DNA of 64,000 nt from Neopararhizobium haloflavum (GTDB taxonomy: Bacteria > Pseudomonadota > Alphaproteobacteria > Rhizobiales > Rhizobiaceae), in NCBI RefSeq assembly GCF_002750855.1, contig NZ_NWUC01000009.1, forward strand, positions 62,001 to 126,000, written 5' to 3'. Shown in pieces: positions 1 to 64,000 of the stretch; position 1 is the first letter of the stretch, and every line of letters starts with the position of its first letter. The translations under genes were made by a program, and so were the position numbers. The notes under the pieces are model-generated. The model was not told where the DNA came from and made no database searches. It was given only the letters and a program-made list of their open reading frames with translations.

Positions 1-783
1 GTTCTCGCGATCGGCTTTTGTTTCGGCACGCTCAGCGTTTTCTGGAGACGCAACATCCTGCGCAGCCCCCGACGCCTGATCTACGGCAATCGGGAGGCCA
101 CCCTCGTTCTTAGCGTCATCGCGTGCCTGACGCTCTTCTATGCTGCCGCAATCGCCGAATCGGCGGGCAGCGGGATGCGCGGGATCGCTGCGGCCTTGCT
201 TGAAGGGTTCTTCACGGCTGCCTCTCTGGTCTCGACCAGCGGCATCGAGAGTCGGCCCGGCGTGATCGGGCTTTTTCCGCCTTTTGCCGTTCTTCTCGTC
301 ATTTTCATCGGCGCAAGCGTCTACTCCACCGCTGGCGGCATCAAATATTACCGCTTGGCGAGCATGTGGACCTATGCACGTGCCGAGTTGAACCGACTGA
401 TCTATCCAAGCGGCATTTCACAGCTGAAATTCGGTCGCAGACATATCGACGACGCCGAGATTCGTGCGATCTGGGCATATTTCGTCCTGGCCCTGCTGTG
501 CGTCGCGCTCGGAACCGTCCTGATCACCCTGTCGGCGGCGAATTTCGAGGGTGGGCTGGCGATGGCCATCTCGCTCTTTTCCGGTGCGGGCCCGGTCTAC
601 GATTCACTGCGTCCTGTCGGGGAGGGCGTTGCCAGCCATGCCGGCTACCTCAGCGGTTGGCCGGCCTTTGCCGATCTGCCGATCACCGCCTATGCGCCAG
701 CCGTTGTTCTCATGACGATCGGCCGCCTTGAAGTTCTTCTCGTGTTTGCCGTAATCAACGTCAGCTATTGGCTGAACCGCTGA
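1..783 (+). CDS. trkH: TrkH-family potassium uptake protein, C-terminal part (5' end outside window)
   Basis: The frame is open from the first base, so only about 260 C-terminal residues are visible. TrkH is the ion-conducting membrane subunit of a K+ uptake system that works with the cytosolic regulator TrkA. The filter-like segment STAGGIK and the motif LVSTSGIES fit the last pore repeats of TrkH, with hydrophobic helices on either side. The gene ends 81 nt before the aminotransferase gene. In rhizobia trkH commonly lies between ntrYX/trkA and dat-hfq-hflX, which fits the genes downstream. The partial length is due to the window edge, not truncation. Confidence 0.85.
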   Translation, partial: VLAIGFCFGTLSVFWRRNILRSPRRLIYGNREATLVLSVIACLTLFYAAAIAESAGSGMRGIAAALLEGFFTAASLVSTSGIESRPGVIGLFPPFAVLLVIFIGASVYSTAGGIKYYRLASMWTYARAELNRLIYPSGISQLKFGRRHIDDAEIRAIWAYFVLALLCVALGTVLITLSAANFEGGLAMAISLFSGAGPVYDSLRPVGEGVASHAGYLSGWPAFADLPITAYAPAVVLMTIGRLEVLLVFAVINVSYWLNR

Positions 784-864
784 GGTCGGAGTATTCGCTT
801 CGTCTCGACGGTCTCATCCGCCTTCGCCGCCTCTTCGGGCTATCAGAACTGAGAAAGATGCCGC

Positions 865-1728
865 ATGTCTCGTATTGCCTATGTCAACGGCCGCTATCGC
901 CCGCTCGCGCAGGCCGCCATTCATGTCGAGGATCGCGGCTATCAGTTCGCCGATGGCGTCTATGAGGTCTGTGAGATCCGGCATGGCTATATCATGGACA
1001 TGACCCGCCATCTCGACCGACTGGACCGCTCGCTGCGAGAACTGGACATTGCCTGGCCGATGGAGCGGCGAGCGCTCGAGATGGTCCTGCGTGAGGTCGT
1101 GCGCCGCAACAAGGTGCGCAATGGCATCGTCTATTGGCAGGTGACGCGCGGCGTGGCGCGCCGCGATCACGTCTTTCCTGCCGAAGATACCGCGCCTGCG
1201 ATCGTCGTGACGGCGAAGAAGATCAATCCGGCGACCCTTATCAAGAAGAACGAGACTGGCATCAAGGCGATCACGCTGCCGGAGAATCGTTGGGAAAGGG
1301 TCGACATCAAGACGGTCGGACTGCTCCCCAACGTGCTCGCCCGCCAGAAAGCCAAGCTCGCCGGTGCTCAGGAGGCGTTCTTCGTCGATGAGAATGGCAT
1401 GGTCAAGGAAGGCGCGGCGACCAATGTCTGGATCGTCACGGCGGACAAGACGCTCGTCACCCGGCCGGCCGATTTCGGCATTCTGCGTGGCATCACGCGC
1501 ACCACGGTGATCGATGTCGCCGACAAGCTGGGGTTGAAAGTGGAGGAACGCCCGTTTTCCGTGGACGAGGCGAAGGCGGCCCGGGAAGTCTTCATCAGCG
1601 CGGCTTCGTCGGTAGCCATCCCCGTCGTTTCGATCGATGGCGCGACGATCGCCAACGGACATCCGGGACACGTTTGCGGCGAACTCCGCGACGCCTTTTT
1701 TGACGTTGCGGAAAAGACACCAACCTGA
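865..1728 (+). CDS. dat: D-amino-acid aminotransferase (PLP fold type IV)
   Basis: The 287-aa product is of normal length for class IV aminotransferases. D-alanine transaminase interconverts D-alanine and 2-oxoglutarate with pyruvate and D-glutamate, supplying D-amino acids. The N-terminal YVNGRYRPL and EDRGYQFADG motifs and the PLP-lysine segment RVDIKTVGLLPN (Lys149) are visible, as is the phosphate-binding region EGAATNVWIV. The ATG at 865 follows a weak GAGAAAG. Branched-chain aminotransferase or aminodeoxychorismate lyase are the alternatives within the fold. The R-x-x-DIK context and rhizobial synteny upstream of hfq favour the D-amino-acid enzyme. Confidence 0.82.
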   Translation: MSRIAYVNGRYRPLAQAAIHVEDRGYQFADGVYEVCEIRHGYIMDMTRHLDRLDRSLRELDIAWPMERRALEMVLREVVRRNKVRNGIVYWQVTRGVARRDHVFPAEDTAPAIVVTAKKINPATLIKKNETGIKAITLPENRWERVDIKTVGLLPNVLARQKAKLAGAQEAFFVDENGMVKEGAATNVWIVTADKTLVTRPADFGILRGITRTTVIDVADKLGLKVEERPFSVDEAKAAREVFISAASSVAIPVVSIDGATIANGHPGHVCGELRDAFFDVAEKTPT

Positions 1729-1844
1729 TACCACGGCAGCTTAAGGGGACCCTCGCTTCTGCACATTTCTAAGTCATTGCTTCGTCAATGCAAGCGGGGA
1801 AATCCGGTTCGGACGAAACCGGCAAAAAAGAAAGATGCGGCGCT

Positions 1845-2093
1845 ATGGCGGAACGTTCTCAAAACCTGCAGGATCTCTTTCTAAACACCGTCCGCAAGCA
1901 GAAGATTTCGCTGACGATCTTCCTGATCAATGGCGTGAAACTGACAGGTGTCGTCACGTCCTTCGATAATTTCTGTGTTCTTCTGCGGCGGGACGGCCAC
2001 TCGCAGCTGGTCTATAAACACGCCATATCGACCATCATGCCGGGGCAACCTTTGCAGATGTTTGAAAGCGAGGATTCCGGCGCCAACGCGTGA
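1845..2093 (+). CDS. hfq: RNA chaperone Hfq
   Basis: Hfq is a hexameric Sm-like ring that anneals small RNAs to mRNAs. The 82-aa product starting at ATG 1845 matches alphaproteobacterial Hfq: the Sm1 motif with [13 protein letters not shown], the Sm2 motif with [10 protein letters not shown], and the N-terminal [13 protein letters not shown]. An in-frame ATG at 1788 would add 19 hydrophilic residues not found in the family, so 1845 is preferred, with AAGAAAG as a weak Shine-Dalgarno. hflX follows, as in most proteobacteria. The regulator is relevant to the anti-SD small RNAs found near 26 kb. Confidence 0.95.
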
Positions 2094-2191
2094 CGACAGG
2101 CTGACGGACCATCAAACAGCACGACAAAGACGAACTGAACCCGGAGGGAACGAAGCGGAAGCTTCGCGACGATGGGCGTGCGCTTGTTCTG

Positions 2192-3472
2192 GTGCCGATC
2201 TTGCGCGCTACGGGCGACAGTGAAACCTTGCCCGCCGCGCCGCGCTCCAACGACGCGCGCCTCGAAGAGGCCGTCGGTCTGGCGTCGGCAATCGATCTGA
2301 CGATCGCTGAAAAGCTTCTCGTGACGGTCAATCGCCCGCAACCGGCCACTCTCATCGGCAAAGGCAAGGTCGAGGAGATTGCAGCCCTGCTTGACGCCAA
2401 CGATGCTGGTCTTGTTGTCGTCGACCATGCGCTGACGCCGGTTCAGCAGCGCAATCTGGAGAGAGCCTGGCACGCCAAGGTCATCGACCGGACGGGATTG
2501 ATCCTGGAAATCTTCGGCAGCCGCGCATCGACGCGGGAAGGCGTGCTTCAGGTCGAGCTTGCGCATCTGAACTATCAGAGGGGGCGGCTGGTGCGCAGTT
2601 GGACGCACCTTGAGCGTCAGCGTGGCTCGACCAGCTTCATCGGCGGTCCGGGCGAAACGCAGATCGAAGCGGACCGCCGCATTCTTCAGGACAAGATCGT
2701 CAAGCTCGAGCGCGAGCTGGAGCAGGTCCGTCGTACGCGCCAACTGCATCGCTCGAAGCGCAAGAAGGTCCCGCATCCGATCGTCGCGCTGGTCGGATAC
2801 ACGAATGCCGGCAAGTCGACGCTGTTCAACGTGATCACTGGCGCTGATGTGATGGCTGAGGACATGCTGTTCGCCACGCTCGATCCCACCTTGCGGCGCA
2901 TGCGACTGCCGCAAGGGCGCACCGTGATCCTGTCCGATACGGTGGGCTTCATCTCGAACCTTCCGACTCATCTCGTCGCTGCATTTCGCGCGACGCTTGA
3001 GGAGGTGCTGGAGGCCGACCTGATCCTGCATGTCCGAGACATGTCCGATCCCGACAACGGCGCGCAGGCTGCCGACGTGCTTGCCATTCTCGCGCAACTC
3101 GGAATCGGGGAGGGGAAATCCCACCGGATTCTCGAAGTGTGGAACAAGATCGATCGGCTATCCGCGGAAGCTGCGGACGCGGTGAGAGAAAAGGCGCGCC
3201 AGAGCAAGAATGCGCTGGCGGCATCGGCGCTGACCGGAGAAGGCTGTGATCGTCTTCTCGAGCGCATCGAAAAGGCGCTATCGGGGGAAATCGTCACGCG
3301 GGAAGTGATCATCGCGCCGGATCAGCAGGCTGTGCTGTCGTGGATCTACGACCGCGCCACGGTCCGCGAGCGCGACGACAGGGACGATGGCTCAGTCCGA
3401 TTGACGTTTGACATCACCGAGTATGATGACGTTCAGCTTCAAAGCCAGCTTCGCTCCCCGAGCGACAACTGA
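2192..3472 (+). CDS. hflX: Ribosome-associated GTPase HflX
   Basis: HflX is a GTPase that binds and splits stalled or heat-damaged 70S ribosomes. Visible motifs are the HflX domain with IGKGKVEEI and the family hallmark GGPGETQIEADRR, then G1 GYTNAGKST (about residue 202), G3 DTVGF and G4 NKID. The first standard start is GTG at 2192, giving 426 aa. The frame is open upstream to a TGA at 2102, and the codons just before the GTG read RDDGRALVLVP, which looks like the usual first beta strand of the family. The true start may therefore be a rare codon further upstream. Convergent with mazG, 28 nt apart. Confidence 0.93.
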   Translation: MPILRATGDSETLPAAPRSNDARLEEAVGLASAIDLTIAEKLLVTVNRPQPATLIGKGKVEEIAALLDANDAGLVVVDHALTPVQQRNLERAWHAKVIDRTGLILEIFGSRASTREGVLQVELAHLNYQRGRLVRSWTHLERQRGSTSFIGGPGETQIEADRRILQDKIVKLERELEQVRRTRQLHRSKRKKVPHPIVALVGYTNAGKSTLFNVITGADVMAEDMLFATLDPTLRRMRLPQGRTVILSDTVGFISNLPTHLVAAFRATLEEVLEADLILHVRDMSDPDNGAQAADVLAILAQLGIGEGKSHRILEVWNKIDRLSAEAADAVREKARQSKNALAASALTGEGCDRLLERIEKALSGEIVTREVIIAPDQQAVLSWIYDRATVRERDDRDDGSVRLTFDITEYDDVQLQSQLRSPSDN

Positions 3473-3500
3473 GCCGCTGCCTATACAAGAGTAAAGCGGT

Positions 3501-4364
3501 CTAGGCGCTGCGCGAGCGATCTGCCGCCGGTGCGTCGATTGCGCGCTCGATGTCTTTGGCCGCCTGCCACAATGCCTCCATCCGCTCCAGCCCGGCGTCG
3601 GCGATCGCGATGTCTTCTGCCGCCAGGCTTGCCTCTATATGAGCGAAACGACGTCTGAACTTGGCATTGGTGTCGCGCAGCGCGATTTCCGGATCGACGT
3701 CGAGATGCCGGCCAAGATTTGCCACGGCAAAGATCACGTCGCCTAGCTCGTCCGACACGGCTGCGTGACGACCGGCCGTCATCGCTGCACGTAACTCACC
3801 GATCTCTTCTTCGATCTTGTCGATGATCGGACCGGCCTCCTTCCAGTCGAAACCGACCCTAGCGGCTTTCTGCTGGATCTTGAGCGCTTCGGTCAAAGCG
3901 GGCAGGGCACGGGGAACGCCGTCCAGCAGTCCGTCCGCTTCGTCGATCGGCTGGCCGCGAGCCCGGCGTCGCTCGGCCCGCTCGGTCTTCTCCTCGGCCT
4001 TTATCGATTCCCAGTTGATCTTCACCAAAGCCGGATCATCGGTGTCCTGGCCGCCGAAGACGTGGGGATGTCGCCGTATCAGCTTCGCGGTGATGGCGCG
4101 AACGACTTCGCCGAAATCAAAAGCCGCATCTTCCTCGGCCATGCGGGCATGAAAGACGACTTGCAGCAGGAGGTCACCGAGTTCGTCGCAGAGATCATCC
4201 ATGTCGCTGCGTTCGATCGCGTCGGCCACTTCATAGGCCTCCTCGATCGTATAGGGCTTGATGGACTGAAAATCCTGCTGGAGGTCCCAGGGACAACCGG
4301 TGCCCGGCGTCCTGAGGGCGGCCATGATGTCGATCAGGACGGCGATATCGCGTGAAGGCTGCAT
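3501..4364 (-). CDS. mazG: Nucleoside triphosphate pyrophosphohydrolase MazG
   Basis: MazG hydrolyses (d)NTPs to monophosphates and pyrophosphate, cleaning the nucleotide pool. The 287-aa product has two tandem MazG folds. The first starts with CPWDLQQDFQSIKPYTIEEA and has the metal-binding DELGDLLLQVVFHA. The second contains EEEIGELRAA and DELGDVIFAVANLGRH. Length and double-domain layout match E. coli MazG. The gene stands alone and converges on hflX. No terminator hairpin is evident in the 28-nt gap between them. Confidence 0.93.
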   Translation of the reverse strand: MQPSRDIAVLIDIMAALRTPGTGCPWDLQQDFQSIKPYTIEEAYEVADAIERSDMDDLCDELGDLLLQVVFHARMAEEDAAFDFGEVVRAITAKLIRRHPHVFGGQDTDDPALVKINWESIKAEEKTERAERRRARGQPIDEADGLLDGVPRALPALTEALKIQQKAARVGFDWKEAGPIIDKIEEEIGELRAAMTAGRHAAVSDELGDVIFAVANLGRHLDVDPEIALRDTNAKFRRRFAHIEASLAAEDIAIADAGLERMEALWQAAKDIERAIDAPAADRSRSA

Positions 4365-4506
4365 GTGATTGGCCCTTGGGTCCCATTGCGGCAGCGAGAG
4401 GTGAACTGCCTCCTAATTACCAAGGACCTTAGCCGTCAAATACCATGCTGCACGCCGGGAACACGAATATCCACAAGCTCGGCGACAGCCATCTCGTGGC
4501 GTTCTC

Positions 4507-5598
4507 TTAGCGATTGGCCGGCTGCGCAGCCGATGCCATGGCGTCGACCGAGGGCCGGTCGACGAGCGTATCGGTGATCGCGCCGGCGATGACCATGGCC
4601 GTCAGGGCGATCAAACCGGACGCCGCCAGCGCCGATCCGCCGGTCAGACCGGCGCCAATGGAGCAGCCAGCGGCGAGCACACCGCCGCTGCCCATCAGCA
4701 CGGCGCCGACCGTGTAGCGCAAGACGGAAGGCGATCCCGTCTGCGCGAAGGTCTCGATACGGAAGCTGCGCGATGCTACGGCAGCAACGAGCCCACCCAC
4801 CAAGGCGCCAACCACCAATCCGCTATCGAATGTCGGTAGCTCCGCGGCGCCGAAGGCGTAGCCTGACCACTGGGCCAAAGGGCGGATGAACGACATGCTG
4901 TCAACGGCGATGGGGTCGAAGACCTGCTGCGACAATGTGGCGGTGAAATACCAGCCGCCGGCAACGGCCAGGCCAACCAGGGCGGCGCCGATCGTCTGGA
5001 GAACGCCAAGACGCGCGCGCGCGGCCAACGCCAACGCCACGATTGTAACGCCCAAGGCAAAGATCGCTCCGGTGAAATTTCCGCCGCCCGTGTGGTCGAC
5101 AATCGCATTGCCGCCAATTGCGGCGGAACTCACCCAACTCGCGATCGATTCGCGGATCGGACCGAGGAAGCCGTAGAGCGTTGCAAAAGCGGCAAGTGCG
5201 ACGACAACGATGCCGTAGAGCGCGCGCAGGTTTCCGCCTCCCGACAGGACGATGAGCCGCGAGACGCAACCACGGGTCAGCATCATACCGACGCCGAAGA
5301 TCGCGCCGCCGACAGCTGCACCCGAAAGACTTTGGCCGGTGGCAAAATACCGGCTGTCACCGATGACGATGATGCCCAGCGCCTGCATCAGCTGGACGCT
5401 GAGCAGCGCGGACGCGAAGCCGACAATCCATGTGGCGGGACCGTAGAGGCTGCGAAGCCGGACCATGTCGATCACGGCCATACGTGTGCAAAAGCCGGTT
5501 CTCTGGACCGCCGCACCAAAGAGGATACCAAGTGACAGCCCGCCGACGAGCGCTGCACCGCCTTCGCCGAACCGGTCAATCAGAGGTATGAAATCCAT
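4507..5598 (-). CDS. YeeE/YedE (TsuA-type) sulfur-compound transport protein
   Basis: This 363-aa, about ten-helix membrane protein carries the three cysteine motifs of the TsuA/YeeE family: RTGFCTRM (Cys37), LTRGCVSR (Cys111) and AAGCSIGAG (Cys312). In TsuA such cysteines line the pathway for thiosulfate uptake. The substrate here may be thiosulfate or another small sulfur species. A GGAG-type Shine-Dalgarno lies 6-7 nt before ATG 5598. The gene is monocistronic, with 155 nt of comparatively A+T-rich DNA upstream. Cysteine synthase and mercaptopyruvate sulfurtransferase occur elsewhere in the window but are not linked to it. Confidence 0.85.
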   Translation of the reverse strand: MDFIPLIDRFGEGGAALVGGLSLGILFGAAVQRTGFCTRMAVIDMVRLRSLYGPATWIVGFASALLSVQLMQALGIIVIGDSRYFATGQSLSGAAVGGAIFGVGMMLTRGCVSRLIVLSGGGNLRALYGIVVVALAAFATLYGFLGPIRESIASWVSSAAIGGNAIVDHTGGGNFTGAIFALGVTIVALALAARARLGVLQTIGAALVGLAVAGGWYFTATLSQQVFDPIAVDSMSFIRPLAQWSGYAFGAAELPTFDSGLVVGALVGGLVAAVASRSFRIETFAQTGSPSVLRYTVGAVLMGSGGVLAAGCSIGAGLTGGSALAASGLIALTAMVIAGAITDTLVDRPSVDAMASAAQPANR

Positions 5599-5753
5599 AG
5601 AACGCGCTCCAGCTATTGCACGTCACGGCAAATACGGTGGCGAGGGAACCAAGGGAAGGGCTTACATCCCAAACTTCACGATCGTCATAGAATATCGTGC
5701 TAGGAGTCTATGTACCCGCCCCAAGCTTCAGTGGCATAAGATATATTATGGAA

Positions 5754-6254
5754 CTATCTGGTGCCATGGGATGAGACGACATCAACGAGTTCGGCCGATG
5801 TCGCATCGGCAAGCTGCCCGGCATCGACCTCGAATACGCTGTCCGGTCGTCCAGCGGCAGCAAACACCGAAGAATGATCAAGAAGCGTTCGATCCATCAG
5901 GGTGCGGATCGGATTCAGATGCCCGATCGGCGCCACACCGCCGATTGCAAATCCGGTTTGCTCGCGTACGCGGCGTGGATCGCAGCGCTCCAATCGAACC
6001 CCACAGCGTGCGCCGACGGCATCGATATCGACGGTGTTGGCGCCCGATACCAGGATGAGAATGAGCCGGTCGGAGAGCGTATCGACAAAGACCAGTGATT
6101 TGATGATCTGCGCAACACCACATCCGCAGGCTTTGGCAGCTTCATCGGCGGTGCGCGTCGACTGGTCGAGAACCTGCAAATTGATGGCGAGCCCGAGTCG
6201 AGCGGCGCTCAGTGCCACGCGCTCGGCGCTCGTCTTCGGTGCTGAATCGTCCAT
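5754..6254 (-). CDS. YbaK/EbsC-family aminoacyl-tRNA deacylase
   Basis: The 166-aa protein resembles the YbaK/ProX editing family, which hydrolyses Cys- or Ala-tRNA(Pro) in trans. Characteristic segments are IIKSLVFV (substrate-pocket lysine), LVSGANTVD and GFAIGGVAPIGH. The ATG at 6254 overlaps the TGA of the upstream MBL gene (TGATG) and is preceded by GGAGAAG. A GTG one codon earlier is the alternative. The overlap implies translational coupling as the last gene of the long minus-strand operon running from RlpA. Which tRNA it edits cannot be told from sequence alone. Confidence 0.85.
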   Translation of the reverse strand: MDDSAPKTSAERVALSAARLGLAINLQVLDQSTRTADEAAKACGCGVAQIIKSLVFVDTLSDRLILILVSGANTVDIDAVGARCGVRLERCDPRRVREQTGFAIGGVAPIGHLNPIRTLMDRTLLDHSSVFAAAGRPDSVFEVDAGQLADATSAELVDVVSSHGTR

Positions 6255-7084
6255 CACACTTCTCCGACAGTGATCGAACGCTCGAAGCGCAACATGTCGA
6301 ATGCCGGCTCGATGTGGTCGGGCGTTTCGTCCTGGACACGCTGGTAGTCAAGCGGAATATGCATGTGCGTCAGATAGGCGTGGTGCGGCTTCAGCCGTTC
6401 GATCCATTCCGTAGCTTCGTCCAGCGACAGATGGCTCGGATGCGTCTTGTATTGCAGCGCATCGATGATAAGCACGTCGAGATTCTGAAGTTTTGGAAGC
6501 GTTTCCTCCGGAAACCCACTGATATCACAGCAATAAGCCACATCGCCCACACGAAAGCCAAGCGAGGTGATGGCGCCGTGGATCTGGCGTAGCGGCGCCA
6601 GTTCGATCGGACCGCCGTCGCCCTCGACAACGATCGCTGAATCGGACTGCGCGATGATCTCGGGCCGGACGATCGGCGGGTAGTCGCTTCCCTCCGGGGT
6701 ATCGAGGCAGTAGCCGAAGCCTTGCCGGATCCGCTCCATCGTGAAGGCGTTGGCATATATCGGAATCTGCGTGCGCTTGCGCAGCGCATAGATCCGCGCA
6801 TCGTCGATCCCGTGAATATGGTCTGCGTGCGGATGGGTGTAGAAGATCGCGTCAAGCGACTGAACATCCGCGCGGATCATCTGTTCGCGAAAATCCGGCC
6901 CGGTATCGATCACCACCGTCGTCGTCCCGCGATCAGGATCGATCTGTTCGATCAGGAAGGATGCGCGGCTTCGCCTGTTTTTCGGGTTGGCGGGATCGCA
7001 TGCGCCCCATTCACCATCGATGCGCGGCACTCCGGGTGAAGACCCGCAGCCGAGGATGGTGAAGCGGCGGATCACCTCGCGCAT
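6254..7084 (-). CDS. MBL-fold metallohydrolase (PhnP-like)
   Basis: The 276-aa protein has the metallo-beta-lactamase zinc motif THPHADHIHGIDD and later ligands in YCCDISGF and a C-terminal LTHMHI, with the N-terminal LGCGSSPGVPR typical of the PhnP-like/phosphodiesterase subgroup. Members hydrolyse cyclic phosphodiesters or related esters. The natural substrate of this conserved rhizobial homologue is not established. The start ATG at 7084 overlaps the tatD stop (TGATG), and its own stop overlaps the ybaK start in the same way. The metG-tatD-MBL cluster is a common rhizobial arrangement. Confidence 0.87.
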   Translation of the reverse strand: MREVIRRFTILGCGSSPGVPRIDGEWGACDPANPKNRRSRASFLIEQIDPDRGTTTVVIDTGPDFREQMIRADVQSLDAIFYTHPHADHIHGIDDARIYALRKRTQIPIYANAFTMERIRQGFGYCLDTPEGSDYPPIVRPEIIAQSDSAIVVEGDGGPIELAPLRQIHGAITSLGFRVGDVAYCCDISGFPEETLPKLQNLDVLIIDALQYKTHPSHLSLDEATEWIERLKPHHAYLTHMHIPLDYQRVQDETPDHIEPAFDMLRFERSITVGEV

Positions 7085-7878
7085 CACGCCGCGTGCTCTT
7101 CGATGGGCGGCATCTTCGTGAAGAGCCGCTCGACGTTGCCCGTCGTCTGCCGCGCCATCTCCGCCTCGGAAATGCCAAGCGTGTCGGCAAGAACCTTCGC
7201 CGTATGGACAACGTAGGACGGTTCGTTGCGCCGGCCGCGATGCGGCGTCGGCGCGAGATAGGGCGCATCGGTTTCCACCAACAGCCGGTTCATCGGCACG
7301 TCCCTGGCAATCGCACGCAGCTCATCGGACTTCTTGAACGTGAGAATGCCAGAAAAGGAGACATAGCCGCCAAGTTCGACGCCTTTTTCCGCAAGGTGTC
7401 TTCCAGCCGAGAAGCAATGCAGGATGAAGGGGAAGGGCCCCCTGCCCGTTTCCTCTTCCAGGATCGCGGCGACATCGTCATCGGCGTCGCGCGCGTGGAT
7501 CACCAGCGGCAAGCCCGTCGCACGGGCAGCGGCGATGTGCGTGCGAAATCCCTTTGCCTGCAACTCGCGTGGCGCCTTGTCGTAATGGTAGTCAAGCCCT
7601 GCCTCGCCGATCGCCACTACCTTGGGATGCTGCGAAAGCGCGATCAGTTCTTCCGCCTCGATCCCAGCTTCCTCAGCAGCGTTGTGCGGGTGCGTGCCGA
7701 CCGAGCAATAGACGTTGTCATAGCGTTCGGCGATCGCGAGGATATCCGCGAAGCGCCGCACACGCGTGCTGATCGTGACAAGACGCGTGACGCCAGATGC
7801 CCGTGCGCGCGACACAATCTCATCGCGCTCCTCGGCAAAGTCCGGAAAGTCGAGATGGCAGTGACTGTCGACCAGCAT
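7084..7878 (-). CDS. tatD: TatD-family metal-dependent hydrolase (DNase)
   Basis: TatD proteins are TIM-barrel metal-dependent 3'-5' exonucleases acting in DNA repair. The 264-aa product starts with the metal-binding DSHCHLD and contains GEAGLDYHYD, LVIHARDADDD and the late ETDAPYLAP motif, all typical of the family. The ATG at 7878 follows GAGGAG and lies 7 nt after the metG stop. A longer in-frame extension upstream has no homology-like sequence. Its stop is fused to the start of the MBL gene. Confidence 0.93.
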   Translation of the reverse strand: MLVDSHCHLDFPDFAEERDEIVSRARASGVTRLVTISTRVRRFADILAIAERYDNVYCSVGTHPHNAAEEAGIEAEELIALSQHPKVVAIGEAGLDYHYDKAPRELQAKGFRTHIAAARATGLPLVIHARDADDDVAAILEEETGRGPFPFILHCFSAGRHLAEKGVELGGYVSFSGILTFKKSDELRAIARDVPMNRLLVETDAPYLAPTPHRGRRNEPSYVVHTAKVLADTLGISEAEMARQTTGNVERLFTKMPPIEEHAA

Positions 7879-7885
7879 GCGGCGT

Positions 7886-9433
7886 TCACTCCTCAGCTTC
7901 GATGTAGCGCGGAAAGACCCCGGCCGGCTTGGGAAGCGGCGTTCCGGAGGCCAGGCGCCCCGCCTCCCCCAATCTTCCAAAGCCACGGTTCGCCTCGTCG
8001 ATCGAAAGCAGATCGAGCAGTTTGGCCGCCGAGCCGGGCATGAAGGGCTGGCAAAGAATCGCGACCTGCCTGATGACTTCGGCCGTAACGTAGAGCACCG
8101 TGTTCATGCGTTCAGGATCGCTCTTGCGCAGTGCCCATGGTTCCTGGCCGGCAAAATACCGGTTGGCATTGGCCACCACCTGAAAGACGCGCGCGAGCGC
8201 CTTGTGAATGGCCTGGGTCGACATCTCCTCGCGCGCCTTCGTCAATACGCCGTCGATATCGGCCAGGATCTCTTCATCCTCGGTCGCAAGCGAGCCGCGA
8301 ACAGGCACCCTGCCCTCGCAGTTCTTGGCGATCATCGAGAGTGATCGCTGTGCCAGATTGCCGAGATCGTTGGCCAAGTCGGCATTGATGCGCGCTGCGA
8401 TCGATTCCTGACTGTAGTTTCCGTCCTGACCGAACGGAACTTCGCGCAGCAGGAAATAGCGCACCTGATCCAGCCCGAAATGCTCAACCAGTGCGAATGG
8501 ATCGACAACGTTGCCGACCGACTTGGACATCTTCTCGCCCCTGTTGAACACAAACCCGTGGGCATAGATGCGCTTCGGAAGCTCGATGCCCGCCGACATC
8601 AGGAACGCCGGCCAGTAGACGGCGTGGAAACGGATGATGTCCTTGCCGATGATGTGAGCGTCGGCCGGCCAGTATCCCCATCTCTCATTGTTTTCATCGG
8701 GATAGCCGACTGCGGTTATGTAGTTTGTGAGCGCATCGACCCAGACATACATGACATGCTTGTCGTCGCCGGGAACCTTGATGCCCCAGTCGAACGTCGT
8801 GCGTGACATGGAAAGGTCCTTGAGGCCACCCTTGACGAAAGCCATCACCTCGTTGCGTCGTTCGGCAGGCCCGATGAAATCGGGACATTCGTCGTAATGC
8901 CGAAGCAGTCGATCCTGGAATTTGGAGAGGCGGAAGAAGTAGCTCTCCTCTTCGACCCACTCGACCGGTGTTCCCTGCGGCCCGTAGCGCACGCCGTCGT
9001 CGCGCGTTTCGGTCTCACTTTCCTGGTAGTAGGCTTCGTCACGGACCGAATACCATCCGGCATAGGTGTCCTTGTAAAGGTCGCCCGCCGCTTCCATACG
9101 CTGCCATATGGCCTTGCAGGCCGCGTGGTGCCGGGCCTCGCTGGTTCGGATAAAATCATCATTCGAAGCATTCAAGGACGTCGCCATCTTCTTGAATTCG
9201 AGCGTATTTCGATCAGCAAGCTCCTGCGCCTCCAGGCCGAGGCGCCGTGCGGTCTGCAGCATCTTCTGACCATGCTCGTCGGTACCGGTGAGGAAGAAGA
9301 CATCCTTCCCGTCGAGACGCTGGAAGCGCGCCAGCGCGTCGGTCGCGATCAACTCATAAGCATGACCGATATGCGGGGTACCGTTCGGGTAGGAAATGGC
9401 CGTGGTGATGTAATAGCGATTGTCTGAACGCAT
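7886..9433 (-). CDS. metG: Methionyl-tRNA synthetase
   Basis: The 515-aa class I synthetase charges tRNA(Met). The HIGH motif appears as PHIGHAYE (residues 20-27) and the KMSKS loop as EKMSKSVGN near residue 302. There is no C-terminal EMAP/tRNA-binding appendage, as is usual for the shorter alphaproteobacterial type. The start at ATG 9433 ([12 protein letters not shown]) is chosen because the catalytic fold begins there. An upstream in-frame extension of 17 codons is unlikely to be coding. It sits between holB and tatD in the same-direction gene string. Confidence 0.96.
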
Positions 9434-9505
9434 GGGTATCGATGCCGTTATTTCTTGAAGGCCTTGTCGTGTGCGCTCTCTCATAGGACATCAGGCGCAC
9501 CGAGG

Positions 9506-10543
9506 CTATGGGAGCCGCGCCGCAAAGAGGCAAGAAAAGAGCGACAAAACCGTCTGTTTGCGGTCGAGATTATACGCACCGGCTACCGTGACATCGTTCG
9601 CGATGCGTTCGGCAAGCGCCGCATCGGTCGCGGCGGCCTGGATATCGCCGGCAGCAGCCGCCATACGCGCACGGTCGCCGAGCCAGACGGAAACGTGATC
9701 GCAGAAGAATGTGAACAGATCGTCGCGATCCTTGGCTGACAGCGTATCGGCCAGCGCGTGGACCTTCAGCCGAGAGCTGGTCGCATCGCCCGCCATGATG
9801 GCTTCGAAAGCATCGACAATGTCGAGGCCGCCATAATTCAGCATCATGACGGCCTGCTGGACACTGCCGTCCGACCGTTCCGCAGCGCGCGAGCGTTCCT
9901 TTGCGGACGTACCTTGACCCGCCGGAAGTGCCTGCAGTGCCTGATCGACTTCATCCGTTGTCAGAGGCGAAAGACGAAGCGAGAGGCAGCGCGAACGGAT
10001 GGTCGGCAACAACCGTCCAGGTGCGTGCGATAGAACAAGGAAGAGCGAGCGGCGCGGCGGTTCTTCCAGCATCTTGAGAATCGCATTTGCCGCTGATCGG
10101 TTGAGATCGTCGGCCGGATCCACAATGACGATGCGCCAGGCTCCAGTGCCGGAGGTCTGCCCAAAAAATCGCCCGGCGCGACGTACTTCGTCGACAGTGA
10201 TCGCCGATTTGACACGGCCGGTCTTCTCGTCTGTTGGCCGCTCCAGATGGAGCAGATCGGGAGAGGCACCGGACGCGATATGTCGAAACACGGTTGACTC
10301 GGGATGCGCTTCGGCGAGTTCGGCTGGCGCGTCATGCGGCTCTGGATATCTCAAGACATGATTGGCGAACCGAAATGCCAGCGTGGCCTTCCCGATGCCG
10401 CGTGCCCCTTCGATCAAGACCGCATGATGGATCCGCCCACTGCGATAGGCCTGGGCAAGAAAGCTCTGCGCTGCCTCGTGTCCGACAAGAACAGGGTTGG
10501 CGCGCGGATCAACCGCGCCATCGAGAACGGTGCTTTCGCTCAT
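9506..10543 (-). CDS. holB: DNA polymerase III delta-prime subunit
   Basis: Delta-prime is part of the clamp loader that places the beta sliding clamp on DNA. The 345-aa AAA+ protein has a P-loop GARGIGKAT, a VDEVRR segment, the Walker-B-like [11 protein letters not shown] and the sensor/arginine region [20 protein letters not shown]. The cysteines of the enterobacterial zinc module are absent. The start ATG overlaps the tmk stop by 4 nt (ATGA). The tmk-holB-metG-tatD order is a classic bacterial cluster. An alternative identification as DnaX is excluded by length and position. Confidence 0.94.
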
Positions 10544-11217
10544 CGCGCCGCCCCGCTTCGTCGCGGTCGCATCTTGTCGCCGAGCGTCGCATCGGCGAGG
10601 CTCCGGATGGCAGCGGCGATGGCGTCGACCGGCTGGAGGGCGTCCACCACCTTGCAGCGATCCGGCTCCCGCTCTGCCAGATCGAGAAAGGCCTCACGGC
10701 GCTTTTCATGGGTGGCGATGGCTTCCTTCTCGAACCTGTCGGGCGCAGCAGACGCTTCGCCGCGCTGCCGGGCGCGCTTCAGTCCCTCGATGGCTGGCAG
10801 ATCGAGGATGATCGTCAGGTCGGGCACCATGCCGTTGACCGCGACGCGTTCCAGCGTCTCCATGAAACGCGGGTCGAGATTGCCGGTCACTCCCTGGTAG
10901 ACGCGACTTGAATCCATGAAGCGGTCGCAAAGGACGATGGTGCCGCGCGACAAGGCGGGCCTGATGAAGACCTCCACATGATCGCATCGCGCAGCGGCGA
11001 AGAGGATCGCTTCCATCCGCACGCCGAATTCTTCCGCCGCGCCGGACAACAGAACGTGACGCACGGCCTCGGCACCGGGCGAGCCACCAGGCTCGCGTGT
11101 CACCGCCACATCGTGGCCGCGCTCTTGCAAACTCCGTGCGAGCAATCGAATCTGCGTCGACTTGCCGGCACCCTCGCCGCCCTCGAATGTGATGAATACG
11201 CCGCGACCGTCCGTCAA
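10540..11217 (-). CDS. tmk: Thymidylate kinase
   Basis: Tmk phosphorylates dTMP to dTDP for DNA synthesis. The P-loop is [10 protein letters not shown], followed by the DR motif [11 protein letters not shown] and the LID region [14 protein letters not shown], as in the family. No ATG fits. The best start is TTG at 11217 ([14 protein letters not shown]), preceded by CAGGA, giving 225 aa. A second TTG at 11256 would add 13 polar residues. The 3' end overlaps holB by 4 nt. Confidence 0.94.
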
Positions 11218-11368
11218 TCCATGATCCTGCTGGTCACCATCTTGTGCTGCCCCCAATCAACTCCAGCCGGGCTGGAAGCGGGCAGGCTCCGACGCCATCG
11301 TCCCCGGACGTCTTAATGGATTTCATCGGTGAGGTGAACCGCCTGAGGCTTGCTCGCGCGCTGTGCCG

Positions 11369-12550
11369 TCACAGCCAGAACAGCATCAGCTCCTGCAGCG
11401 CATCAAGGGCCTGTCGATGGATCGGGCCGCGCTCGACTGCTTCCGCGGTATAAAGAGGCGTTTCCTGGCTGAGCGTCTCACCGATCCACACGCGCAGATG
11501 GCCGACAGGCTGACCGGTTTCGACCGGCGCGCGAAGCGGCCAGTCATAGACGATGCGCGCGGTGAGCCGATCGGCGTTTGCCGTCGGCACGAAGATATCG
11601 ATCGGGCGCTGCGCGACGAGCGCAACGCCGGCCTGCGTGCCCCCATAGACGCTTGCCTCTCCAACGACTTCGTCGGCGGCGAACAGTGCGCGTCTTTCGA
11701 AAGAGCGCAATCCCCATTCGAGGATCTTGCGTGCCTCTTCTGCCCGTTCGCGCTCGCTCTCCATGCCGCTCATTGCCAGAAAGAGCCGGCGCCCGTTGCG
11801 CTCGATCGACGAAACAATGCCGTAGCCCGACTCTTCGGTGAAGCCGGTCTTCATGCCGTCCACACCGATGTTGGCGCTCAGGAGTGGGTTGCGGTTTCGC
11901 TGCCTGATGCCGTTCCAGGTGAATTCCGGCTGCGAATAATAGTGGTAGTAGTCCGGGTAGGACGCGTGGATATGGCGGGCGAGTTCGACCAGTTCACGCA
12001 TCGTCACCTTGGCATCAGGATGCGGCAGTCCCGTCGCATTGCCGAAGACCGAGGTCTCCATACCCAGCGCACGGGCCCGTTCCGTCATCAGCTGCGCAAA
12101 ATTCTCTTCCGACCCGGCCATGCCCTCAGCGATGATGATGCAGGCATCGTTGCCGGATTGAACGATGACGCCCTGGATCAGATCTTCGAGGCGGATCGAC
12201 GAGCCGAGTTCCGCGAACATGGTCGACGTGCCAGAGATGGCGCCACCGGTGCGCCAAGCGTTTTCCGAGACCGCATAGGTGTCGTCGAGTGTCAATCGGC
12301 CCGACTTCAACGCGTTGAAGACAAGCTCCATCGTCATCAGCTTTGCCAGGGAGGCCGGCGGAACCGCCTCATTCTCGCTCTTGGCAAAGAGAACCGTGCC
12401 GGTCTCGGCCTCGACAAGATAGGCCTGAGCCGCGCGCGTCTCGAAAAGCTGAGCGCGCGCCGTTCCGCTGAATAACATCGGCGCGATCGCGGCAAGCAGC
12501 GCGACAATCAAGACGAGCGACGACAGGCCGCGACGCGTCCGAAATTTCAT
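11369..12550 (-). CDS. dacA: D-alanyl-D-alanine carboxypeptidase (PBP5/6 type)
   Basis: This 393-aa periplasmic enzyme trims the terminal D-Ala from peptidoglycan pentapeptides. It has an N-terminal signal sequence (residues 1-33, ending ARAQ) and the penicillin-binding triad: S67-x-x-K70 in PASLAKLM, S132-G-N134, and K234-T-G in DGMKTGF. The C-terminal beta domain of PBP5 and a short hydrophobic end (MLFWL) that may anchor the protein follow. It is transcribed with the RlpA gene upstream and tmk downstream, linking envelope and replication functions. Confidence 0.93.
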   Translation of the reverse strand: MKFRTRRGLSSLVLIVALLAAIAPMLFSGTARAQLFETRAAQAYLVEAETGTVLFAKSENEAVPPASLAKLMTMELVFNALKSGRLTLDDTYAVSENAWRTGGAISGTSTMFAELGSSIRLEDLIQGVIVQSGNDACIIIAEGMAGSEENFAQLMTERARALGMETSVFGNATGLPHPDAKVTMRELVELARHIHASYPDYYHYYSQPEFTWNGIRQRNRNPLLSANIGVDGMKTGFTEESGYGIVSSIERNGRRLFLAMSGMESERERAEEARKILEWGLRSFERRALFAADEVVGEASVYGGTQAGVALVAQRPIDIFVPTANADRLTARIVYDWPLRAPVETGQPVGHLRVWIGETLSQETPLYTAEAVERGPIHRQALDALQELMLFWL

Positions 12551-12643
12551 GACCTAAACCCCAGGCGGGAATCCCTACCTGGCCAGAGTATCAACGCGGC
12601 GATGGGCGATCAATGCGGCTGATCAAACGCAGCGTCGTCGCCC

Positions 12644-13690
12644 TTATCGATCCGACGGCATCCGCCGTTTCCAGGCTCCGACGATCGCAGCGGATGTCAA
12701 CGCGTCACGATCCTGCTGAAGGACCCGCTGAAACGGCGCGGAGGACGCGACAATGCGTTCGGCAGCATAGGCGGCTGACAATGTCTGCCCAGGCGCTGGC
12801 TGAACGGCCTCGATGCCAGCCTCCGCAGGGCGTTCCGGTGGCAACGGTCCGGTCTGCGGCAAGGACAATGTGACTGTCGTGGTGGCCGGCACATCTTCCA
12901 CTACGGCGGGCGCCGGCGCCTCGGTCACCGCGTCGTTGGCGGCCGGCACGAGGGCCGGTTGGGCGGCCAGCGCATCGCTGGCGACCCCCGGCATGGCGGG
13001 CGAGGTCTCGGTCATGGCCAGCATGACGCCCGATGCCACTACCCCTTCCGGGGCGACGACCGGGCCACGATCACCGGCCGGCCGGTAAGTGGCCATCAGA
13101 TAGGGCATGTCGTGCCCGTCCATGCGCGCAGGACCCACATACTGCACATTCACCTTGGCAACACCCGAACTCTTGAAGTCGAGCAGGTCGGCGGCCTTGC
13201 TGGAAACGTCGATGATCCGGTTGTGGGCGAACGGTCCGCGATCGTTGACGCGAACGATCACCGAATTCCCATTGGTCTCGTTGGTGACGCGTGCATAGCT
13301 CGGCAGCGGAAATGTCGGATGGGCCGCCGACAGGTGGTACTGGTCGAAAATCTCGCCGTTGGCCGTCTTCCGCCCATGGAAATTGGGGCCGTACCAGGAC
13401 GCCAGGCCACTCTTGTTGTAGTCCGGGTCTTCTGCGGGCGTGTACCACTTCCCACGCACCTTGTAGGGCTTGCCGACCATCTCCCGGCCACCGCCCTTGG
13501 GAACCGACTTGCTGGTGGTCACCCGCTCGCTCGCCGGCACACCGTATTCGACGGCAGCGAATTTTGTGGTCTCGCTGATTTCGGCGGCGGCCGCATCGTC
13601 CTCGGTGGTGACCGCCTTGGTCGTATTGCATGCGGCGACGCCGCTGCAGACCACGGCGACTGCCGCTATCCGAAACAATGGTTGCCGCAT
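12644..13690 (-). CDS. rlpA: RlpA-like septal ring lytic transglycosylase (lipoprotein)
   Basis: The 348-aa protein starts with a lipoprotein signal (MRQPLFRIAAVAVV, lipobox SGVAAC) and contains the double-psi beta-barrel of RlpA: GLASWYGPNFHGRKTANGE, RVTNETNGNSVIVRVNDRGP and DVSSKAADLL. RlpA enzymes cleave denuded glycan strands at the division septum. The C-terminal third is low-complexity Ala/Pro/Thr sequence, and no SPOR domain is visible, unlike E. coli RlpA. ATG 13690 is chosen because the signal peptide begins there. It heads the rlpA-dacA-tmk-holB-metG gene string. Confidence 0.9.
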   Translation of the reverse strand: MRQPLFRIAAVAVVCSGVAACNTTKAVTTEDDAAAAEISETTKFAAVEYGVPASERVTTSKSVPKGGGREMVGKPYKVRGKWYTPAEDPDYNKSGLASWYGPNFHGRKTANGEIFDQYHLSAAHPTFPLPSYARVTNETNGNSVIVRVNDRGPFAHNRIIDVSSKAADLLDFKSSGVAKVNVQYVGPARMDGHDMPYLMATYRPAGDRGPVVAPEGVVASGVMLAMTETSPAMPGVASDALAAQPALVPAANDAVTEAPAPAVVEDVPATTTVTLSLPQTGPLPPERPAEAGIEAVQPAPGQTLSAAYAAERIVASSAPFQRVLQQDRDALTSAAIVGAWKRRMPSDR

Positions 13691-13938
13691 CTGCAGCAGC
13701 GTCGCTGCATTCAAACTCGGCAAGCGCGCAGCCCCTCGCTGCGAAAGATCGTGTCCCACACCAGCACTCATTCTGTCGGATCGCCCGGACGACGATGCTT
13801 CGTCCGTGAACGATCTGATGTCCCCGAAAGATTATCAAATCGTCAATTTCAGCGGGAACATGGCAGAAATGGGGGGAGTGAACCAGATCGTCCTGAACGG
13901 ATCTGGGCGATTGTGATCGGGATCGGCCTGATCGAGGG

Positions 13939-14328
13939 TCAGCCCTCGATGCGAGCCGTGCCGGACTGGCCATCGTCACGCTGCCAGTTGATCGTGTTGT
14001 CGCCGGTCTTTTCGATGGTGAAGCAAGAGGCTTCCCCCTCGTACCATGTCGGGAACTGCTGGCACAGATTCGCGCCGTCGACCCACCAGTTGCCCGTCTC
14101 GCGTGGTGCGAAAAAGCGCGCCAGGCCGAGATCCGATCCATCGCCGGTTACCGAGCCGTCGGATGCATAAACAAGCGGAAACTCGCCGCCATAGGGCGTT
14201 TGAAGGTAGACACGCTTGCCGCTGACGAGGCTCTCCAGCTGCTCGCCGCTCATGTCTTGCGCCAGGGCCGGCGCCATCATGAGCGCTACGATGGCGCTTA
14301 GCGCGGTGACGGACTTCGTCGCGGCCAT
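13939..14328 (-). CDS. Small exported protein of unknown function
   Basis: The 129-aa product has a clear Sec signal peptide (residues 1-24, cleavage after ALA-Q) and a compact mature domain with two cysteines, in NLCQQFP and ASCFTIE, that could form a disulfide in the periplasm. The tract NWWVDGANLC and the ending TARIEG are distinctive, but I do not recognise a family with a known role. Shine-Dalgarno GGAGA lies 8 nt before ATG 14328. It stands between rlpA and tRNA-Ser, with about 250 nt of non-coding DNA before rlpA in which I see nothing. Confidence 0.75.
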   Translation of the reverse strand: MAATKSVTALSAIVALMMAPALAQDMSGEQLESLVSGKRVYLQTPYGGEFPLVYASDGSVTGDGSDLGLARFFAPRETGNWWVDGANLCQQFPTWYEGEASCFTIEKTGDNTINWQRDDGQSGTARIEG

Positions 14329-14505
14329 TGTGCGATCTCCTCAAGAGTTGGGCGGTCCTTTGAAGAACAACGGTCAAAGGCCACGTTTGGTTTTGGCGAG
14401 ACCGCACTTATTGGTGCTACGCGTATTCACAAATGATTACGTTGTGTCATCTGCCTATGCGCCTTCTTGCAATCGCGGAGAGATTCGCGCAGAACGACCC
14501 GGTTC

Positions 14506-14595
14506 GGAGGAGTGGCCGAGCGGTTTAAGGCACCGGTCTTGAAAACCGGCGTGCGGGAGACCGTACCGTGGGTTCGAATCCCACCTCCTCCGCCA
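14506..14595 (+). tRNA. tRNA-Ser (anticodon UGA)
   Basis: The acceptor stem GGAGGAG pairs with CTCCTCC, followed by discriminator G and an encoded CCA. The anticodon arm has loop CTTGAAA with anticodon TGA, and a long variable arm (class II) separates it from the T-arm GGTTCGAATCC. It is 90 nt long and reads UCA and related Ser codons. Confidence 0.97.
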
Positions 14596-14699
14596 TCATT
14601 CCCTAAAATTTTATTACCTCGGCCTTAAGCAATGTGGCTGCATTGTGGAACCATTTGGGCGCTCCGGGTGTTAACGGCGCAAACAAATGGAGAGGTCTC

Positions 14700-14789
14700 A
14701 TGGACGAATTTTCCCGCCAGGCCACTGACGTGTTCGCGACGGCTCTTTCGGTTTTCGCCGTCGTGATGGTCGTCGTATCCATCGTTTGA
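14700..14789 (+). CDS. Predicted 29-aa single-span membrane microprotein
   Basis: The reading frame MDEFSRQATDVFATALSVFA plus nine more residues, ending VVVSIV, has a short charged N-terminus and one continuous hydrophobic segment long enough to span a membrane. A strong Shine-Dalgarno, GGAGAGG (14689-14695), sits 4 nt before the ATG. The next gene begins 31 nt after its stop with its own GGAGAG. It is too short for most gene callers. Coding status rests on the ribosome site, the transmembrane composition and the context, so it remains a prediction of unknown function. Confidence 0.55.
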   Translation: MDEFSRQATDVFATALSVFAVVMVVVSIV

Positions 14790-14820
14790 ACCGCCATCAC
14801 CCAACCGGAGAGCGTGATCC

Positions 14821-15036
14821 ATGTCCGAGAGCTTTACCAGAATGGTGCGTTATCTCGCCGAAGATTACGGCGTATCAGATGACGACCTCCACTCTGCTCT
14901 GATCGAACTTGACGAAGAATTCGCGGCGTCCGATCGCAGCACGGTCGTATCGATCGAGCGCTTCCGGCTGCGCAAGGTCTTGATGGCTGTCGCCAGACAG
15001 CGCGGGCTCGGTGCTGCCCCTCATGAGACTGCGTGA
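14821..15036 (+). CDS. Hypothetical 71-aa cytosolic protein
   Basis: The product is a small, mostly helical protein (SFTRMVRYLAEDYG, VSIERFRLRKVLMAVARQRG) with no signal or membrane segment. I do not recognise its family. GGAGAG lies 8 nt upstream of the ATG. It probably shares a transcript with the 29-codon membrane microprotein 31 nt upstream. Its 3' end converges on the DUF1850 gene, 9 nt away. Confidence 0.65.
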   Translation: MSESFTRMVRYLAEDYGVSDDDLHSALIELDEEFAASDRSTVVSIERFRLRKVLMAVARQRGLGAAPHETA

Positions 15037-15045
15037 TTCGCGCCT

Positions 15046-15426
15046 CTAATCGCCTTCTGCCGCGGTGCAGGCCCGCATGACCAGGCCGGAGCCCTTCGTC
15101 GGGATCACGCTATTCATCCGGTGACACTGTTCGTTCCAGCAGATGGTCCAGTCGCTGCCGAGCCCTGCATCGGCAAAGCGCACTTCCTCAAGCGGCGCCA
15201 TGTCGGGCACATAGACCCAAGCGTTGCCTTCGCGCCGGGCGCCTTCAGGTATCTCCATGCCCGCGCCTGTGCCCTCGACGCTCGCCTGGACGATCGACAG
15301 TCCCTTTTCACCCACACGCCAGTCCTCACGCCATTCGGTCTTCTCAACCGAATGCGACCAGATCAGAGTGAAGGCTTCTATCGCCAGCGCGACCGTGCGG
15401 CCGGAGGCGTCCAGACAGAGCATCAT
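15046..15426 (-). CDS. DUF1850 protein, accessory to TRAP-TAXI transporter
   Basis: The 126-aa protein contains the DUF1850 signature: LIWSHSVEKTEWREDW, followed by an acidic/glycine segment GTGAGMEIP and a C-terminal CWNEQCHRM. DUF1850 proteins are found almost only beside TRAP-TAXI transporters, but their job is unknown. The start ATG overlaps the TRAP permease stop (ATGA), which implies translational coupling. An adjacent ATG at 15423 is an equivalent alternative. No signal peptide is obvious from this start. Confidence 0.82.
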   Translation of the reverse strand: MMLCLDASGRTVALAIEAFTLIWSHSVEKTEWREDWRVGEKGLSIVQASVEGTGAGMEIPEGARREGNAWVYVPDMAPLEEVRFADAGLGSDWTICWNEQCHRMNSVIPTKGSGLVMRACTAAEGD

Positions 15427-17555
15427 TCCGGAATCGTCTGATGGGCGTGGCGCACGGCCCTGGCACGCCACCAGTGAAAGCCGATCACCCCTGCGGCCAG
15501 CGCGAAGCCGATTTCGTCCGTTACCGGCATGGCAAGGACCAAGGTAAAGGCCGCGATCGTCGCCACGCATCGCTCAGTCCAGTTGAGGGGAACGAGCAGA
15601 AAACCGATCGCCGCCGCGCCCCACAGGCCGATGGACAGCAACGTCTTGAACACGATGTAGGCAACGGCCGGCCAATAGCCGATCGCCGCTGCCAGGGGCC
15701 CACCGTCCTGCAGCATCAGTGCCGGCGTGTAGACCGCCATGAACGGAATGACGAAGCCGGCCAGCGCGATCTTCACGGCCTGCACGCCGATGCGCATTCC
15801 CGATTCCTTCGCGATCGGAGCTGCGGCGAAGGCAGCGAGCGCCACCGGCGGCGTCAGGTCGGCAAGGATGCCGAAGTAGAAGACGAACATGTGGCTGACA
15901 AGCAAGGGCACGCCGAGTTCCAGAAGGGCCGGCCCGGCGATCGATGAGGTGATGATGTAGTTCGGGATCGTCGGGATGCCCATGCCCAGCACCAGACATG
16001 TGAACATGGTCAGGACCAGCGAAAGAAAAAGATTCGCCTCTCCGACCCTGACGATGAAAGACGCAAATGTGGAGGCCGCGCCGGTCAGCGTCAGGATGCC
16101 GATGATCACGCCGACCATGGCGCAGGCGATGGCGACCGGCAGGGCATTCTTTGCACCGTCGGCCAGCGCATCGCGGCAATCGGCGAGCGTGGCGCGGCCG
16201 CCCTTGACGAAGGCGTTGACCAGGACGAGACCTGCAACCGTCAGGATGATGATGTCGACGCCGTATTGGAAGAACGCGGCACACAAGAGCCCCAGGAGCA
16301 CCCAGAACAGGATGCGGATCGTCTGACGGGGCAGGCCGCGCGCGATGGCGCCGCCGAGGATCAGCACTGCCGTCAGCGCAAGTCCCATCGTGCCGGCGAA
16401 GAGCGGAGTGTAGCCTGTGAACAGGAGGTAGACGAGGATCGCCAGCGGAATGATGAGGTACCAACCGGCCTTCAAGGCGCCGAGTGCGCTTGGACACTCC
16501 TCCCGTTTCATGCCGAGCAGTCCGCGCTTTCCGGCCTCCAGATGCACCATCCAGAACGCGGAAGTGAAATAGAGGATTGCCGGCACGATCGCGGCGATGA
16601 CCACCTGGGTGTAGGGAATGTTCAAAGTTTCGGCCATGATGAAGGCCACCGCGCCCATCACCGGGGGCATGATCTGCCCGCCCATCGATGCAACCGCCTC
16701 GACGCCGCCGGCGAATGCCGGCTTGTAGCCGAACCGCTTCATCAACGGGATCGTGAACTGGCCCGTGGTAACGACATTGGCGACACCCGAACCGGAAATC
16801 GTGCCCATGAATCCGGAGGAAACGACCGCGACTTTGGCCGGCCCGCCGCGCGTATGCCCGACGAGGCCGAGCGACACATCGGTGAAAAGCTTGATCATTC
16901 CGGCGCGTTCAAGGAACGAGCCGAACAGGATGAACAGAAAGATATAGGTCGCCGAGACATAGATCGGCGTTCCGTAGATGCCCTCGGTGCCGAATGCGAG
17001 ATGACCGATGATCTGGTCGAAGCCATAACCGCGATGGGCGAGAACGCCGGGAAAATACTCGCCGAACATGCCGTAGAGCAGAAATATCCCGGCAATGATC
17101 GGCAGCGCCGCGCCCATCAGCCGCCGTGTTGCCTCGAAAACGAGCACAATCATAATCGTGCCGATCACGAGATCTTGCGGCAACAACCAGCCGCCTTCGC
17201 GCAGGATCAATTCCTCGTAGAAGACCAGATAGTAGAGGCCGCCGAGGAACCCGAGAATTCCCGCCGTCCACAGCGCAATGCGCAATGGCAGCGCGCCGCC
17301 CTTCAGGCTGGAAAGAAGGCCAAAGCCGAGGAGCAGGACGAAGCCGACATGCATCGCTCGCGCCGTCTGGCTGGGCAAGAGATGGTAGGCGGCGAACCAG
17401 AGCTGATACGCGGAAAAGGCAATGGCGATGAGGAAGACGATCTTGCCTTCGATGCCCTTGCCGAACCCGCCCGGTAAACCGTGCTCCGCGTCGACATCGG
17501 GCGGGGCCTGAAGCTCCGCGTCCATCGGAAGGTCACGCTGGGTGGTATCGGGCAT
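15423..17555 (-). CDS. TRAP-TAXI transporter permease, fused small and large membrane subunits
   Basis: The 710-aa polytopic protein joins the four-helix DctQ-like and twelve-helix DctM-like TRAP subunits in one chain, as is usual for TAXI-type systems. The N-terminal quarter holds the small-subunit helices. The large subunit has typical runs such as GFMGTISGSGVANVVTTGQF, ASMGGQIMPPVMGA and LGMGIPTIPNYIITS. TRAP systems use ion gradients to import organic acids or amino acids handed over by a periplasmic binding protein. ATG 17555 is preferred, although its ribosome site is weak. Substrate unknown. Confidence 0.92.
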   Translation of the reverse strand: MPDTTQRDLPMDAELQAPPDVDAEHGLPGGFGKGIEGKIVFLIAIAFSAYQLWFAAYHLLPSQTARAMHVGFVLLLGFGLLSSLKGGALPLRIALWTAGILGFLGGLYYLVFYEELILREGGWLLPQDLVIGTIMIVLVFEATRRLMGAALPIIAGIFLLYGMFGEYFPGVLAHRGYGFDQIIGHLAFGTEGIYGTPIYVSATYIFLFILFGSFLERAGMIKLFTDVSLGLVGHTRGGPAKVAVVSSGFMGTISGSGVANVVTTGQFTIPLMKRFGYKPAFAGGVEAVASMGGQIMPPVMGAVAFIMAETLNIPYTQVVIAAIVPAILYFTSAFWMVHLEAGKRGLLGMKREECPSALGALKAGWYLIIPLAILVYLLFTGYTPLFAGTMGLALTAVLILGGAIARGLPRQTIRILFWVLLGLLCAAFFQYGVDIIILTVAGLVLVNAFVKGGRATLADCRDALADGAKNALPVAIACAMVGVIIGILTLTGAASTFASFIVRVGEANLFLSLVLTMFTCLVLGMGIPTIPNYIITSSIAGPALLELGVPLLVSHMFVFYFGILADLTPPVALAAFAAAPIAKESGMRIGVQAVKIALAGFVIPFMAVYTPALMLQDGGPLAAAIGYWPAVAYIVFKTLLSIGLWGAAAIGFLLVPLNWTERCVATIAAFTLVLAMPVTDEIGFALAAGVIGFHWWRARAVRHAHQTIPE

Positions 17556-17685
17556 CGTCTTTGCTCGCTCAATCTGGCGCCCGGACTGCAGCACGCATCC
17601 CACGCCGAAAACAGCTGGCGCTCCGGAAGAAATCCCGGAGCGCCGCACCAATCAGATCGTCGTCATCGCATGGTCAAGCGGACGA

Positions 17686-18642
17686 TCAGTCGATCAAGCC
17701 TTCTTCCTTGTAGTAGCGCTCTGCGCCCGGATGCAGCGGAACGGGGTTCTCGTCCACGGCGGCATCGATGCTGATCGCCTCGGCGGCCGCGTGAGCGGAA
17801 ACCATGCGGTCGAGGTTCTCGAAAAGAAGCTTGGTCATCTGGTAGACCGTCTCCTCATCGACGTCCTCGTGCGTGACGAGATAGTTGACGACCGTCGCCG
17901 TCTCCACGTCCTCATCCTGGCCCTCGTAGGTGCCGGCCGGGATGACGCCGGGTGCATAGGGCGCGCCGATGCTTTCAACGAGGTCGGACGGGATTTCCAC
18001 GACCGTGGTCGGATTGGTCGTCGACAGGTCCTGAATGGATGCCACGCCGAGCCCGGCGGACTGCAAGGTGGCGTCGAGCTGACGGTTCTTCATGAGTTCG
18101 ACCGATTCGGCGAACGGCAGATACTGGACCTGGCCGAGATCCTCGTAGCTCATGTCCGCGGCTGCGAGGATGGAGCGACTGTTCAGCTCGGTGCCCGACG
18201 CCGGTGCACCGACCGAGAGTGTCTTGCCTTCCAGGTCTGCAAGCGTCGTGATGCCGGAATCGGCCGTCGCGACCAGCTGGATATAGTTCGGATAGATCGC
18301 GGCCACACGGCGCAGCTTCTGCAGCGGCGCCCGGAAGCCGGCTTCCTCATTGCCTTCCCAGCCCATCACGAGGGAGTCGCCGAGCGAGAAGGCGATCTCG
18401 CCCCTGCCCTGCTCCAGAAGGTTCAGGTTCTCGACGGACGCGCGGGTCGACTGGACCTGGGTGCGAACGCCTTCGATGTTGTCGCCGTAGATCTCGGAAA
18501 GCGCGACGCCGAGCGGATAATACACGCCCGAGGTGCCCCCCGTCAGCACATTGATGAATTCCTGCGACTTGGCCGTCATCGGCACCATCGCCAAACCGAG
18601 CGCCAGCGCACCGGCGGCTGCCTTGGTGAACATTGTCGACAT
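17686..18642 (-). CDS. TAXI-family TRAP transporter solute-binding protein
   Basis: The 318-aa periplasmic protein begins with a signal peptide (residues 1-26, ending MTAKSQ) and then INVLTGGTSGVYYPLGVALS, the hallmark of TAXI binding proteins, followed by GEIAFSLGDS and GKTLSVGAPASGTE. A very strong Shine-Dalgarno (GGGAGG) precedes ATG 18642. The permease gene lies 130 nt downstream. TAXI ligands known in other species include glutamate and other small carboxylates. The ligand here cannot be inferred. Confidence 0.92.
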   Translation of the reverse strand: MSTMFTKAAAGALALGLAMVPMTAKSQEFINVLTGGTSGVYYPLGVALSEIYGDNIEGVRTQVQSTRASVENLNLLEQGRGEIAFSLGDSLVMGWEGNEEAGFRAPLQKLRRVAAIYPNYIQLVATADSGITTLADLEGKTLSVGAPASGTELNSRSILAAADMSYEDLGQVQYLPFAESVELMKNRQLDATLQSAGLGVASIQDLSTTNPTTVVEIPSDLVESIGAPYAPGVIPAGTYEGQDEDVETATVVNYLVTHEDVDEETVYQMTKLLFENLDRMVSAHAAAEAISIDAAVDENPVPLHPGAERYYKEEGLID

Positions 18643-18851
18643 TGCTTGTCCTCCCTGGAGACGCGGAAAATGTCCGCGATCATGTCGTCTTCTTGGTTCT
18701 CGGAAGTCAGCTCCCGATCGCCGCTTAGGACTACACGCCGCCTCACAGCAAGGCAAGTTGACCGACCACACCGCGGCCACATTTCGCCGCAGGTGATCCG
18801 GGCCGCCGGAAGAGAACGCTCCAGCGGCCCTCATCGGACATCACGTGCAAA

Positions 18852-19841
18852 TCAGCGGCGCAGCTGTTCCTTGTATATCTCGCCGTTGAGATCGACATGC
18901 AGTTCCACCGGTTCGCCTTCCGGATTTGTTGCGCGAACCTCGAAATGGCGCGGCTTGCGCTCGACATTGCCTTCGAACGTGTAACCGTTCGCCTCCACGC
19001 GTTCGCGCAACCCTGCCTCGTCGACGGTCGCCTGGGGCGGAGCAGCGCGATCATCGATCTCGACCTTGCGGATGCGGCCGTCATTCTCGATGTCCATCTC
19101 GATCTCACGCCCTTCTGCATCGAAACCCTCGACTTCATAGTGTCGGGGCTTGGCGTCGAACTCGCGGATGTCGACAACGCCGCGTTCATCGAGCGCGCGT
19201 TGTACGCCTTCCGGCAGAAGCGCGCGGAAATCAGCGTTCTGTGCCGCACCGCCGCTGTCGACCTCGACCTTCTTGAAGGATCCGTCGAACATCAGCTCGA
19301 TCTCGACGGCCCGGCCGTCGACGTCTGTCGCGTCGAACTCGTAATGATGCTCGTCGCGTTCTTCCAATCGCACATCGGAGAACCCTGCATCGCGAAGAAC
19401 GGCCGCTGCCTCGTCTTCATTCAAGCGAGCCTGGCGCGGTCCATCCGGTGCCTGCCGCCCGCTTTCACCCTGGCCGGCCCACGGCGGCGGACCGCTCGGG
19501 CGACGCACTTCAATCTCCGTTCCGTCCTCTCGCACGATCCGAAAGGCATCGAAGCTATCGCCATCGGGCTCCCCGAAGACCGTCAATCGCTCGCCCTCGC
19601 GCAGGTCGTACGACTGACCGCGCGCGGGTCCCGTCTCGACCAGAATGCGGCCGGTGTCGTCCTCGATCACGAAGCGGTTCCCGAAGACGTCGCGGACCTC
19701 CCCCTCGATGCTAAGCCCACCCGAAGCATCGAGCTGCTCGATGGACACGGTCTGCGCCAGCACGGAGCCAGAAAGCATCAGTATCGGTATGCCGGCAGCC
19801 GCGAAGATGGATTTTCTTGAAAGCGTGTTCTTCACAGTCAT
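18852..19841 (-). CDS. Exported OB-fold/PepSY-repeat protein
   Basis: The 329-aa protein has a signal peptide (residues 1-29, ending VLAQT) and an OB-fold-like N-terminal domain (about 35-110, EGEVRDVFGNRFVIEDDTG), then a Pro-rich linker and three PepSY-like repeats. Each repeat has the pattern of a hydrophobic core followed by a glycine and a K-x-VE or K-EQ end, for example GSFKKVEVD, GRIRKVEID and GEIYKEQLRR. It is strongly acidic overall. It is divergent from the PepSY-response regulator-kinase operon, sharing a 132-nt regulatory region with GTTCAA repeats. A role in periplasmic sensing or metal/peptide binding is an inference. Confidence 0.7.
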   Translation of the reverse strand: MTVKNTLSRKSIFAAAGIPILMLSGSVLAQTVSIEQLDASGGLSIEGEVRDVFGNRFVIEDDTGRILVETGPARGQSYDLREGERLTVFGEPDGDSFDAFRIVREDGTEIEVRRPSGPPPWAGQGESGRQAPDGPRQARLNEDEAAAVLRDAGFSDVRLEERDEHHYEFDATDVDGRAVEIELMFDGSFKKVEVDSGGAAQNADFRALLPEGVQRALDERGVVDIREFDAKPRHYEVEGFDAEGREIEMDIENDGRIRKVEIDDRAAPPQATVDEAGLRERVEANGYTFEGNVERKPRHFEVRATNPEGEPVELHVDLNGEIYKEQLRR

Positions 19842-19933
19842 TTTCCTTCTGTGCGCTGCCAGCTGACCGGCAGCGGTCGTTGACGATGACTGGACCTTAG
19901 CTTCGAGAGGCTGAACCGCTGGGAAACCGTTCG

Positions 19934-19967
19934 GTTCAACTTCCGTTCAATCAGCCTGAACTATAAT
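19934..19967 (+). promoter_or_regulatory. Predicted operator and -10 of the PepSY-RR-HK operon
   Basis: Two direct repeats GTTCAA (19934-19939 and 19945-19950) are spaced 11 nt apart, one helical turn, as expected for a dimer of an OmpR-type regulator. A perfect TATAAT lies at 19962-19967. The repeats flank the position where a -35 should be, and that hexamer is poor, consistent with an activated promoter. A TGAACC copy in inverted orientation lies at 19912-19917. Transcription would start at about 19974, on the ATG of the first gene. Confidence 0.5.
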
Positions 19968-19973
19968 CTGATC

Positions 19974-20351
19974 ATGATAGTGCGATCGACATTCCAGCGA
20001 AGCCTCTTCATGTTGATGACATCCGCCGCCAGCGCAGCTGCGCCTTTCCCGCTGATGGCCGGCGAGCGGCCCGCCGCGGTGGAAGAACGGGTCCAATCGG
20101 CATGGCGCGCCGCACAGTCGGAAACGATTTCCATCGCCGAGGCTATGGAAAAGGCTCAGGAGCGGTTCAAAGGCACCATCATCGAAGCCGCCATCGATGC
20201 CGGCCGGCCGCACGAAAAGACCGACGTGGTATTCGAGCTTCGTATGCTGACAGAGCGTGGCGACATCCTGAAGATTCGAATCGATGCCCTGGACGGAACG
20301 ATCCTTGAGGCTGATGGGCGCGGTCTCGTTGACGCGAGACGCTTACCATGA
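19974..20351 (+). CDS. PepSY-domain periplasmic protein upstream of a two-component system
   Basis: The 125-aa protein has an N-terminal secretion signal (basic MIVRSTFQR, hydrophobic core, small residues) and a PepSY domain: ISIAEAMEKAQERFKG, then VFELRMLTERGDILKIRID and DGTILEADG. The last 4 nt overlap the response regulator start (ATGA). PepSY proteins in this position are thought to modulate the cognate kinase from the periplasm. That role is inferred here. The ATG lies only 7 nt after the predicted -10, so the message may be leaderless. An ATG at 20010 would lose the positive n-region. Confidence 0.8.
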   Translation: MIVRSTFQRSLFMLMTSAASAAAPFPLMAGERPAAVEERVQSAWRAAQSETISIAEAMEKAQERFKGTIIEAAIDAGRPHEKTDVVFELRMLTERGDILKIRIDALDGTILEADGRGLVDARRLP

Positions 20352-21022
20352 GGGCTTTGGCCGTCGAAGATGATCCGCGGATCGCCGAGCAACTCAGGCA
20401 GGCCCTGACCATGGCCGGCTTCGCAGTCGATGTCGCCCATGACGGCGAGGAAGGCGAATTCCTCGGGTCCACCGAAACCTACGACGTTGTTGTGCTCGAC
20501 CTCGGCCTGCCCAAAAAGGATGGCCTTTCCGTGCTCGAAAGCTGGCGGCGGGCCGGACGTACCGTCCCGGTTCTCATTCTGACGGCACGCGACGACTGGT
20601 CAGAGAAGGTGCGCGGCTTTCGTGCCGGAGCGGACGACTACGTCGTCAAGCCGTTCCGGATGGAAGAAGTCGTGGTTCGCTGCCGCAGCCTGGTGCGGCG
20701 TGCCGCCGGCCATGCGACCAGTGAACTGACATGCGGGGCGCTGACGCTCGATACGCAACTTGCGATCATCACGTTTAACGGACTGCCGCTCAAGCTGACG
20801 GCATTCGAGACACGGATGCTCGCTTATCTGATCCACCACGCCGAACGTCCGATCACCCGAACCGAGCTCAGCGAACATCTTTACGAGCGCGATACGGATC
20901 GTGACTTCAACTCCATTGAGGTGATCATCGGGCGGCTTCGCCGCAAGATCGGTCGCGACATGATCGAAACGATCCGCGGCCAGGGCTATCGTTTGTCCGC
21001 CGGTGGTGGCGAGACTCGATGA
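20348..21022 (+). CDS. OmpR-family response regulator
   Basis: The 224-aa regulator has a receiver domain with the acidic pair Glu7-Asp8-Asp9, phospho-acceptor Asp51 (VVLDLGLPKKDG), LTARDD and Lys101 (YVVKPF), then a winged-helix DNA-binding domain with LTAFETRMLAYLIHH and VIIGRLRRKIG. It overlaps both neighbours by 4 nt (ATGA). The PepSY-RR-HK arrangement resembles PhoP/PhoQ- and FeuP/FeuQ-type systems. I do not assign a name. It is the best candidate to bind the GTTCAA repeats upstream. Confidence 0.93.
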   Translation: MRALAVEDDPRIAEQLRQALTMAGFAVDVAHDGEEGEFLGSTETYDVVVLDLGLPKKDGLSVLESWRRAGRTVPVLILTARDDWSEKVRGFRAGADDYVVKPFRMEEVVVRCRSLVRRAAGHATSELTCGALTLDTQLAIITFNGLPLKLTAFETRMLAYLIHHAERPITRTELSEHLYERDTDRDFNSIEVIIGRLRRKIGRDMIETIRGQGYRLSAGGGETR

Positions 21023-22356
21023 CAATGCGCTCACTCCGGCTGCGGCTGATCGTTCTCGCGATCGTCTGGACCACGGTCGCCATCATCGTCGCAGGCTTCG
21101 TGATCTCTTCTCTACTGCGCAATTTCGTCGAACATACGTTCGACGAGGCGCTCTCAGCGACCATGGTCGCCGTAATGGCCGGCACTGAATTCGACCAGGC
21201 CGGCAATCTCGTCATCTCCAACTCGGTCGTCGATCCGCGATTCGATCAGCCGCTCTCGGGGTGGTACTGGCAATTGAACAATGCGCAGGAGGTTCTCTCC
21301 CGCTCCCGCTCGCTCTGGGATGTCGATCTTGGACTCGCGGTTGCAGAGCCGGACGGAACGATCACCACGCAAGAGGTCGGCGGCCCGGGCGGGGAAATGA
21401 TTCGCCGCATGGCCAGGGATTTCACCGTGCCCGGCGGCACGCAGCGTCTGCGCGTGATCGTCGCCATGCCGGTTGCGGTGATCGATGAGGAAGTTGCCTC
21501 CGTGGTGGAGCCGCTGATCGTCTCTCTCCTCCTTCTGGCAACCGGTCTGTCACTGGCAATTGCCCTTCAGGTCCATTTCGGTCTTGCGCCGCTTCAGCGG
21601 CTCGGACGATATCTTGCAGAAGTTCGGCGCGGTGATCGAGAGCGAATTCCACCGCAAACTTACAGCGAAATCAGGCCGATCGCGAAAGAACTGAATGCGC
21701 TGCTTGATCACAATCAATCCGTGATTGCGCGCGCTCGGACTCACGTCGGCAATCTTGCCCACGGACTAAAGACGCCGCTCGCCGTCCTCGAAAACGAGAT
21801 TGCCGCGCGAAACGAGGGATGCAATGGAAGGCTGGCGGAGGTGTCTGCGACGATGAACCGTCTCATCCGCCATCATCTGCGCCGGGCCCGATCGGCCGCG
21901 GCTCACGGCATACTCGGCGCACGAACGCCGGTCCGCGCAACACTTGATGACCTTTTGCCCGTTTTTAAAGGGGTCTACGCTGATCGGGCCATCTCGATTT
22001 CGGTCACGAGCCTTGGTGACGCGTTCTTCGCCGGCGACCGCCAGGATCTGGAGGAAATGCTCGGGAACCTCATCGACAACGCCTGCAAATGGGCAGCCTC
22101 AACAGTCGTGATCCATGCGACCAACTCGGCCAACTCGGTGGAAATCTCCGTATCCGATGACGGTCCCGGCATGTCGAAGGCTCAGATCGATGCCGCCCGA
22201 TCGCGCGGCGTTCGTCTGGATGAGGCCAAGCCCGGGAGTGGGCTCGGTCTGGCGATCGTCGACGACCTCGTGCAACTCTACCAAGGACAACTCAGTCTGA
22301 CTGCCGGAGCGTCGGGCGGTCTTGACGCGCACCTGACCCTTCCGAGGGTAAACTGA
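21019..22356 (+). CDS. Sensor histidine kinase
   Basis: The 445-aa membrane kinase has two transmembrane helices (about 6-33 and 164-184) flanking a periplasmic sensor of about 130 residues, then a HAMP-like linker, the phospho-acceptor His248 in GNLAHGLKTPLAVL, and the ATPase boxes N (EEMLGNLIDNACKWA), G1 (DDGPGM) and G2 (GSGLGLAI). The H-box HGLKTPL is the PhoQ-like variant. The partner is the overlapping response regulator. The stop lies 7 nt from the convergent CBS gene. Confidence 0.93.
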   Translation: MTMRSLRLRLIVLAIVWTTVAIIVAGFVISSLLRNFVEHTFDEALSATMVAVMAGTEFDQAGNLVISNSVVDPRFDQPLSGWYWQLNNAQEVLSRSRSLWDVDLGLAVAEPDGTITTQEVGGPGGEMIRRMARDFTVPGGTQRLRVIVAMPVAVIDEEVASVVEPLIVSLLLLATGLSLAIALQVHFGLAPLQRLGRYLAEVRRGDRERIPPQTYSEIRPIAKELNALLDHNQSVIARARTHVGNLAHGLKTPLAVLENEIAARNEGCNGRLAEVSATMNRLIRHHLRRARSAAAHGILGARTPVRATLDDLLPVFKGVYADRAISISVTSLGDAFFAGDRQDLEEMLGNLIDNACKWAASTVVIHATNSANSVEISVSDDGPGMSKAQIDAARSRGVRLDEAKPGSGLGLAIVDDLVQLYQGQLSLTAGASGGLDAHLTLPRVN

Positions 22357-22363
22357 CGCGCGG

Positions 22364-22792
22364 TCAACTCGCGATATAGGCCTTCATGTCCTCGGCTTCG
22401 CGTTCAACCTCCATGATGCGCCTGCGCACCACGTCGCCGATGGAAACAATGCCACCAAGTTTGCCATCGATTTCCACCGGCAAATGGCGGAATCGTCCGT
22501 TGGTCATGATCTCCATCACTTCATTGACGGTGTGAGTCTCGCGGCAGGTCACAACCTTCCGCGTCATGGCGCTCGACACCGGCTGGCCCAGCACCTCCGC
22601 CCCGGCTTCGGCGACGGCACGGACGATGTCCCGCTCGGACAAGACACCGAGGATCTGACGCTCGGCGTTTACGATAATGACGGCGCCGATCTTCTTACGC
22701 GCGAGAACAGCAGCGGCAGCGGCCAGCGTGGCCGATCTCTCAAGCGTTTCGACCTCCCGGCCCTTCTCGTCCAGAATTACCTTCACCGTCAT
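22364..22792 (-). CDS. CBS-pair domain protein
   Basis: The 142-aa protein consists of two CBS motifs: ATLAAAAAVLARKKIGAVII with SERDIVRA, and HTVNEVMEIMTNGRFRHLPV with GIVSIGDVVRR. CBS pairs sense adenine nucleotides or S-adenosyl compounds. Stand-alone versions are common in Rhizobiales and have no agreed role. TGGAGGA lies just upstream of ATG 22792. Confidence 0.87.
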   Translation of the reverse strand: MTVKVILDEKGREVETLERSATLAAAAAVLARKKIGAVIIVNAERQILGVLSERDIVRAVAEAGAEVLGQPVSSAMTRKVVTCRETHTVNEVMEIMTNGRFRHLPVEIDGKLGGIVSIGDVVRRRIMEVEREAEDMKAYIAS

Positions 22793-22916
22793 CGCATCCT
22801 CCACGCCAGTTCCTGCCCCGCACGGCACCATAGCCGGCCACCATCATGATCGTGCGGCGCGATGCGGCAATTTGCAAGCCGGCCGTTCGGTCCATCCGCA
22901 TGATCAAAATGGCCTG

Positions 22917-23666
22917 TCAGTGCCAGTCCCGCCGGTCGAACACGGCGAAGAGCAGGAAGCCGCACAGAAAGCCGCCGATGTGCGCCTCCCATGCGATATC
23001 CATCGTTCCCGAGGGGTCGCCACCAAACCCGAGCGCGGCGAGCGCATTGATGCCGAACCAGATGCCGAGATAGATCAGAACGGTGCGGTTGGTCAGGGAC
23101 TCGGCGATCGACAAGCGCGGCAGAAAGTGCGCCTTGTCGCGACGGAAACGCCCATTTTCGGGAAACGCAAATCGCGCAGCCGCGCCCATCAGACCGGAAA
23201 CGACGCCCGACGCCCCGATTACAGGAATTTCCTCGCCCCAGTGAAGCGCCAGATGCAGCGTAACCGCCGCCACCGACGTAGCGATCCAGAACGCGCAGAA
23301 GCGCGCCGTTCCGATCCGACGTGCGACAACCGCACCGAACGCAGCCATCCAAACCGAGTTGACGATGAGGTGCGCGAAACTGCCGTGCAGGAACGAATAG
23401 GTGACCGGAGACCAGAGCCAGGCCGGCGATTGGTCAGACAGTGGAACGGCGTAACGAAGCGGAATGAATGCCGTTTCGACAATCACGCGCAAATCCTGCC
23501 CACGGTCCAGCAGACCGACCCGTGCAAGATGGACCGCCCACACGATGCCCATGAAGATCAGCACGATACGGGGGAGATTGAAGATCGGCTCCCTGGGACG
23601 CTCCCTCAGCGCCTCCTGCATCGGCGGATGCAAGGACTGGGCGTCGGGCTCGGCATCGTTCGTCAA
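22917..23666 (-). CDS. Rhomboid-family intramembrane serine protease
   Basis: The 249-aa, six-helix membrane protein carries the rhomboid catalytic elements: HGSFAHLIVNSVWM in the helix 2 region, the active-site GASGVVSG with Ser153, and catalytic His229 in WEAHIGG. These cleave transmembrane substrates within the membrane. The best start is TTG 23666, preceded by GGAGA at 8 nt. The first ATG, 15 codons later, lacks a comparable site. Substrates are unknown. Confidence 0.9.
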   Translation of the reverse strand: MTNDAEPDAQSLHPPMQEALRERPREPIFNLPRIVLIFMGIVWAVHLARVGLLDRGQDLRVIVETAFIPLRYAVPLSDQSPAWLWSPVTYSFLHGSFAHLIVNSVWMAAFGAVVARRIGTARFCAFWIATSVAAVTLHLALHWGEEIPVIGASGVVSGLMGAAARFAFPENGRFRRDKAHFLPRLSIAESLTNRTVLIYLGIWFGINALAALGFGGDPSGTMDIAWEAHIGGFLCGFLLFAVFDRRDWH

Positions 23667-23786
23667 ATTCGGTTCTCCAAATGGTTACCCCGCCCTTCCA
23701 CGGGAACGCAGGCTTTCCAGACTTGGTATGGTGCGATGACGAAGTCAAATCGCCGGCCTCGATGCACAGCTCTGCCGGACCGGGGC

Positions 23787-23822
23787 TAAAAAAAGAGGCC
23801 GTCCGCAGGTATCGGACGGCCT
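23787..23822 (-). terminator. Rho-independent terminator with no assigned gene
   Basis: On the minus strand GAGGCCGTCCG pairs with CGGACGGCCTC (perfect 11-bp stem, 7-nt loop) and is followed by seven T. It lies 120 nt beyond the trigger factor terminator, so it ends either readthrough from tig or a separate short transcript in 23823-23941. Confidence 0.85.
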
Positions 23823-23941
23823 CAACAGCTTCAGGCTGGGATGCCGGAAACATGGTCGAACTGGAGATGAGCCACGATGCCACAAGGTGGGATGCAGCTC
23901 AACATCAACAATCTGTTAACCCTAACGCAGCCATGGCCAAG

Positions 23942-23975
23942 AAAAAGGCCGCCAATGCGTGAGCATGGCAGCCTT
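23942..23975 (-). terminator. Rho-independent terminator of the trigger factor gene
   Basis: On the minus strand AAGGCTGCCA pairs with TGGCGGCCTT (one G-T pair) and is followed by a T tract. It starts 23 nt after the tig stop codon. Confidence 0.8.
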
Positions 23976-23998
23976 TCTCCTCATCGAGATGGTCGCGA

Positions 23999-25444
23999 TC
24001 AGGCTTCGTCGGAAGACTCGTCCTTCTTGGCAGCAGCCTTTTTCTTCGGTGCGGCCTTCTTCTTGGCGGGCTTCTTGTCGGCGGCTTCGGCCTTTGCCTC
24101 GCCGTCCTCGTCTTCATCCGCCATCAATTCTTCCTTGGTGACGGTCTTGTCCGTCACCTCGATCTCGCCGAGCAGGTGATCGATCACCTTCTCTTCAAAG
24201 ATCGGAGCGCGCAGCGAGGCCGCGGCGCCCGGCGTCTTCTGGAAGTATTCGAGGATCTGCTTTTCCTGCCCGGGATACTGCCGGATCTGGTCATAGACAG
24301 CACGTTGCATCTCCTCATCGGAAACCGTCACGCCGGCCTTCTCACCGATTTCGGAAAGAACCAGACCGAGACGAACCCGACGCTCGGCCAGCTTGCGGTA
24401 TTCTTCGCGCGCGGCCTCTTCGGTCGTGTCTTCGTCCTCGAACGTCTTGCCCGACTGTTCCAGGTCACGGGTGATCTGGGTCCAGATGTTGTTGAACTCC
24501 GCATCGACCAGGGTCTGCGGCGCGTCGAACTTATAGAGCGTATCCAGCTGATCGAGGATCTGCCGCTTCACTTTCTGACGCGTCATCTGGCCGTACTGGC
24601 TTTCGATCTGGCCGCGCACGACTTCACGCAGCTTGTCGGCTGATTCCAGCCCGAGCTTCGTTGCAAGCTCGTCGTCGATCTTCAGCTCCGCAGCCTTTGC
24701 GACATCCTTCACGGTGACGTCGAATGTTGCTTCCTTGCCGGCAAGGTGGGCGGCCGGGTAGTCCTCGGGAAAGGTGACGGTGATCGTCTTCTCATCGCCA
24801 GCCTTGACGCCGACCAGTTGCTCTTCGAAGCCGGGAATGAAGCGGTTCGAGCCGATCACCAGTTCCGCGTTCTCGTCCTTGCCGCCGTCGAATGCTTCGC
24901 CGTCGACCTTGCCGAGATAGTCCATGGTGACGCGGTCGCCGTCGGCCGCCTTGCCCTTCTTGGTCTCGTACGTCTTGGCATTCTCCGCCACACGCATCAC
25001 CTGTTCCTCGACCTCCTCGTTCGGAACGTCGACGACTTCACGGGTGACCTTGAGCTTGGAGTTGTCCTGCAATTCGATCGCAGGAATGACTTCATAGGCG
25101 ACAGAGAACTCGAAATCCTTCTTGGCGTTGAGGATTTCGTTCGCTTCCTCTTCGTCCTCGGTCATCTTGATCTCGGGCTGCGTAGCAGACCGTTCGCCGC
25201 GTTCGGTGAGGATCGCACTCGGCTTGTCGCGAATGATCTCGTTGACGAGATCGGCCATGAACGATTTGCCGTACATCTTCTTGAGGTGCGACATCGGCAC
25301 CTTGCCGGGCCGGAAGCCGTTCAGCCGCACCTTGCTTTTTGCATCGGCCAGCCGCTCGTTGAGCTTCTGCTCCATTTCCTGAGCCGGAACGACGACCTTG
25401 ATCTCGCGTTTCAGGCCTTCGGCCAGGGTCTCGGTAACCTGCAT
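23999..25444 (-). CDS. tig: Trigger factor
   Basis: Trigger factor is the ribosome-bound chaperone that meets nascent chains at the exit tunnel. The 481-aa product has the ribosome-binding signature GFRPGKVP in the N-domain, a FKBP-type peptidyl-prolyl isomerase domain (around 160-250, [19 protein letters not shown]) and the long helical C-domain. The last about 30 residues form a lysine/alanine-rich tail ([18 protein letters not shown]), a common alphaproteobacterial extension. ATG 25444 follows AAGAAGG. It lies 93 nt downstream of tRNA-Leu. Confidence 0.96.
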
Positions 25445-25537
25445 TGTCAAACCTTCTTGATAGTGTCTGGCAGCGCTCGACGCGGGTGGAGCGCTGAACC
25501 TGAATTCATTGTGCCTGAAGCGGCGTTCGATCGTTTC

Positions 25538-25622
<85 letters not shown>

Positions 25623-25922
25623 TCGGATACCCCATAGGACGATCGACGCTGCAAGGGCATCCTCGAGCGCGCGTCTCTATATCACTCGATTCCTGACGTT
25701 CAAAGGAAAAATGCTGCCAATCGCCCTGCCGCCAGCCCTACCTTGATGGCGGTGGGCGGCGCGCTGCAGCCGGCAGAGCTTGGCGTGAAGAAAAATGATG
25801 CCCAGCCCCTTCCCGCGGTGCGTCATCGTACCTAAATGCAAAGTCACGGCGATGACAGGTCGGCAAGTCGTTGACCTTCTTTCATGAAGGCGAATTTGTT
25901 GACGTTGTCGAGAACCGCGTAA
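25623..25922. other. Intergenic stretch without a recognisable gene
   Basis: About 300 nt separate tRNA-Leu from the first small-RNA promoter. A minus-strand frame is open through most of it but has no ribosome site, no family resemblance and basic low-complexity composition, so I treat it as non-coding. An imperfect GC-rich hairpin occurs near 25725-25760, without a T tract. Confidence 0.5.
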
Positions 25923-25979
25923 GGTGCATAGCTTCCATGTGAATATTGCACTGCACAAAGTTCTCGAATCGCTTATTAT
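25923..25979 (+). promoter_or_regulatory. Predicted activator-dependent promoter of the first anti-SD sRNA
   Basis: GGTGCATAGC (25923-25932), 15 nt, then GCACTGCACAAA (25948-25959) and TATTAT (25974-25979). The second half-element overlaps a -35-like TGCACA at 16 nt from the -10. The same bipartite element with the same spacing recurs at 26277, and in weaker form at 26774. The layout (distal site near -60, proximal site over -35) is that of LysR-type activator sites. Predicted transcription start is about 25986. Confidence 0.55.
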
Positions 25980-25985
25980 GAGACC

Positions 25986-26165
25986 ATCGAATGGTTTTAA
26001 GGATTATTCGATCGCCGACCGGGCGTTAATCGGCACCGGAATTCGGAGTGGCAATCTCCTCCTCCCATTGCCTCTTCGATACGATGGATGGTTATCCTCC
26101 TCCCAACCATCCATCACCATAAGTAGCGCCCGCCGGATCTCCTCCCCCGGCGGGCGTTATTTTTT
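25986..26165 (+). ncRNA. Anti-Shine-Dalgarno trans-acting sRNA, alpha-r14/NfeR1 (cuckoo) type
   Basis: Three consecutive hairpins each display a pyrimidine loop complementary to ribosome binding sites. Stem GGCAAT/ATTGCC has loop CTCCTCCTCCC (26050-26072). Stem GATGGATGGTT/AACCATCCATC has loop ATCCTCCTCCC (26083-26115). The terminator stem CGCCCGCCGG/CCGGCGGGCG has loop ATCTCCTCCC. This is the described architecture of rhizobial alpha-r14 sRNAs such as NfeR1 of Sinorhizobium meliloti, which pair with mRNA ribosome sites and bind Hfq. The 5' end is inferred from the promoter. A processed start nearer 26040 is possible. Confidence 0.85.
26127..26165 (+). terminator. Intrinsic terminator of the first anti-SD sRNA
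   Basis: Ten-base-pair G+C stem (26127-26136 with 26147-26156) followed by TTAT and a T run. Its loop, ATCTCCTCCC, carries the third anti-SD motif. Confidence 0.92.
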
Positions 26166-26276
26166 GTCCAGGCCGGACAGGCAAGGCGCGGATCGCTGCT
26201 TCGGAAACAGGGTCGGCAGGGCCCAAGCGGCTGGTGTGAAGCTCCGGTTAATTTCCGCACGGTTTCTCATGCAGTG

Positions 26277-26334
26277 GGTGCATAGCCAAGATGCTTCTTT
26301 CGCACTGCACAAATGCCGCTTCACTCCCTATGTT
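26277..26334 (+). promoter_or_regulatory. Predicted promoter of the DUF1127/anti-SD unit
   Basis: GGTGCATAGC (26277-26286), 15 nt, GCACTGCACAAA (26302-26313), then TATGTT (26329-26334). All 22 bases of the two half-elements and their spacing are identical to those at 25923, while the intervening 15 nt differ, which points to selection on a protein-binding site rather than recent duplication. Predicted start about 26340, giving a leader of about 50 nt before the DUF1127 gene. Confidence 0.55.
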
Positions 26335-26388
26335 CCGGCTATCGAATTCAGCCGCGCTGACGCGGCCGCAAGAAGAAGGATGAAGACG

Positions 26389-26529
26389 ATGAACGTGACA
26401 CGCTCTTTCAACAACTGGCGCAAGTTTCGGCAGACCTGCAACGAACTGAACCGCATGTCGGACCGTGAGCTGAGCGATATCGGTGTCAATCGCGCCGACA
26501 TCTCGCGGATCGCTCGGGCCGCAATCTAA
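26389..26529 (+). CDS. Small DUF1127 protein (first copy)
   Basis: The 46-aa protein MNVTRSFNNWRKFRQTCNEL continues into the DUF1127 core NRMSDRELSDIGVNRADIS. DUF1127 proteins are short, arginine-rich and RNA-associated. In Rhodobacter the DUF1127 protein CcaF1 is encoded just upstream of CcsR sRNAs and affects RNA turnover, and in Brucella such genes are VtlR-activated. The start at 26389 has AAGAAGAAGGA at 8 nt. ATG 26380 is a longer alternative. Two anti-SD hairpins follow the stop, so the transcript resembles the CcaF1-CcsR unit. Confidence 0.88.
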   Translation: MNVTRSFNNWRKFRQTCNELNRMSDRELSDIGVNRADISRIARAAI

Positions 26530-26657
26530 GCGGCTTTTAGAATTCGGCTTGAACGCTCCTCCTCCCAGCGTTCGCCGAACAGGCCGGCAGCCCTTCTCCT
26601 CCCAACTGTCGGCCATTTCACAAAGCCTGCTGGCACGATCGTGCCGGCGGGCTTTTT
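26530..26657 (+). ncRNA. Anti-SD hairpins in the 3' UTR of the DUF1127 gene (probable processed sRNA)
   Basis: Directly after the DUF1127 stop, GAACGCT/AGCGTTC encloses loop CCTCCTCCC (26551-26573, extended by TTCGG/CCGAA). A second stem GGCCGGCAG/CTGTCGGCC (26582-26614) encloses a loop with CTCCTCCC, and a terminator closes the transcript. The loops match those of the upstream sRNA while the stems differ. Release from the mRNA by an RNase, as for CcsR RNAs, is an inference. Confidence 0.75.
26623..26657 (+). terminator. Intrinsic terminator of the DUF1127/anti-SD transcript
   Basis: AAGCCTGCTGGCAC pairs with GTGCCGGCGGGCTT through a GATC loop (two G-T pairs), followed by a T run ending at 26657. 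Confidence 0.9.
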
Positions 26658-26773
26658 CGTTATGAAACCCCTTGCGCCGCCGCCGCCGTATTGGCGTTGC
26701 CCGTTTCACTTTCTGCCGTTTTTTTTCGCACGATGAACCGTGCGCCTTCATTCTCTGCAAGCAGCGCGCAGGC

Positions 26774-26829
26774 TGCATATCTGACGCCTAATGTTTGCGC
26801 TTCATGCGCAAGGATTGGGCGCCTATATC
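26774..26829 (+). promoter_or_regulatory. Predicted promoter of the second DUF1127 gene
   Basis: TGCATATC (26774-26781), 15 nt, GCGCTTCATG (26797-26806), then CTATAT (26823-26828). The distance from TGCATA to the -10 equals that in the two promoters upstream, and the proximal half-site matches at GC-x-CT-x-CA. This copy is weaker than the other two. Confidence 0.4.
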
Positions 26830-26879
26830 GGGCGCAATGCTGCACCGCACTATCGCGGTCGCCTCACAGGAACATTGAC

Positions 26880-27026
26880 ATGAGCATGATCGCCTCCGCC
26901 CGCGCGTGGCTGAACCACCGCCGCACGATGAGCCAACTCCGTGGTCTCTCCAACGAGGCTCTCGAGGACATCGGTCTGACGCGCTACGACGTCACCCACA
27001 CCTTTGGCTCGCGCACCTCGCGCTGA
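26880..27026 (+). CDS. Small DUF1127 protein (second copy)
   Basis: The 48-aa product has the DUF1127 core SQLRGLSNEALEDIGLTRYD with an arginine-rich C-terminus. CAGGA precedes ATG 26880 at about 9 nt. It differs substantially from the first copy, so this is an old paralogue rather than a recent duplication. No anti-SD hairpin follows. trmFO begins 53 nt downstream and may be partly cotranscribed. Function is inferred only by family: a small, probably RNA-linked stress protein. Confidence 0.88.
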   Translation: MSMIASARAWLNHRRTMSQLRGLSNEALEDIGLTRYDVTHTFGSRTSR

Positions 27027-27079
27027 TATTCGCGCCGCGGTGCGTTGGCGCGATCGGACGAGCGTGCTAGAAGCCCGCG

Positions 27080-28531
27080 ATGACGATGGATAACGATGCC
27101 CTCCCCGATGCCGCCGCGACGCCTGTTCATGTGATCGGAGGCGGTCTTGCCGGCTCGGAAGCCGCATGGCAGATCGCGGAAGCTGGTGTGCGGGTGATCT
27201 TGCACGAGATGCGCCCGGTTACTCCGACCGATGCGCACAAGACCGACGGGCTCGCCGAGCTCGTGTGCTCGAACTCGTTCCGGTCCGACGACAGCGAGAC
27301 GAACGCCGTCGGTGTGCTCCATGCCGAGATGCGGCTTGCCGGTTCGCTCATCATGGCCTGCGGCGACCGCAATCAGGTGCCTGCGGGCAGCGCTCTGGCG
27401 GTGGATCGCGACGGGTTTTCCGATGCGGTCACTCAGGCGCTTGAAGCCCATCCCCTGGTCGAAATCGTGCGGGAAGAGGTGCCGGGGCTGCCGCCCGCCG
27501 AATGGGCCTCGACGATCATCGCAACGGGTCCACTGACCGCGCCTGCCCTCGCGCACGCCATCCAACATGAGACCGACGCCGACGCTCTCGCCTTTTTCGA
27601 CGCCATTGCGCCGATCATCCATACCGATTCGATCGACATGGACATCTGCTGGCATCAATCGCGCTACGACAAGGTCGGTCCAGGCGGCACCGGCAAGGAC
27701 TACATCAATTGTCCGATGACGCGCGATGAGTACTACGCCTTCATCGATGCGCTGATCGCCGGCGAGAAGACCGAGTTCAAGGAATGGGAAGGCACGCCCT
27801 ATTTCGACGGCTGCCTGCCTATCGAGGTCATGGCAGAACGCGGACCGGAGACACTTCGGCATGGGCCGATGAAGCCGATGGGGCTGACCAACAGCCACAA
27901 ACCCGACGAAAAGCCTTATGCCGTTGTGCAGCTACGCCAGGACAATGCGCTTGGAACGCTTTTCAACATGGTCGGCTTTCAAACAAAGCTGAAATATGGT
28001 GCCCAAACGGCCGTTTTCCGTATGATCCCCGGCCTTCAGAATGCGGAATTCGCAAGGCTCGGTGGGCTACACCGAAACACCTACATCAATTCTCCGGTTC
28101 TGCTCGACCCTTCTCTGCGGCTGAAATCACGCGCCAGCATCCGTTTCGCAGGTCAGATCACCGGCTGTGAGGGCTATGTGGAATCGGCGGCCGTTGGGCT
28201 GCTTGCGGGACGATTTGCTGCCGCCGAGGCGCTGGGCAGCCAACCGTCGCTCCCACCTGGAACCACGGCGATGGGGGCCCTGCTGAATCATATCACGGGC
28301 GGCCATCTGGTCTCCGATGATGAGCCCGGCAAGCGGTCGTTTCAGCCGATGAACATCAATTTCGGGCTGTTCCCGCCGCTCGATGCCGGTGCGATCGTCA
28401 AGCCGGAAGGGGTCAAGCGATTCCGGGGCAAGGACAAGGCGATTGCCAAGAAACGGGCGACCGCACGGCGCGCGCTAGCCGATTGCGCGGAATGGCTGGG
28501 CCTCCAACAGCCGGGAATCGCTGCCGAGTAG
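27080..28531 (+). CDS. trmFO: Methylenetetrahydrofolate-tRNA (uracil-54-C5) methyltransferase TrmFO
   Basis: The 483-aa flavoprotein forms ribothymidine at U54 of tRNA using methylene-THF and FADH2. The N-terminal dinucleotide-binding [13 protein letters not shown] and [14 protein letters not shown] are diagnostic, as are [11 protein letters not shown] and the later [20 protein letters not shown] and [11 protein letters not shown]. Length is at the upper end of the family. ATG 27080 lacks a strong ribosome site, and ATG 27086 is an equal alternative. It follows the DUF1127 gene. Confidence 0.95.
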
Positions 28532-28571
28532 ACCGTCTCTGCAGATTCCGGACTTCTCATCGCTCCTAATT

Positions 28572-30326
28572 CTAATTCCAATCCGCCTGATTGAGCAAAA
28601 CGGTCGCGACGACGCTGTCGACGGTCGGTCCATCCCTTCGGCCGTGAACGTGGCTGGCGACCAGCGCCAGTCGCTTGGTGCCCGACGACAGATCGACACG
28701 TTCGCCCCCGCGCTCGCCGCCATCCGCCCAGACAGCGCGTTGGTCCGTGCTGAGCGCAAAACGCACCGTCGTCTCGCCGCGATGCACGAGAATGGCACTG
28801 CCTTCGAGTTCGATGGAAATCTCTGCACCGCCGGGCATCGAGATGGGCTGCGAGGCATTCGTTCCGATCGCGAGGCTCGGGATGACAACGTCAAAACCGG
28901 AAGCATCGATTGCCGGCGATTCCGGCATTGCACGGCTGAAATTGGGTCCATCCACCCTGAACCCGGCCTGAAGATCGACACCATAGGCCGATGCGACCTG
29001 CTCGATGGGACTAGCGCCGTCGGCGTCCGCGTCGCTGAAGTCGGCCTCGTCCAGCGCCACCACATCCAGGCCGTGATGCGTCTCGAGAAAGCGGAGGATC
29101 GACGAGGCCTCAGCCTGCTGTGAATCGGCAACGCGTCCATCATTGCCGAGCAGTCGTTCAAACCGGTGGCTCTGGCTGGAAATCGATGTCTGGATTGCGC
29201 CGAACGGACCAAAGGAGGCGATCAGCAAGGCGAGTACCGGCAATGCTGCCATCGGCCGGATGTCTCCGCGAAAACGGGACCACAGCTGAAGGACGACGAC
29301 GATCAACGTAACCAGGCCGAAAAGAACCAGAAGGTAACGTTCCGGCGTGATGCCGTATGCAGCAATCCGCTGATAGGCCGCAAGGAACAGCAGTCCGACC
29401 GGCACAGGAAGAATAAAGCGCCAGATGCGGATCAGCGTACGCATCGGCGGCCGCGATGCCCTGAGGAAGGGATGGAGAACCATCAAGGCTGCGAAAAGGC
29501 AGAACCCGAAAGTCAGGACGAGCCAGCCTACCTGTCCCTCGGGCCATTCACCCGAGACAATGATCTTGGCCGCATAGACATGCAGCAATGCGGCGTAGAT
29601 CAGGATCATCGGCGCTGCCACGAACTCGCCGAGCGTGCGCAGGCTTGCCTCGACATGCCGCGGAGCAGCCTCCGTGATCGTCTGGTCGAATGTTCGCGGC
29701 AATTGCCCGATTCCGAAGAGCGGCGCGGCCAGAAGGCCGGTGGTCATCCAGACATGGCCATAAAGGGATTCGGGCACCTCGATTCCGAAAAGATAGCTGA
29801 AGCTGGCAACGATCGCGGAGAGGCCGCCGGCGATGAGCAGAAGCGCGAAAAGTGCGAGCAGGCCGGCAAACATCACCGCAACGACGAACATCCAGAATCC
29901 GTCGCTCGTCCCGCGCGCAATAAAAGGTCCGACGAGCACGAATCCGGCTATTGCAGCCAGAAATGTCCATTCGTAGAGATGCACCGCTGTATCGAAGTGG
30001 CCGATCGCATAAATGGCGGCGGCGGCCAGCAACGACGCCGCATGGCGAAGCGCCGGGGCGATATCATGGGATTCACAGGTGAGCGCGATGGCAAGCGCCG
30101 CCATCGCTGAGGTGGCCAGTGGTAGACCGTTTGCTTCGAACAGCCGCTCGGCCCAAGCCCAGCCTCCGACAGCCGCATTGGCTTGGACGGCCATGACCAG
30201 AAGCACCAGGGCCGCCACTGGAAACCGGGCGATCGCGTGCTGCGTCCCAGCCAACATATCGGCGCCAACGCTTCGCCATCCGGCGATTGCACGATCTGCG
30301 GAGAGATCATGCATCGCCGCCACCAT
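28572..30326 (-). CDS. DUF4153 multi-pass membrane protein
   Basis: The 584-aa protein has about a dozen hydrophobic helices, the DUF4153 motif GITPERYLLVLFGLVTL, and a large soluble C-terminal region beginning after FGPFGAIQTSISSQSHRFE. DUF4153 proteins are widespread in Rhizobiales with no demonstrated function. The start is uncertain: ATG 30326, ATG 30314 and TTG 30362 are all in frame, and each overlaps or nearly abuts the upstream gene, implying coupling to it. Convergent with trmFO. Confidence 0.78.
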   Translation of the reverse strand: MVAAMHDLSADRAIAGWRSVGADMLAGTQHAIARFPVAALVLLVMAVQANAAVGGWAWAERLFEANGLPLATSAMAALAIALTCESHDIAPALRHAASLLAAAAIYAIGHFDTAVHLYEWTFLAAIAGFVLVGPFIARGTSDGFWMFVVAVMFAGLLALFALLLIAGGLSAIVASFSYLFGIEVPESLYGHVWMTTGLLAAPLFGIGQLPRTFDQTITEAAPRHVEASLRTLGEFVAAPMILIYAALLHVYAAKIIVSGEWPEGQVGWLVLTFGFCLFAALMVLHPFLRASRPPMRTLIRIWRFILPVPVGLLFLAAYQRIAAYGITPERYLLVLFGLVTLIVVVLQLWSRFRGDIRPMAALPVLALLIASFGPFGAIQTSISSQSHRFERLLGNDGRVADSQQAEASSILRFLETHHGLDVVALDEADFSDADADGASPIEQVASAYGVDLQAGFRVDGPNFSRAMPESPAIDASGFDVVIPSLAIGTNASQPISMPGGAEISIELEGSAILVHRGETTVRFALSTDQRAVWADGGERGGERVDLSSGTKRLALVASHVHGRRDGPTVDSVVATVLLNQADWN

Positions 30327-30771
30327 CTCCGGCTCGTTCGTCGGAACGGTTCTCAATTGCAAGCGATCCTACGAGCCAGAGCGCGACCTCCGCAGCATCA
30401 GCCGCGCTCTTGAACCGGAAGCTTCCGCCGGGGAAACTCACTTCACGAAAATCGAGCACGAGTGTGCGCTCATCAGGCGAAGGAGCGACACGGACGGCGT
30501 TCGCCGGCAGCAACCGTGTCAGAAAATGCCGTCCGACCGGCTGAACGAAGCCGGCCCGCCCGTCAGCCAGACGGAGGAAAGCAGCCTCATGCCCCGCCGT
30601 CATCACAACGCTGCGAATGGCAAGGGCGGGATAGGCCTTGCCGAATTCCACGATCGCCGCTCCGGCATCGTCGATCCGCGAGTTGCGAGTCTCCGTCCCC
30701 GACTTTCGGATCGACAAGGCTATGACGCACAGAACGGCAACACTGATCGCAATGAGCACGCTGAGACTCAT
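30307..30771 (-). CDS. Hypothetical membrane-anchored protein
   Basis: The 154-aa protein has one N-terminal hydrophobic helix (MSLSVLIAISVAVLCVIALS) and a soluble domain with VMTAGHEAAFLRLADGRAGF and a later DFREVSFPGGSFRFKSAADA, a beta-rich pattern. I do not recognise the family. ATG 30771 starts at the helix. An in-frame ATG ten codons earlier is possible. Its 3' end overlaps the DUF4153 gene by 20 nt, so the two probably act together. Confidence 0.65.
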   Translation of the reverse strand: MSLSVLIAISVAVLCVIALSIRKSGTETRNSRIDDAGAAIVEFGKAYPALAIRSVVMTAGHEAAFLRLADGRAGFVQPVGRHFLTRLLPANAVRVAPSPDERTLVLDFREVSFPGGSFRFKSAADAAEVALWLVGSLAIENRSDERAGDGGGDA

Positions 30772-30874
30772 CTCCTGGCCCTTTCCCCAAGATAGACGCA
30801 AAACGGAGCGTTGGCCTTACGTCCACGTCAAGGCTTGCAGGGAAAGATGGACAATTCAAGTCGTGTCCGAACGC

Positions 30875-31756
30875 TCAGATGCGCCCCGTAACGCGCGCCT
30901 TCAGCAGGATCAACTGACGTTTCCATTGTGCGATGGACGGCGCCTCGTGCCGAGGGTCGATCCCGCGTCGGCGCTCGGCTTGTCGAAATATCGGCTCGGC
31001 GAGCGCGACCGGCAACAGCGCGGCGAACGCATCCCCCGTTGGTCGCACCGAAGCGTTTCTCACCTCGTCCAGATGCTCACGGCCGTACGCCACCAGCGCC
31101 GCCACCAGACGTTGCAACCCTTCTTGTGGCGGATCACCGAAGAGAAGATCGCGATCAAGACCGCAGGCAGCGAGAAGGTCGCCTGGTACGTATACCTGAC
31201 CTCGTGCCGAATGGATCGGCATCATCTGCAAGGTTCCCGCCACCGCCTGGGCAACGCCGGCGTGGCCGGCCGCATGGGCCGAACGGGACGCGGTCTCCGG
31301 CGCGAGAATGAGAAAGCTGAGCTGGATCAGCGCCGACGCCGTTTCGCCGGCATAGCCTTCGAAAGTCTGGCGATCGGGCATTGGATCATCATAGAGATCG
31401 AAAGTACGCGCATCGAGATAGGCCGCGAATGTAGAAACCGGCAATTTGTGTGCGGCAATCACGTGGGTCAGAGCTTCTGCCAGAGGATTTCCGGCAGGAC
31501 CATCCTCAGAATGTGCCGTAACGACGTCGCGCCACCACTGGATGCGCATTTCCCCGGCGATCGGCTCCGTGACAAGCTCGCGCAGTCGCGCGATCTCGGC
31601 ATTGAACAGATAGAGCGTGGCCAGCGGCCCACGAGCAGCTTCTGGAGCCAGAAGGCAAGCAAGATAACGATCGCGATCCAGGTCCCGCAATTGCGTGAGA
31701 CAATAGGCGAAACATTCGGCGATGCGCTCGGGGGCAACGTTGCCAGCGTCGCTCAT
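30875..31756 (-). CDS. Squalene/phytoene-synthase-like protein, NDUFAF6 type
   Basis: The 293-aa protein has the all-helical isoprenoid-synthase fold seen in squalene/phytoene synthases, but the first aspartate-rich motif is absent: the corresponding helix reads YLFNAEIARLRELV. It contains MRIQWWRDVV and YAGETASALIQLS, as in the mitochondrial complex I assembly factor NDUFAF6 and its bacterial relatives. I therefore doubt it makes phytoene. It lies 8 nt after an NDUFAF3-like gene and in the secDF operon. A role in respiratory complex assembly is inferred from homology. Confidence 0.8.
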   Translation of the reverse strand: MSDAGNVAPERIAECFAYCLTQLRDLDRDRYLACLLAPEAARGPLATLYLFNAEIARLRELVTEPIAGEMRIQWWRDVVTAHSEDGPAGNPLAEALTHVIAAHKLPVSTFAAYLDARTFDLYDDPMPDRQTFEGYAGETASALIQLSFLILAPETASRSAHAAGHAGVAQAVAGTLQMMPIHSARGQVYVPGDLLAACGLDRDLLFGDPPQEGLQRLVAALVAYGREHLDEVRNASVRPTGDAFAALLPVALAEPIFRQAERRRGIDPRHEAPSIAQWKRQLILLKARVTGRI

Positions 31757-31764
31757 CTCTGGTC

Positions 31765-32151
31765 TCAAACGGCTATCAGCGCGGCCGCTACCGCACGCGA
31801 TTCCGAAAGCATGACGTTGTAGGTGCGAACGGCCGCGCCCGTGCTCATCGGGTCGGATGTCATCCCTGCGTCGCGGAGCAGCGTCTTGATCTGGCTGGGG
31901 ATGAGACGAATATCGCGCCCGGTCCCGATAAGCAGTGTCTCGATCTCTCCTGCATCCGCCAGCACCTTGGCGAACTGGTCCGGATCGAAGAGCGTCTCTT
32001 CGCTCGCCGCCCAGCCATGGATGCCGGACGGCAGGCAAAGAAGCGAGCCCCGGTGTGACATGTCTGCGAAGCGAAACCCGCCATTGCCATAAGCGTCGAT
32101 CGGCGCTCTGCCGGGAAAATGCGCATCGCGGATTTCGATACCCTTGGCCAT
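31765..32151 (-). CDS. Mth938-like protein, homologue of complex I assembly factor NDUFAF3
   Basis: The 128-aa product has the Mth938 fold signature: YGNGGFRFADMSHRGSLL near the N-terminus, LLIGTGRDIRLIP in the centre and the C-terminal helix AVRTYNVMLSESRAVAAALI. Its human homologue NDUFAF3 assists complex I assembly, and its linkage with secDF genes in alphaproteobacteria is known. ATG 32151 starts 10 nt after the secDF stop. The next gene encodes the NDUFAF6-like protein. Confidence 0.87.
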   Translation of the reverse strand: MAKGIEIRDAHFPGRAPIDAYGNGGFRFADMSHRGSLLCLPSGIHGWAASEETLFDPDQFAKVLADAGEIETLLIGTGRDIRLIPSQIKTLLRDAGMTSDPMSTGAAVRTYNVMLSESRAVAAALIAV

Positions 32152-32161
32152 CGGCAGGGCC

Positions 32162-34732
32162 TCAGACCGTGCCCTGACGCGATGGGTGCGTTTGCGACGC
32201 GACCTCGGCATCGGACTTTTCGTCGTCCTCAGCGAAGGTTCCGGGCCGCAGCTTGAACAGATCGAGCAACGGACCGGCCACGAATACCGATGAATAGGTG
32301 CCGATCAGGATCCCCATGATCATCGCGAGGGTGAAGGATGCGATGACCTCACCGCCGAAGATATAGAGCGATGTCAGCGCCAGAAGCGTCGTGACGCCGG
32401 TCAGGATCGTGCGCGACAATGTCTGGTTCATCGAAAGATCGAGCAATTCGATGATCGGCATCTTCTTGTATCGTCGCAGGTTCTCGCGCACCCGGTCGTA
32501 GATCACGACGGTATCGTTGATCGAATAACCCACCACGGTCAGAATGGCCGCGATACTGGTGAGATTGAACTCGATCCCGGAGATGACGAAGAAACCGACC
32601 ATCAATGCGACATCGTGCGCGGTCGTGACGATGGCGCCGAGCCCGAAATGCCACTCAAAGCGCAGCCAGATGTAGATCAGCATCGCGACAAGCGCTGCCA
32701 GAACGCCGATCGTGCCGGCGGTCGCCAATTCCGACGATACAGTTGGTCCCACCACCTCGACGCGGCGGATGTCATAGTCCTGCTGCAGGGCGGCCTGGGC
32801 TTGCGAAATCGCTTCTTGCGCGCCCTCGTCGTCCTCGCTGGCCCCGATGCGAACGAGAAGATCGCTTGCCGAGCCGAACTCCTGAACCTGGACATCGCCG
32901 ATCTGGAGCGCGTTCAACCGGTCGCGGACGTCCGCGACATCGGCTTCGCCATCCAGCGCCTGAATTTCTATGCTCGAACCACCTCGGAAATCGATGCCGT
33001 AGTTCATCCCCATGGAGAAGAAAAGACCGATCGATGCGATCGTGGTGACGATCGAAAATACGTAGGCGAGCTTCCTGGCTTTCATGAAAGGAACGCTGGT
33101 ATTCGCCGGCACCAGCGTCGCCAATCCATTCGGGATCTGCTTCGGCTTCATGCGGCGCAGCCACGCAGCGATGAGCCAGCGCGTCAGCGTGAATGCGGTG
33201 AAGACCGTCGTGATGATACCGATCGCCAGCGTGATGGCGAAGCCGCGAACCGGACCAGAGCCGAGATAGAAGAGGATGACGGCGGCGATCAGGGTGGTCA
33301 TGTTGGCGTCGATGACCGTCGCCATGGCTCTGGAGAAGCCCGCATCCAGTGATTGAATGAGACTTCGCCCCTGTCGCTGTTCTTCCTTCACGCGTTCGAA
33401 GATCAGAACGTTGGAGTCAACGGCCATACCCATCGTCAGGACGATACCGGCAATGCCAGGCAAGGTAAGCGTCGCGCCGAGTAGCGTCAGCACCGCGATG
33501 ATCAGCGTGACGTTGGCGATCAGCGCAAGGTTGGCAATGACGCCGAGCTGGCCATAAGCAACAATCATGAATGCGACGACGAGAACTGCGCCGATCAGCG
33601 AGGCGGTCTGGCCAGCGGAAATCGAGTCGGCGCCAAGGCCCGGGCCGATCGCGCGTTCCTCGATGACGGTCAGATCGGCGGGCAATGCCCCTGCCCTCAG
33701 CAAGATCGCAAGATCGTTGGCAGTCTCGGCCGTGAAGCTGCCGGAAATCTGACCGGTACCGCCCAGAATGGGCTCGCGGATCACAGGCGCAGATATGACC
33801 TCATTGTCGAGAACGATGGCGAAGGGCACGCCCACATTGCGCTGCGTCGCCGCGCCGAAACGCTGCGCGCCGCGGGTGTCGAAGCGGAACGTGACGATGG
33901 GTTCGTTGGTCCGCTGGTCGAACCCGGCCTGCGCGTCCGTCAAATTTTCGCCGGAGACCAGTTCCTGCCGCTCGACCAGGTATGGAACACGCGGCTCTTC
34001 AACGGAGTAAAGTACTTCGGAATTGGCCGGCGGGCGTCCATTTGCGGCCTCCTGCGCCGGCATCGACGTATCGACCATCCGGAACGCCAGCCTTGCCGTC
34101 TGGCCGATGAGGTCCTTGACCCGCTGGGGGTCGGCTTCGCCGGGCACCTGGACCAGGACGCGGTTCGTCCCCTGGCGCTGAATGACCGGTTCGGTCGTGC
34201 CGAGTTCATCGATCCGTCGGCGGACCACTTCGACCGACTGCGACACGGCGGTCGATACGCGGTGGTCTATGCCGGCTTCGGTCAAGGTGTAGACGAGCCG
34301 GCCCGGCTCGGGCTCGCTCGCCTCCAGTTCGGTGATCGAACCGCCCGCGAACATGCTGGTGCTGACTGGCTGAGTCAGCTCTTCGAGCGCGCTGCGCGCC
34401 GTCTCGATCTCGGCCTCGTCGCGCACACGGAATTGTACGCGGCCATCACTGGCCGACAGTCCGGTGTAGCCTACCCCGGCTTCGCGCAGCAATTGGCGCA
34501 CATCGCTTTCCGCCGTGCGCAACCGCTCTTCCTCGATGTCCGCGCGATCGACCTCAAGCAACAGATGCACGCCACCCTGAAGATCCAGGCCAAGCGTCAT
34601 CTGACGCTTCGGCAACCAATCGGGCATGGCGTTCAGGCGGTCCTGCGACACCAGATTCGGTGCCGCCATGATCACGCCGGCCAGAACGACGAGCCAGATG
34701 AGTACGGTTTTCCAGCGGGCGAAATAGAGCAT
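32162..34732 (-). CDS. secDF: Protein translocase SecDF (fused SecD and SecF)
   Basis: The 856-aa protein joins SecD and SecF in one chain of twelve predicted helices. SecD part: MTLGLDLQGGVHLLLEVD after the first helix, a large periplasmic domain, and VLTMGMAVDSNVLIFERVKE. SecF starts near residue 560 (FMKARKLAYVFSIV) and has the matching GIDFRGGSSIE and SINDTVVIYDRVRENL. It uses the proton motive force to complete Sec export and release. yajC lies just upstream on the same strand. The operon continues into the Mth938 and squalene-synthase-like genes. Confidence 0.96.
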   Translation of the reverse strand: MLYFARWKTVLIWLVVLAGVIMAAPNLVSQDRLNAMPDWLPKRQMTLGLDLQGGVHLLLEVDRADIEEERLRTAESDVRQLLREAGVGYTGLSASDGRVQFRVRDEAEIETARSALEELTQPVSTSMFAGGSITELEASEPEPGRLVYTLTEAGIDHRVSTAVSQSVEVVRRRIDELGTTEPVIQRQGTNRVLVQVPGEADPQRVKDLIGQTARLAFRMVDTSMPAQEAANGRPPANSEVLYSVEEPRVPYLVERQELVSGENLTDAQAGFDQRTNEPIVTFRFDTRGAQRFGAATQRNVGVPFAIVLDNEVISAPVIREPILGGTGQISGSFTAETANDLAILLRAGALPADLTVIEERAIGPGLGADSISAGQTASLIGAVLVVAFMIVAYGQLGVIANLALIANVTLIIAVLTLLGATLTLPGIAGIVLTMGMAVDSNVLIFERVKEEQRQGRSLIQSLDAGFSRAMATVIDANMTTLIAAVILFYLGSGPVRGFAITLAIGIITTVFTAFTLTRWLIAAWLRRMKPKQIPNGLATLVPANTSVPFMKARKLAYVFSIVTTIASIGLFFSMGMNYGIDFRGGSSIEIQALDGEADVADVRDRLNALQIGDVQVQEFGSASDLLVRIGASEDDEGAQEAISQAQAALQQDYDIRRVEVVGPTVSSELATAGTIGVLAALVAMLIYIWLRFEWHFGLGAIVTTAHDVALMVGFFVISGIEFNLTSIAAILTVVGYSINDTVVIYDRVRENLRRYKKMPIIELLDLSMNQTLSRTILTGVTTLLALTSLYIFGGEVIASFTLAMIMGILIGTYSSVFVAGPLLDLFKLRPGTFAEDDEKSDAEVASQTHPSRQGTV

Positions 34733-34828
34733 GAGGTGCTAGTCCAGTTGAGGCGGCGGGTCGGCGGTCACCGCACCATGAGCGGACGCATAGGCCCGCT
34801 CCATGGTATTTGTGCGGCGCTGCGGCCT

Positions 34829-35152
34829 CTATTCTTTGACGGGTTCGCCCTTGACGCGAACGTCTGCGATCAGGCTTCGAGCTACCCGCACGCGCGTTCC
34901 CTCGGCGATCTCCGCCTCCACTTCCGTGTCGTCGACGACCTTGGTCACCTTGGCGATAATGCCGCCGCCCGTAACAACCTGGTCGCCGCGGCGGATGTTC
35001 TTCAACATCTCCTCGCGCTTCTTCATCTGCTGGCGCTGCGGCCGGATGATCAGGAAGTACATGATGACGAAGATCAGGATGAACGGCAGGATCGACATGA
35101 CGATCTCGGCGCCGCCGCCAGCAGCTTGCGCATAGGCCGGGGTCACGAACAT
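34829..35152 (-). CDS. yajC: Preprotein translocase auxiliary subunit YajC
   Basis: The 107-aa protein has a single transmembrane helix (about residues 16-36, MSILPFILIFVIMYFLII) followed by the conserved RPQRQQMKKREEML and QVVTGGGIIAKV. YajC associates with SecDF and YidC. ATG 35152 follows AAGGAG. Homologous starts begin here, so an upstream in-frame extension is rejected. Confidence 0.95.
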   Translation of the reverse strand: MFVTPAYAQAAGGGAEIVMSILPFILIFVIMYFLIIRPQRQQMKKREEMLKNIRRGDQVVTGGGIIAKVTKVVDDTEVEAEIAEGTRVRVARSLIADVRVKGEPVKE

Positions 35153-35336
35153 GGAGGAACTCCTTAAGGTGAAGGTCTTTGCGGCTTGCCGCCGTCTGTT
35201 TGGTGGGCGGAATATAGCCACGAACGTCCCGAATGCAACTGCGCGTCAATGCCGCTGATCGCGCGGAACCGGGCCCTTTCGCGGTTCGGACGGTCGTGCT
35301 ACCGCGCCTGCGCGATCAAATGCAATGGGGAATGCG

Positions 35337-36212
35337 ATGACGGATGTATTACTGCGCGACCTTCTGGAAGAGATGCGGCACTTGCGTCAGGCCATCGAAC
35401 GGGCGACCGGTACTGCGCAGCGCGAGAGCGATCTGTCCACGGCCGACTGTTTCGTCTGGGAGCCCGGCCGCAGTTATCTGCAACCGGTGACGCAGCCCAA
35501 CCGTATCGACATCGCCTTGATCAAGGGCGTCGATCGGGTGCGCGACATCCTTGTCGACAATACACGCAAGTTTGCCGAAGGTCTTCCGGCGAACAATGTC
35601 CTGCTGTGGGGCGCGCGCGGCATGGGCAAATCCTCGTTGATCAAGGCCGCCCACGCAATTCTGCTGGCCGATGCATCCTCGTCGCGGGCCCCCTTGAAGC
35701 TCATCGAGATCCATCGGGAGGACATCGCCTCCCTGCCGCGCCTGATGGGTCTTCTCAGAGACAATCGCGCCATCCGCTTTCTGCTCTTTTGCGACGATCT
35801 CTCCTTCGATCATGACGATACCGACTACAAGTCGCTCAAGGCGGCGCTTGATGGCGGCATCGAGGGCAGACCCGAGAACGTTCTGTTCTACGCGACATCG
35901 AACCGGCGGCATCTGTTGCCGCGCGACATGATGGAGAACGAGCGCTCGACGGCCATCAATCCGTCGGAGGCGGTCGAGGAGAAGGTGTCGCTGTCGGATC
36001 GCTTCGGCCTCTGGCTCGGCTTCCACAAATGCAGCCAGGATGACTATCTCGCCATGGTTTTCGGCTATGCCGATCACTACGGCTTCAGCATGGATCGCGA
36101 CCAATTGCGGCGCGAGGCGCTGGAATGGGCGACCACCCGCGGGGACAGGTCCGGCCGTGTCGCCTGGCAGTTCACCCAGGATGTTGCCGGTCGATCGGGG
36201 ATTTCACTCTGA
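35337..36212 (+). CDS. DUF815-family P-loop ATPase
   Basis: The 291-aa AAA-type protein has Walker A WGARGMGKSSLIKA, Walker B FLLFCDDLSF and a sensor-like VLFYATSNRRHLLPR, which together define DUF815. Its cellular role is unknown, although such genes are regularly found beside yajC/secDF in rhizobia. ATG 35337 is preferred, and an ATG four codons upstream is also in frame. It is the only plus-strand gene between the nlpD-like and yajC genes. A bidirectional terminator follows it. Confidence 0.88.
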   Translation: MTDVLLRDLLEEMRHLRQAIERATGTAQRESDLSTADCFVWEPGRSYLQPVTQPNRIDIALIKGVDRVRDILVDNTRKFAEGLPANNVLLWGARGMGKSSLIKAAHAILLADASSSRAPLKLIEIHREDIASLPRLMGLLRDNRAIRFLLFCDDLSFDHDDTDYKSLKAALDGGIEGRPENVLFYATSNRRHLLPRDMMENERSTAINPSEAVEEKVSLSDRFGLWLGFHKCSQDDYLAMVFGYADHYGFSMDRDQLRREALEWATTRGDRSGRVAWQFTQDVAGRSGISL

Positions 36213-36218
36213 CAACGC

Positions 36219-36252
36219 AAAAGGGGACAGCTTTTTTGGCTGCCCCCTTTTT
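36219..36252. terminator. Bidirectional intrinsic terminator
   Basis: AAAAGGGG-A-CAGC pairs with GCTG-C-CCCCTTTT around a T-rich loop (one mismatch). A and T runs at the two ends allow it to serve both the DUF815 gene and the convergent nlpD-like gene. Confidence 0.85.
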
Positions 36253-36275
36253 CCCACGCATCGCTGTACCGTCGA

Positions 36276-37772
36276 TTATTCAAGGAAGCCGGTCGGATTG
36301 ACGGGCGTCGCATTCTCGCGCACTTCGAAATGCAGCTTCGGCTGGCTGGCCGCGCCGGTCATGCCGGAGCGGGCAATGACCTGGCCGCGTGACACCGTGT
36401 CACCGCGGTTCACGGAAAGCTCCTTGGCGTGCCCGTAGACCGTGACCAGCCCGTTGTCGTGGCGCACAAGAACCGTATTGCCGTATTCCTTCAGGCCGGA
36501 ACCGGCATAGATCACCACGCCGTTCTCGGCTGCTTTCACTTCGGAGCCTTCCGGCACCAGGATATCGATGCCATCGTTGCGCACATTGCCGTCCTGCGCG
36601 CCGAAGGCCGTCACAACCTGCCCACGGACGGGCCAGCGCAATTTGCCGATGCCGGTGGTGTCGGGTGCGATCGCAGCCATGTCCTGGCCGACGGCCTCGG
36701 ACATCTCGGCGCTTTCCGGTTTGGACGGCGGCGTGTAACCGGCGGGTTTCGTCGCGCCAGTCTCGACCGCTGCCGTCTCGACCGCAGGTGCTGGCTCAAC
36801 GGATGCGGTCTGTTGTGGGTCGGTCTGTTGCTTCGGTGCCGCCGAGGCTGTCTGCGTCTGCCCGGCGCCGCCGAGTTGAAGCGTCTGGCCGATCCTGATG
36901 GCATCTCCCGAAAGGCCGTTGGCCGAGCGGATCTGTGCGACGGAGACGCCAGTCTGGCGCGAAATCTTGCTGAGCGTGTCACCCGACTGAACGGTGTAGC
37001 TGCCGCCGGCTTGTGATGACGCGCCTGCTTGAGCCGACATGGCGGCTGCCTGCTCGTTCAGGGAGCGTTCTGTGAGGGCTGGATCCGTCTGGCCAGCCGT
37101 CGACGATACAGAAGCTTGCGCCTGCGGAGCCTGCTGCGATGGCGCTGCCGCCTGCATGGAGCCACCGCGGCTGAAGCCCGGGATCACGAGCTGCTGCCCT
37201 GGCGCGACTTTCGTCGCGTCGGAGATGCCGTTGGCGCGCATGATCTCGTCGACCGGCACGCCGTAACGGCGCGATATGCTGTAAATCGTCTCATTGGCCT
37301 GCATCGTCACGCGAGGCGCGCCTTCCGTCGACCAACCCTTCGGGCGGTCGCCCGACGCAGGCGTTGCACTGGTCGTCAAGGGATCGGCAGCCAACTGGCG
37401 CTGCGCGGCGGTCTGCGGCTGCGATGCGCCAACCGGCGGCAGGCTGGACTGCTGAATGGACTGGCCGCCGCTGACGGGTGCCAGAGCATAACGGTCGTTA
37501 GCAGACGCATCGCCCGGATAAGGCTGCGAGGGACTGTTCTGGCCAGCGACGGCCGGGTACCCGCCTGCCGGGACCGTTCCGGCCGACTGGCCGTTCTGGA
37601 TATCGGCCTGAGGCTTCGGAACGGATGCCGTCGTCAGCTGATCGGCCCCGTAGTAACCATCCTGGAAGCGCAGCGAGTCGGCGCTGCAGCCTGCAAGAAG
37701 GCTGGCAACCAGCGCGGCGCCGGCAACCCTCCCAATCGAATTTCTTGATACAGGCACAGCAATCTTCCGCAT
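36276..37772 (-). CDS. nlpD: NlpD-like lipoprotein with two LysM domains and a degenerate M23 (LytM) domain
   Basis: The 498-aa protein has a lipoprotein signal with lipobox LLAGC, a Gln/Ala-rich linker, two LysM peptidoglycan-binding domains (NETIYSISRRYGVPVDEI and SGDTLSKISRQTGVSVAQI) and a C-terminal M23/LytM domain. Two zinc ligands of active M23 enzymes are missing. The first histidine is Asn in NDGIDI (about residue 399), and the His-x-His motif is KLHFE. E. coli NlpD has the same losses and activates an amidase instead of cutting glycan. The pcm-surE neighbourhood is also conserved around nlpD. Confidence 0.9.
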   Translation of the reverse strand: MRKIAVPVSRNSIGRVAGAALVASLLAGCSADSLRFQDGYYGADQLTTASVPKPQADIQNGQSAGTVPAGGYPAVAGQNSPSQPYPGDASANDRYALAPVSGGQSIQQSSLPPVGASQPQTAAQRQLAADPLTTSATPASGDRPKGWSTEGAPRVTMQANETIYSISRRYGVPVDEIMRANGISDATKVAPGQQLVIPGFSRGGSMQAAAPSQQAPQAQASVSSTAGQTDPALTERSLNEQAAAMSAQAGASSQAGGSYTVQSGDTLSKISRQTGVSVAQIRSANGLSGDAIRIGQTLQLGGAGQTQTASAAPKQQTDPQQTASVEPAPAVETAAVETGATKPAGYTPPSKPESAEMSEAVGQDMAAIAPDTTGIGKLRWPVRGQVVTAFGAQDGNVRNDGIDILVPEGSEVKAAENGVVIYAGSGLKEYGNTVLVRHDNGLVTVYGHAKELSVNRGDTVSRGQVIARSGMTGAASQPKLHFEVRENATPVNPTGFLE

Positions 37773-37898
37773 AAATAGCCCCACGCAAACGCAAAACTCA
37801 TTGCATGGAATTAAAGCGCGTTAGTATTACTGGCTGGTTAAGGCGGCGCGAAACGACATGGATTTGTGGCGGGGACGCATCAAATCGAGGCGATAGGC

Positions 37899-38588
37899 TC
37901 AAAGGCGAGCAGCGATCCCGGGGATCAGCGGGAGGTACGGAAGCGCGAATCCATCCGAACGTTCGAATCGGTTGCCGATTCGCGTGAGCCGGGTCAGGAC
38001 AACATGCCCACCCTCCTTGCGTATGCCCGCGAGCATCAGGCCATTTGGTGCCAGATGATCGACGAACTGTCGCGGAACCGTCTCGAACGCGCCCGCGACG
38101 AATATCCGGTCAAACGTCCCCTCGCCCGGTGCACCGTTCCGGCCGTCAGCGACCTTCAGGGAAACGTTGCGCAAACCGAAATGCTCCAGCCGCTGATGCG
38201 AAAGGCTTGAGAGTGTGCGGTAACGCTCGAGGCTGACCACCCGGTCCGCAATTCGTGCCATCACGCTCGTCGCGAAACCCGATCCCGTTCCGATCTCCAG
38301 GACCCGCTGGCCCTTCTGGAGCTCCAGCATGTGAAGCAGACGCACCATGAGGTCTGCGCCTTCGAGGAATGTGCCGCACTCGATCGGAATCGTGCGCTGC
38401 GAGAATGCGGCTCCCGCGAAGGCGGGAGAGACAAAATAGGAGCGTGGCGACTGCTCGACGGCCTTGAGCAGTTCGGCATCGGCCACGCCCTCGCGCCTCA
38501 GCCGAAGGACCAGACCGGCGAAGCCCTCGATCTCGTCGAGTTCCTGTCTGCCGCTTGCTCCCATCAAGGCGATGCCCTCACCCGCCAT
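37899..38588 (-). CDS. pcm: Protein-L-isoaspartate O-methyltransferase
   Basis: The 229-aa enzyme methylates isoaspartyl residues to repair aged proteins with SAM. The SAM site is [16 protein letters not shown] and the family motif SQRTIPIE is recognisable. The usual SQPYMVA stretch reads LEGADLMV here, a divergence shared by rhizobial forms as far as I know. It overlaps the surE 3' end by 11 nt, and nlpD follows, giving the classic surE-pcm-nlpD order. Confidence 0.9.
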
Positions 38589-39351
38589 TGACGGACAGGA
38601 TATCCGTCAGCTTGGACTGGAATGCATAGTCCGTCATGTCGAGTTTCAGGGGGGTGACCGCGATCCGGCGGTCGCCAAGTGCCTCGAGATCGGTACCAGG
38701 AGAAGCCTCCTCGCTCGGGTCACGCGAAAAACGCAGCCAGTAGTAAGGAAATCCGCGGCCGTCGGAGCGCTTCTCCATGACGAGACCGTGATTGCGGCGG
38801 GCCTGTGACACGACTTCTATCCCGGCGACAGCATCCTTCTGGCAGGCCGGAAAGTTGACGTTCAAGAACGTGTCTCTCGGCAGGTCGAGTTCGATCAGCC
38901 GGCGCACCAGATCCGGCGCGTGCGCTTGTGCCGTCTCCCACGGAAGCTCCCGATCGCCATTCTGCCAGTCATACGCCTGGCTGAGGGCGATAGAGCGAAT
39001 GCCGAGCAATGTTCCCTCGATCGCACCGGCAACCGTCCCGGAATAGGAAACGTCCTCGGCGATGTTCTGCCCGGAATTGACGCCGGAGAGCACCAGGTCC
39101 GGCGGACTATCCATGATCTCGCGGACGCCCATGATGACGCAATCGGTCGGTGTCCCACGCAGAGCATAGCGCTTGTCCCCATCCTTGCGCAGCCGCAACG
39201 GCTCCGAGAGCGTCAGGGAATGCGCAAGACCGCTCTGGTCGGTTTCCGGGGCTACGATCCATATATCGTCGGACAGTGTGCGGGCGATCTGCTCCAGCAC
39301 TTTCAGTCCTTCGGCATGAATTCCGTCGTCGTTCGTCAGCAAGATACGCAA
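38578..39351 (-). CDS. surE: 5'/3'-nucleotidase SurE
   Basis: The 257-aa phosphatase removes phosphate from nucleoside monophosphates during stress. The N-terminal metal motif is [15 protein letters not shown], followed by VAPETDQSG and [20 protein letters not shown], all typical. No ATG precedes the conserved start. TTG 39351, with AGAGGA about 9 nt upstream, is the probable initiation codon. It lies 23 nt after serS and overlaps pcm. Confidence 0.94.
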
Positions 39352-39374
39352 GATTTCCGGTCCTCTCGGCTGGC

Positions 39375-40658
39375 CTAGATGGCGGCGTTGATCGTTGTCT
39401 GCCCGCCCATATAGGGAACGAGCACGGCCGGTACCGTGACAGAACCATCGGCGTTGAGATAATTCTCCAAAACCGCGATCAGGGCACGGCCGACGGCAAC
39501 TCCCGACCCGTTCAGCGTGTGGACGAACCGCGTGCCCTTCTCGCCATCGGGACGGTATCGCGCATTCATGCGCCGCCCCTGGAAATCGCCGCATACCGAG
39601 CAGGACGAGATTTCGCGATAGGTCTCCTGTCCGGGCAGCCACACTTCGATGTCATACGTCTTGCGTGCGCTGAACCCCATGTCGCCCGAGCACAGCATGA
39701 CGACACGATAATGCAGACCAAGTCGCTTGAGGACCTCCTCCGCGGCGGCTGTCATGCGTTCATGTTCGGCTTGCGAGCTTTCGGCATCGGTGATCGAAAC
39801 CAACTCGCATTTGAGAAACTGGTGCTGCCTGAGCATCCCGCGCGTATCACGTCCCGCAGAGCCCGCTTCCGAACGGAAGCAGGGTGTGAGAGCCGCAAAG
39901 CGCATTGGAAGGCTTTTCTCTTCGACGATCTGCTCGCGCACCAGGTTGGTCAGCGGCACTTCCGCCGTCGGAATGAGATAGCGCCCATCTGTCGTCTTGA
40001 AGAGGTCTTCCTCGAACTTCGGCAATTGACCCGTGCCGAAGAGAGCGCCGTCACGCACCAGAAGCGGTGGACTTACCTCGAGATAGCCATTCTCGCTCGT
40101 GTGAAGATCCAGCATGAACTGGCCAAGCGCCCGCTCCAGACGCGCCAACTGGCCTTTCAAGACCGTGAAGCGGCTGCCCGAAATACGCGATGCACCTTCG
40201 AAATCCATGAGATTCAGCGCCTCGCCGATCTCAAAATGCTGCAGCGGCGGATGATTCCAGATTGGCTTATCACCAACCGTCCGGACAACGACGTTGTCGG
40301 CTTCATCCTTGCCCTGAGGCACGTCTTCGGCCGGAAGGTTCGGCAGGCCGCTGAGCGCCTCTCCTAGATCGCTTTCTGCCTTTTCGAGCGTTGCTTCCTC
40401 GGTCTGCATGGCAGCTTTCAGCCCACCGACTTCCTGCTTCAGCGCATCCGCCCGTTCGGCATCCTTTGCCCCCATCGCGGCACCGATCTCTTTCGAGGCG
40501 GCGTTGCGGCGGGACTGCATGTCTTGAAGCTTTTGAACCGTTTGGCGGCGCGTCTCGTCGAGTTCGATCAACCGCGCGGCCGCCGGCTCGGCGCCGCGCA
40601 TTGCCAGCGCCGCGTCAAGCGCATCGGCGTGATCGCGAATCCATTTTATGTCGAGCAT
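39375..40658 (-). CDS. serS: Seryl-tRNA synthetase
   Basis: The 427-aa class II synthetase has an N-terminal coiled-coil arm (roughly residues 30-105, with [20 protein letters not shown]) that grips the long variable arm of tRNA(Ser), then the catalytic core with motif 2 around [14 protein letters not shown] and motif 3 [18 protein letters not shown] tRNA-Ser(UGA) gene occurs at 14.5 kb. It follows tatC by 51 nt and precedes surE. Confidence 0.96.
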
Positions 40659-40709
40659 TGAAAAGTCCAGCAGTCCGGAGGTTGAAGTCGCCGCAGGCTC
40701 TACGCGATT

Positions 40710-41522
40710 TTACTCCGAATCGGAAGGCCCGTCGCTTGTCGCCGCGGACGATGCCGGGCGGCGTCGCTCGATTCGCCTGGCGATATAGATCGAGATTTCA
40801 TAGAGCAGGATCGTCGGCAGCGCGAGACCGATCTGGCTGACCGGATCAGGCGGCGTCAGGATCGCGGCGGCCACGAACGCGATGACGATTGCAAATTTGC
40901 GCTTGTCGACGAGGGTCTGCGCTGTGATGAGGCCGGCCCGTACCATCAATGTGCTGACGACAGGCAACTGGAACACCAGGCCGAAGGCGAAGATCAGCGT
41001 CATGATCAGGCCGAGATATTCGGACACCTTCGGCAGGAGCTGGATGGCGACCTCGCCATTGGCGCCCGACTGCTCCATCGCCAGGAAGAACCACATGACC
41101 ATCGGCGTGAAGAAGAAATAAACGAGCGCCGCGCCAATCAGAAAGAGGATCGGGGACGCGACCAGGAACGGAATGAAGGCTTGTCGTTCATTCTTGTAGA
41201 GGCCTGGGGCAACGAACTTGTAAATCTGCGCAGCGATCATCGGAAAGGCGAGAACGAGCCCGCCAAACATGCCGATCTTGATCTGTGTGAAGAAGAATTC
41301 CTGAGGCGCGGTATAGATGAGCTCGACCTGTCGCCCGTCGAGTTCAGCCCAGTCGACCGCCCATTCGAAAGGGACGACCAGAAGATTGAACAATCCCTTG
41401 GCAAAGAAGAAGCAGACCAGAAACGCGACAAAAAAGGCACCGACAGCCCAGATCAAGCGCTGGCGGAGTTCAACCAGATGCTCGATCAGCGGCTGGGGTT
41501 TGTCGTCGATATCCGCGCTCAC
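40710..41522 (-). CDS. tatC: Sec-independent translocase subunit TatC
   Basis: TatC is the core membrane receptor for twin-arginine signal peptides. The 270-aa protein starts HLVELRQRL after a short polar lead, has six helices and the conserved FIPFLVASPILFLIGAALVYF. The GTG start at 41522 overlaps the tatB stop (GTGA). The C-terminal tail after RRIERRRP is hydrophilic. Organised as tatA-tatB-tatC. Confidence 0.95.
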   Translation of the reverse strand: MSADIDDKPQPLIEHLVELRQRLIWAVGAFFVAFLVCFFFAKGLFNLLVVPFEWAVDWAELDGRQVELIYTAPQEFFFTQIKIGMFGGLVLAFPMIAAQIYKFVAPGLYKNERQAFIPFLVASPILFLIGAALVYFFFTPMVMWFFLAMEQSGANGEVAIQLLPKVSEYLGLIMTLIFAFGLVFQLPVVSTLMVRAGLITAQTLVDKRKFAIVIAFVAAAILTPPDPVSQIGLALPTILLYEISIYIARRIERRRPASSAATSDGPSDSE

Positions 41523-42163
41523 GCGTCACCCGTCTTCTTGCTTGCCGCAGTTTTCTTCGGTGCGGCCCTGACCGCTTTGGGTTTGACCGGCGCCTTGCGC
41601 GCCGAGGCTCCCGAAGCCTTGGATGCTGCTGCCGTCTTCTTCGTTCCCGCTGTCGGCTTCGCCTTGGTGGTCGTACCCGGTGCCGGCTTTGGCTGGGCTT
41701 TCGCGCTTGCGGTCTCTTGTGCCGCGTTTCCCGCGGCCGACTTGCCGTTCAGCCCGCTTTGGCTCTCAGCGGCTTTCTCTGAACGCGCCTGAGGTGCGGC
41801 CGGGTCCTTCGTGGCGAGCGTTTTTCCGGATTGATCCGCAGCGCCCGCCGGCTTGCCCGACTTCATCGTCCGATCGAGATCGCTGCGCAGTTCCTCGCCA
41901 GCCTGCTTGAGCGGGTTCATCGCGTCGCGCAACTCGCGCGCCGGATTCATCTTTCGGGCGCTGTTGATGGTCTGGCGCACGTCATCGAGTTCGGCTTCCT
42001 TCAAAGCGTCATCGAACTGACTGCGGAATTCGCCCGCCATCGAACGAAGCTTCGTCATCGTGCGACCGAAGCTGCGCAACATGCGCGGCAAGTCCTTCGG
42101 ACCGACAACAATGATCAGCACGATGGCGATGACGAGGATTTCAGACCATCCAAGATCCAACAT
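41519..42163 (-). CDS. tatB: Sec-independent translocase subunit TatB
   Basis: The 214-aa protein has the TatB hairpin: a short N-terminal transmembrane helix (WSEILVIAIVLIIVV), the GPKDLP hinge, and an amphipathic helix LRSFGRTMTKLRSMAGEF. The second half is an Ala/Lys/Pro/Thr-rich tail that is long for the family and low in complexity. It ends in an overlap with the tatC GTG start. Confidence 0.93.
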   Translation of the reverse strand: MLDLGWSEILVIAIVLIIVVGPKDLPRMLRSFGRTMTKLRSMAGEFRSQFDDALKEAELDDVRQTINSARKMNPARELRDAMNPLKQAGEELRSDLDRTMKSGKPAGAADQSGKTLATKDPAAPQARSEKAAESQSGLNGKSAAGNAAQETASAKAQPKPAPGTTTKAKPTAGTKKTAAASKASGASARKAPVKPKAVRAAPKKTAASKKTGDA

Positions 42164-42209
42164 GCGAACGCGGACTCCCTCACCCCGTCACGACATCAAC
42201 CGCAACAGC

Positions 42210-42410
42210 CTAGCTGACGCGGTCCTTGCGTTCGTCGTTCTGGTGCTCGACCGTCTTCGCATCCTGCTGTTCGTCGTCCGACATGCCGCGCTTGAAACTC
42301 TTGATGCCCTTGGCAACATCGCCCATCAGCTCGGGAATCTTGCCGCGGCCGAAAAGAAGCAGAACGACGACCAGAACGATCAGCCAATGCCAGATGCTGA
42401 AACTACCCAT
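42210..42410 (-). CDS. tatA: Sec-independent translocase subunit TatA
   Basis: The 66-aa pore-forming subunit has a helix ([16 protein letters not shown]), hinge GRGKIPELM and amphipathic [11 protein letters not shown], followed by an acidic tail. ATG 42410 is preferred because GGGAG then sits about 6 nt upstream. An ATG two codons earlier abuts that site. About 190 nt separate it from scpB, so a promoter may lie there, but I cannot define one. Confidence 0.95.
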
Positions 42411-42602
42411 AACCATCTCCCTTGGTCGAACCCGCTTGTGATGTAAGCCTTTCGGGTCCGCCTTTCAAACAACTATCTCGTGCTCGTTAGCCCAATAGTC
42501 CGGCCTCCGCAATCGCGGCAAATGGCGCATGACTGTGTTGAAGAAGACCACCGCCTTGACTGCCGAACGCAGCCACGACGGATTTATTCCGGATTACGTA
42601 TG

Positions 42603-43307
42603 CTATTCCTCGCCGCCTTTCGGCGCCAGCAGACCGAGATCTTCAAGGTCGTTGTCGGTGAACGGTTCCTCGTCCTCAGCCAGTTCGTCATCGGCGAACG
42701 GGACCGGAACCGTGAAGCCGGCCGGAATGCGCGGTGAGAGAAGTCCTGCGCCCTTCAGTTCCTCCACGCCTGGAAGATCGCCCAGTTCTTCCAATCCGAA
42801 GTGATCGAGGAAGGCGAGCGTCGTTCCATAAGTGACGGGTCGTCCGGGCGTGCGCCGCCTTCCGCGCATTCGCACCCAACCACTTTCCAGCAGCACGTCC
42901 AACGTGCCCTTGGACGTCGTGACGCCACGGATGTCCTCGATCTCGGCGCGTGTCACTGGCTGATGATAGGCGATGATCGCCAGCACCTCCAGGGCCGCCC
43001 GCGACAGCTTGCGGACCTCATGCTTTTCGTCGTGCACCAGAAACGAAAGGTCCGGTGCCGTGCGAAACGCCCAACAATCGCCGACACGCGTCAGATTGAC
43101 GCCGCAGCCCGCATAGCGCGCTGCAAGACCATCCAGGACCAGGCGCACCGACACGTCTGCCGGAAGCCTTGCGGCAAGCAGGGATTCGGGGACGGGCTCG
43201 GCCGACGCAAATACAATCGCTTCGACAATTCGCATCGCCTCGCGAAGACTGGCCTCAGCCGCCGCGCCTGACGGTCCGATGTTTCCAAGGGCGTAGATTT
43301 CGGCCAT
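42603..43307 (-). CDS. scpB: Segregation and condensation protein ScpB
   Basis: ScpB binds ScpA and SMC to form the bacterial condensin. The 234-aa protein has two winged-helix domains, with IVEAIVFASAEPVPESLL in the first and LEVLAIIAYHQPVTRAEIE plus RGVTTSKGTLDVLLESGWV in the second. The acidic C-terminal tail (DDELAEDEEPFTDND) is usual. ATG 43307 lies 3 nt after the scpA stop. Confidence 0.94.
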   Translation of the reverse strand: MAEIYALGNIGPSGAAAEASLREAMRIVEAIVFASAEPVPESLLAARLPADVSVRLVLDGLAARYAGCGVNLTRVGDCWAFRTAPDLSFLVHDEKHEVRKLSRAALEVLAIIAYHQPVTRAEIEDIRGVTTSKGTLDVLLESGWVRMRGRRRTPGRPVTYGTTLAFLDHFGLEELGDLPGVEELKGAGLLSPRIPAGFTVPVPFADDELAEDEEPFTDNDLEDLGLLAPKGGEE

Positions 43308-43310
43308 GAC

Positions 43311-44159
43311 CTAGCCTTTCCCGAACGATGGTTCATCGGCGCCATGAGCGTCGGCGGCTGGCGTACTGCGGCGCATGTAGATCGGCGCGAAGGCCACATC
43401 CTGCCGCACCTCCAGCCGCCCTTCCCGGACGAGTTCCAGCGTCGCGGCAAACGAACTGGCCATCGCACTGGCACGATCCTCGGGTCGACTGAGATAGCGC
43501 AGCAGAAAAGCATCGAGCGCGGTCCAGTCCGCCATCTCACCAATCATTCGGGTGAGGATCGTACGCGCGTCACTCAGGGACCAGACGCGACGCGACGCGA
43601 TGGTGACGGCTGTGACGGATTGACGCTGGCGTTGCGACGCGTAAGCCGTGAGGAGGTCGTAGAGCGATGCCTGAAACTCCGAGCGTTTCTCCACCACGAG
43701 TTCGTCGGGCGCGCCGCGCGCGAAGACATCCCGACCAAGGCGGTTGCGATTGACGAGACGCGTTGCCGCATCACGCATCGCCTCGAGTCGCTTCAGCCGG
43801 AAGGCCAGTTGCGCCGCCATTTCCTCGCCTGTCGGCTCCTCGCCCTTTGCCGGCTGAGGAATCAGGAGTCGAGATTTCAAATAGGCCAGCCACGCGGCCA
43901 TCACCAGGTAGTCTGCGGCCAGCTCCAGCCGCACCAGCCGCGCACGGTCGACGAACGCAAGGTACTGATCCGCCAGCGCGACGATGGAAATCCGGGACAG
44001 GTCCACGCGCTGATGACGCGCCAGATGAAGCAGAAGATCGAGCGGCCCCTCGAACCCGTCGACATCGACATGCAACGGGCTTTCCGCCGCCTCACGCACC
44101 GGCGCGTCCCAGGGCGGCTCCATCGCTGCGCGTGCGTTGCTGTCCAATGCCGAAGACAC
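43311..44159 (-). CDS. scpA: Segregation and condensation protein ScpA
   Basis: ScpA is the kleisin that bridges the SMC heads. The 282-aa protein contains the N-terminal kleisin motif VDGFEGPLDLLLHLARHQRV and the C-terminal winged-helix region. The start is GTG 44159. A later ATG 12 codons in is possible because conserved sequence begins after it. It lies 14 nt downstream of nagZ, in the nagZ-scpA-scpB-tatABC order standard for alphaproteobacteria. Confidence 0.94.
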   Translation of the reverse strand: MSSALDSNARAAMEPPWDAPVREAAESPLHVDVDGFEGPLDLLLHLARHQRVDLSRISIVALADQYLAFVDRARLVRLELAADYLVMAAWLAYLKSRLLIPQPAKGEEPTGEEMAAQLAFRLKRLEAMRDAATRLVNRNRLGRDVFARGAPDELVVEKRSEFQASLYDLLTAYASQRQRQSVTAVTIASRRVWSLSDARTILTRMIGEMADWTALDAFLLRYLSRPEDRASAMASSFAATLELVREGRLEVRQDVAFAPIYMRRSTPAADAHGADEPSFGKG

Positions 44160-44173
44160 GGCGCTTCTCCCTT

Positions 44174-45199
44174 TCAGGCCATCGCGCCACTGGAAAGCAG
44201 GGCGTCAAATTCGTCGCGCGCGGCCGCTTCGTTCGCATTGTCGGCAGGTCGGCGGCATGCGGATACCGCGTTGGCGCGGCGCAGGGAATCACCTGCAAGA
44301 ACCGGTGTTTCCCCTGCGATCGCCAGCATTTCATCCATGTCGCCGTTGCAATGCAGGGCGACGTCGCAACCCGCCGCGAAAATCGCAGCCGTTCGCGATT
44401 CGAAGGTTCCGGACAGCGCCTTCATCGAGACGTCGTCAGACATCAGCAGACCGTCGAAGCCGATATGCCTGCGGATGATATCACTGATCAGGGTCTTCGA
44501 TGTCGTCGCCGGATTGGCCGCATCGATTGCCGAGTAGACGACATGCGCGGTCATGGCCATTGCAACGCCGCTGAGCGCCGCGAAGGGTTTGAAATCCGTT
44601 GCTTCCAGCTCATCGAGAGCTGTGTCGACGACCGGAAGCTCGAGATGCGAATCAGACCTTGCCCGGCCGTGGCCGGGTACGTGTTTGGCGACTGGCAGGA
44701 CACCGCCGGCCATCAATCCGTCGACCGCAGCCGAGGCCATCGCGATGACCACATCCGCGTCGGCGCCATAGGCGCGGTCGCCGATAATCGAGTGACTGCC
44801 CGCGACGGGTATATCGAGCACCGGGAGGCAGTCGACATTGATTCCATACCGCTGAAGGTCGAACGCGTGCAGTCTGGACATCAGCCAGGTCGCTCTCAGT
44901 CCGGCCTTGCGGTCGGTGCGGTAAATCTGCGCCAGGATCGAGGCCGGGGGATAAAGGGGCGCCAGCGGCGGCTTCAGCCGCTGGACACGCCCCCCCTCCT
45001 GATCAATCAGAATGGGAACGTCATCACGCCCCGATGCATCGCGGATGGATTGCGTCAACCGCTTAAGCTGATCGGCATCGACGATGTTGCGCGCAAAGAG
45101 GATATAACCCCACGGCCGCTGGTCAGCGATGAAGGCCAGTTCGGCCGGTGTCATTTCCGCGCCGGCCAGGCCGACGATCATGGCTTTTGATTCGGTCAT
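44174..45199 (-). CDS. nagZ: Beta-N-acetylhexosaminidase NagZ
   Basis: NagZ (glycoside hydrolase family 3) removes GlcNAc from anhydro-muropeptides in the cytosol during cell wall recycling. The 341-aa protein has PILIDQEGGRVQRL, the His-loop KHVPGHGRARSDSH and the nucleophile motif LLMSDDVSM. ATG 45199 is chosen because homology starts with MIVGLAG just after it. It follows the SPOR protein gene. Confidence 0.94.
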   Translation of the reverse strand: MTESKAMIVGLAGAEMTPAELAFIADQRPWGYILFARNIVDADQLKRLTQSIRDASGRDDVPILIDQEGGRVQRLKPPLAPLYPPASILAQIYRTDRKAGLRATWLMSRLHAFDLQRYGINVDCLPVLDIPVAGSHSIIGDRAYGADADVVIAMASAAVDGLMAGGVLPVAKHVPGHGRARSDSHLELPVVDTALDELEATDFKPFAALSGVAMAMTAHVVYSAIDAANPATTSKTLISDIIRRHIGFDGLLMSDDVSMKALSGTFESRTAAIFAAGCDVALHCNGDMDEMLAIAGETPVLAGDSLRRANAVSACRRPADNANEAAARDEFDALLSSGAMA

Positions 45200-45281
45200 T
45201 GCAGCAGCATAGCGCCGTCGTCCCACGATCCGATATCGAAGACCACGCGATCAACAGCTTTGAGACTGGATGGCGTGCCGC

Positions 45282-48200
45282 TCAGCGGGCCACGAAGCAG
45301 CTGCCGCCTGCCGCCTGGTAGCGCTCACAGAGCGCCGTTGCCTCCGCCCTTGTGCCACCAGCGACCCGGACCCGATAAAAGGTCCCACGATCTGGAATGT
45401 CGGCCGACTGGATCTGCATGGCTCTTCCGCCGATGATCGAGCCGAAGCGGTCCGCGAGGCTCGAATAGGTGGACCGGGCGCCCTCTTCCGTTGGCTGGGA
45501 TGCGATCTGCACGACATAGCCGCCAGGATTGTCGAATGGCGTCTGCGCATCCGAGGGTGCCGGCGTTTCCACGGAAGCCTGCTCGGTGTTCCCGGTTCCG
45601 ACGATATCGACGGGCTGCTCGGAGGGGCGATCACCCGGCGTCGGTTGGCCATCGCCGGTGAGCGTTGTTGTGCGCACCGTGCGTACGGGCGCCGAAATCG
45701 CCTGGCCGCTCTGACTGTCCGCCGAGGCTGTCAATCTGGCATTGGGGTCGATCGGAGCGTTGGCGCTTTCTGGGCGCTCCTGGGGCAGCGGAATGCCGTT
45801 GACACTGGCGGGCGTTTCGTCGGTCTGTTGCCCGGATTCGATCAGGCGTGTCGCTTCGTTTGCCGCATCGCTGGTGATTTCCGACACGCCGCCGAGCGGC
45901 GGTGTATCGCTTGCAGGCTCGGCTGTGCTCTCGCGTGGCACCAATGTACCGTCGGCGCGCACCACGGATGTCTGAACGCGGCGCGGCGTCACGCCGAGCC
46001 GGTTGTCTTCACCCTGCTCTTCGACGGCCTGCGAAGCGGTGCCACCCGCTAGCGCGGCCAGATCGATCGCTTCGCCATCGCCGCTCTGCGGCGCAGCTTC
46101 CGCCACATCCGTAGCCTGCTCCGGTTCAAAGGCCGGTCGCCCCTCGAGCGGCAGGACCTGGGGATCGACCGTGCGCTGAACGACATCGACCGGCTCTTCC
46201 GAGCGAGAGACGAGATTCACGTCGTCGTCACCACCCGAGCCATCGACCTGGTTGTAGACAGCCTGATCCTGATTGGGGACAGAGCGCCCTCCGCGGTCTT
46301 CAGGCGCGATCTTGATCGGCTCTTCATTGGCCGCGATGATGCGCGGCTCGCCCGCTCCCGAGGTTCCGTCCTCGCCGGTAAATACTGCTATCAGCGCCAC
46401 ACCGCACAGCAGGACCGCCGCGGCGGCCGCGCCGATCTTCCATTTTGCGAAGCCGCCGCGTGATCCGGCTGCGGCCGGCAACGGGTGATCGAAATCGCTG
46501 AAGTCCAGATCGGATTCACGCGGCGGCATGGCTGCGTCGCGTCCCGCTGCAAATTCTGCGTCCGACGAACCATCGCCACGCACTGGAGGGGACACCGGCG
46601 CGCTTGAAAAATCATACTCGGCAAAGTCGATCTGTTCCGGCTCGACGGCGGCCGACGCCGCCTCTGGCACTGCAGAGCGCTCATCCGTCTGCGCTGGCGA
46701 TACCGACACCGCATCGCCTTGAGCGAGGATTTCCGAGAACTCGTTCTCCAAGTCGCTCATGTCGAACGGATCGGCGTCGCTGCGCTCTTCGTCCAGGGGC
46801 AAATCGGGGACATCGATGTCGCGAACCGGCTCGACGACATCGCCCATATCAGCAACGTCGCGAACATCGAACACAAGATCTTCGTCGCTGACTGCGGCTG
46901 CCTCGACCGGTGCCTCGTAGGCTGCGGCCGGCGCTGTCACCACTGCGGCCGCAGCGACTGTCGCAACGTTGGGCGCTGGGACTGGCTGCGCAGGCTCTTC
47001 GCTGCGGCGCATGTCTTCCGCTTCGCGCTCATCGGCCAACAACGCCTCGGCAGCCTGCTCCATCTCCATCTCGAATCCGTCGAAATCGAAATCCAGGCCG
47101 TCGTCATCGCTGACGGCCGTGCCATAGGTCGGCTCCGGGAAGGCATCGTTCTGGCGGTGGTCATCGGGCTCCGCGAATTCCGCACCCGCGTCATCCCATC
47201 CGTCCGCCGCCATCTGGTCAGGCTCCGCCGGATAATCGCTGTAAGCAGCCGACGGAACCGGCGGCTCTTGCTCTCGCGACGTCTCATCTACCGGACGGAA
47301 CGGTTCAATATTGCGAAAACTCGATGGATCGAGTGCGATCGGCCGCCATGGGGCGGATTGGACGGCGGTATCCTCGTCGCTCAGTTCGGCAAAGGCCTGT
47401 TCGAGTTCGTCGGCGATATCCCACTCATTGGACCGCGCAGCAACAGTCGGTGCCGCATCATCGGCGATTGGCTCAGGCGCGCGCTCGGGGATTGCATAAT
47501 GCTCGAAATCGCGAAAAACGGCATCGTGACTTTCGTCCGGGCCGGTTTCGGCCATTGGGCCCGTGAGCGATCCGGTCGGCTGATGCACGGGGTCGACCGG
47601 TGCCGGTTCGTCATCCTGCGCTTGAGAGAGTGGTTCGTCATACTCCATCTCAGCCATGTCGTCGCCATAGGATCGCGCAATGGCGGCGTCCGCCCGCGCA
47701 TCGTCTTCGGACCAATCGAATGGTTCCGATCGATGCTCTTCGGGCGCATCCGGCTGATCATTTTCGAGAGCCGATGCCGTAGCATGCGACGGCTGAGGCT
47801 CCAGCGGCTCGACCGGCGGCGAGGCGGAAAAATAGGGATCCGGCACGTCGTCGATGCCGCGCGATGCCTGGGCCGGACGCGTTGACGGCCACTCGGGAAG
47901 ATCGGTCCACTCCTCGGCGATATCGCCGCCGGGTTCACCCATCGGCTCGCGCCGCTCGATGACCGTGGCCATCACAGGTTCAGGCTCGCGCTCCGGCTCA
48001 CGGCTGACTGCGCCTTCATCAGCGGGCGGATTGCTGTCCTGCATGGCGGACGACGCCTCCGGCAGCGGCGAAACGGCATCTTCCGTCAAGCCTTGCTGGT
48101 CGGGCCGATCATTCTCCAAAGGCTGGCGCTCGGAGCGTAGAAACGCCGGCAGCACCTCTGGATCGATGTCGTCGCGCTCCGCAGACGGCCCCGTCTCTGG

Positions 48201-48404
48201 CGCGCTGTTGTCTGCGAGATCGCGCAACAGTTCAGCCTCAAGGTCGAGGTCGAAATTTTCAGGAAGCACGTCGATCTGGGGCTCCGGCTGCGTTCGCCGC
48301 GGCGCCTCATAGCCGGCGATGCGAGCGAGCTCAGCCAGAGGATCGTCGTCCGAGAGAAACGACGGCTCCTTGCCTGTGTATCGCGGATCCCGATTTTCAG
48401 CCAT
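45282..48404 (-). CDS. Very large SPOR-domain cell envelope protein
   Basis: The 1040-aa protein has an acidic, proline-rich, probably disordered N-terminal region of about 650 residues, one transmembrane helix (about 655-678, GAAAAAVLLCGVALIAVF), a periplasmic linker of about 280 residues, and a C-terminal SPOR domain (about 960-1040, GGYVVQIASQPTEEGARSTY). SPOR domains bind denuded glycan at division sites. The topology places the acidic region in the cytosol. SPOR genes at this position between argS and nagZ are typical of rhizobia. The length of the cytosolic region is notable. Confidence 0.87.
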   Translation of the reverse strand: MAENRDPRYTGKEPSFLSDDDPLAELARIAGYEAPRRTQPEPQIDVLPENFDLDLEAELLRDLADNSAPETGPSAERDDIDPEVLPAFLRSERQPLENDRPDQQGLTEDAVSPLPEASSAMQDSNPPADEGAVSREPEREPEPVMATVIERREPMGEPGGDIAEEWTDLPEWPSTRPAQASRGIDDVPDPYFSASPPVEPLEPQPSHATASALENDQPDAPEEHRSEPFDWSEDDARADAAIARSYGDDMAEMEYDEPLSQAQDDEPAPVDPVHQPTGSLTGPMAETGPDESHDAVFRDFEHYAIPERAPEPIADDAAPTVAARSNEWDIADELEQAFAELSDEDTAVQSAPWRPIALDPSSFRNIEPFRPVDETSREQEPPVPSAAYSDYPAEPDQMAADGWDDAGAEFAEPDDHRQNDAFPEPTYGTAVSDDDGLDFDFDGFEMEMEQAAEALLADEREAEDMRRSEEPAQPVPAPNVATVAAAAVVTAPAAAYEAPVEAAAVSDEDLVFDVRDVADMGDVVEPVRDIDVPDLPLDEERSDADPFDMSDLENEFSEILAQGDAVSVSPAQTDERSAVPEAASAAVEPEQIDFAEYDFSSAPVSPPVRGDGSSDAEFAAGRDAAMPPRESDLDFSDFDHPLPAAAGSRGGFAKWKIGAAAAAVLLCGVALIAVFTGEDGTSGAGEPRIIAANEEPIKIAPEDRGGRSVPNQDQAVYNQVDGSGGDDDVNLVSRSEEPVDVVQRTVDPQVLPLEGRPAFEPEQATDVAEAAPQSGDGEAIDLAALAGGTASQAVEEQGEDNRLGVTPRRVQTSVVRADGTLVPRESTAEPASDTPPLGGVSEITSDAANEATRLIESGQQTDETPASVNGIPLPQERPESANAPIDPNARLTASADSQSGQAISAPVRTVRTTTLTGDGQPTPGDRPSEQPVDIVGTGNTEQASVETPAPSDAQTPFDNPGGYVVQIASQPTEEGARSTYSSLADRFGSIIGGRAMQIQSADIPDRGTFYRVRVAGGTRAEATALCERYQAAGGSCFVAR

Positions 48405-48467
48405 GACTGTTCACTCGCACGCTAATCCAGCCTCTTCTGCCAGATTATTGTGGGTAAAAGGTGGCTG

Positions 48468-50237
48468 CTAGCGCATCTCTTGCGGTGCGTCCGTGCCCGT
48501 CAAAGTCAATCCAGACTTCAACACTGAGGCGACGGCTCGCACCAGACCCAGTCTGGCGATGCTCAAGTCTCGATTGTTAACATTAATAAAGCGTAAGTCC
48601 GGCTGGTCCTTGCCCTTGTTCCAGTGAGAATGGAAGGCACTTGCGAGGTCGTAGAGATAAAACGCGACGCGATGCGGCTCATGGCTGAGCGCGGCGCTTT
48701 CGACCACACGCGGATATTCCGCAAGCTTGGCGATCAGTTGCAGCTCGCTCGGATCGGTGATCTCGCTCATCGCAGAGCGGAAGTCGACTGACCCGATATC
48801 CAGTCCCTCGATCGCAAGATCCGGAAACGCTTCGCCCGCTTGCCGGAAAACGCTGTGGCAGCGCGCATGGGCATACTGGACATAGAAGACGGGATTGTCC
48901 TTGGACTGCTCCGTCACCTTGGCGAAGTCGAAATCGAGCGGCTCGGAACTTTTCCTGTAGAGCATCATGAACCGGACCGGGTCGCGCCCAACCTCGTCGA
49001 CCACCTCGCGCAGCGTGACGAAATCACCGGAGCGCTTCGACATGCGGACAGGTTCACCGCCGCGGTATAGCTTGACCAACTGGCACAAGAGCACCGTCAA
49101 CTTGGCCTTACCGCCGGACACGGCACGCGCCAGGGCCTCGAGCCGCTTGACATAACCGCCGTGGTCCGCGCCGAGGATATAGATCATCTCCCCATATCCG
49201 CGGGCGTATTTGTCGCGAAAATACGCAACGTCAGCCGCAAAATAGGTGAAGCTGCCATCCGACTTGACCAATGGTCGGTCAAGGTCGTCGCCAACGGCGG
49301 TCGAACGAAACAATGTCTGTTCCCGGTCTTCCCAGTCTTCCGGAACCTGGCCTTTCGGGGGCGGAAGGCTACCCTTGTAGACATGACCCTTGAACGTCAG
49401 GTCGTTGATCGCGGACAGGATCGGTGCGCCATTCTCGGCATGCAGGGAGCGCTCCGAGAAGAACACGTCATGCTCCACATTGAGCGCGGCAAGGTCTTCC
49501 CGGATCATCGCCATCATCGCGGCGATGGCACGGTCCCTGACGATCGGCAGCCATTCTTCTTCCGGCATCTGCCGCAGGGAATCGCCGAACTCATCGCGAA
49601 GGGCTTCCCCGACCGGCACCAGATATTCACCCGGATAAAGCCCTGACGGGATCGCCTCGATCGTTTCGCCCAGTGCCTGGCGATAACGCAGGAACACCGA
49701 TCGCGCCAGCACGTCGATCTGGGCGCCAGCGTCGTTGATGTAGTACTCCTTGGTCACGTCGTAGCCCGCATATGCCAGGAGATTGGCAAGCGCGTCCCCG
49801 ACCACGGCCCCCCTGCAATGGCCGACATGCATCGGTCCTGTCGGATTGGCCGACACGTATTCGACGTTGATCGTGTGCCCGCTCCCGACGAGGCTGCGGC
49901 CGAAATCCTCGCCCGCGGCGATCGCCGATGCGAGAACCTTCTGCCAGTAGGCGGGCGACAGGCGGATATTGATGAAACCAGGTCCGGCAACGGTGAGTTG
50001 CGCGATGTCGGGATCCTGCTTCAATGCGTCGCCGATCAGGTCTGCCAATGCGCGCGGATTTTGGCGCAGCGGCTTTGCCAGCACCATCGCCGCATTGGTC
50101 GCGATGTCGCCGTGTGAAGGATCGCGCGGTGGCTCGACCGTCACGCGATCCAATGGCAGATCGTCCTGGGAGTTAATAACATCAATTGTTTGCATCGCAT
50201 TCCTGATGCGCTGCTCGAAATCACTGAAAAGGTTCAT
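48468..50237 (-). CDS. argS: Arginyl-tRNA synthetase
   Basis: The 589-aa class I enzyme charges tRNA(Arg). It has the N-terminal Add1 domain, the HIGH-like [14 protein letters not shown] (about residue 130), the RMSKRSGD signature replacing KMSKS (about 397), and a C-terminal DALR anticodon domain. ATG 50237 begins at the conserved MNLFSDFE. An upstream extension of 13 codons is not family-like. It follows dgt by about 80 nt. Confidence 0.96.
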
Positions 50238-50320
50238 CCGCTTCCATCCGTGCGCCTTCGGCCGAGAGGTCGGCAACCACCGTGAAGCGGGGTTGAAAGG
50301 CTTTGAAAATCGCGTTTGCG

Positions 50321-51532
50321 CTATCGCAAATCGGGCGTGTGGTCAAACAACTGGCGGTGCACGGAAAGCGCATAGGTGTCCGTCATTCCGGCAAGATAGT
50401 CCGCCACGTGCCGCGCTTTCCTGCCCGGATCGTCGTCGTCCGCGCCCTGTTGCCAGAAGTGCCCCTTCATCGCGGTAGGGTCTTGCATGAACGCGTCGAA
50501 CAGATCACGCACGATCCGGGATGCCTGTTCGCGCACGACCATCACGCTTGGATGACGATAGAGGTTTTCATAGAGAAATGCCTTGATCGATCGGTCCGCC
50601 TCGGACATCGCCGCCGAGAAGACGGCAATCGGTCGTTCCCCTGCGCGCACGGCATCGACCGATTGCGGACCATCCTCCGCAAGGCGCTGTTGCGCCGTGG
50701 AAATGACGTCTTCGACCATCAGCGTGATCTGTCGACGCATGATCTCATGCGCCGTGCGCTCCGGGTCGAGTTCGGGGAATCGCTGCCTGACGGTGCCCAA
50801 CATTTCGCGCAGGAACGGAACGTCTTCCAGCATCTCCAGGCTGAGTAACCCGGCCCGCAACCCGTCGTCGATATCGTGGGTGTTATAGGCGATGTCGTCG
50901 GCGATCGCAGCGGCCTGTGCCTCGAGGCTCGCAAAGGTATCCAGTTCAAGGTCCTGGAGTCGGCAGTAATCGAGGACCGGTTGCGGCACGCGCTCGTCTT
51001 TGGCGGCACGGGCGCCGATCAGCGGACCGTTGTGCTTTACAAGGCCCTCCAGCGTTTCCCATGTCAGGTTCAATCCGTCGAAGGCGCCATAGCGCCGCTC
51101 GAGCCGGGTAACGACACGCAGCGACTGTGCGTTGTGGTCGAATCCGCCGAAATCGCCGAGGCATTGATCGAGTGCTTCCTCACCGGTGTGCCCGAACGGC
51201 GTGTGGCCGAAATCGTGGACAAGCGCTACACCTTCAGCAAGGTCTTCATCCAGCTTCAAGGCCCGCGCCAGCCCCCGGGCGATCTGAGCGACCTCGATCG
51301 TGTGGGTCAGCCGCGTTCGATAGTGATCGCCTTCGTGGGCAACAAAGACCTGCGTCTTGTGTTTCAAGCGACGAAAAGCGGTGGAGTGAATGATGCGGTC
51401 GCGGTCGCGCTGAAAATCGGAGCGTGTGCGGCTCGCCTCCTCGCGGATCAGCCGCCCGCGGCCCTTCCAGGGATCGCTGGCATAGGGAGCACGTTGTGCA
51501 AGCCCGAAGCCGAGCTGCGTTTCATCCAGCAT
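50321..51532 (-). CDS. dgt: Deoxyguanosinetriphosphate triphosphohydrolase-like protein
   Basis: The 403-aa HD-domain enzyme hydrolyses dNTPs to deoxynucleosides and triphosphate. The signature [20 protein letters not shown] and HD residues in [14 protein letters not shown] and [19 protein letters not shown] are present. ATG 51532, with GGGAG about 9 nt upstream, is preferred. In-frame extensions upstream are longer but not family-like. It is divergent from erpA, as is common in rhizobia. Confidence 0.93.
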
Positions 51533-51646
51533 TCCGTTCACTCTCCCGTGGGCTTGCGCCATTGACCATCCCGGCGCCACTTCATACCTATGGAGCAACA
51601 CTCGAATGCGACTTGCCACCTGCGATGGCAAGGCCTGGAGCATGCC

Positions 51647-51988
51647 ATGACCCAAACCGATCAGCACAAGATCACTCTGTCCGAAGCCGCGGCAAGACGT
51701 GTCGCGGCGATTCTCGCCAAGGATGACAGCAAGTCTGCCCTTCGCGTCTCCGTCGAAGGCGGCGGTTGTTCGGGGTTCTCCTACAAGTTCGATCTCGTTG
51801 GCGACAAGGAAGACGACGACATCGTTCTGGAGCGCGATTCGGCCCGTGTTCTCATCGATCCGATATCCATCGTCTACATGGAAGGCTCGGAGATTGATTT
51901 TGTCGATGATCTGATGGGTCAGTCGTTCCAGATCAAGAACCCGAATGCCATCGCATCCTGCGGATGCGGCACAAGTTTCTCCATCTGA
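51647..51988 (+). CDS. erpA: Iron-sulfur cluster insertion protein ErpA
   Basis: The 113-aa A-type carrier delivers Fe-S clusters to apoproteins. The three conserved cysteines are Cys41 in [11 protein letters not shown] and Cys105/Cys107 in [10 protein letters not shown] at the C-terminus. ATG 51647 fits the family start ([15 protein letters not shown]). exoIII begins 8 nt after the stop. The erpA-xthA pair divergent from dgt is standard in alphaproteobacteria. Confidence 0.94.
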
Positions 51989-51996
51989 TTGCCCTC

Positions 51997-52779
51997 ATGA
52001 AGATTGTCACCTGGAACATCAATGGCGTGCGCGCCCGGATCGACAATCTTGTTGCCTGGCTGCGAGAGAGCGATCCGGACATCGTCTGCCTGCAGGAAAT
52101 CAAGTGCCAGGACGATGGCTTTCCGCGCCAGACGCTGGAGGCTCTGGGCTACCATGTCGAGACGCATGGCCAGAAGGGCTTCAACGGTGTTGCGATCCTC
52201 TCGAAAGTTTCTCCCGACGAAGTCCACCGCGGCCTGCCGGGCAATGACGAGGACGAGCAGGCGCGGTTCATGGAAGCCGTGTTCTCGACGGCAGACGGCG
52301 CGCTTCGTGTCGCCTGCCTCTACCTGCCGAACGGCAATCCGGTCGATACGCCGAAATTCCCCTACAAGCTGGAATGGATGGAACGGCTGCGCGAGTGGAC
52401 GACGGAGCGGCTTGCTCTGGAAGAACCGCTGATCCTGGCAGGCGACTTCAACGTCATTCCCGAGCCCTTTGATTGCCGTGACCCTTCCGTGTGGCTGAAC
52501 GATGCGTTGTTTCAGCCCGAATCGCGCCGCGCTTACCGACTGCTGGAACATATAGGCATGACGGACGCGATCCGCGCGGTCAGCGATATGCCGGACATCT
52601 ACACCTTCTGGGACTATCAGGGCGGTGCCTGGCAGAAGAACAACGGCATCCGGATCGATCATCTTCTGCTATCACCTGAAGCCGCCGATCGACTTTCGAC
52701 CGCGTCCGTGGAGACGCACGTGCGCAGTTGGGAAAAGCCGTCCGATCACGTCCCCGCGGCAGTGCAGCTGGCACTTTGA
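51997..52779 (+). CDS. xthA: Exodeoxyribonuclease III
   Basis: The 260-aa AP endonuclease/3' exonuclease acts in base excision repair. The motifs TWNINGVRAR, CLQEIKCQDD, ILAGDFNVIPEP and the C-terminal RSWEKPSDHVP, with catalytic Glu, Asp, Asn and His, are intact. ATG 51997 follows the erpA stop by 8 nt, suggesting cotranscription. About 120 nt later the ECF-type promoter of the photolyase operon begins. Confidence 0.95.
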   Translation: MKIVTWNINGVRARIDNLVAWLRESDPDIVCLQEIKCQDDGFPRQTLEALGYHVETHGQKGFNGVAILSKVSPDEVHRGLPGNDEDEQARFMEAVFSTADGALRVACLYLPNGNPVDTPKFPYKLEWMERLREWTTERLALEEPLILAGDFNVIPEPFDCRDPSVWLNDALFQPESRRAYRLLEHIGMTDAIRAVSDMPDIYTFWDYQGGAWQKNNGIRIDHLLLSPEAADRLSTASVETHVRSWEKPSDHVPAAVQLAL

Positions 52780-52897
52780 CCGCACTGCGGTCGTCTCATC
52801 GTCGTCGGCAGGATCGAGGCATTCTGCGCAACGTGTGCCGGCACCTTGCTTGGGGACCAGCCAACATCGGCATGCCCGCATGAATCGCGTTTGGTTC

Positions 52898-52927
52898 TGA
52901 AACCTTTGATCTATTCCGGTCGTAAGG
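52898..52927 (+). promoter_or_regulatory. Predicted ECF-type promoter of the photolyase operon
   Basis: TGAAACC (52898-52904), 16 nt, CGTAAGG (52921-52927). The -10 core TCGTAAGGCCG is identical to that upstream of the ChrR-like gene, at the same spacing. The CGTAAG/TAAG-type -10 resembles RpoE (ECF11) promoters of Rhodobacter. The -35 here is weaker than the TGATCC of its partner. Predicted leader is about 70 nt. Confidence 0.5.
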
Positions 52928-53003
52928 CCGTAACAGATGACGAGTTGCGCCAGCAGCTTCGGGCGCGGACGTCTCCGCGACAACTGAATATGCAGATGGG
53001 GCC

Positions 53004-54473
53004 ATGGCGTCTGATCATCATGATGCGGAAGAGGCTGAGACGACGTCGACACTCGTCTGGTTTCGAAGGGACTTGCGCGTCGCCGACAATCTTGCGCTGA
53101 GCGAAGCAATCGGCGCCGGCGGGTCGGTCACCGCGCTTTTCGTGCTCGATGATGAAGCCGGCGAGCGGCCCATGGGCGCCGCTCAGCGTGTCTGGCTGCA
53201 CCACTCGCTGGAAGCGCTAGCCGGCGCTCTGAGAAAATTGGACGTCCAACTCGTCCTGAAGCGCGGAAACATGCAATGCGCTATCTCCGACGCCATTGAG
53301 GCGCTCGGCGCGCGGCATGTCTTCTGGAACCGGATTTATGAACCCTCCCTGATCAAGATCGACGACGCCATGGTGGACGATCTCGGCAAACGGGGAATCG
53401 CGGTTCGCCAGTTTGACGGCCAATTGCTGCACGAACCGGGCGCCGTCACGACGGGGAAGGATGAGCCCTATCGGGTCTATACTCCCTTCTGGCGCGCCTT
53501 GGAGCGGCTTGGCGAGCCGCGCGCGCCGCTCGATCCGCCCGAAAAGGCGAAGAGGAAAGCAAAATCGATCAAATCCGACGACCTGTCCGATTGGGCGCTG
53601 CTTCCCCGACGACCCGACTGGTCGAAATCCATCCTTGCCGAATGGAGCCCTGGCGAGGCGGGTGCGCATGAGCGTCTGGACGACTTCATCGAAGGACCGT
53701 TCGTGGACTACGACGATGCGCGGGACTTTCCCGATCGCGAAGGCACATCCCGGCTTTCACCTCACCTCGCCTTTGGCGAGATCACGCCGTACCAGATCTG
53801 GGAAGCCACCAAACGGCGGCCGAAGACCGTCGGCAACAATGCGCGCACCACCTTTCGCAAGGAGGTCGGCTGGCGAGAATTCGCCTACCATCTTCTCGTC
53901 CACAATCCGAAACTGGCGACACGCAATTTCAACAGCCGGTTCGACGACTTTCCATGGTCATCGAACAAGACCGCGTTTAACGCCTGGAAGGCAGGTCGTA
54001 CGGGCTATCCGATCGTCGATGCGGGCATGCGCCAGCTTTGGCAAACCGGTTGGATGCACAATCGCGTGCGGATGGTCTGCGCGTCTTTCTTGACCAAGCA
54101 TCTGCTCTTGCACTGGCGTGAAGGCGAGCGCTGGTTCTGGGATACGCTCGTTGACGCCGACCCCGCGTCGAACGCGGCGCAGTGGCAGTGGGTCGCCGGC
54201 TCCGGCGCCGACGCGGCGCCCTATTTCCGCATCTTCAATCCGGTCATCCAGGGCGAGAAGTTCGATCCGCAGGGAGACTACGTCCGTCAGTTCGTTCCGG
54301 AGTTGGAGAAGCTGGGAAACCGGTTCATCCACAAGCCGTGGGATGCGGCAGACGACATCCTGGACGCGGCCGGGATCAAGCTCGGCGAGACCTACCCGAA
54401 ACCGATCGTCGACCACCAGACCGCACGCCAACGGGCACTTACCGCCTACGACAAGATCAAGGATGACGCATGA
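53004..54473 (+). CDS. phrB: Deoxyribodipyrimidine photo-lyase (class I CPD photolyase family)
   Basis: The 489-aa flavoprotein repairs UV pyrimidine dimers with blue light. The N-terminal photolyase domain has TLVWFRRDLRVADN and the FAD domain has TGYPIVDAGMRQLWQTGWMH, DTLVDADPASNAAQWQW and YFRIFNPV, all conserved. It is the first gene of a five-gene run, and its stop overlaps the next start (ATGA). In Rhodobacter sphaeroides the homologous phrA belongs to the RpoE singlet-oxygen regulon, consistent with the promoter upstream. Confidence 0.93.
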   Translation: MASDHHDAEEAETTSTLVWFRRDLRVADNLALSEAIGAGGSVTALFVLDDEAGERPMGAAQRVWLHHSLEALAGALRKLDVQLVLKRGNMQCAISDAIEALGARHVFWNRIYEPSLIKIDDAMVDDLGKRGIAVRQFDGQLLHEPGAVTTGKDEPYRVYTPFWRALERLGEPRAPLDPPEKAKRKAKSIKSDDLSDWALLPRRPDWSKSILAEWSPGEAGAHERLDDFIEGPFVDYDDARDFPDREGTSRLSPHLAFGEITPYQIWEATKRRPKTVGNNARTTFRKEVGWREFAYHLLVHNPKLATRNFNSRFDDFPWSSNKTAFNAWKAGRTGYPIVDAGMRQLWQTGWMHNRVRMVCASFLTKHLLLHWREGERWFWDTLVDADPASNAAQWQWVAGSGADAAPYFRIFNPVIQGEKFDPQGDYVRQFVPELEKLGNRFIHKPWDAADDILDAAGIKLGETYPKPIVDHQTARQRALTAYDKIKDDA

Positions 54474-55837
54474 CACTGCACACGCCGCCCAAGGGCCTTT
54501 CGATGGAAGCAGGGGACGTCGGGTCGGGACGACGATTGAAGGTCGCAGTCATCGGTTCCGGCATTTCCGGGGCATCGGCGGCATGGGCGCTCAATCCTGT
54601 CCACGACGTCACCCTTTTCGAGAAAGAAGCCCGCCCCGGCGGGCACACGGCAACTGTGGACGTAGATTATGACGGGGTCCGGATCCCGGTCGACACCGGG
54701 TTCATCGTCTATAACGAGGTGAATTATCCCAACCTGACGGCCCTGTTCGCACATTTGGGGGTCGCCACCCACGAGAGCAATATGAGCTTCTCGCTGTCGC
54801 TCGACCAGGGCCGGCTCGAATGGAGCGGCGACGGTCTGCGGACCCTTTTTGCGCAGAAGCGCAACATGTTCCGACCGACTTTCCTGCTGATGCTTCGCGA
54901 AATCCTGCGCTTCAACAAACTATGCCTGGTCGACCGCGCCGAGGGGCATCTCAGCAATATGTCGATCGGCGACTATCTCAACTGGCGTCGCTTCTCGCCG
55001 GGATTCACCAACAATTATCTCATCCCGATGGCCGCGGCGATCTGGTCGTCACCCACCAACCGAATGCTGGATTTTCCGGCAGAGCGTTTCGTCGCCTTCT
55101 TCGACAACCATCGCCTCGTCTACCGCAAGCAATTGCCGTGGCGCACGGTCACCGGCGGTGCGCGGACCTATCTCGATGCACTATTGGCGCCGCTCTCCGG
55201 CCGCATCCGGCTGAACTGCGCCGTGCGCTCGATCCGGCGGGCTGAGGGAAAGGTTCATATCCTCGATGCCTCGGGACATGAGAGCATTTACGACCGGGTC
55301 GTGATCGCGGCCCATTCCAATCAGGCGCTGGCCATGCTCGATGATGCGAATGAGACTGAGCAATCGATCCTCGGCGCCATCCCCTATCGACCCAATCGCG
55401 TGATCCTGCATCGTGACCCCAAACTCATGCCGAAGCGCAAGCAGGTCTGGTCATCGTGGAACTATCTGCGCTCCAGCAGGGGCGACGGCGAAGGTGATGT
55501 CGCAGTTTCGTACTGGATGAACCGGCTTCAGGGCATCGACCGGCGCCACCCCCTCTTCGTCACCCTCAATCCGGACCGGGAGCCGGAATCAGGAACGGTC
55601 TTTGGCGAGTATTCCTATGAGCATCCGCAATTCGGGACCGAGTCATGCCAGGCGCAGTTGCGGCTGCGGCAGATCCAGGGCCGGAACGGAACCTTCTTTG
55701 CCGGCGCATGGACGGGTTACGGCTTCCATGAAGACGGATTGACGTCGGGGCTGGCCGCTGCCGAAATGCTCGGCGGCGTCATCCCGTGGCGTCAGGACGG
55801 CGACGCGCAGGCTGCATTCATGGCTGCAGCCGAATAG
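54470..55837 (+). CDS. FAD-dependent oxidoreductase of the amine-oxidase family, lipid-modification cluster
   Basis: The 455-aa flavoprotein has the dinucleotide motif VAVIGSGISGASAAWAL near residue 25, FEKEARPGGHTATVD, and a C-terminal FAD closure motif GTFFAGAWTGYGFHEDGLTS. Members sit beside DUF1365 and cyclopropane-synthase genes in many proteobacteria. Related UfaD of R. sphaeroides is proposed to desaturate a fatty acyl chain before furan fatty acid formation. That substrate is a hypothesis here. The start overlaps the photolyase stop. Confidence 0.85.
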   Translation: MTLHTPPKGLSMEAGDVGSGRRLKVAVIGSGISGASAAWALNPVHDVTLFEKEARPGGHTATVDVDYDGVRIPVDTGFIVYNEVNYPNLTALFAHLGVATHESNMSFSLSLDQGRLEWSGDGLRTLFAQKRNMFRPTFLLMLREILRFNKLCLVDRAEGHLSNMSIGDYLNWRRFSPGFTNNYLIPMAAAIWSSPTNRMLDFPAERFVAFFDNHRLVYRKQLPWRTVTGGARTYLDALLAPLSGRIRLNCAVRSIRRAEGKVHILDASGHESIYDRVVIAAHSNQALAMLDDANETEQSILGAIPYRPNRVILHRDPKLMPKRKQVWSSWNYLRSSRGDGEGDVAVSYWMNRLQGIDRRHPLFVTLNPDREPESGTVFGEYSYEHPQFGTESCQAQLRLRQIQGRNGTFFAGAWTGYGFHEDGLTSGLAAAEMLGGVIPWRQDGDAQAAFMAAAE

Positions 55838-55846
55838 AATAGCATC

Positions 55847-56770
55847 ATGACCGCTCGTGCGAACCTTGGAAGATCGACGCCAGCCTCCCCTGTCGTGGCC
55901 GCTCCCGCACCCCGCGAAGCGTCGCAGCGGCAGGCAGTATCGATCTACACCGGAACGGTCATGCATGCCCGGCTGAAGCCGATGTCACATCGTTTCAACT
56001 ACCGCGTCTTCAACATCCTGATCGATCTCGACCAATTGAACGAAGCGGGAAAAGGGACCTGGCTGTTTTCAGTCGACCGTATCAATTTCGTTTCCTTCCA
56101 CACGCGCGACCATATCGATGGCGACACTCCGACGCTCAGGGCCTATGTCGACGGTCTCCTGGCCCGCGCCGGTCTCGCCGAACGCCCGGCCCGCGTCCTG
56201 CTCGCCTGCTACCCGCGTGTCTTCGGGCAGGTCTTCAACCCGCTCTCGGTGTATTACGCGTTCGATGCCGAAGGGAGTGTCGTCGCCTTGATCTACGAGG
56301 TGCGCAACACCTTCGGAGAACGCCACACTTACGTGTGCCCGGTCGAGCCAGGCCAGTCGAGCGATGCAGGGATTCGGCAGGAGCGCGCCAAACTGTTCCA
56401 TGTGTCGCCGTTCATCGGCATGGAAATGCGCTACCATTTCCGCATGCGTCCACCCGGTGAAACCATGCACTGGCGAATCCTCGAAACCGACCGCGACGGC
56501 CCGCTGCTCTCGGCCACCTATTCCGGCCGACGCCTCGAAATGACAAGCAGGACCCTTGCCAATTGCTTGTTGCGCATACCCTTTCAGACGTGGAAGATTA
56601 TCGTGGGCATTCACTTCGAGGCTCTTCGGCTGTGGTTCAAGGGTGCGCGCTACATTCCGCGCTCAGCCCCTCCCGCGAAGGTGAGCTTCGAGGACGCGGC
56701 GCCCGATATCAACGATCCGGACCGCCCGCGAGACGGCCGCGCCGGCAAGCATTGCAAGAGAACGGCATGA
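55847..56770 (+). CDS. DUF1365 domain protein
   Basis: The 307-aa protein carries the DUF1365 signature: YTGTVMHARLKPMSHRFNYR near the N-terminus, then VFGQVFNPLSVYYAFD and YEVRNTFGERHTY. No biochemical role is proven. It almost always accompanies an amine-oxidase-like flavoprotein and a cyclopropane-synthase homologue, as here. The ATG follows the flavoprotein stop by 9 nt, and the gene ends in an ATGA overlap with the methyltransferase. Confidence 0.9.
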   Translation: MTARANLGRSTPASPVVAAPAPREASQRQAVSIYTGTVMHARLKPMSHRFNYRVFNILIDLDQLNEAGKGTWLFSVDRINFVSFHTRDHIDGDTPTLRAYVDGLLARAGLAERPARVLLACYPRVFGQVFNPLSVYYAFDAEGSVVALIYEVRNTFGERHTYVCPVEPGQSSDAGIRQERAKLFHVSPFIGMEMRYHFRMRPPGETMHWRILETDRDGPLLSATYSGRRLEMTSRTLANCLLRIPFQTWKIIVGIHFEALRLWFKGARYIPRSAPPAKVSFEDAAPDINDPDRPRDGRAGKHCKRTA

Positions 56771-58023
56771 GGACAGATGCGATCGACTGGAATACTTCCC
56801 TCTCCAATGCAAAATCCCTGACGGCGGACAATATCGGGTCGCTGATTCAGGGCCTGCCCCGACGCGCGAAGCTGACGCTGACGGCGTTGATCAACATGAC
56901 CTATGGGCGCCTGACCTTCAGGCTCCCCGACGGACGGGTGTTCCGTGTGGACGGCAAGCAGTCCGGCCCCGATGCCAGCCTCATTCTCCACAATTGGAAG
57001 CTGCCTCAGCGTGCCTTCGTCCGGGGAACCATCGGCGTGGCCGAATCCTATGTGGACGGCGACTGGGACAGTCCGGATGTTACCGGCTTCCTTCAGCTCT
57101 TCATCGTCAACATGGACCTTGGCGACAAATATGCGACCGGCGGCAAGGGTCTGTTCTATCTGCTGGAAAAGATCCGCTATTTCCTCAACATCAATACCAA
57201 AAGCCAGTCGAAGAAGAACATCTCGGCCCATTACGACCTCGGCAACGCGTTCTATTCGCAATGGCTCGACCCCACCATGACGTATTCGTCCGCGCTCTAT
57301 GAGACCGGGGCGAACGATCTGCAGTCGGCACAGACGGCGAAATATCGCGCGCTCGCGGAAGCGACCGGCATCGGCCCCAATGATCACGTGTTGGAGATCG
57401 GGTGTGGCTGGGGCGGGTTCGCCGAGTTTGCCGCGACCGAGATCGGGTGCAAGGTCACTGGCCTGACGATCAGCCGCGAGCAGCTCGCCTTCGCGCGTGA
57501 GCGTATCCAGAAAGCCGGTCTTGGCGAGCGGGTCGACTTCAAGTTCCAGGATTACCGCGATGAAACCGGCGTTTACGACAGGATCGTTTCCATCGAGATG
57601 CTCGAAGCTGTCGGGGAGAAGTTCTGGCCGACCTATTTCCGCAAACTGCGTGAATGCCTGCGTCAGGGCGGGCGGGCCGGCATCCAGGCGATCACGATCG
57701 CCAATTCCGTCTTTCCCATTTACAGACGCCAGCCCGATTTCATCCAGCGATACGTCTTTCCCGGCGGAATGCTGCCGACCCATGATCATTTGAGGGAGCA
57801 CGGGGAACGCGCGGGTCTCGCGATCGTCGAGCAACGGGCATTCGCGGCAGATTATGCGCGCACGCTGGCAGAATGGCGTGAACGGTTCCGCGACAAATGG
57901 CACACCATCCGCCCCCTCGGCTTCGACGAGCGCTTCAAGCGCCTTTGGGAATTCTATCTGTTCTACTGTGAAGCCGGATTCCGTGCCGAGAATATCAACG
58001 TCCGGCAGGTGGTCTACGCGTGA
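56767..58023 (+). CDS. SAM-dependent cyclopropane-fatty-acid-synthase-like methyltransferase
   Basis: The 418-aa enzyme belongs to the Cfa/UfaM family, which transfers a methyl from SAM to the double bond of a phospholipid acyl chain. It has ISAHYDLGNAFYSQWLDPTM, the SAM site VLEIGCGWGGFAEFA and VSIEMLEAVGEKFWPTYF. The bicarbonate-binding cysteine of E. coli Cfa (Cys139 in YSCA) is Ser175 here (TYSSALY). Product could be a cyclopropane or a methylated, furan-precursor chain. ATG 56767 overlaps the DUF1365 stop. Confidence 0.9.
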   Translation: MRTDAIDWNTSLSNAKSLTADNIGSLIQGLPRRAKLTLTALINMTYGRLTFRLPDGRVFRVDGKQSGPDASLILHNWKLPQRAFVRGTIGVAESYVDGDWDSPDVTGFLQLFIVNMDLGDKYATGGKGLFYLLEKIRYFLNINTKSQSKKNISAHYDLGNAFYSQWLDPTMTYSSALYETGANDLQSAQTAKYRALAEATGIGPNDHVLEIGCGWGGFAEFAATEIGCKVTGLTISREQLAFARERIQKAGLGERVDFKFQDYRDETGVYDRIVSIEMLEAVGEKFWPTYFRKLRECLRQGGRAGIQAITIANSVFPIYRRQPDFIQRYVFPGGMLPTHDHLREHGERAGLAIVEQRAFAADYARTLAEWRERFRDKWHTIRPLGFDERFKRLWEFYLFYCEAGFRAENINVRQVVYA

Positions 58024-58076
58024 GGTGTTCTGCGTAGGAGGGGCATGACCTTAATCTGCTGCCGCATGGTCGGGCC

Positions 58077-59477
58077 GTGACGGGCCGCGCTCCCTCCGCC
58101 TCTGCCGCCTCAAGCTACGGCGACCGGCTGCCGCTGAGTGTTCTGGCGGCCTACGCGCTGCCCGGCATCCCGCTCGCGGCGCTTACGCTGCCGCTCTATG
58201 TTCTGGTGCCGACCTTCTACACCGAAACCCTTGGTCTTTCGCTGGCGACGGTCGGGTACATTCTGCTTCTCACACGGATGTTCGATGCACTGAACGACCC
58301 GCTGGTCGGTTGGTTTGCCGATCATTTTCGGCCCCGGTTCGGCCGCCGCCGCGCGCTGTTCGCGTTCAGTCTGCCGTTGACCGCGATCGCCGGGTTCATG
58401 CTCTTCTGGCCGCCGCAGGACGCTGGCGCCTTCTATCTGCTCGGTTGGGGGATGACGCTCTCACTTGGCTATACGGCCTCGCTTATCCCCCTGACAGCAT
58501 GGGGCGCAGAACTTTCGACCACCTATCGCGGACGCTCGCGCCTGGCCGGATGGCGCGAGGGGTTCATTCTCACCGGCACGCTCATTGCCATTGCACTTCC
58601 CTTCTCCATCGGCTTTTCCTCCAGCGAAGGCGTACACGGACTTGCAGCCCTCGCGATCGCCATCGCGCTGACCCTTCCGCTGTTCGGTGCAATAACCGTG
58701 ATCTTCGTTCCGGAACCGGTCGAACATACCCGCCAGCGCGTCGCGTTGAGAGCGGGATTGGTACACATTGCTGACAACCGCCCGTTCGTGCGGTTGATCG
58801 CGGCCTATTTCGTCAACGGGTTGGCGAACGGCATTCCGGCCACTCTTTTCCTCTATTTCGTTTCCGAGCGTCTCGCGCTGCCCGAGGCGCGAGGCCCCCT
58901 GCTCTTCATCTATTTCCTCTCCGGTATCGCCGGCGTCCCACTCGCCCTTCGCCTGGCGGACCGGATCGGAAAGCATCGTGCGTGGTGCTATGCGATGTTG
59001 ACCAATTGCGCGTTTTTCGTCGCCGCCCCTCTGCTGCCGGAAGGCGCGCTATATCTATTCGGCGCGATGTGTGTCGCAACCGGGCTGTTCCTCGGATTTG
59101 ACCTGTCACTTCCCGCCTCGATCCAGGCGGATGTTGTGGATGTCGATACGGCGGCGTCTGGGGAGCAACGCTCAGGCATCTATTTTGCAGCCTGGAGCCT
59201 GACCACGAAGCTGTCGCTCGCAGTGGGTGCCGGGTTGATTTTCCCTGCGCTTGCCCTTTTCGGCTTCGACCCGCAGTCTTCGTCGCAGGAGGGCAGCGCG
59301 TTGCTCGCGCTGGCGCTGCTCTATGCCTGGGTTCCGATCGCCCTGAAGCTCGTCGCCGTTGCGATCATGTGGAACTTTCCTCTCGATGAAGCCGAGCATG
59401 GACGGCTGAGATCGAGCATCGAAGCCGATCCGCAGATCAATCGAGCGGCCGATTCCGCCAGCCCGTCGCGCGGTTGA
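58077..59477 (+). CDS. MFS transporter of the GPH/MelB family
   Basis: The 466-aa, twelve-helix carrier contains the MelB-type loop MFDALNDPLVGWFADHFRPR and GRRR after helix 2. This family moves sugars or other organic solutes with cations, and also includes lipid flippases such as MFSD2A. Next to an acyl-chain modification cluster a lipid substrate is conceivable but unproven. Starts at GTG 58077, 53 nt after the methyltransferase. Its 3' end overlaps the convergent dehydrogenase gene by 41 nt. Confidence 0.87.
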   Translation: MTGRAPSASAASSYGDRLPLSVLAAYALPGIPLAALTLPLYVLVPTFYTETLGLSLATVGYILLLTRMFDALNDPLVGWFADHFRPRFGRRRALFAFSLPLTAIAGFMLFWPPQDAGAFYLLGWGMTLSLGYTASLIPLTAWGAELSTTYRGRSRLAGWREGFILTGTLIAIALPFSIGFSSSEGVHGLAALAIAIALTLPLFGAITVIFVPEPVEHTRQRVALRAGLVHIADNRPFVRLIAAYFVNGLANGIPATLFLYFVSERLALPEARGPLLFIYFLSGIAGVPLALRLADRIGKHRAWCYAMLTNCAFFVAAPLLPEGALYLFGAMCVATGLFLGFDLSLPASIQADVVDVDTAASGEQRSGIYFAAWSLTTKLSLAVGAGLIFPALALFGFDPQSSSQEGSALLALALLYAWVPIALKLVAVAIMWNFPLDEAEHGRLRSSIEADPQINRAADSASPSRG

Positions 59478-60234
59478 TGGCCCAGAAATAGGCGGGATAA
59501 GGCAACAGCCGCAAGCACTTCAGCACGAACGTGAAACGACGCGGAAAAATGATTTCGAAGCGGTCCGATTTCAGGCCGGCTACCAGCCGCGCCACCGCGT
59601 CCTCAACCTGCATCAGGGCAGGCATTGCGAATTCATTCTTTTCCGTGGCCGGCGTGTCGACGAAGCCAGGATGAACGATCTGCAGCCGGATATTCATCTT
59701 GTCGAGGTCAAATTTGAGGCTTTCGGCGAGATTGGTCAGCGCGGCCTTGGTCGCTCCATAGGCTGCGCTGGTCGGCAAGCCGCCGAAGCCGGTGACCGAC
59801 GAGACGATAGCGATCTGCCCCTTGCCATTGCGTGCCATCGAGGCGACTGCCGGCACGAGCCCATTGACGACACCATTCAGGTTCACGTCGAAGCTTTTCT
59901 GAAAATCGGTCGTGTCGAGTCCGTTCCCATGAACGGGCAGATAGACACCGGCGTTGAATACGGCCAGCGCCAATCGCGCATAGTCCCGATCGATTGTCTC
60001 CACAATGCGGTGCAGGTCGGCAGCGTCGGTGACGTCCCCAGGCATGGCAACGATCGATCCCTTGCCGAAATCCTCAGCCGCCAGCGCGGCGAGTTTGTCT
60101 TGTCCGCGCGCCGTCGCGATGACCGTGAACCCTTCGCGCGCCAACGCTTGAGCCAGACCCTTGCCGATCCCGGAGCTCGCGCCGGTCACCCATGCAACGC
60201 CGTCCTCAGGCTTGGCCACATAACCCATATTCAT
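59437..60234 (-). CDS. Short-chain dehydrogenase/reductase
   Basis: The 265-aa protein has the NAD(P)-binding TGASSGIGKG, NAG in FNAGVYLPV, and the catalytic Ser-Tyr-x3-Lys in SSVTGFGGLPTSAAYGATK. A hydrophobic C-terminal stretch after FIIFPRRF-like sequence (FTFVLKCLRLLPYPAYFWA) is typical of SDRs in this lipid-stress cluster. ATG 60234 and ATG 60228 are both possible. AGGAG abuts the first. It is the second gene after the ChrR-like regulator and probably in its operon. Substrate unknown. Confidence 0.87.
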   Translation of the reverse strand: MNMGYVAKPEDGVAWVTGASSGIGKGLAQALAREGFTVIATARGQDKLAALAAEDFGKGSIVAMPGDVTDAADLHRIVETIDRDYARLALAVFNAGVYLPVHGNGLDTTDFQKSFDVNLNGVVNGLVPAVASMARNGKGQIAIVSSVTGFGGLPTSAAYGATKAALTNLAESLKFDLDKMNIRLQIVHPGFVDTPATEKNEFAMPALMQVEDAVARLVAGLKSDRFEIIFPRRFTFVLKCLRLLPYPAYFWAINRATGWRNRPLD

Positions 60235-60273
60235 CTCCTGAAGAGGCCAGCTTGGCGCGGCGGGCAGCCTTGG

Positions 60274-60951
60274 TCAGCCGATCAGGTCACCGATCAGCTG
60301 ACGGAACGAACCGGTCATTCTCAGCGGCGCATCGGTGACAGCAAACCCGATGCAAGGCCCCGCGTTCTCGGCGACCGGGCGGTGATCCACGTCATCGTCC
60401 GCAACCGAGATGTCGCCTGGGCCGTAGCGCCCGACCCCATCCGAAAAAGCGCCGCGCAGCACCAGCGTGATCTCGCATCCATGGTGGGTATGCGCGGGTA
60501 TGGCGCGTCCGGGCCGGATCCAGAACATGCTGACCGTGCACCCGTCTACGTCGCCGATGTTGTATTCCTTGAAGCCAGGCATCTTTGTGCGCCATGGAAT
60601 GTCATCGATCCCGTATCCGATGAAGTCGCGCAGCGCAGCTGGAAGGTCCGCTGCGTCTTCTGCCGACTTTTCGGGCGCCATTGGCAAGACAATATCGTTT
60701 GACGAGAAGATGCCTTGCAGTGCACCGTCCCGATCACCGATCGGCTCCGGCTCCACAGCTTCCAACGCCTCGCCGGCCAAGCTTTCCAGGTCCTTGACGA
60801 ACCCGCGCGCTTCCGGGCGCATTTCCAGATGCGATTTCACGAGGACACGCGCCGGTGCCGGCAACGAACCGGCCACATAGCGCGCCATCAACGCGTCAAT
60901 CGTGTCAATATGCTCACGAACCATGATTGCCCTATCGGTTTCGCCTGACAT
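60274..60951 (-). CDS. ChrR-family anti-sigma/cupin protein lacking the N-terminal cysteine ligands
   Basis: The 225-aa protein has the two-domain layout of ChrR, the zinc anti-sigma factor that restrains RpoE until singlet oxygen appears. The C-terminal cupin is intact: His154, His156, Glu160 and His190 match the spacing of ChrR ligands His141, His143, Glu147 and His177. In the N-terminal anti-sigma domain His41 is present, but the two cysteines expected four and seven residues later are Arg45 and Ala48 (KSHLEMRPEARG). No sigma gene adjoins it. It may bind a sigma factor without zinc, or be a sensor only. Confidence 0.82.
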   Translation of the reverse strand: MSGETDRAIMVREHIDTIDALMARYVAGSLPAPARVLVKSHLEMRPEARGFVKDLESLAGEALEAVEPEPIGDRDGALQGIFSSNDIVLPMAPEKSAEDAADLPAALRDFIGYGIDDIPWRTKMPGFKEYNIGDVDGCTVSMFWIRPGRAIPAHTHHGCEITLVLRGAFSDGVGRYGPGDISVADDDVDHRPVAENAGPCIGFAVTDAPLRMTGSFRQLIGDLIG

Positions 60952-61004
60952 CTTCCCCCGCCAGGCAATTTCGATCGTTTGATCGCTTCATTCGATCCTA
61001 CCGG

Positions 61005-61033
61005 CCTTACGACACAAGCAGCAAATCGGATCA
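61005..61033 (-). promoter_or_regulatory. Predicted ECF/RpoE-type promoter of the chrR-like/SDR operon
   Basis: On the minus strand TGATCC (61033-61028), 16 nt, CGTAAGG (61011-61005), a good match to the RpoE consensus of Rhodobacter (TGATCC about 18 nt before TAAGA). It lies about 50 nt before the start codon. The photolyase operon promoter at 52898 has the same -10 region and spacing. Confidence 0.6.
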
Positions 61034-61184
61034 CTCGCGCTGCCCACAACATACCTTGGCACCGGATTGGTGGACGGCATTTCCCTCTCTGCGGGATCAC
61101 GCCGAAAAGCATTTCTTGCAATGGGAGACTTGAGAACGCACAACCTGCCGACTACCGTAGAGACGCATCTAGAAGGCAGCATTC

Positions 61185-62228
61185 ATGTCCTTTCTCCCCT
61201 CCGTCCTGGACGCCATCGGCAACACACCGCTCATCAAGCTCAAAAGGGCGTCGGAAGAGACCGGCTGCACCATTCTCGGAAAGGCGGAGTTCCTCAATCC
61301 TGGCCAATCGGTCAAGGACCGGGCGGCGCTCTATATCATCCGCGAAGCGGAAAAACGTGGTGCATTGCGGCCTGGCGGCATGATCGTCGAGGGCACGGCC
61401 GGCAACACGGGCATAGGCTTGGCACTCGTCGCCAAGGCGCTCGGCTACCGGACAGTCATCGTCATTCCCGAGACCCAAAGCCAGGAAAAGAAGGACGCCA
61501 TCCGGCTGCTGGGCGCAGAGTTGGTCGAGGTGCCGGCCGTGCCCTACAAGAATCCCAACAACTATGTGAAATTGTCCGGCCGGCTGGCCGAACAGCTGGC
61601 AGCCAGCAGCGAAGCCGGCGCGATCTGGGCGAACCAATTCGACAATACGGCCAATCGCGATGCCCACATCGCTACCACGGCGCCAGAGATCTGGACCGAT
61701 ACCGACGGCAAGGTGGACGGGTTCATCTGCGCGGTGGGTTCCGGCGGAACACTGGCAGGCGTTGGCATGGCCTTGAAGGAGCGCAACCCGGACATCAAGA
61801 TCGGCATCGCCGATCCTGAAGGCGCGGCACTCTTCAGCTACTATACCAGCGGTGAATTTACCTCGCCCGGTTCATCCATCACCGAAGGCATCGGCCAGGG
61901 GCGCATCACGGCAAACCTCGAAGGGTTTACACCGGACCTGGCATACCGGATCCCAGACAGTGAGGCCCTCCCCCTCATCTTCGGCCTCGTCCAGGAAGAG
62001 GGTCTGTGCCTTGGCGGCTCGAGCGGCATCAACATCGCCGGCGCCATTCGGATGGCGAAGGAGATGGGTCCGGGCCATACTATCGTGACCGTGCTTTGCG
62101 ACTACGGCAATCGCTATCAGTCGAAGCTGTTCAATCCCGATTTCCTCAGATCCAAGGATCTGCCCGTTCCGCAATGGATCGACCACCAGACGCACTTCGA
62201 CGTCCCGTTCGAGGCCGTTGAGTCGTGA
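61185..62228 (+). CDS. cysK: Cysteine synthase (O-acetylserine sulfhydrylase)
   Basis: The 347-aa PLP enzyme makes cysteine from O-acetylserine and sulfide. The PLP lysine is Lys44 in NPGQSVKDRAA. The phosphate loop is EGTAGNTGIG, and the ending CDYGNRYQSK is typical of the longer type. AGAAGG precedes ATG 61185. Its stop overlaps the GTG of the AlaX gene (GTGA), so the two are translationally coupled. Confidence 0.94.
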   Translation: MSFLPSVLDAIGNTPLIKLKRASEETGCTILGKAEFLNPGQSVKDRAALYIIREAEKRGALRPGGMIVEGTAGNTGIGLALVAKALGYRTVIVIPETQSQEKKDAIRLLGAELVEVPAVPYKNPNNYVKLSGRLAEQLAASSEAGAIWANQFDNTANRDAHIATTAPEIWTDTDGKVDGFICAVGSGGTLAGVGMALKERNPDIKIGIADPEGAALFSYYTSGEFTSPGSSITEGIGQGRITANLEGFTPDLAYRIPDSEALPLIFGLVQEEGLCLGGSSGINIAGAIRMAKEMGPGHTIVTVLCDYGNRYQSKLFNPDFLRSKDLPVPQWIDHQTHFDVPFEAVES

Positions 62229-62962
62229 GCCTGGAGACGCGACAGCTCTTTACGGATGATGCGTATCTGTCGACGGCCGAGGCGCGCGTCCTTGCGGTGA
62301 ATGAAGCGGGCGGGATCATACTCGACCAGACATGCTTTTACGCCACGTCGGGCGGGCAACCCGGCGATACGGGCTACTTCGAGCGTGCGGATGGCAGCCG
62401 CATCGCCATCGCGGCGACCGTGACCGGTCAGACGAAGGCTGAAATCATTCATCTGCCTGCAACGGATGCACCACGGCCCGAACCCGGCGAGACGTTGGTC
62501 CTGCACGTGGATTGGGAACGTCGCTACCGCCTGATGCGCATGCACACTGCCTGCCACCTGTTGTCGGTGATCTGCCCCTACCCCATCACCGGGGCGTCGG
62601 TTTCGGAAGAGGACAGCTGGGTCGACTTCGACATGGCCGAAACGATGGATAAGGCCGACATCACCGGCCAGCTCATGGCGCTTGTCCGCGACAATCATCC
62701 GGTTTTCACCCGGTGGATCACCGAAGCTGAACTCGATGCCAACCCGGGGATCGTCAAATCGAAAAACGTGCGCCCACCGCGCGGGGCCGGCCAAATCCGG
62801 CTCGTGTGCATCGGCGAAAACGCGGCGGTCGACAGCCAGCCCTGTGGCGGCACGCATGTCTCGGAGACGCAGGAGGTGGGTGAGATACACATTGGCAAGA
62901 TCGAGAAGAAGGGCAAGGAAAACCGCCGCTTTCGCATTCGCTTCGGCCCACTGCCGCAGTAA
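62225..62962 (+). CDS. Alanyl-tRNA editing protein AlaX
   Basis: The 245-aa free-standing editing domain removes Ser or Gly mis-attached to tRNA(Ala). Both zinc motifs are present: HTACH (MHTACHLL) and CGGTH in DSQPCGGTHVSE. The N-terminal CFYATSGGQPGDTG is the usual AlaX-long beginning. GTG 62225 overlaps the cysK stop. Coupling a serine-editing factor to a serine-consuming cysteine pathway gene is suggestive, but the functional link is inference. Confidence 0.92.
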   Translation: MSLETRQLFTDDAYLSTAEARVLAVNEAGGIILDQTCFYATSGGQPGDTGYFERADGSRIAIAATVTGQTKAEIIHLPATDAPRPEPGETLVLHVDWERRYRLMRMHTACHLLSVICPYPITGASVSEEDSWVDFDMAETMDKADITGQLMALVRDNHPVFTRWITEAELDANPGIVKSKNVRPPRGAGQIRLVCIGENAAVDSQPCGGTHVSETQEVGEIHIGKIEKKGKENRRFRIRFGPLPQ

Positions 62963-63012
62963 AATCATGCATCTGGCCGACGGTCGTGTCGCTAAGCAAG
63001 GAGGGTCCGGGC

Positions 63013-63897
63013 ATGTCTGAAGTCAGTCGTTTCGTGATAGAGCCGGAGGCTCTCGGGCCCAGATTGGGCGAACCGCGGCTCAAGATCGTCGACGCTTCCT
63101 GGTATCTTCCAGCGCAGGCGCGTGACGCCAAGAGGGAATACGACGCAGCACATATTCCCGGTGCCGTCTTCTTCGACCACGACCGTGTGGTCGATCCGTC
63201 ATCACCCCTGCCCCATACCGTGCCGACGGCCGAAGATTTCTCGCGCCACATGCGGGCGCTCGGCCTTTCGAATGAGGACGAGATCGTCGTCTATGACGGA
63301 ATAGGCATGTTCACGGCGCCGCGCCTATGGTGGCTGTTGACGGTCATGGGTGCACGCAACGTCCGCGTCCTCAATGGCGGATTCGACGCATGGAGGGCCA
63401 ATGGCCACCCGGTGACCGACCGGGCGAGCACGCCCGCCCCGGGATCGTTCGAGGCAACGTTCAACCGAGAGGCCGTCGCGACGCTTGCAGACATGCGGCG
63501 CATTCTCGACGATGGTTCTGCCCAGATTGCCGACGCGCGGTCGCATGGCCGCTTCACCGGCGAAGAACCCGAGCCCCGCGCCGGCATGCGATCGGGGCAC
63601 ATGCCCGGTGCTGCCAACGTGCCCGTCTTCTCATTGTCCACCGATGGCCGACTGAAAGACCTCGAAAGCCTTCGCACCACACTTCGCAAGGCCGGGCTCG
63701 ATCCCGCCAAGCCCGTTGTCACGACGTGCGGCTCGGGGATCACCGCCGCCGTCATCACGCTGGCGTTGTATTCGCTCGGGCATGAGGACAACCGGCTCTA
63801 TGACGGATCCTGGTCGGAGTGGGGCGCTCGCGAGGACACGCCAGTGAAGAAAGGCCACGGCATCCTCGACGAGGCTGCCTCCTCGCTGAAGGAGTAG
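63013..63897 (+). CDS. sseA: 3-mercaptopyruvate sulfurtransferase
   Basis: The 294-aa enzyme transfers sulfur from 3-mercaptopyruvate. It has two rhodanese domains, the first inactive, the second with Cys239 in the loop CGSGITA, the form that distinguishes mercaptopyruvate sulfurtransferases from thiosulfate ones. DASWYLP near the start and YDGSWSEWG near the end fit the family. AAGGAGG lies 7 nt before ATG 63013. It continues the cysteine-related cluster with cysK and alaX. Confidence 0.93.
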   Translation: MSEVSRFVIEPEALGPRLGEPRLKIVDASWYLPAQARDAKREYDAAHIPGAVFFDHDRVVDPSSPLPHTVPTAEDFSRHMRALGLSNEDEIVVYDGIGMFTAPRLWWLLTVMGARNVRVLNGGFDAWRANGHPVTDRASTPAPGSFEATFNREAVATLADMRRILDDGSAQIADARSHGRFTGEEPEPRAGMRSGHMPGAANVPVFSLSTDGRLKDLESLRTTLRKAGLDPAKPVVTTCGSGITAAVITLALYSLGHEDNRLYDGSWSEWGAREDTPVKKGHGILDEAASSLKE

Positions 63898-63902
63898 GAC
63901 GC

Positions 63903-64000
63903 GTGGCGCGCAAGGCGGCTGCCCCGCCGCTCCTCACCACGGTGACGTATCTCGCCATGTCGGCGCCTTCACGGGTCCATGCCGCGCTACCGATGAATGT
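63903..64000 (+). CDS. Start of a probable GNAT-family acetyltransferase (3' end outside window)
   Basis: From GTG 63903, with GGAG about 9 nt upstream, the frame is open to the window edge and reads VARKAAAPPLLTTVTYLAMS onward. A TVTYLxM start after sseA is typical of rhizobial GNAT acetyltransferases. Only 32 codons are visible, so the family call is tentative. Confidence 0.45.
   Translation, partial: MARKAAAPPLLTTVTYLAMSAPSRVHAALPMN

Follow-up and report, generated by a model that had tools for sequence, protein, structure and literature searches.

The question raised by this locus is whether three copies of one short element, each standing ahead of a different group of small genes, form a shared switch and, if so, which regulator reads them. 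The window, by which we mean the whole stretch of 64,000 nucleotides of Neopararhizobium haloflavum DNA that was analyzed, comes from a 4.17-Mb genome in 36 contigs, and the region of interest lies between tig (on the minus strand) with a tRNA-Leu gene on the one side and a GIDA-family gene, which we take to be trmFO, on the other. The order within the region is ar14, then DUF1127-ar14, then DUF1127, with one copy of the element ahead of each group. Judging from the sequence, we consider it highly probable that these elements act as operators for LsrB, the LysR-type activator called VtlR in Brucella. The features of the locus are as follows.

23999..25444, minus strand: tig (trigger factor), conserved left neighbor (Pfam Trigger_N, Trigger_C and FKBP_C; synteny)
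25538..25622, minus strand: tRNA-Leu (tag)
25915..25959, plus strand: operator 1, with half-sites CCGC at 25915 (poor), GCAT at 25926, ATGT at 25937 and GCAC at 25948, then TGCACAAA; matrix score 38.1
25974..25979, plus strand: -10-like hexamer TATTAT of promoter 1, predicted start near 25987 from NfeR1 homology
26038..26162, plus strand: ar14 RNA copy 1 (Rfam RF02344, 115.3 bits), with three CTCCTCCC motifs
26269..26313, plus strand: operator 2, with perfect half-sites ATGC at 26269, GCAT at 26280, ATGC at 26291 and GCAC at 26302, then TGCACAAA; matrix score 28.4
26329..26334, plus strand: -10-like hexamer TATGTT of promoter 2, predicted start near 26341
26380..26529, plus strand: DUF1127 microprotein 1 (DUF1127-1), 49 residues (PF06568, E 1.4e-15)
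26539..26659, plus strand: ar14 RNA copy 2 in the 3' UTR of DUF1127-1 (RF02344, 69.1 bits), with two CTCCTCCC motifs
26622-26655: terminator-like stem of ar14 copy 2
26764..26808, plus strand: operator 3 (weak), with GCGC at 26764, GCAT at 26775, GCCT at 26786 and GCGC at 26797; matrix score 15.0
26824..26829, plus strand: -10-like hexamer TATATC of promoter 3, predicted start near 26836
26880..27026, plus strand: DUF1127 microprotein 2 (DUF1127-2), 48 residues (PF06568, E 2e-10)
27080..28531, plus strand: GIDA-family gene, conserved right neighbor (PF01134, E 2e-98; synteny)

Elsewhere in this genome, two contigs have near-identical starts (C4:1-1784, L005, and C8:1-1784, L004), each with a DUF1127 gene at 180-284, and this is perhaps a repeated element at contig ends.

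Three copies of an element between tig and trmFO

The preliminary description of this DNA had read a bipartite element, GGTGCATAGC followed after 15 nt by GCACTGCACAAA, at 25923-25932 and 25948-25959 and again at 26277-26286 and 26302-26313, with a weaker third copy (TGCATATC at 26774, 15 nt, GCGCTTCATG), and a letter-by-letter check agrees, as all 22 half-site bases and the spacing are identical in copies 1 and 2 and the 15-nt spacer is unrelated. The distance from the first T of TGCATA to the -10-like hexamer is likewise 49 or 50 nt in each case (TATTAT at 25974, TATGTT at 26329, and CTATAT/TATATC at 26823/26824). The pattern TGCATANC-N13..17-GCNCTNCA has three matches in the whole 4.17-Mb genome, all of them at this locus, and the same pattern read backwards as a control has one. 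Each copy does precede a group of small transcripts, as had been claimed, but there are two ar14 RNAs and the second had been missed. The bipartite reading itself has to be replaced, since aligned promoters resolve four half-sites instead.

Operator 2 is the sole four-half-site match with at most one mismatch in this genome, and it is perfect. In operator 1 the first half-site is missing, and in operator 3 just one of the four is good; the score of operator 3, 15.0, lies above 99% of shuffles (10.2) and below the best shuffle (17.2). The LysR-type motif T-N11-A, as read from the letters, is present from TGCATA in copies 1 and 2 and absent in copy 3. Operators 1, 2, and 3 deviate from the box GCAT-N3-TG-N3-T at one, two, and one of its seven fixed letters, respectively; the exact box stands at the place of copy 3 in congeners and at L276 in the promoter of the first DUF1127 unit. 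A scan of 25800-27150 for ordinary sigma-70 promoters gave a single promoter-like pair, TGCACA/TATTAT (9/12; 0.7 expected in shuffles), which says little because its first hexamer overlaps the proximal half-site.

Comparison with three congeners separates the copies. Operators 1 (25915-25959) and 2 (26269-26313) have identities of 0.87 and 0.85, compared with 0.38 and 0.26 for the spacers that lead from them to the -10 and 0.42 and 0.39 for the intergenic DNA ahead of them. Operator 3 shows no conservation beyond its flank in these congeners, its identity of 0.52 being equal to that of the intergenic stretch before it. Hence the expectation that the operator is kept while the surrounding intergenic DNA changes holds for copies 1 and 2 and fails for copy 3, and copies 1 and 2 exceed chance. 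The leader between the predicted start and the ar14 homology (25987-26037, about 50 nt) is little conserved in congeners, with an identity of 0.52, and leaders before first ar14 units reach about 150 nt in other genera.

Both ar14 copies, at 115.3 and 69.1 bits, exceed the gathering score of RF02344 (58.8). The second is separated from DUF1127-1 by nine bases, too short a gap to hold a separate promoter, and it would be co-transcribed with DUF1127-1 and released by RNase; among relatives (set 1, below), the gap is 91 nt or less for 33 of 36 DUF1127-then-ar14 neighbors. Outside the window, the genome has one more strong ar14 copy, its third, at C35:84617-84807 (L010; 118.4 bits), where tblastn of the 3.1-kb locus found no DUF1127 gene and where the promoter carries ATGC-N7-GCAT-N7-TTGC about 67 nt before the RNA, which is of the NfeR1 type.

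Anatomy and breadth of the operator among relatives

Many relatives carry ar14 and DUF1127 arrays of varying order between tig and trmFO, and by profile annotation two loci (L129 and L334) have six ar14-like units in tandem. For set 1, DNA surrounding ar14 or DUF1127 genes was taken from relatives in 60 stretches and annotated by profiles; one stretch (L154) contains neither feature by that annotation. The set holds 181 ar14 and DUF1127 units. Of these, 124 either open their stretch or follow the preceding unit at a distance of 150 nt or more; one near a contig end was left out, giving 123 scored units, and units with shorter gaps were taken as co-transcribed and left unscored. Model-free word counts already separate these promoters from shuffled sequence: TGCA-N18-TGCA occurs in 39 of 84 upstream regions of DUF1127 (at most one in three shuffled sets), TGCA-N6-GCAT in 32 of the 84 (at most four), and ATGC-N7-GCAT in 22 of 40 upstream regions of ar14 (at most one).

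The operator matrix was seeded with the element of the window itself and scored leaving out each locus in turn, with congeners retained, and the shuffles, drawn along dinucleotide transitions with a random jump wherever a path ended, preserve dinucleotides only approximately. With this leave-one-locus-out matrix, 80/84 DUF1127 units and 35/39 ar14 units of set 1 lie above 99% of 615 shuffles; the best shuffle is exceeded by 66 and 29 of them, respectively. Set 2 consisted of 80 named loci upstream of trmFO in other genomes, seven of which have neither ar14 nor DUF1127 in the stretch read (some are shortened by contig ends); L267 and L337 were removed because they have sequence in common with set 1. 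In the remaining 78 loci, 106/106 DUF1127 units and 35/38 ar14 units beat all 740 shuffles with a matrix derived from other loci, although the units of both sets are not statistically independent because the genomes are related to each other. The operator was missed at four of 84 DUF1127 and four of 39 ar14 units of set 1 (at the 99% level) and at three of 38 ar14 units of set 2. The proposal of a switch shared by anti-SD sRNAs and microproteins is thus upheld by these matrix tests, in which the operator is kept upstream of related loci. Outside the locus, 6/20 DUF1127 genes within the family and 7/20 in the outgroup pass the 99% level, so the operator marks only a subset of DUF1127 genes; four and three of them, respectively, also surpass the best of 400 shuffles, and a reach of the operator beyond the family is no more than suggested.

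In aligned sites from relatives, the operator reads ATGC-N7-GCAT-N7-ATGC-N7-GCAC with the -10 in fixed register. The spacing ATGC-N7-GCAT occurs in 47/123 upstream regions of set 1 and 46/144 of set 2 (other spacings up to 25: at most 10 and 17), and GCAT-N7-ATGC in 31/123 and 45/144 (at most 9 and 13). The last pair, ATGC-N7-GCAC, occurs in 15 and 17 regions, where other spacings reach 13 and 27, which we attribute to ATGC also overlapping the second half-site and to the recurrence of GCAC. Regions with 13 or more of the 16 half-site letters number 67/123 and 89/144, compared with 1/369 and 0/432 shuffles. At 78 of 95 sites, the best -10-like hexamer follows the T of TGCAT at a distance of 49 or 50 nt, a peak that is absent when the letters are shuffled. 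This bears out the layout of a LysR-type activator that had been assigned to the element, with recognition near -65 and activation near -35/-45, both phased with the -10, where distances to +1 are predicted ones.

The register can be anchored to a known RNA. The LsrB motif of NfeR1, TGCA-N6-GCAT, is placed at -72 to -60 in the portion of the source available (PMC10746234), and the same motif lies 69-73 nt before the second ar14 of five Sinorhizobium/Ensifer loci (L268, L278, L281, L323, and L333), one of which has TGCG instead of TGCA; this second ar14 is presumably NfeR1. With the start set by this homology, the outer pair of half-sites would center near -66 and the inner pair near -44. By their letters, the published motifs GCAT-N3-TG-N3-T and TGCA-N6-GCAT read as overlapping parts of one operator.

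Specificity depends on the number of half-sites demanded, and all three of the following counts are to be read against backwards controls that differ in composition and probably understate chance: the strict pattern has 62 places versus 24 control matches in 121 family genomes (a hand count), and is therefore only moderately specific on its own; three half-sites with at most two mismatches give 452 matches versus 88 in this genome; and 187/395 family genomes hold the four-half-site pattern when up to one mismatch is allowed, with six control matches among those listed. The 452 matches were set aside as a regulon, being too loose given the 88 of the control. Contexts were read at 30 loci, which are part of all matches with at most one mismatch. 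Nine of ten perfect matches lie within 450 nt before DUF1127 or ar14, and the tenth (L378) precedes an unnamed microprotein. Among the 20 one-mismatch matches, 11 stand ahead of DUF1127 or ar14, four ahead of small reading frames that carry no annotation (L381, L400, L402, and L403), and five are of neither kind and lie inside long reading frames (L377, L382, L390, L393, and L405), as do some of the other one-mismatch matches. A clear -10 stands in register at L381 and L400, and L402, L403, and L378 have TTACCT there.

By eye, L378, L381, L402, and L403 seem to encode proteins of a single family, 57-59 residues long. The four microproteins tested gave nothing above the cut-off in Pfam (best E of 0.064 to 0.29, and none for L381), and those tested against NCBIfam gave no match. 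This genome has a member of about 57 residues outside the window at C10:510356-510514 (E 1.2e-13; L407, C10:510237-510520), and its operator, with a matrix score of 23.0 and a -10-like hexamer, starts 110 nt before the ATG. Members occur in 27 of 61 genomes. Two matrices trained solely on ar14 and DUF1127 units, one of the distal part and one of the full operator, find a site above 99% of shuffles upstream of 23 and 20 of the 27 members, respectively, and one or both do so for 24. Its C-terminal part aligns with DUF1127 over 22 columns at an hhalign probability of 68 (19 of the 27 loci used), which hints weakly that the two are kin. At L381, CTCCTCCC-like motifs lie downstream of the microprotein frame, and the pairing of a microprotein with an anti-SD RNA may recur there.

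LsrB as candidate regulator and the alternatives

VtlR/LsrB had been named as a candidate for the element, and the candidacy is strengthened by an orthologue beside AbcR and by the match in sequence and register with published LsrB/VtlR-bound promoters. In this genome the gene for a LysR-type protein (L178:1928-2827, minus strand) adjoins the ar15/AbcR gene, and the best PDB match of the protein is 9hh1 (E 5.7e-167), the structure of A. tumefaciens LsrB, and by sequence we assign it as the LsrB orthologue. A relative at E 1e-60 or better is found in 55 of 61 genomes searched; co-occurrence of LsrB and DUF1127 across genomes was set aside as evidence, since it is confounded by descent. According to the parts of the literature available, LsrB binds the AbcR1 promoter of S. 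meliloti and binds and activates the nfeR1 promoter of the same organism (PMC10746234), and VtlR binds the abcR1, atu1667, and vrsA promoters of A. tumefaciens (PMC7486931). The distal-part matrix, trained without AbcR sequences, placed 26 of 30 ar15/AbcR upstream regions above 99% of shuffles, and in 25 of these 26 the distal site lies 73-75 nt before the RNA (the RNA start of L192 was set by hand). In the ar15/AbcR promoters (L167-L196) the first three half-sites are kept by eye, and many have TTG-containing letters in place of GCAC. The fourth half-site may lie outside LsrB binding as such, and the activation part may differ between target classes.

We propose that a dimer of dimers of LsrB would read the four tetranucleotide half-sites, which are about one helical turn apart, with the outer pair (about -66) as the recognition site and the inner pair (about -44), followed by TGCACAAA at the place of the -35, as the activation site. 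LsrB on the outer pair and, when active, on the inner pair would recruit RNA polymerase, and transcription would start at a -10 that lacks a normal -35 and stands at a fixed distance from the operator. Activation would then supply ar14 copy 1, the DUF1127-ar14 transcript and, more weakly, the second DUF1127 gene. RNase would free the 3'-UTR ar14 from its transcript, on the model of DUF1127-CcsR in Rhodobacter, and the ar14 RNAs would use their CTCCTCCC motifs to keep mRNAs from being translated, which is how NfeR1 acts. LsrB binding, tetramer occupancy, starts, activation, RNA processing, and sRNA targets are what we infer from these comparisons.

That LsrB is the protein that binds these operators we regard as very probable. 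The main binder might instead be another LysR-type regulator, OxyR or a paralogue, with LsrB absent or sharing the site, as the geometry is that described for OxyR and as OxyR and LsrB are described, in sources seen in part, as being of common ancestry and co-regulating genes; yet the half-sites are ATGC/GCAT rather than ATAG/CTAT and the identical sequence stands in the accessible accounts of LsrB/VtlR targets, and we consider such a binder unlikely. A role for NtrC or another non-LysR factor is brought to mind by the available text on S. meliloti NfeR1, which NtrC represses from TGC-N11-GCA (PMC10746234). This motif is absent upstream of operators 1 and 2, with one T-rich match before operator 3 (26714), and the conserved spacings are N7, which makes a non-LysR binder very improbable. 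We give equally little credence to the repeat being a relic of tandem duplication of the ar14/DUF1127 promoter with no shared regulator today. Three related units do stand in tandem with a copy in each, but the half-sites of copies 1 and 2 are identical although their 15-nt spacer is unrelated, the operator is retained in congeners while the flanks change, and it recurs ahead of many units in other genera, of AbcR, and of a microprotein that looks unrelated.

LsrB thus remains our preferred binder, and the likeliest of the alternatives concerns copy 3. It is quite conceivable, if somewhat short of an even chance, that operators 1 and 2 alone work and that copy 3 is decayed or fortuitous, with DUF1127-2 read otherwise, given a score under the best shuffle, an identity in congeners equal to that of the flank, and a single good half-site among the four. 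Its position and spacing to the -10 are nevertheless correct, congeners carry GCAT-N3-TG-N3-T at this place, and strong operators stand at the last-DUF1127 units of many other genera.

Significance and relation to known systems

The preliminary description had singled out the shared switch as novel, and this has to be narrowed, since activation of NfeR1 (ar14), AbcR1, and DUF1127 genes by LsrB/VtlR has already been published piecemeal in the sources available in part, and the pairing of CcsR-like sRNAs with DUF1127 has been described under the name CIN1 locus in the accessible part of one report (PMC10253847). What appears to be new is the anatomy of the operator, its breadth, and the additional microprotein target. 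In the literature searched, which was covered in part, we found no description of a four-half-site LsrB operator (one may exist elsewhere), of an operator at nearly all scored tig-trmFO promoters, of a mixed ar14 / DUF1127-ar14 / DUF1127 locus under three elements, or of the unnamed microprotein as a target.

More broadly, LsrB of the Rhizobiaceae, and probably that of several further families in the order, may chiefly switch microproteins (DUF1127 and the unnamed DUF1127-like family) and anti-SD sRNAs (ar14 and AbcR) through an ATGC operator of OxyR geometry, with ar14 recruited repeatedly beside or behind DUF1127, and we see the case for this generalization as evenly balanced. If true, one redox-linked regulator would set protein-based and RNA-based control together. 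The operator model itself predicts that ar14 RNAs, AbcR, DUF1127 proteins, and the unnamed microprotein family all answer to one regulator, so that the phenotypes of LsrB, the sRNAs, and DUF1127 proteins would have to be read as one circuit. It also joins the two published LsrB motifs into one testable operator of OxyR geometry and should improve the search for genes that LsrB controls directly in rhizobia and their relatives. According to the portion of the study available, a search of the A. tumefaciens genome with the 15-bp box found a single new site (PMC7486931), which may be explained by the box being only part of the operator.

The closest known system is nfeR1 of S. meliloti, which shares with the window an ar14 RNA with anti-SD motifs and whose LsrB motif, TGCA-N6-GCAT, equals half-sites 1 and 2 of our operator; the accessible part of that report describes one motif at -72 to -57 and a repressing NtrC site (PMC10746234), whereas the window has no NtrC motif before operators 1 and 2, has four half-sites, and has DUF1127 genes under the operator as well. 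In A. tumefaciens the VtlR box GCAT-N3-TG-N3-T spans half-sites 2 and 3, and VtlR directly bound a small-protein gene orthologous to Brucella VtlR targets; as far as the available text goes, that study used the 15-bp box only and the operator of the window is longer (PMC7486931). The A. tumefaciens locus (L276) has two DUF1127 genes with operators and, unlike the window, no ar14 by profile. In the excerpt available on the Brucella regulon, VtlR activates three DUF1127 genes and an sRNA, as proposed here, and its motif CAATGCAGCCATGCA, when reversed, fits the operator of the window, although the sRNA is AbcR2 there and ar14 here (PMC12595884). The CIN1 locus of Rhodobacter sphaeroides (ccaF1-CcsR1-4) resembles the window in having a DUF1127 gene directly followed by an anti-SD sRNA; in the part of the account available, its DUF1127 gene is co-transcribed with anti-SD sRNAs that are then processed out, from an RpoHI/RpoHII promoter (PMC10253847) in contrast to the LsrB-type operator in the window. 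Finally, OxyR sites are described in the accessible parts of two sources as two tandem ATAG-N7-CTAT inverted repeats, placed at -66 and -44 in oxyS much like the centers predicted for the window, with an analysis that, unlike our operator, adds a third repeat at -35 (PMC8787470, PMC5002191). The half-sites are ATAG/CTAT in the one case and ATGC/GCAT in the other, so that the agreement is in geometry only, and LsrB and OxyR are described, in a source available in part, as two lineages from one ancestor that co-regulate genes.
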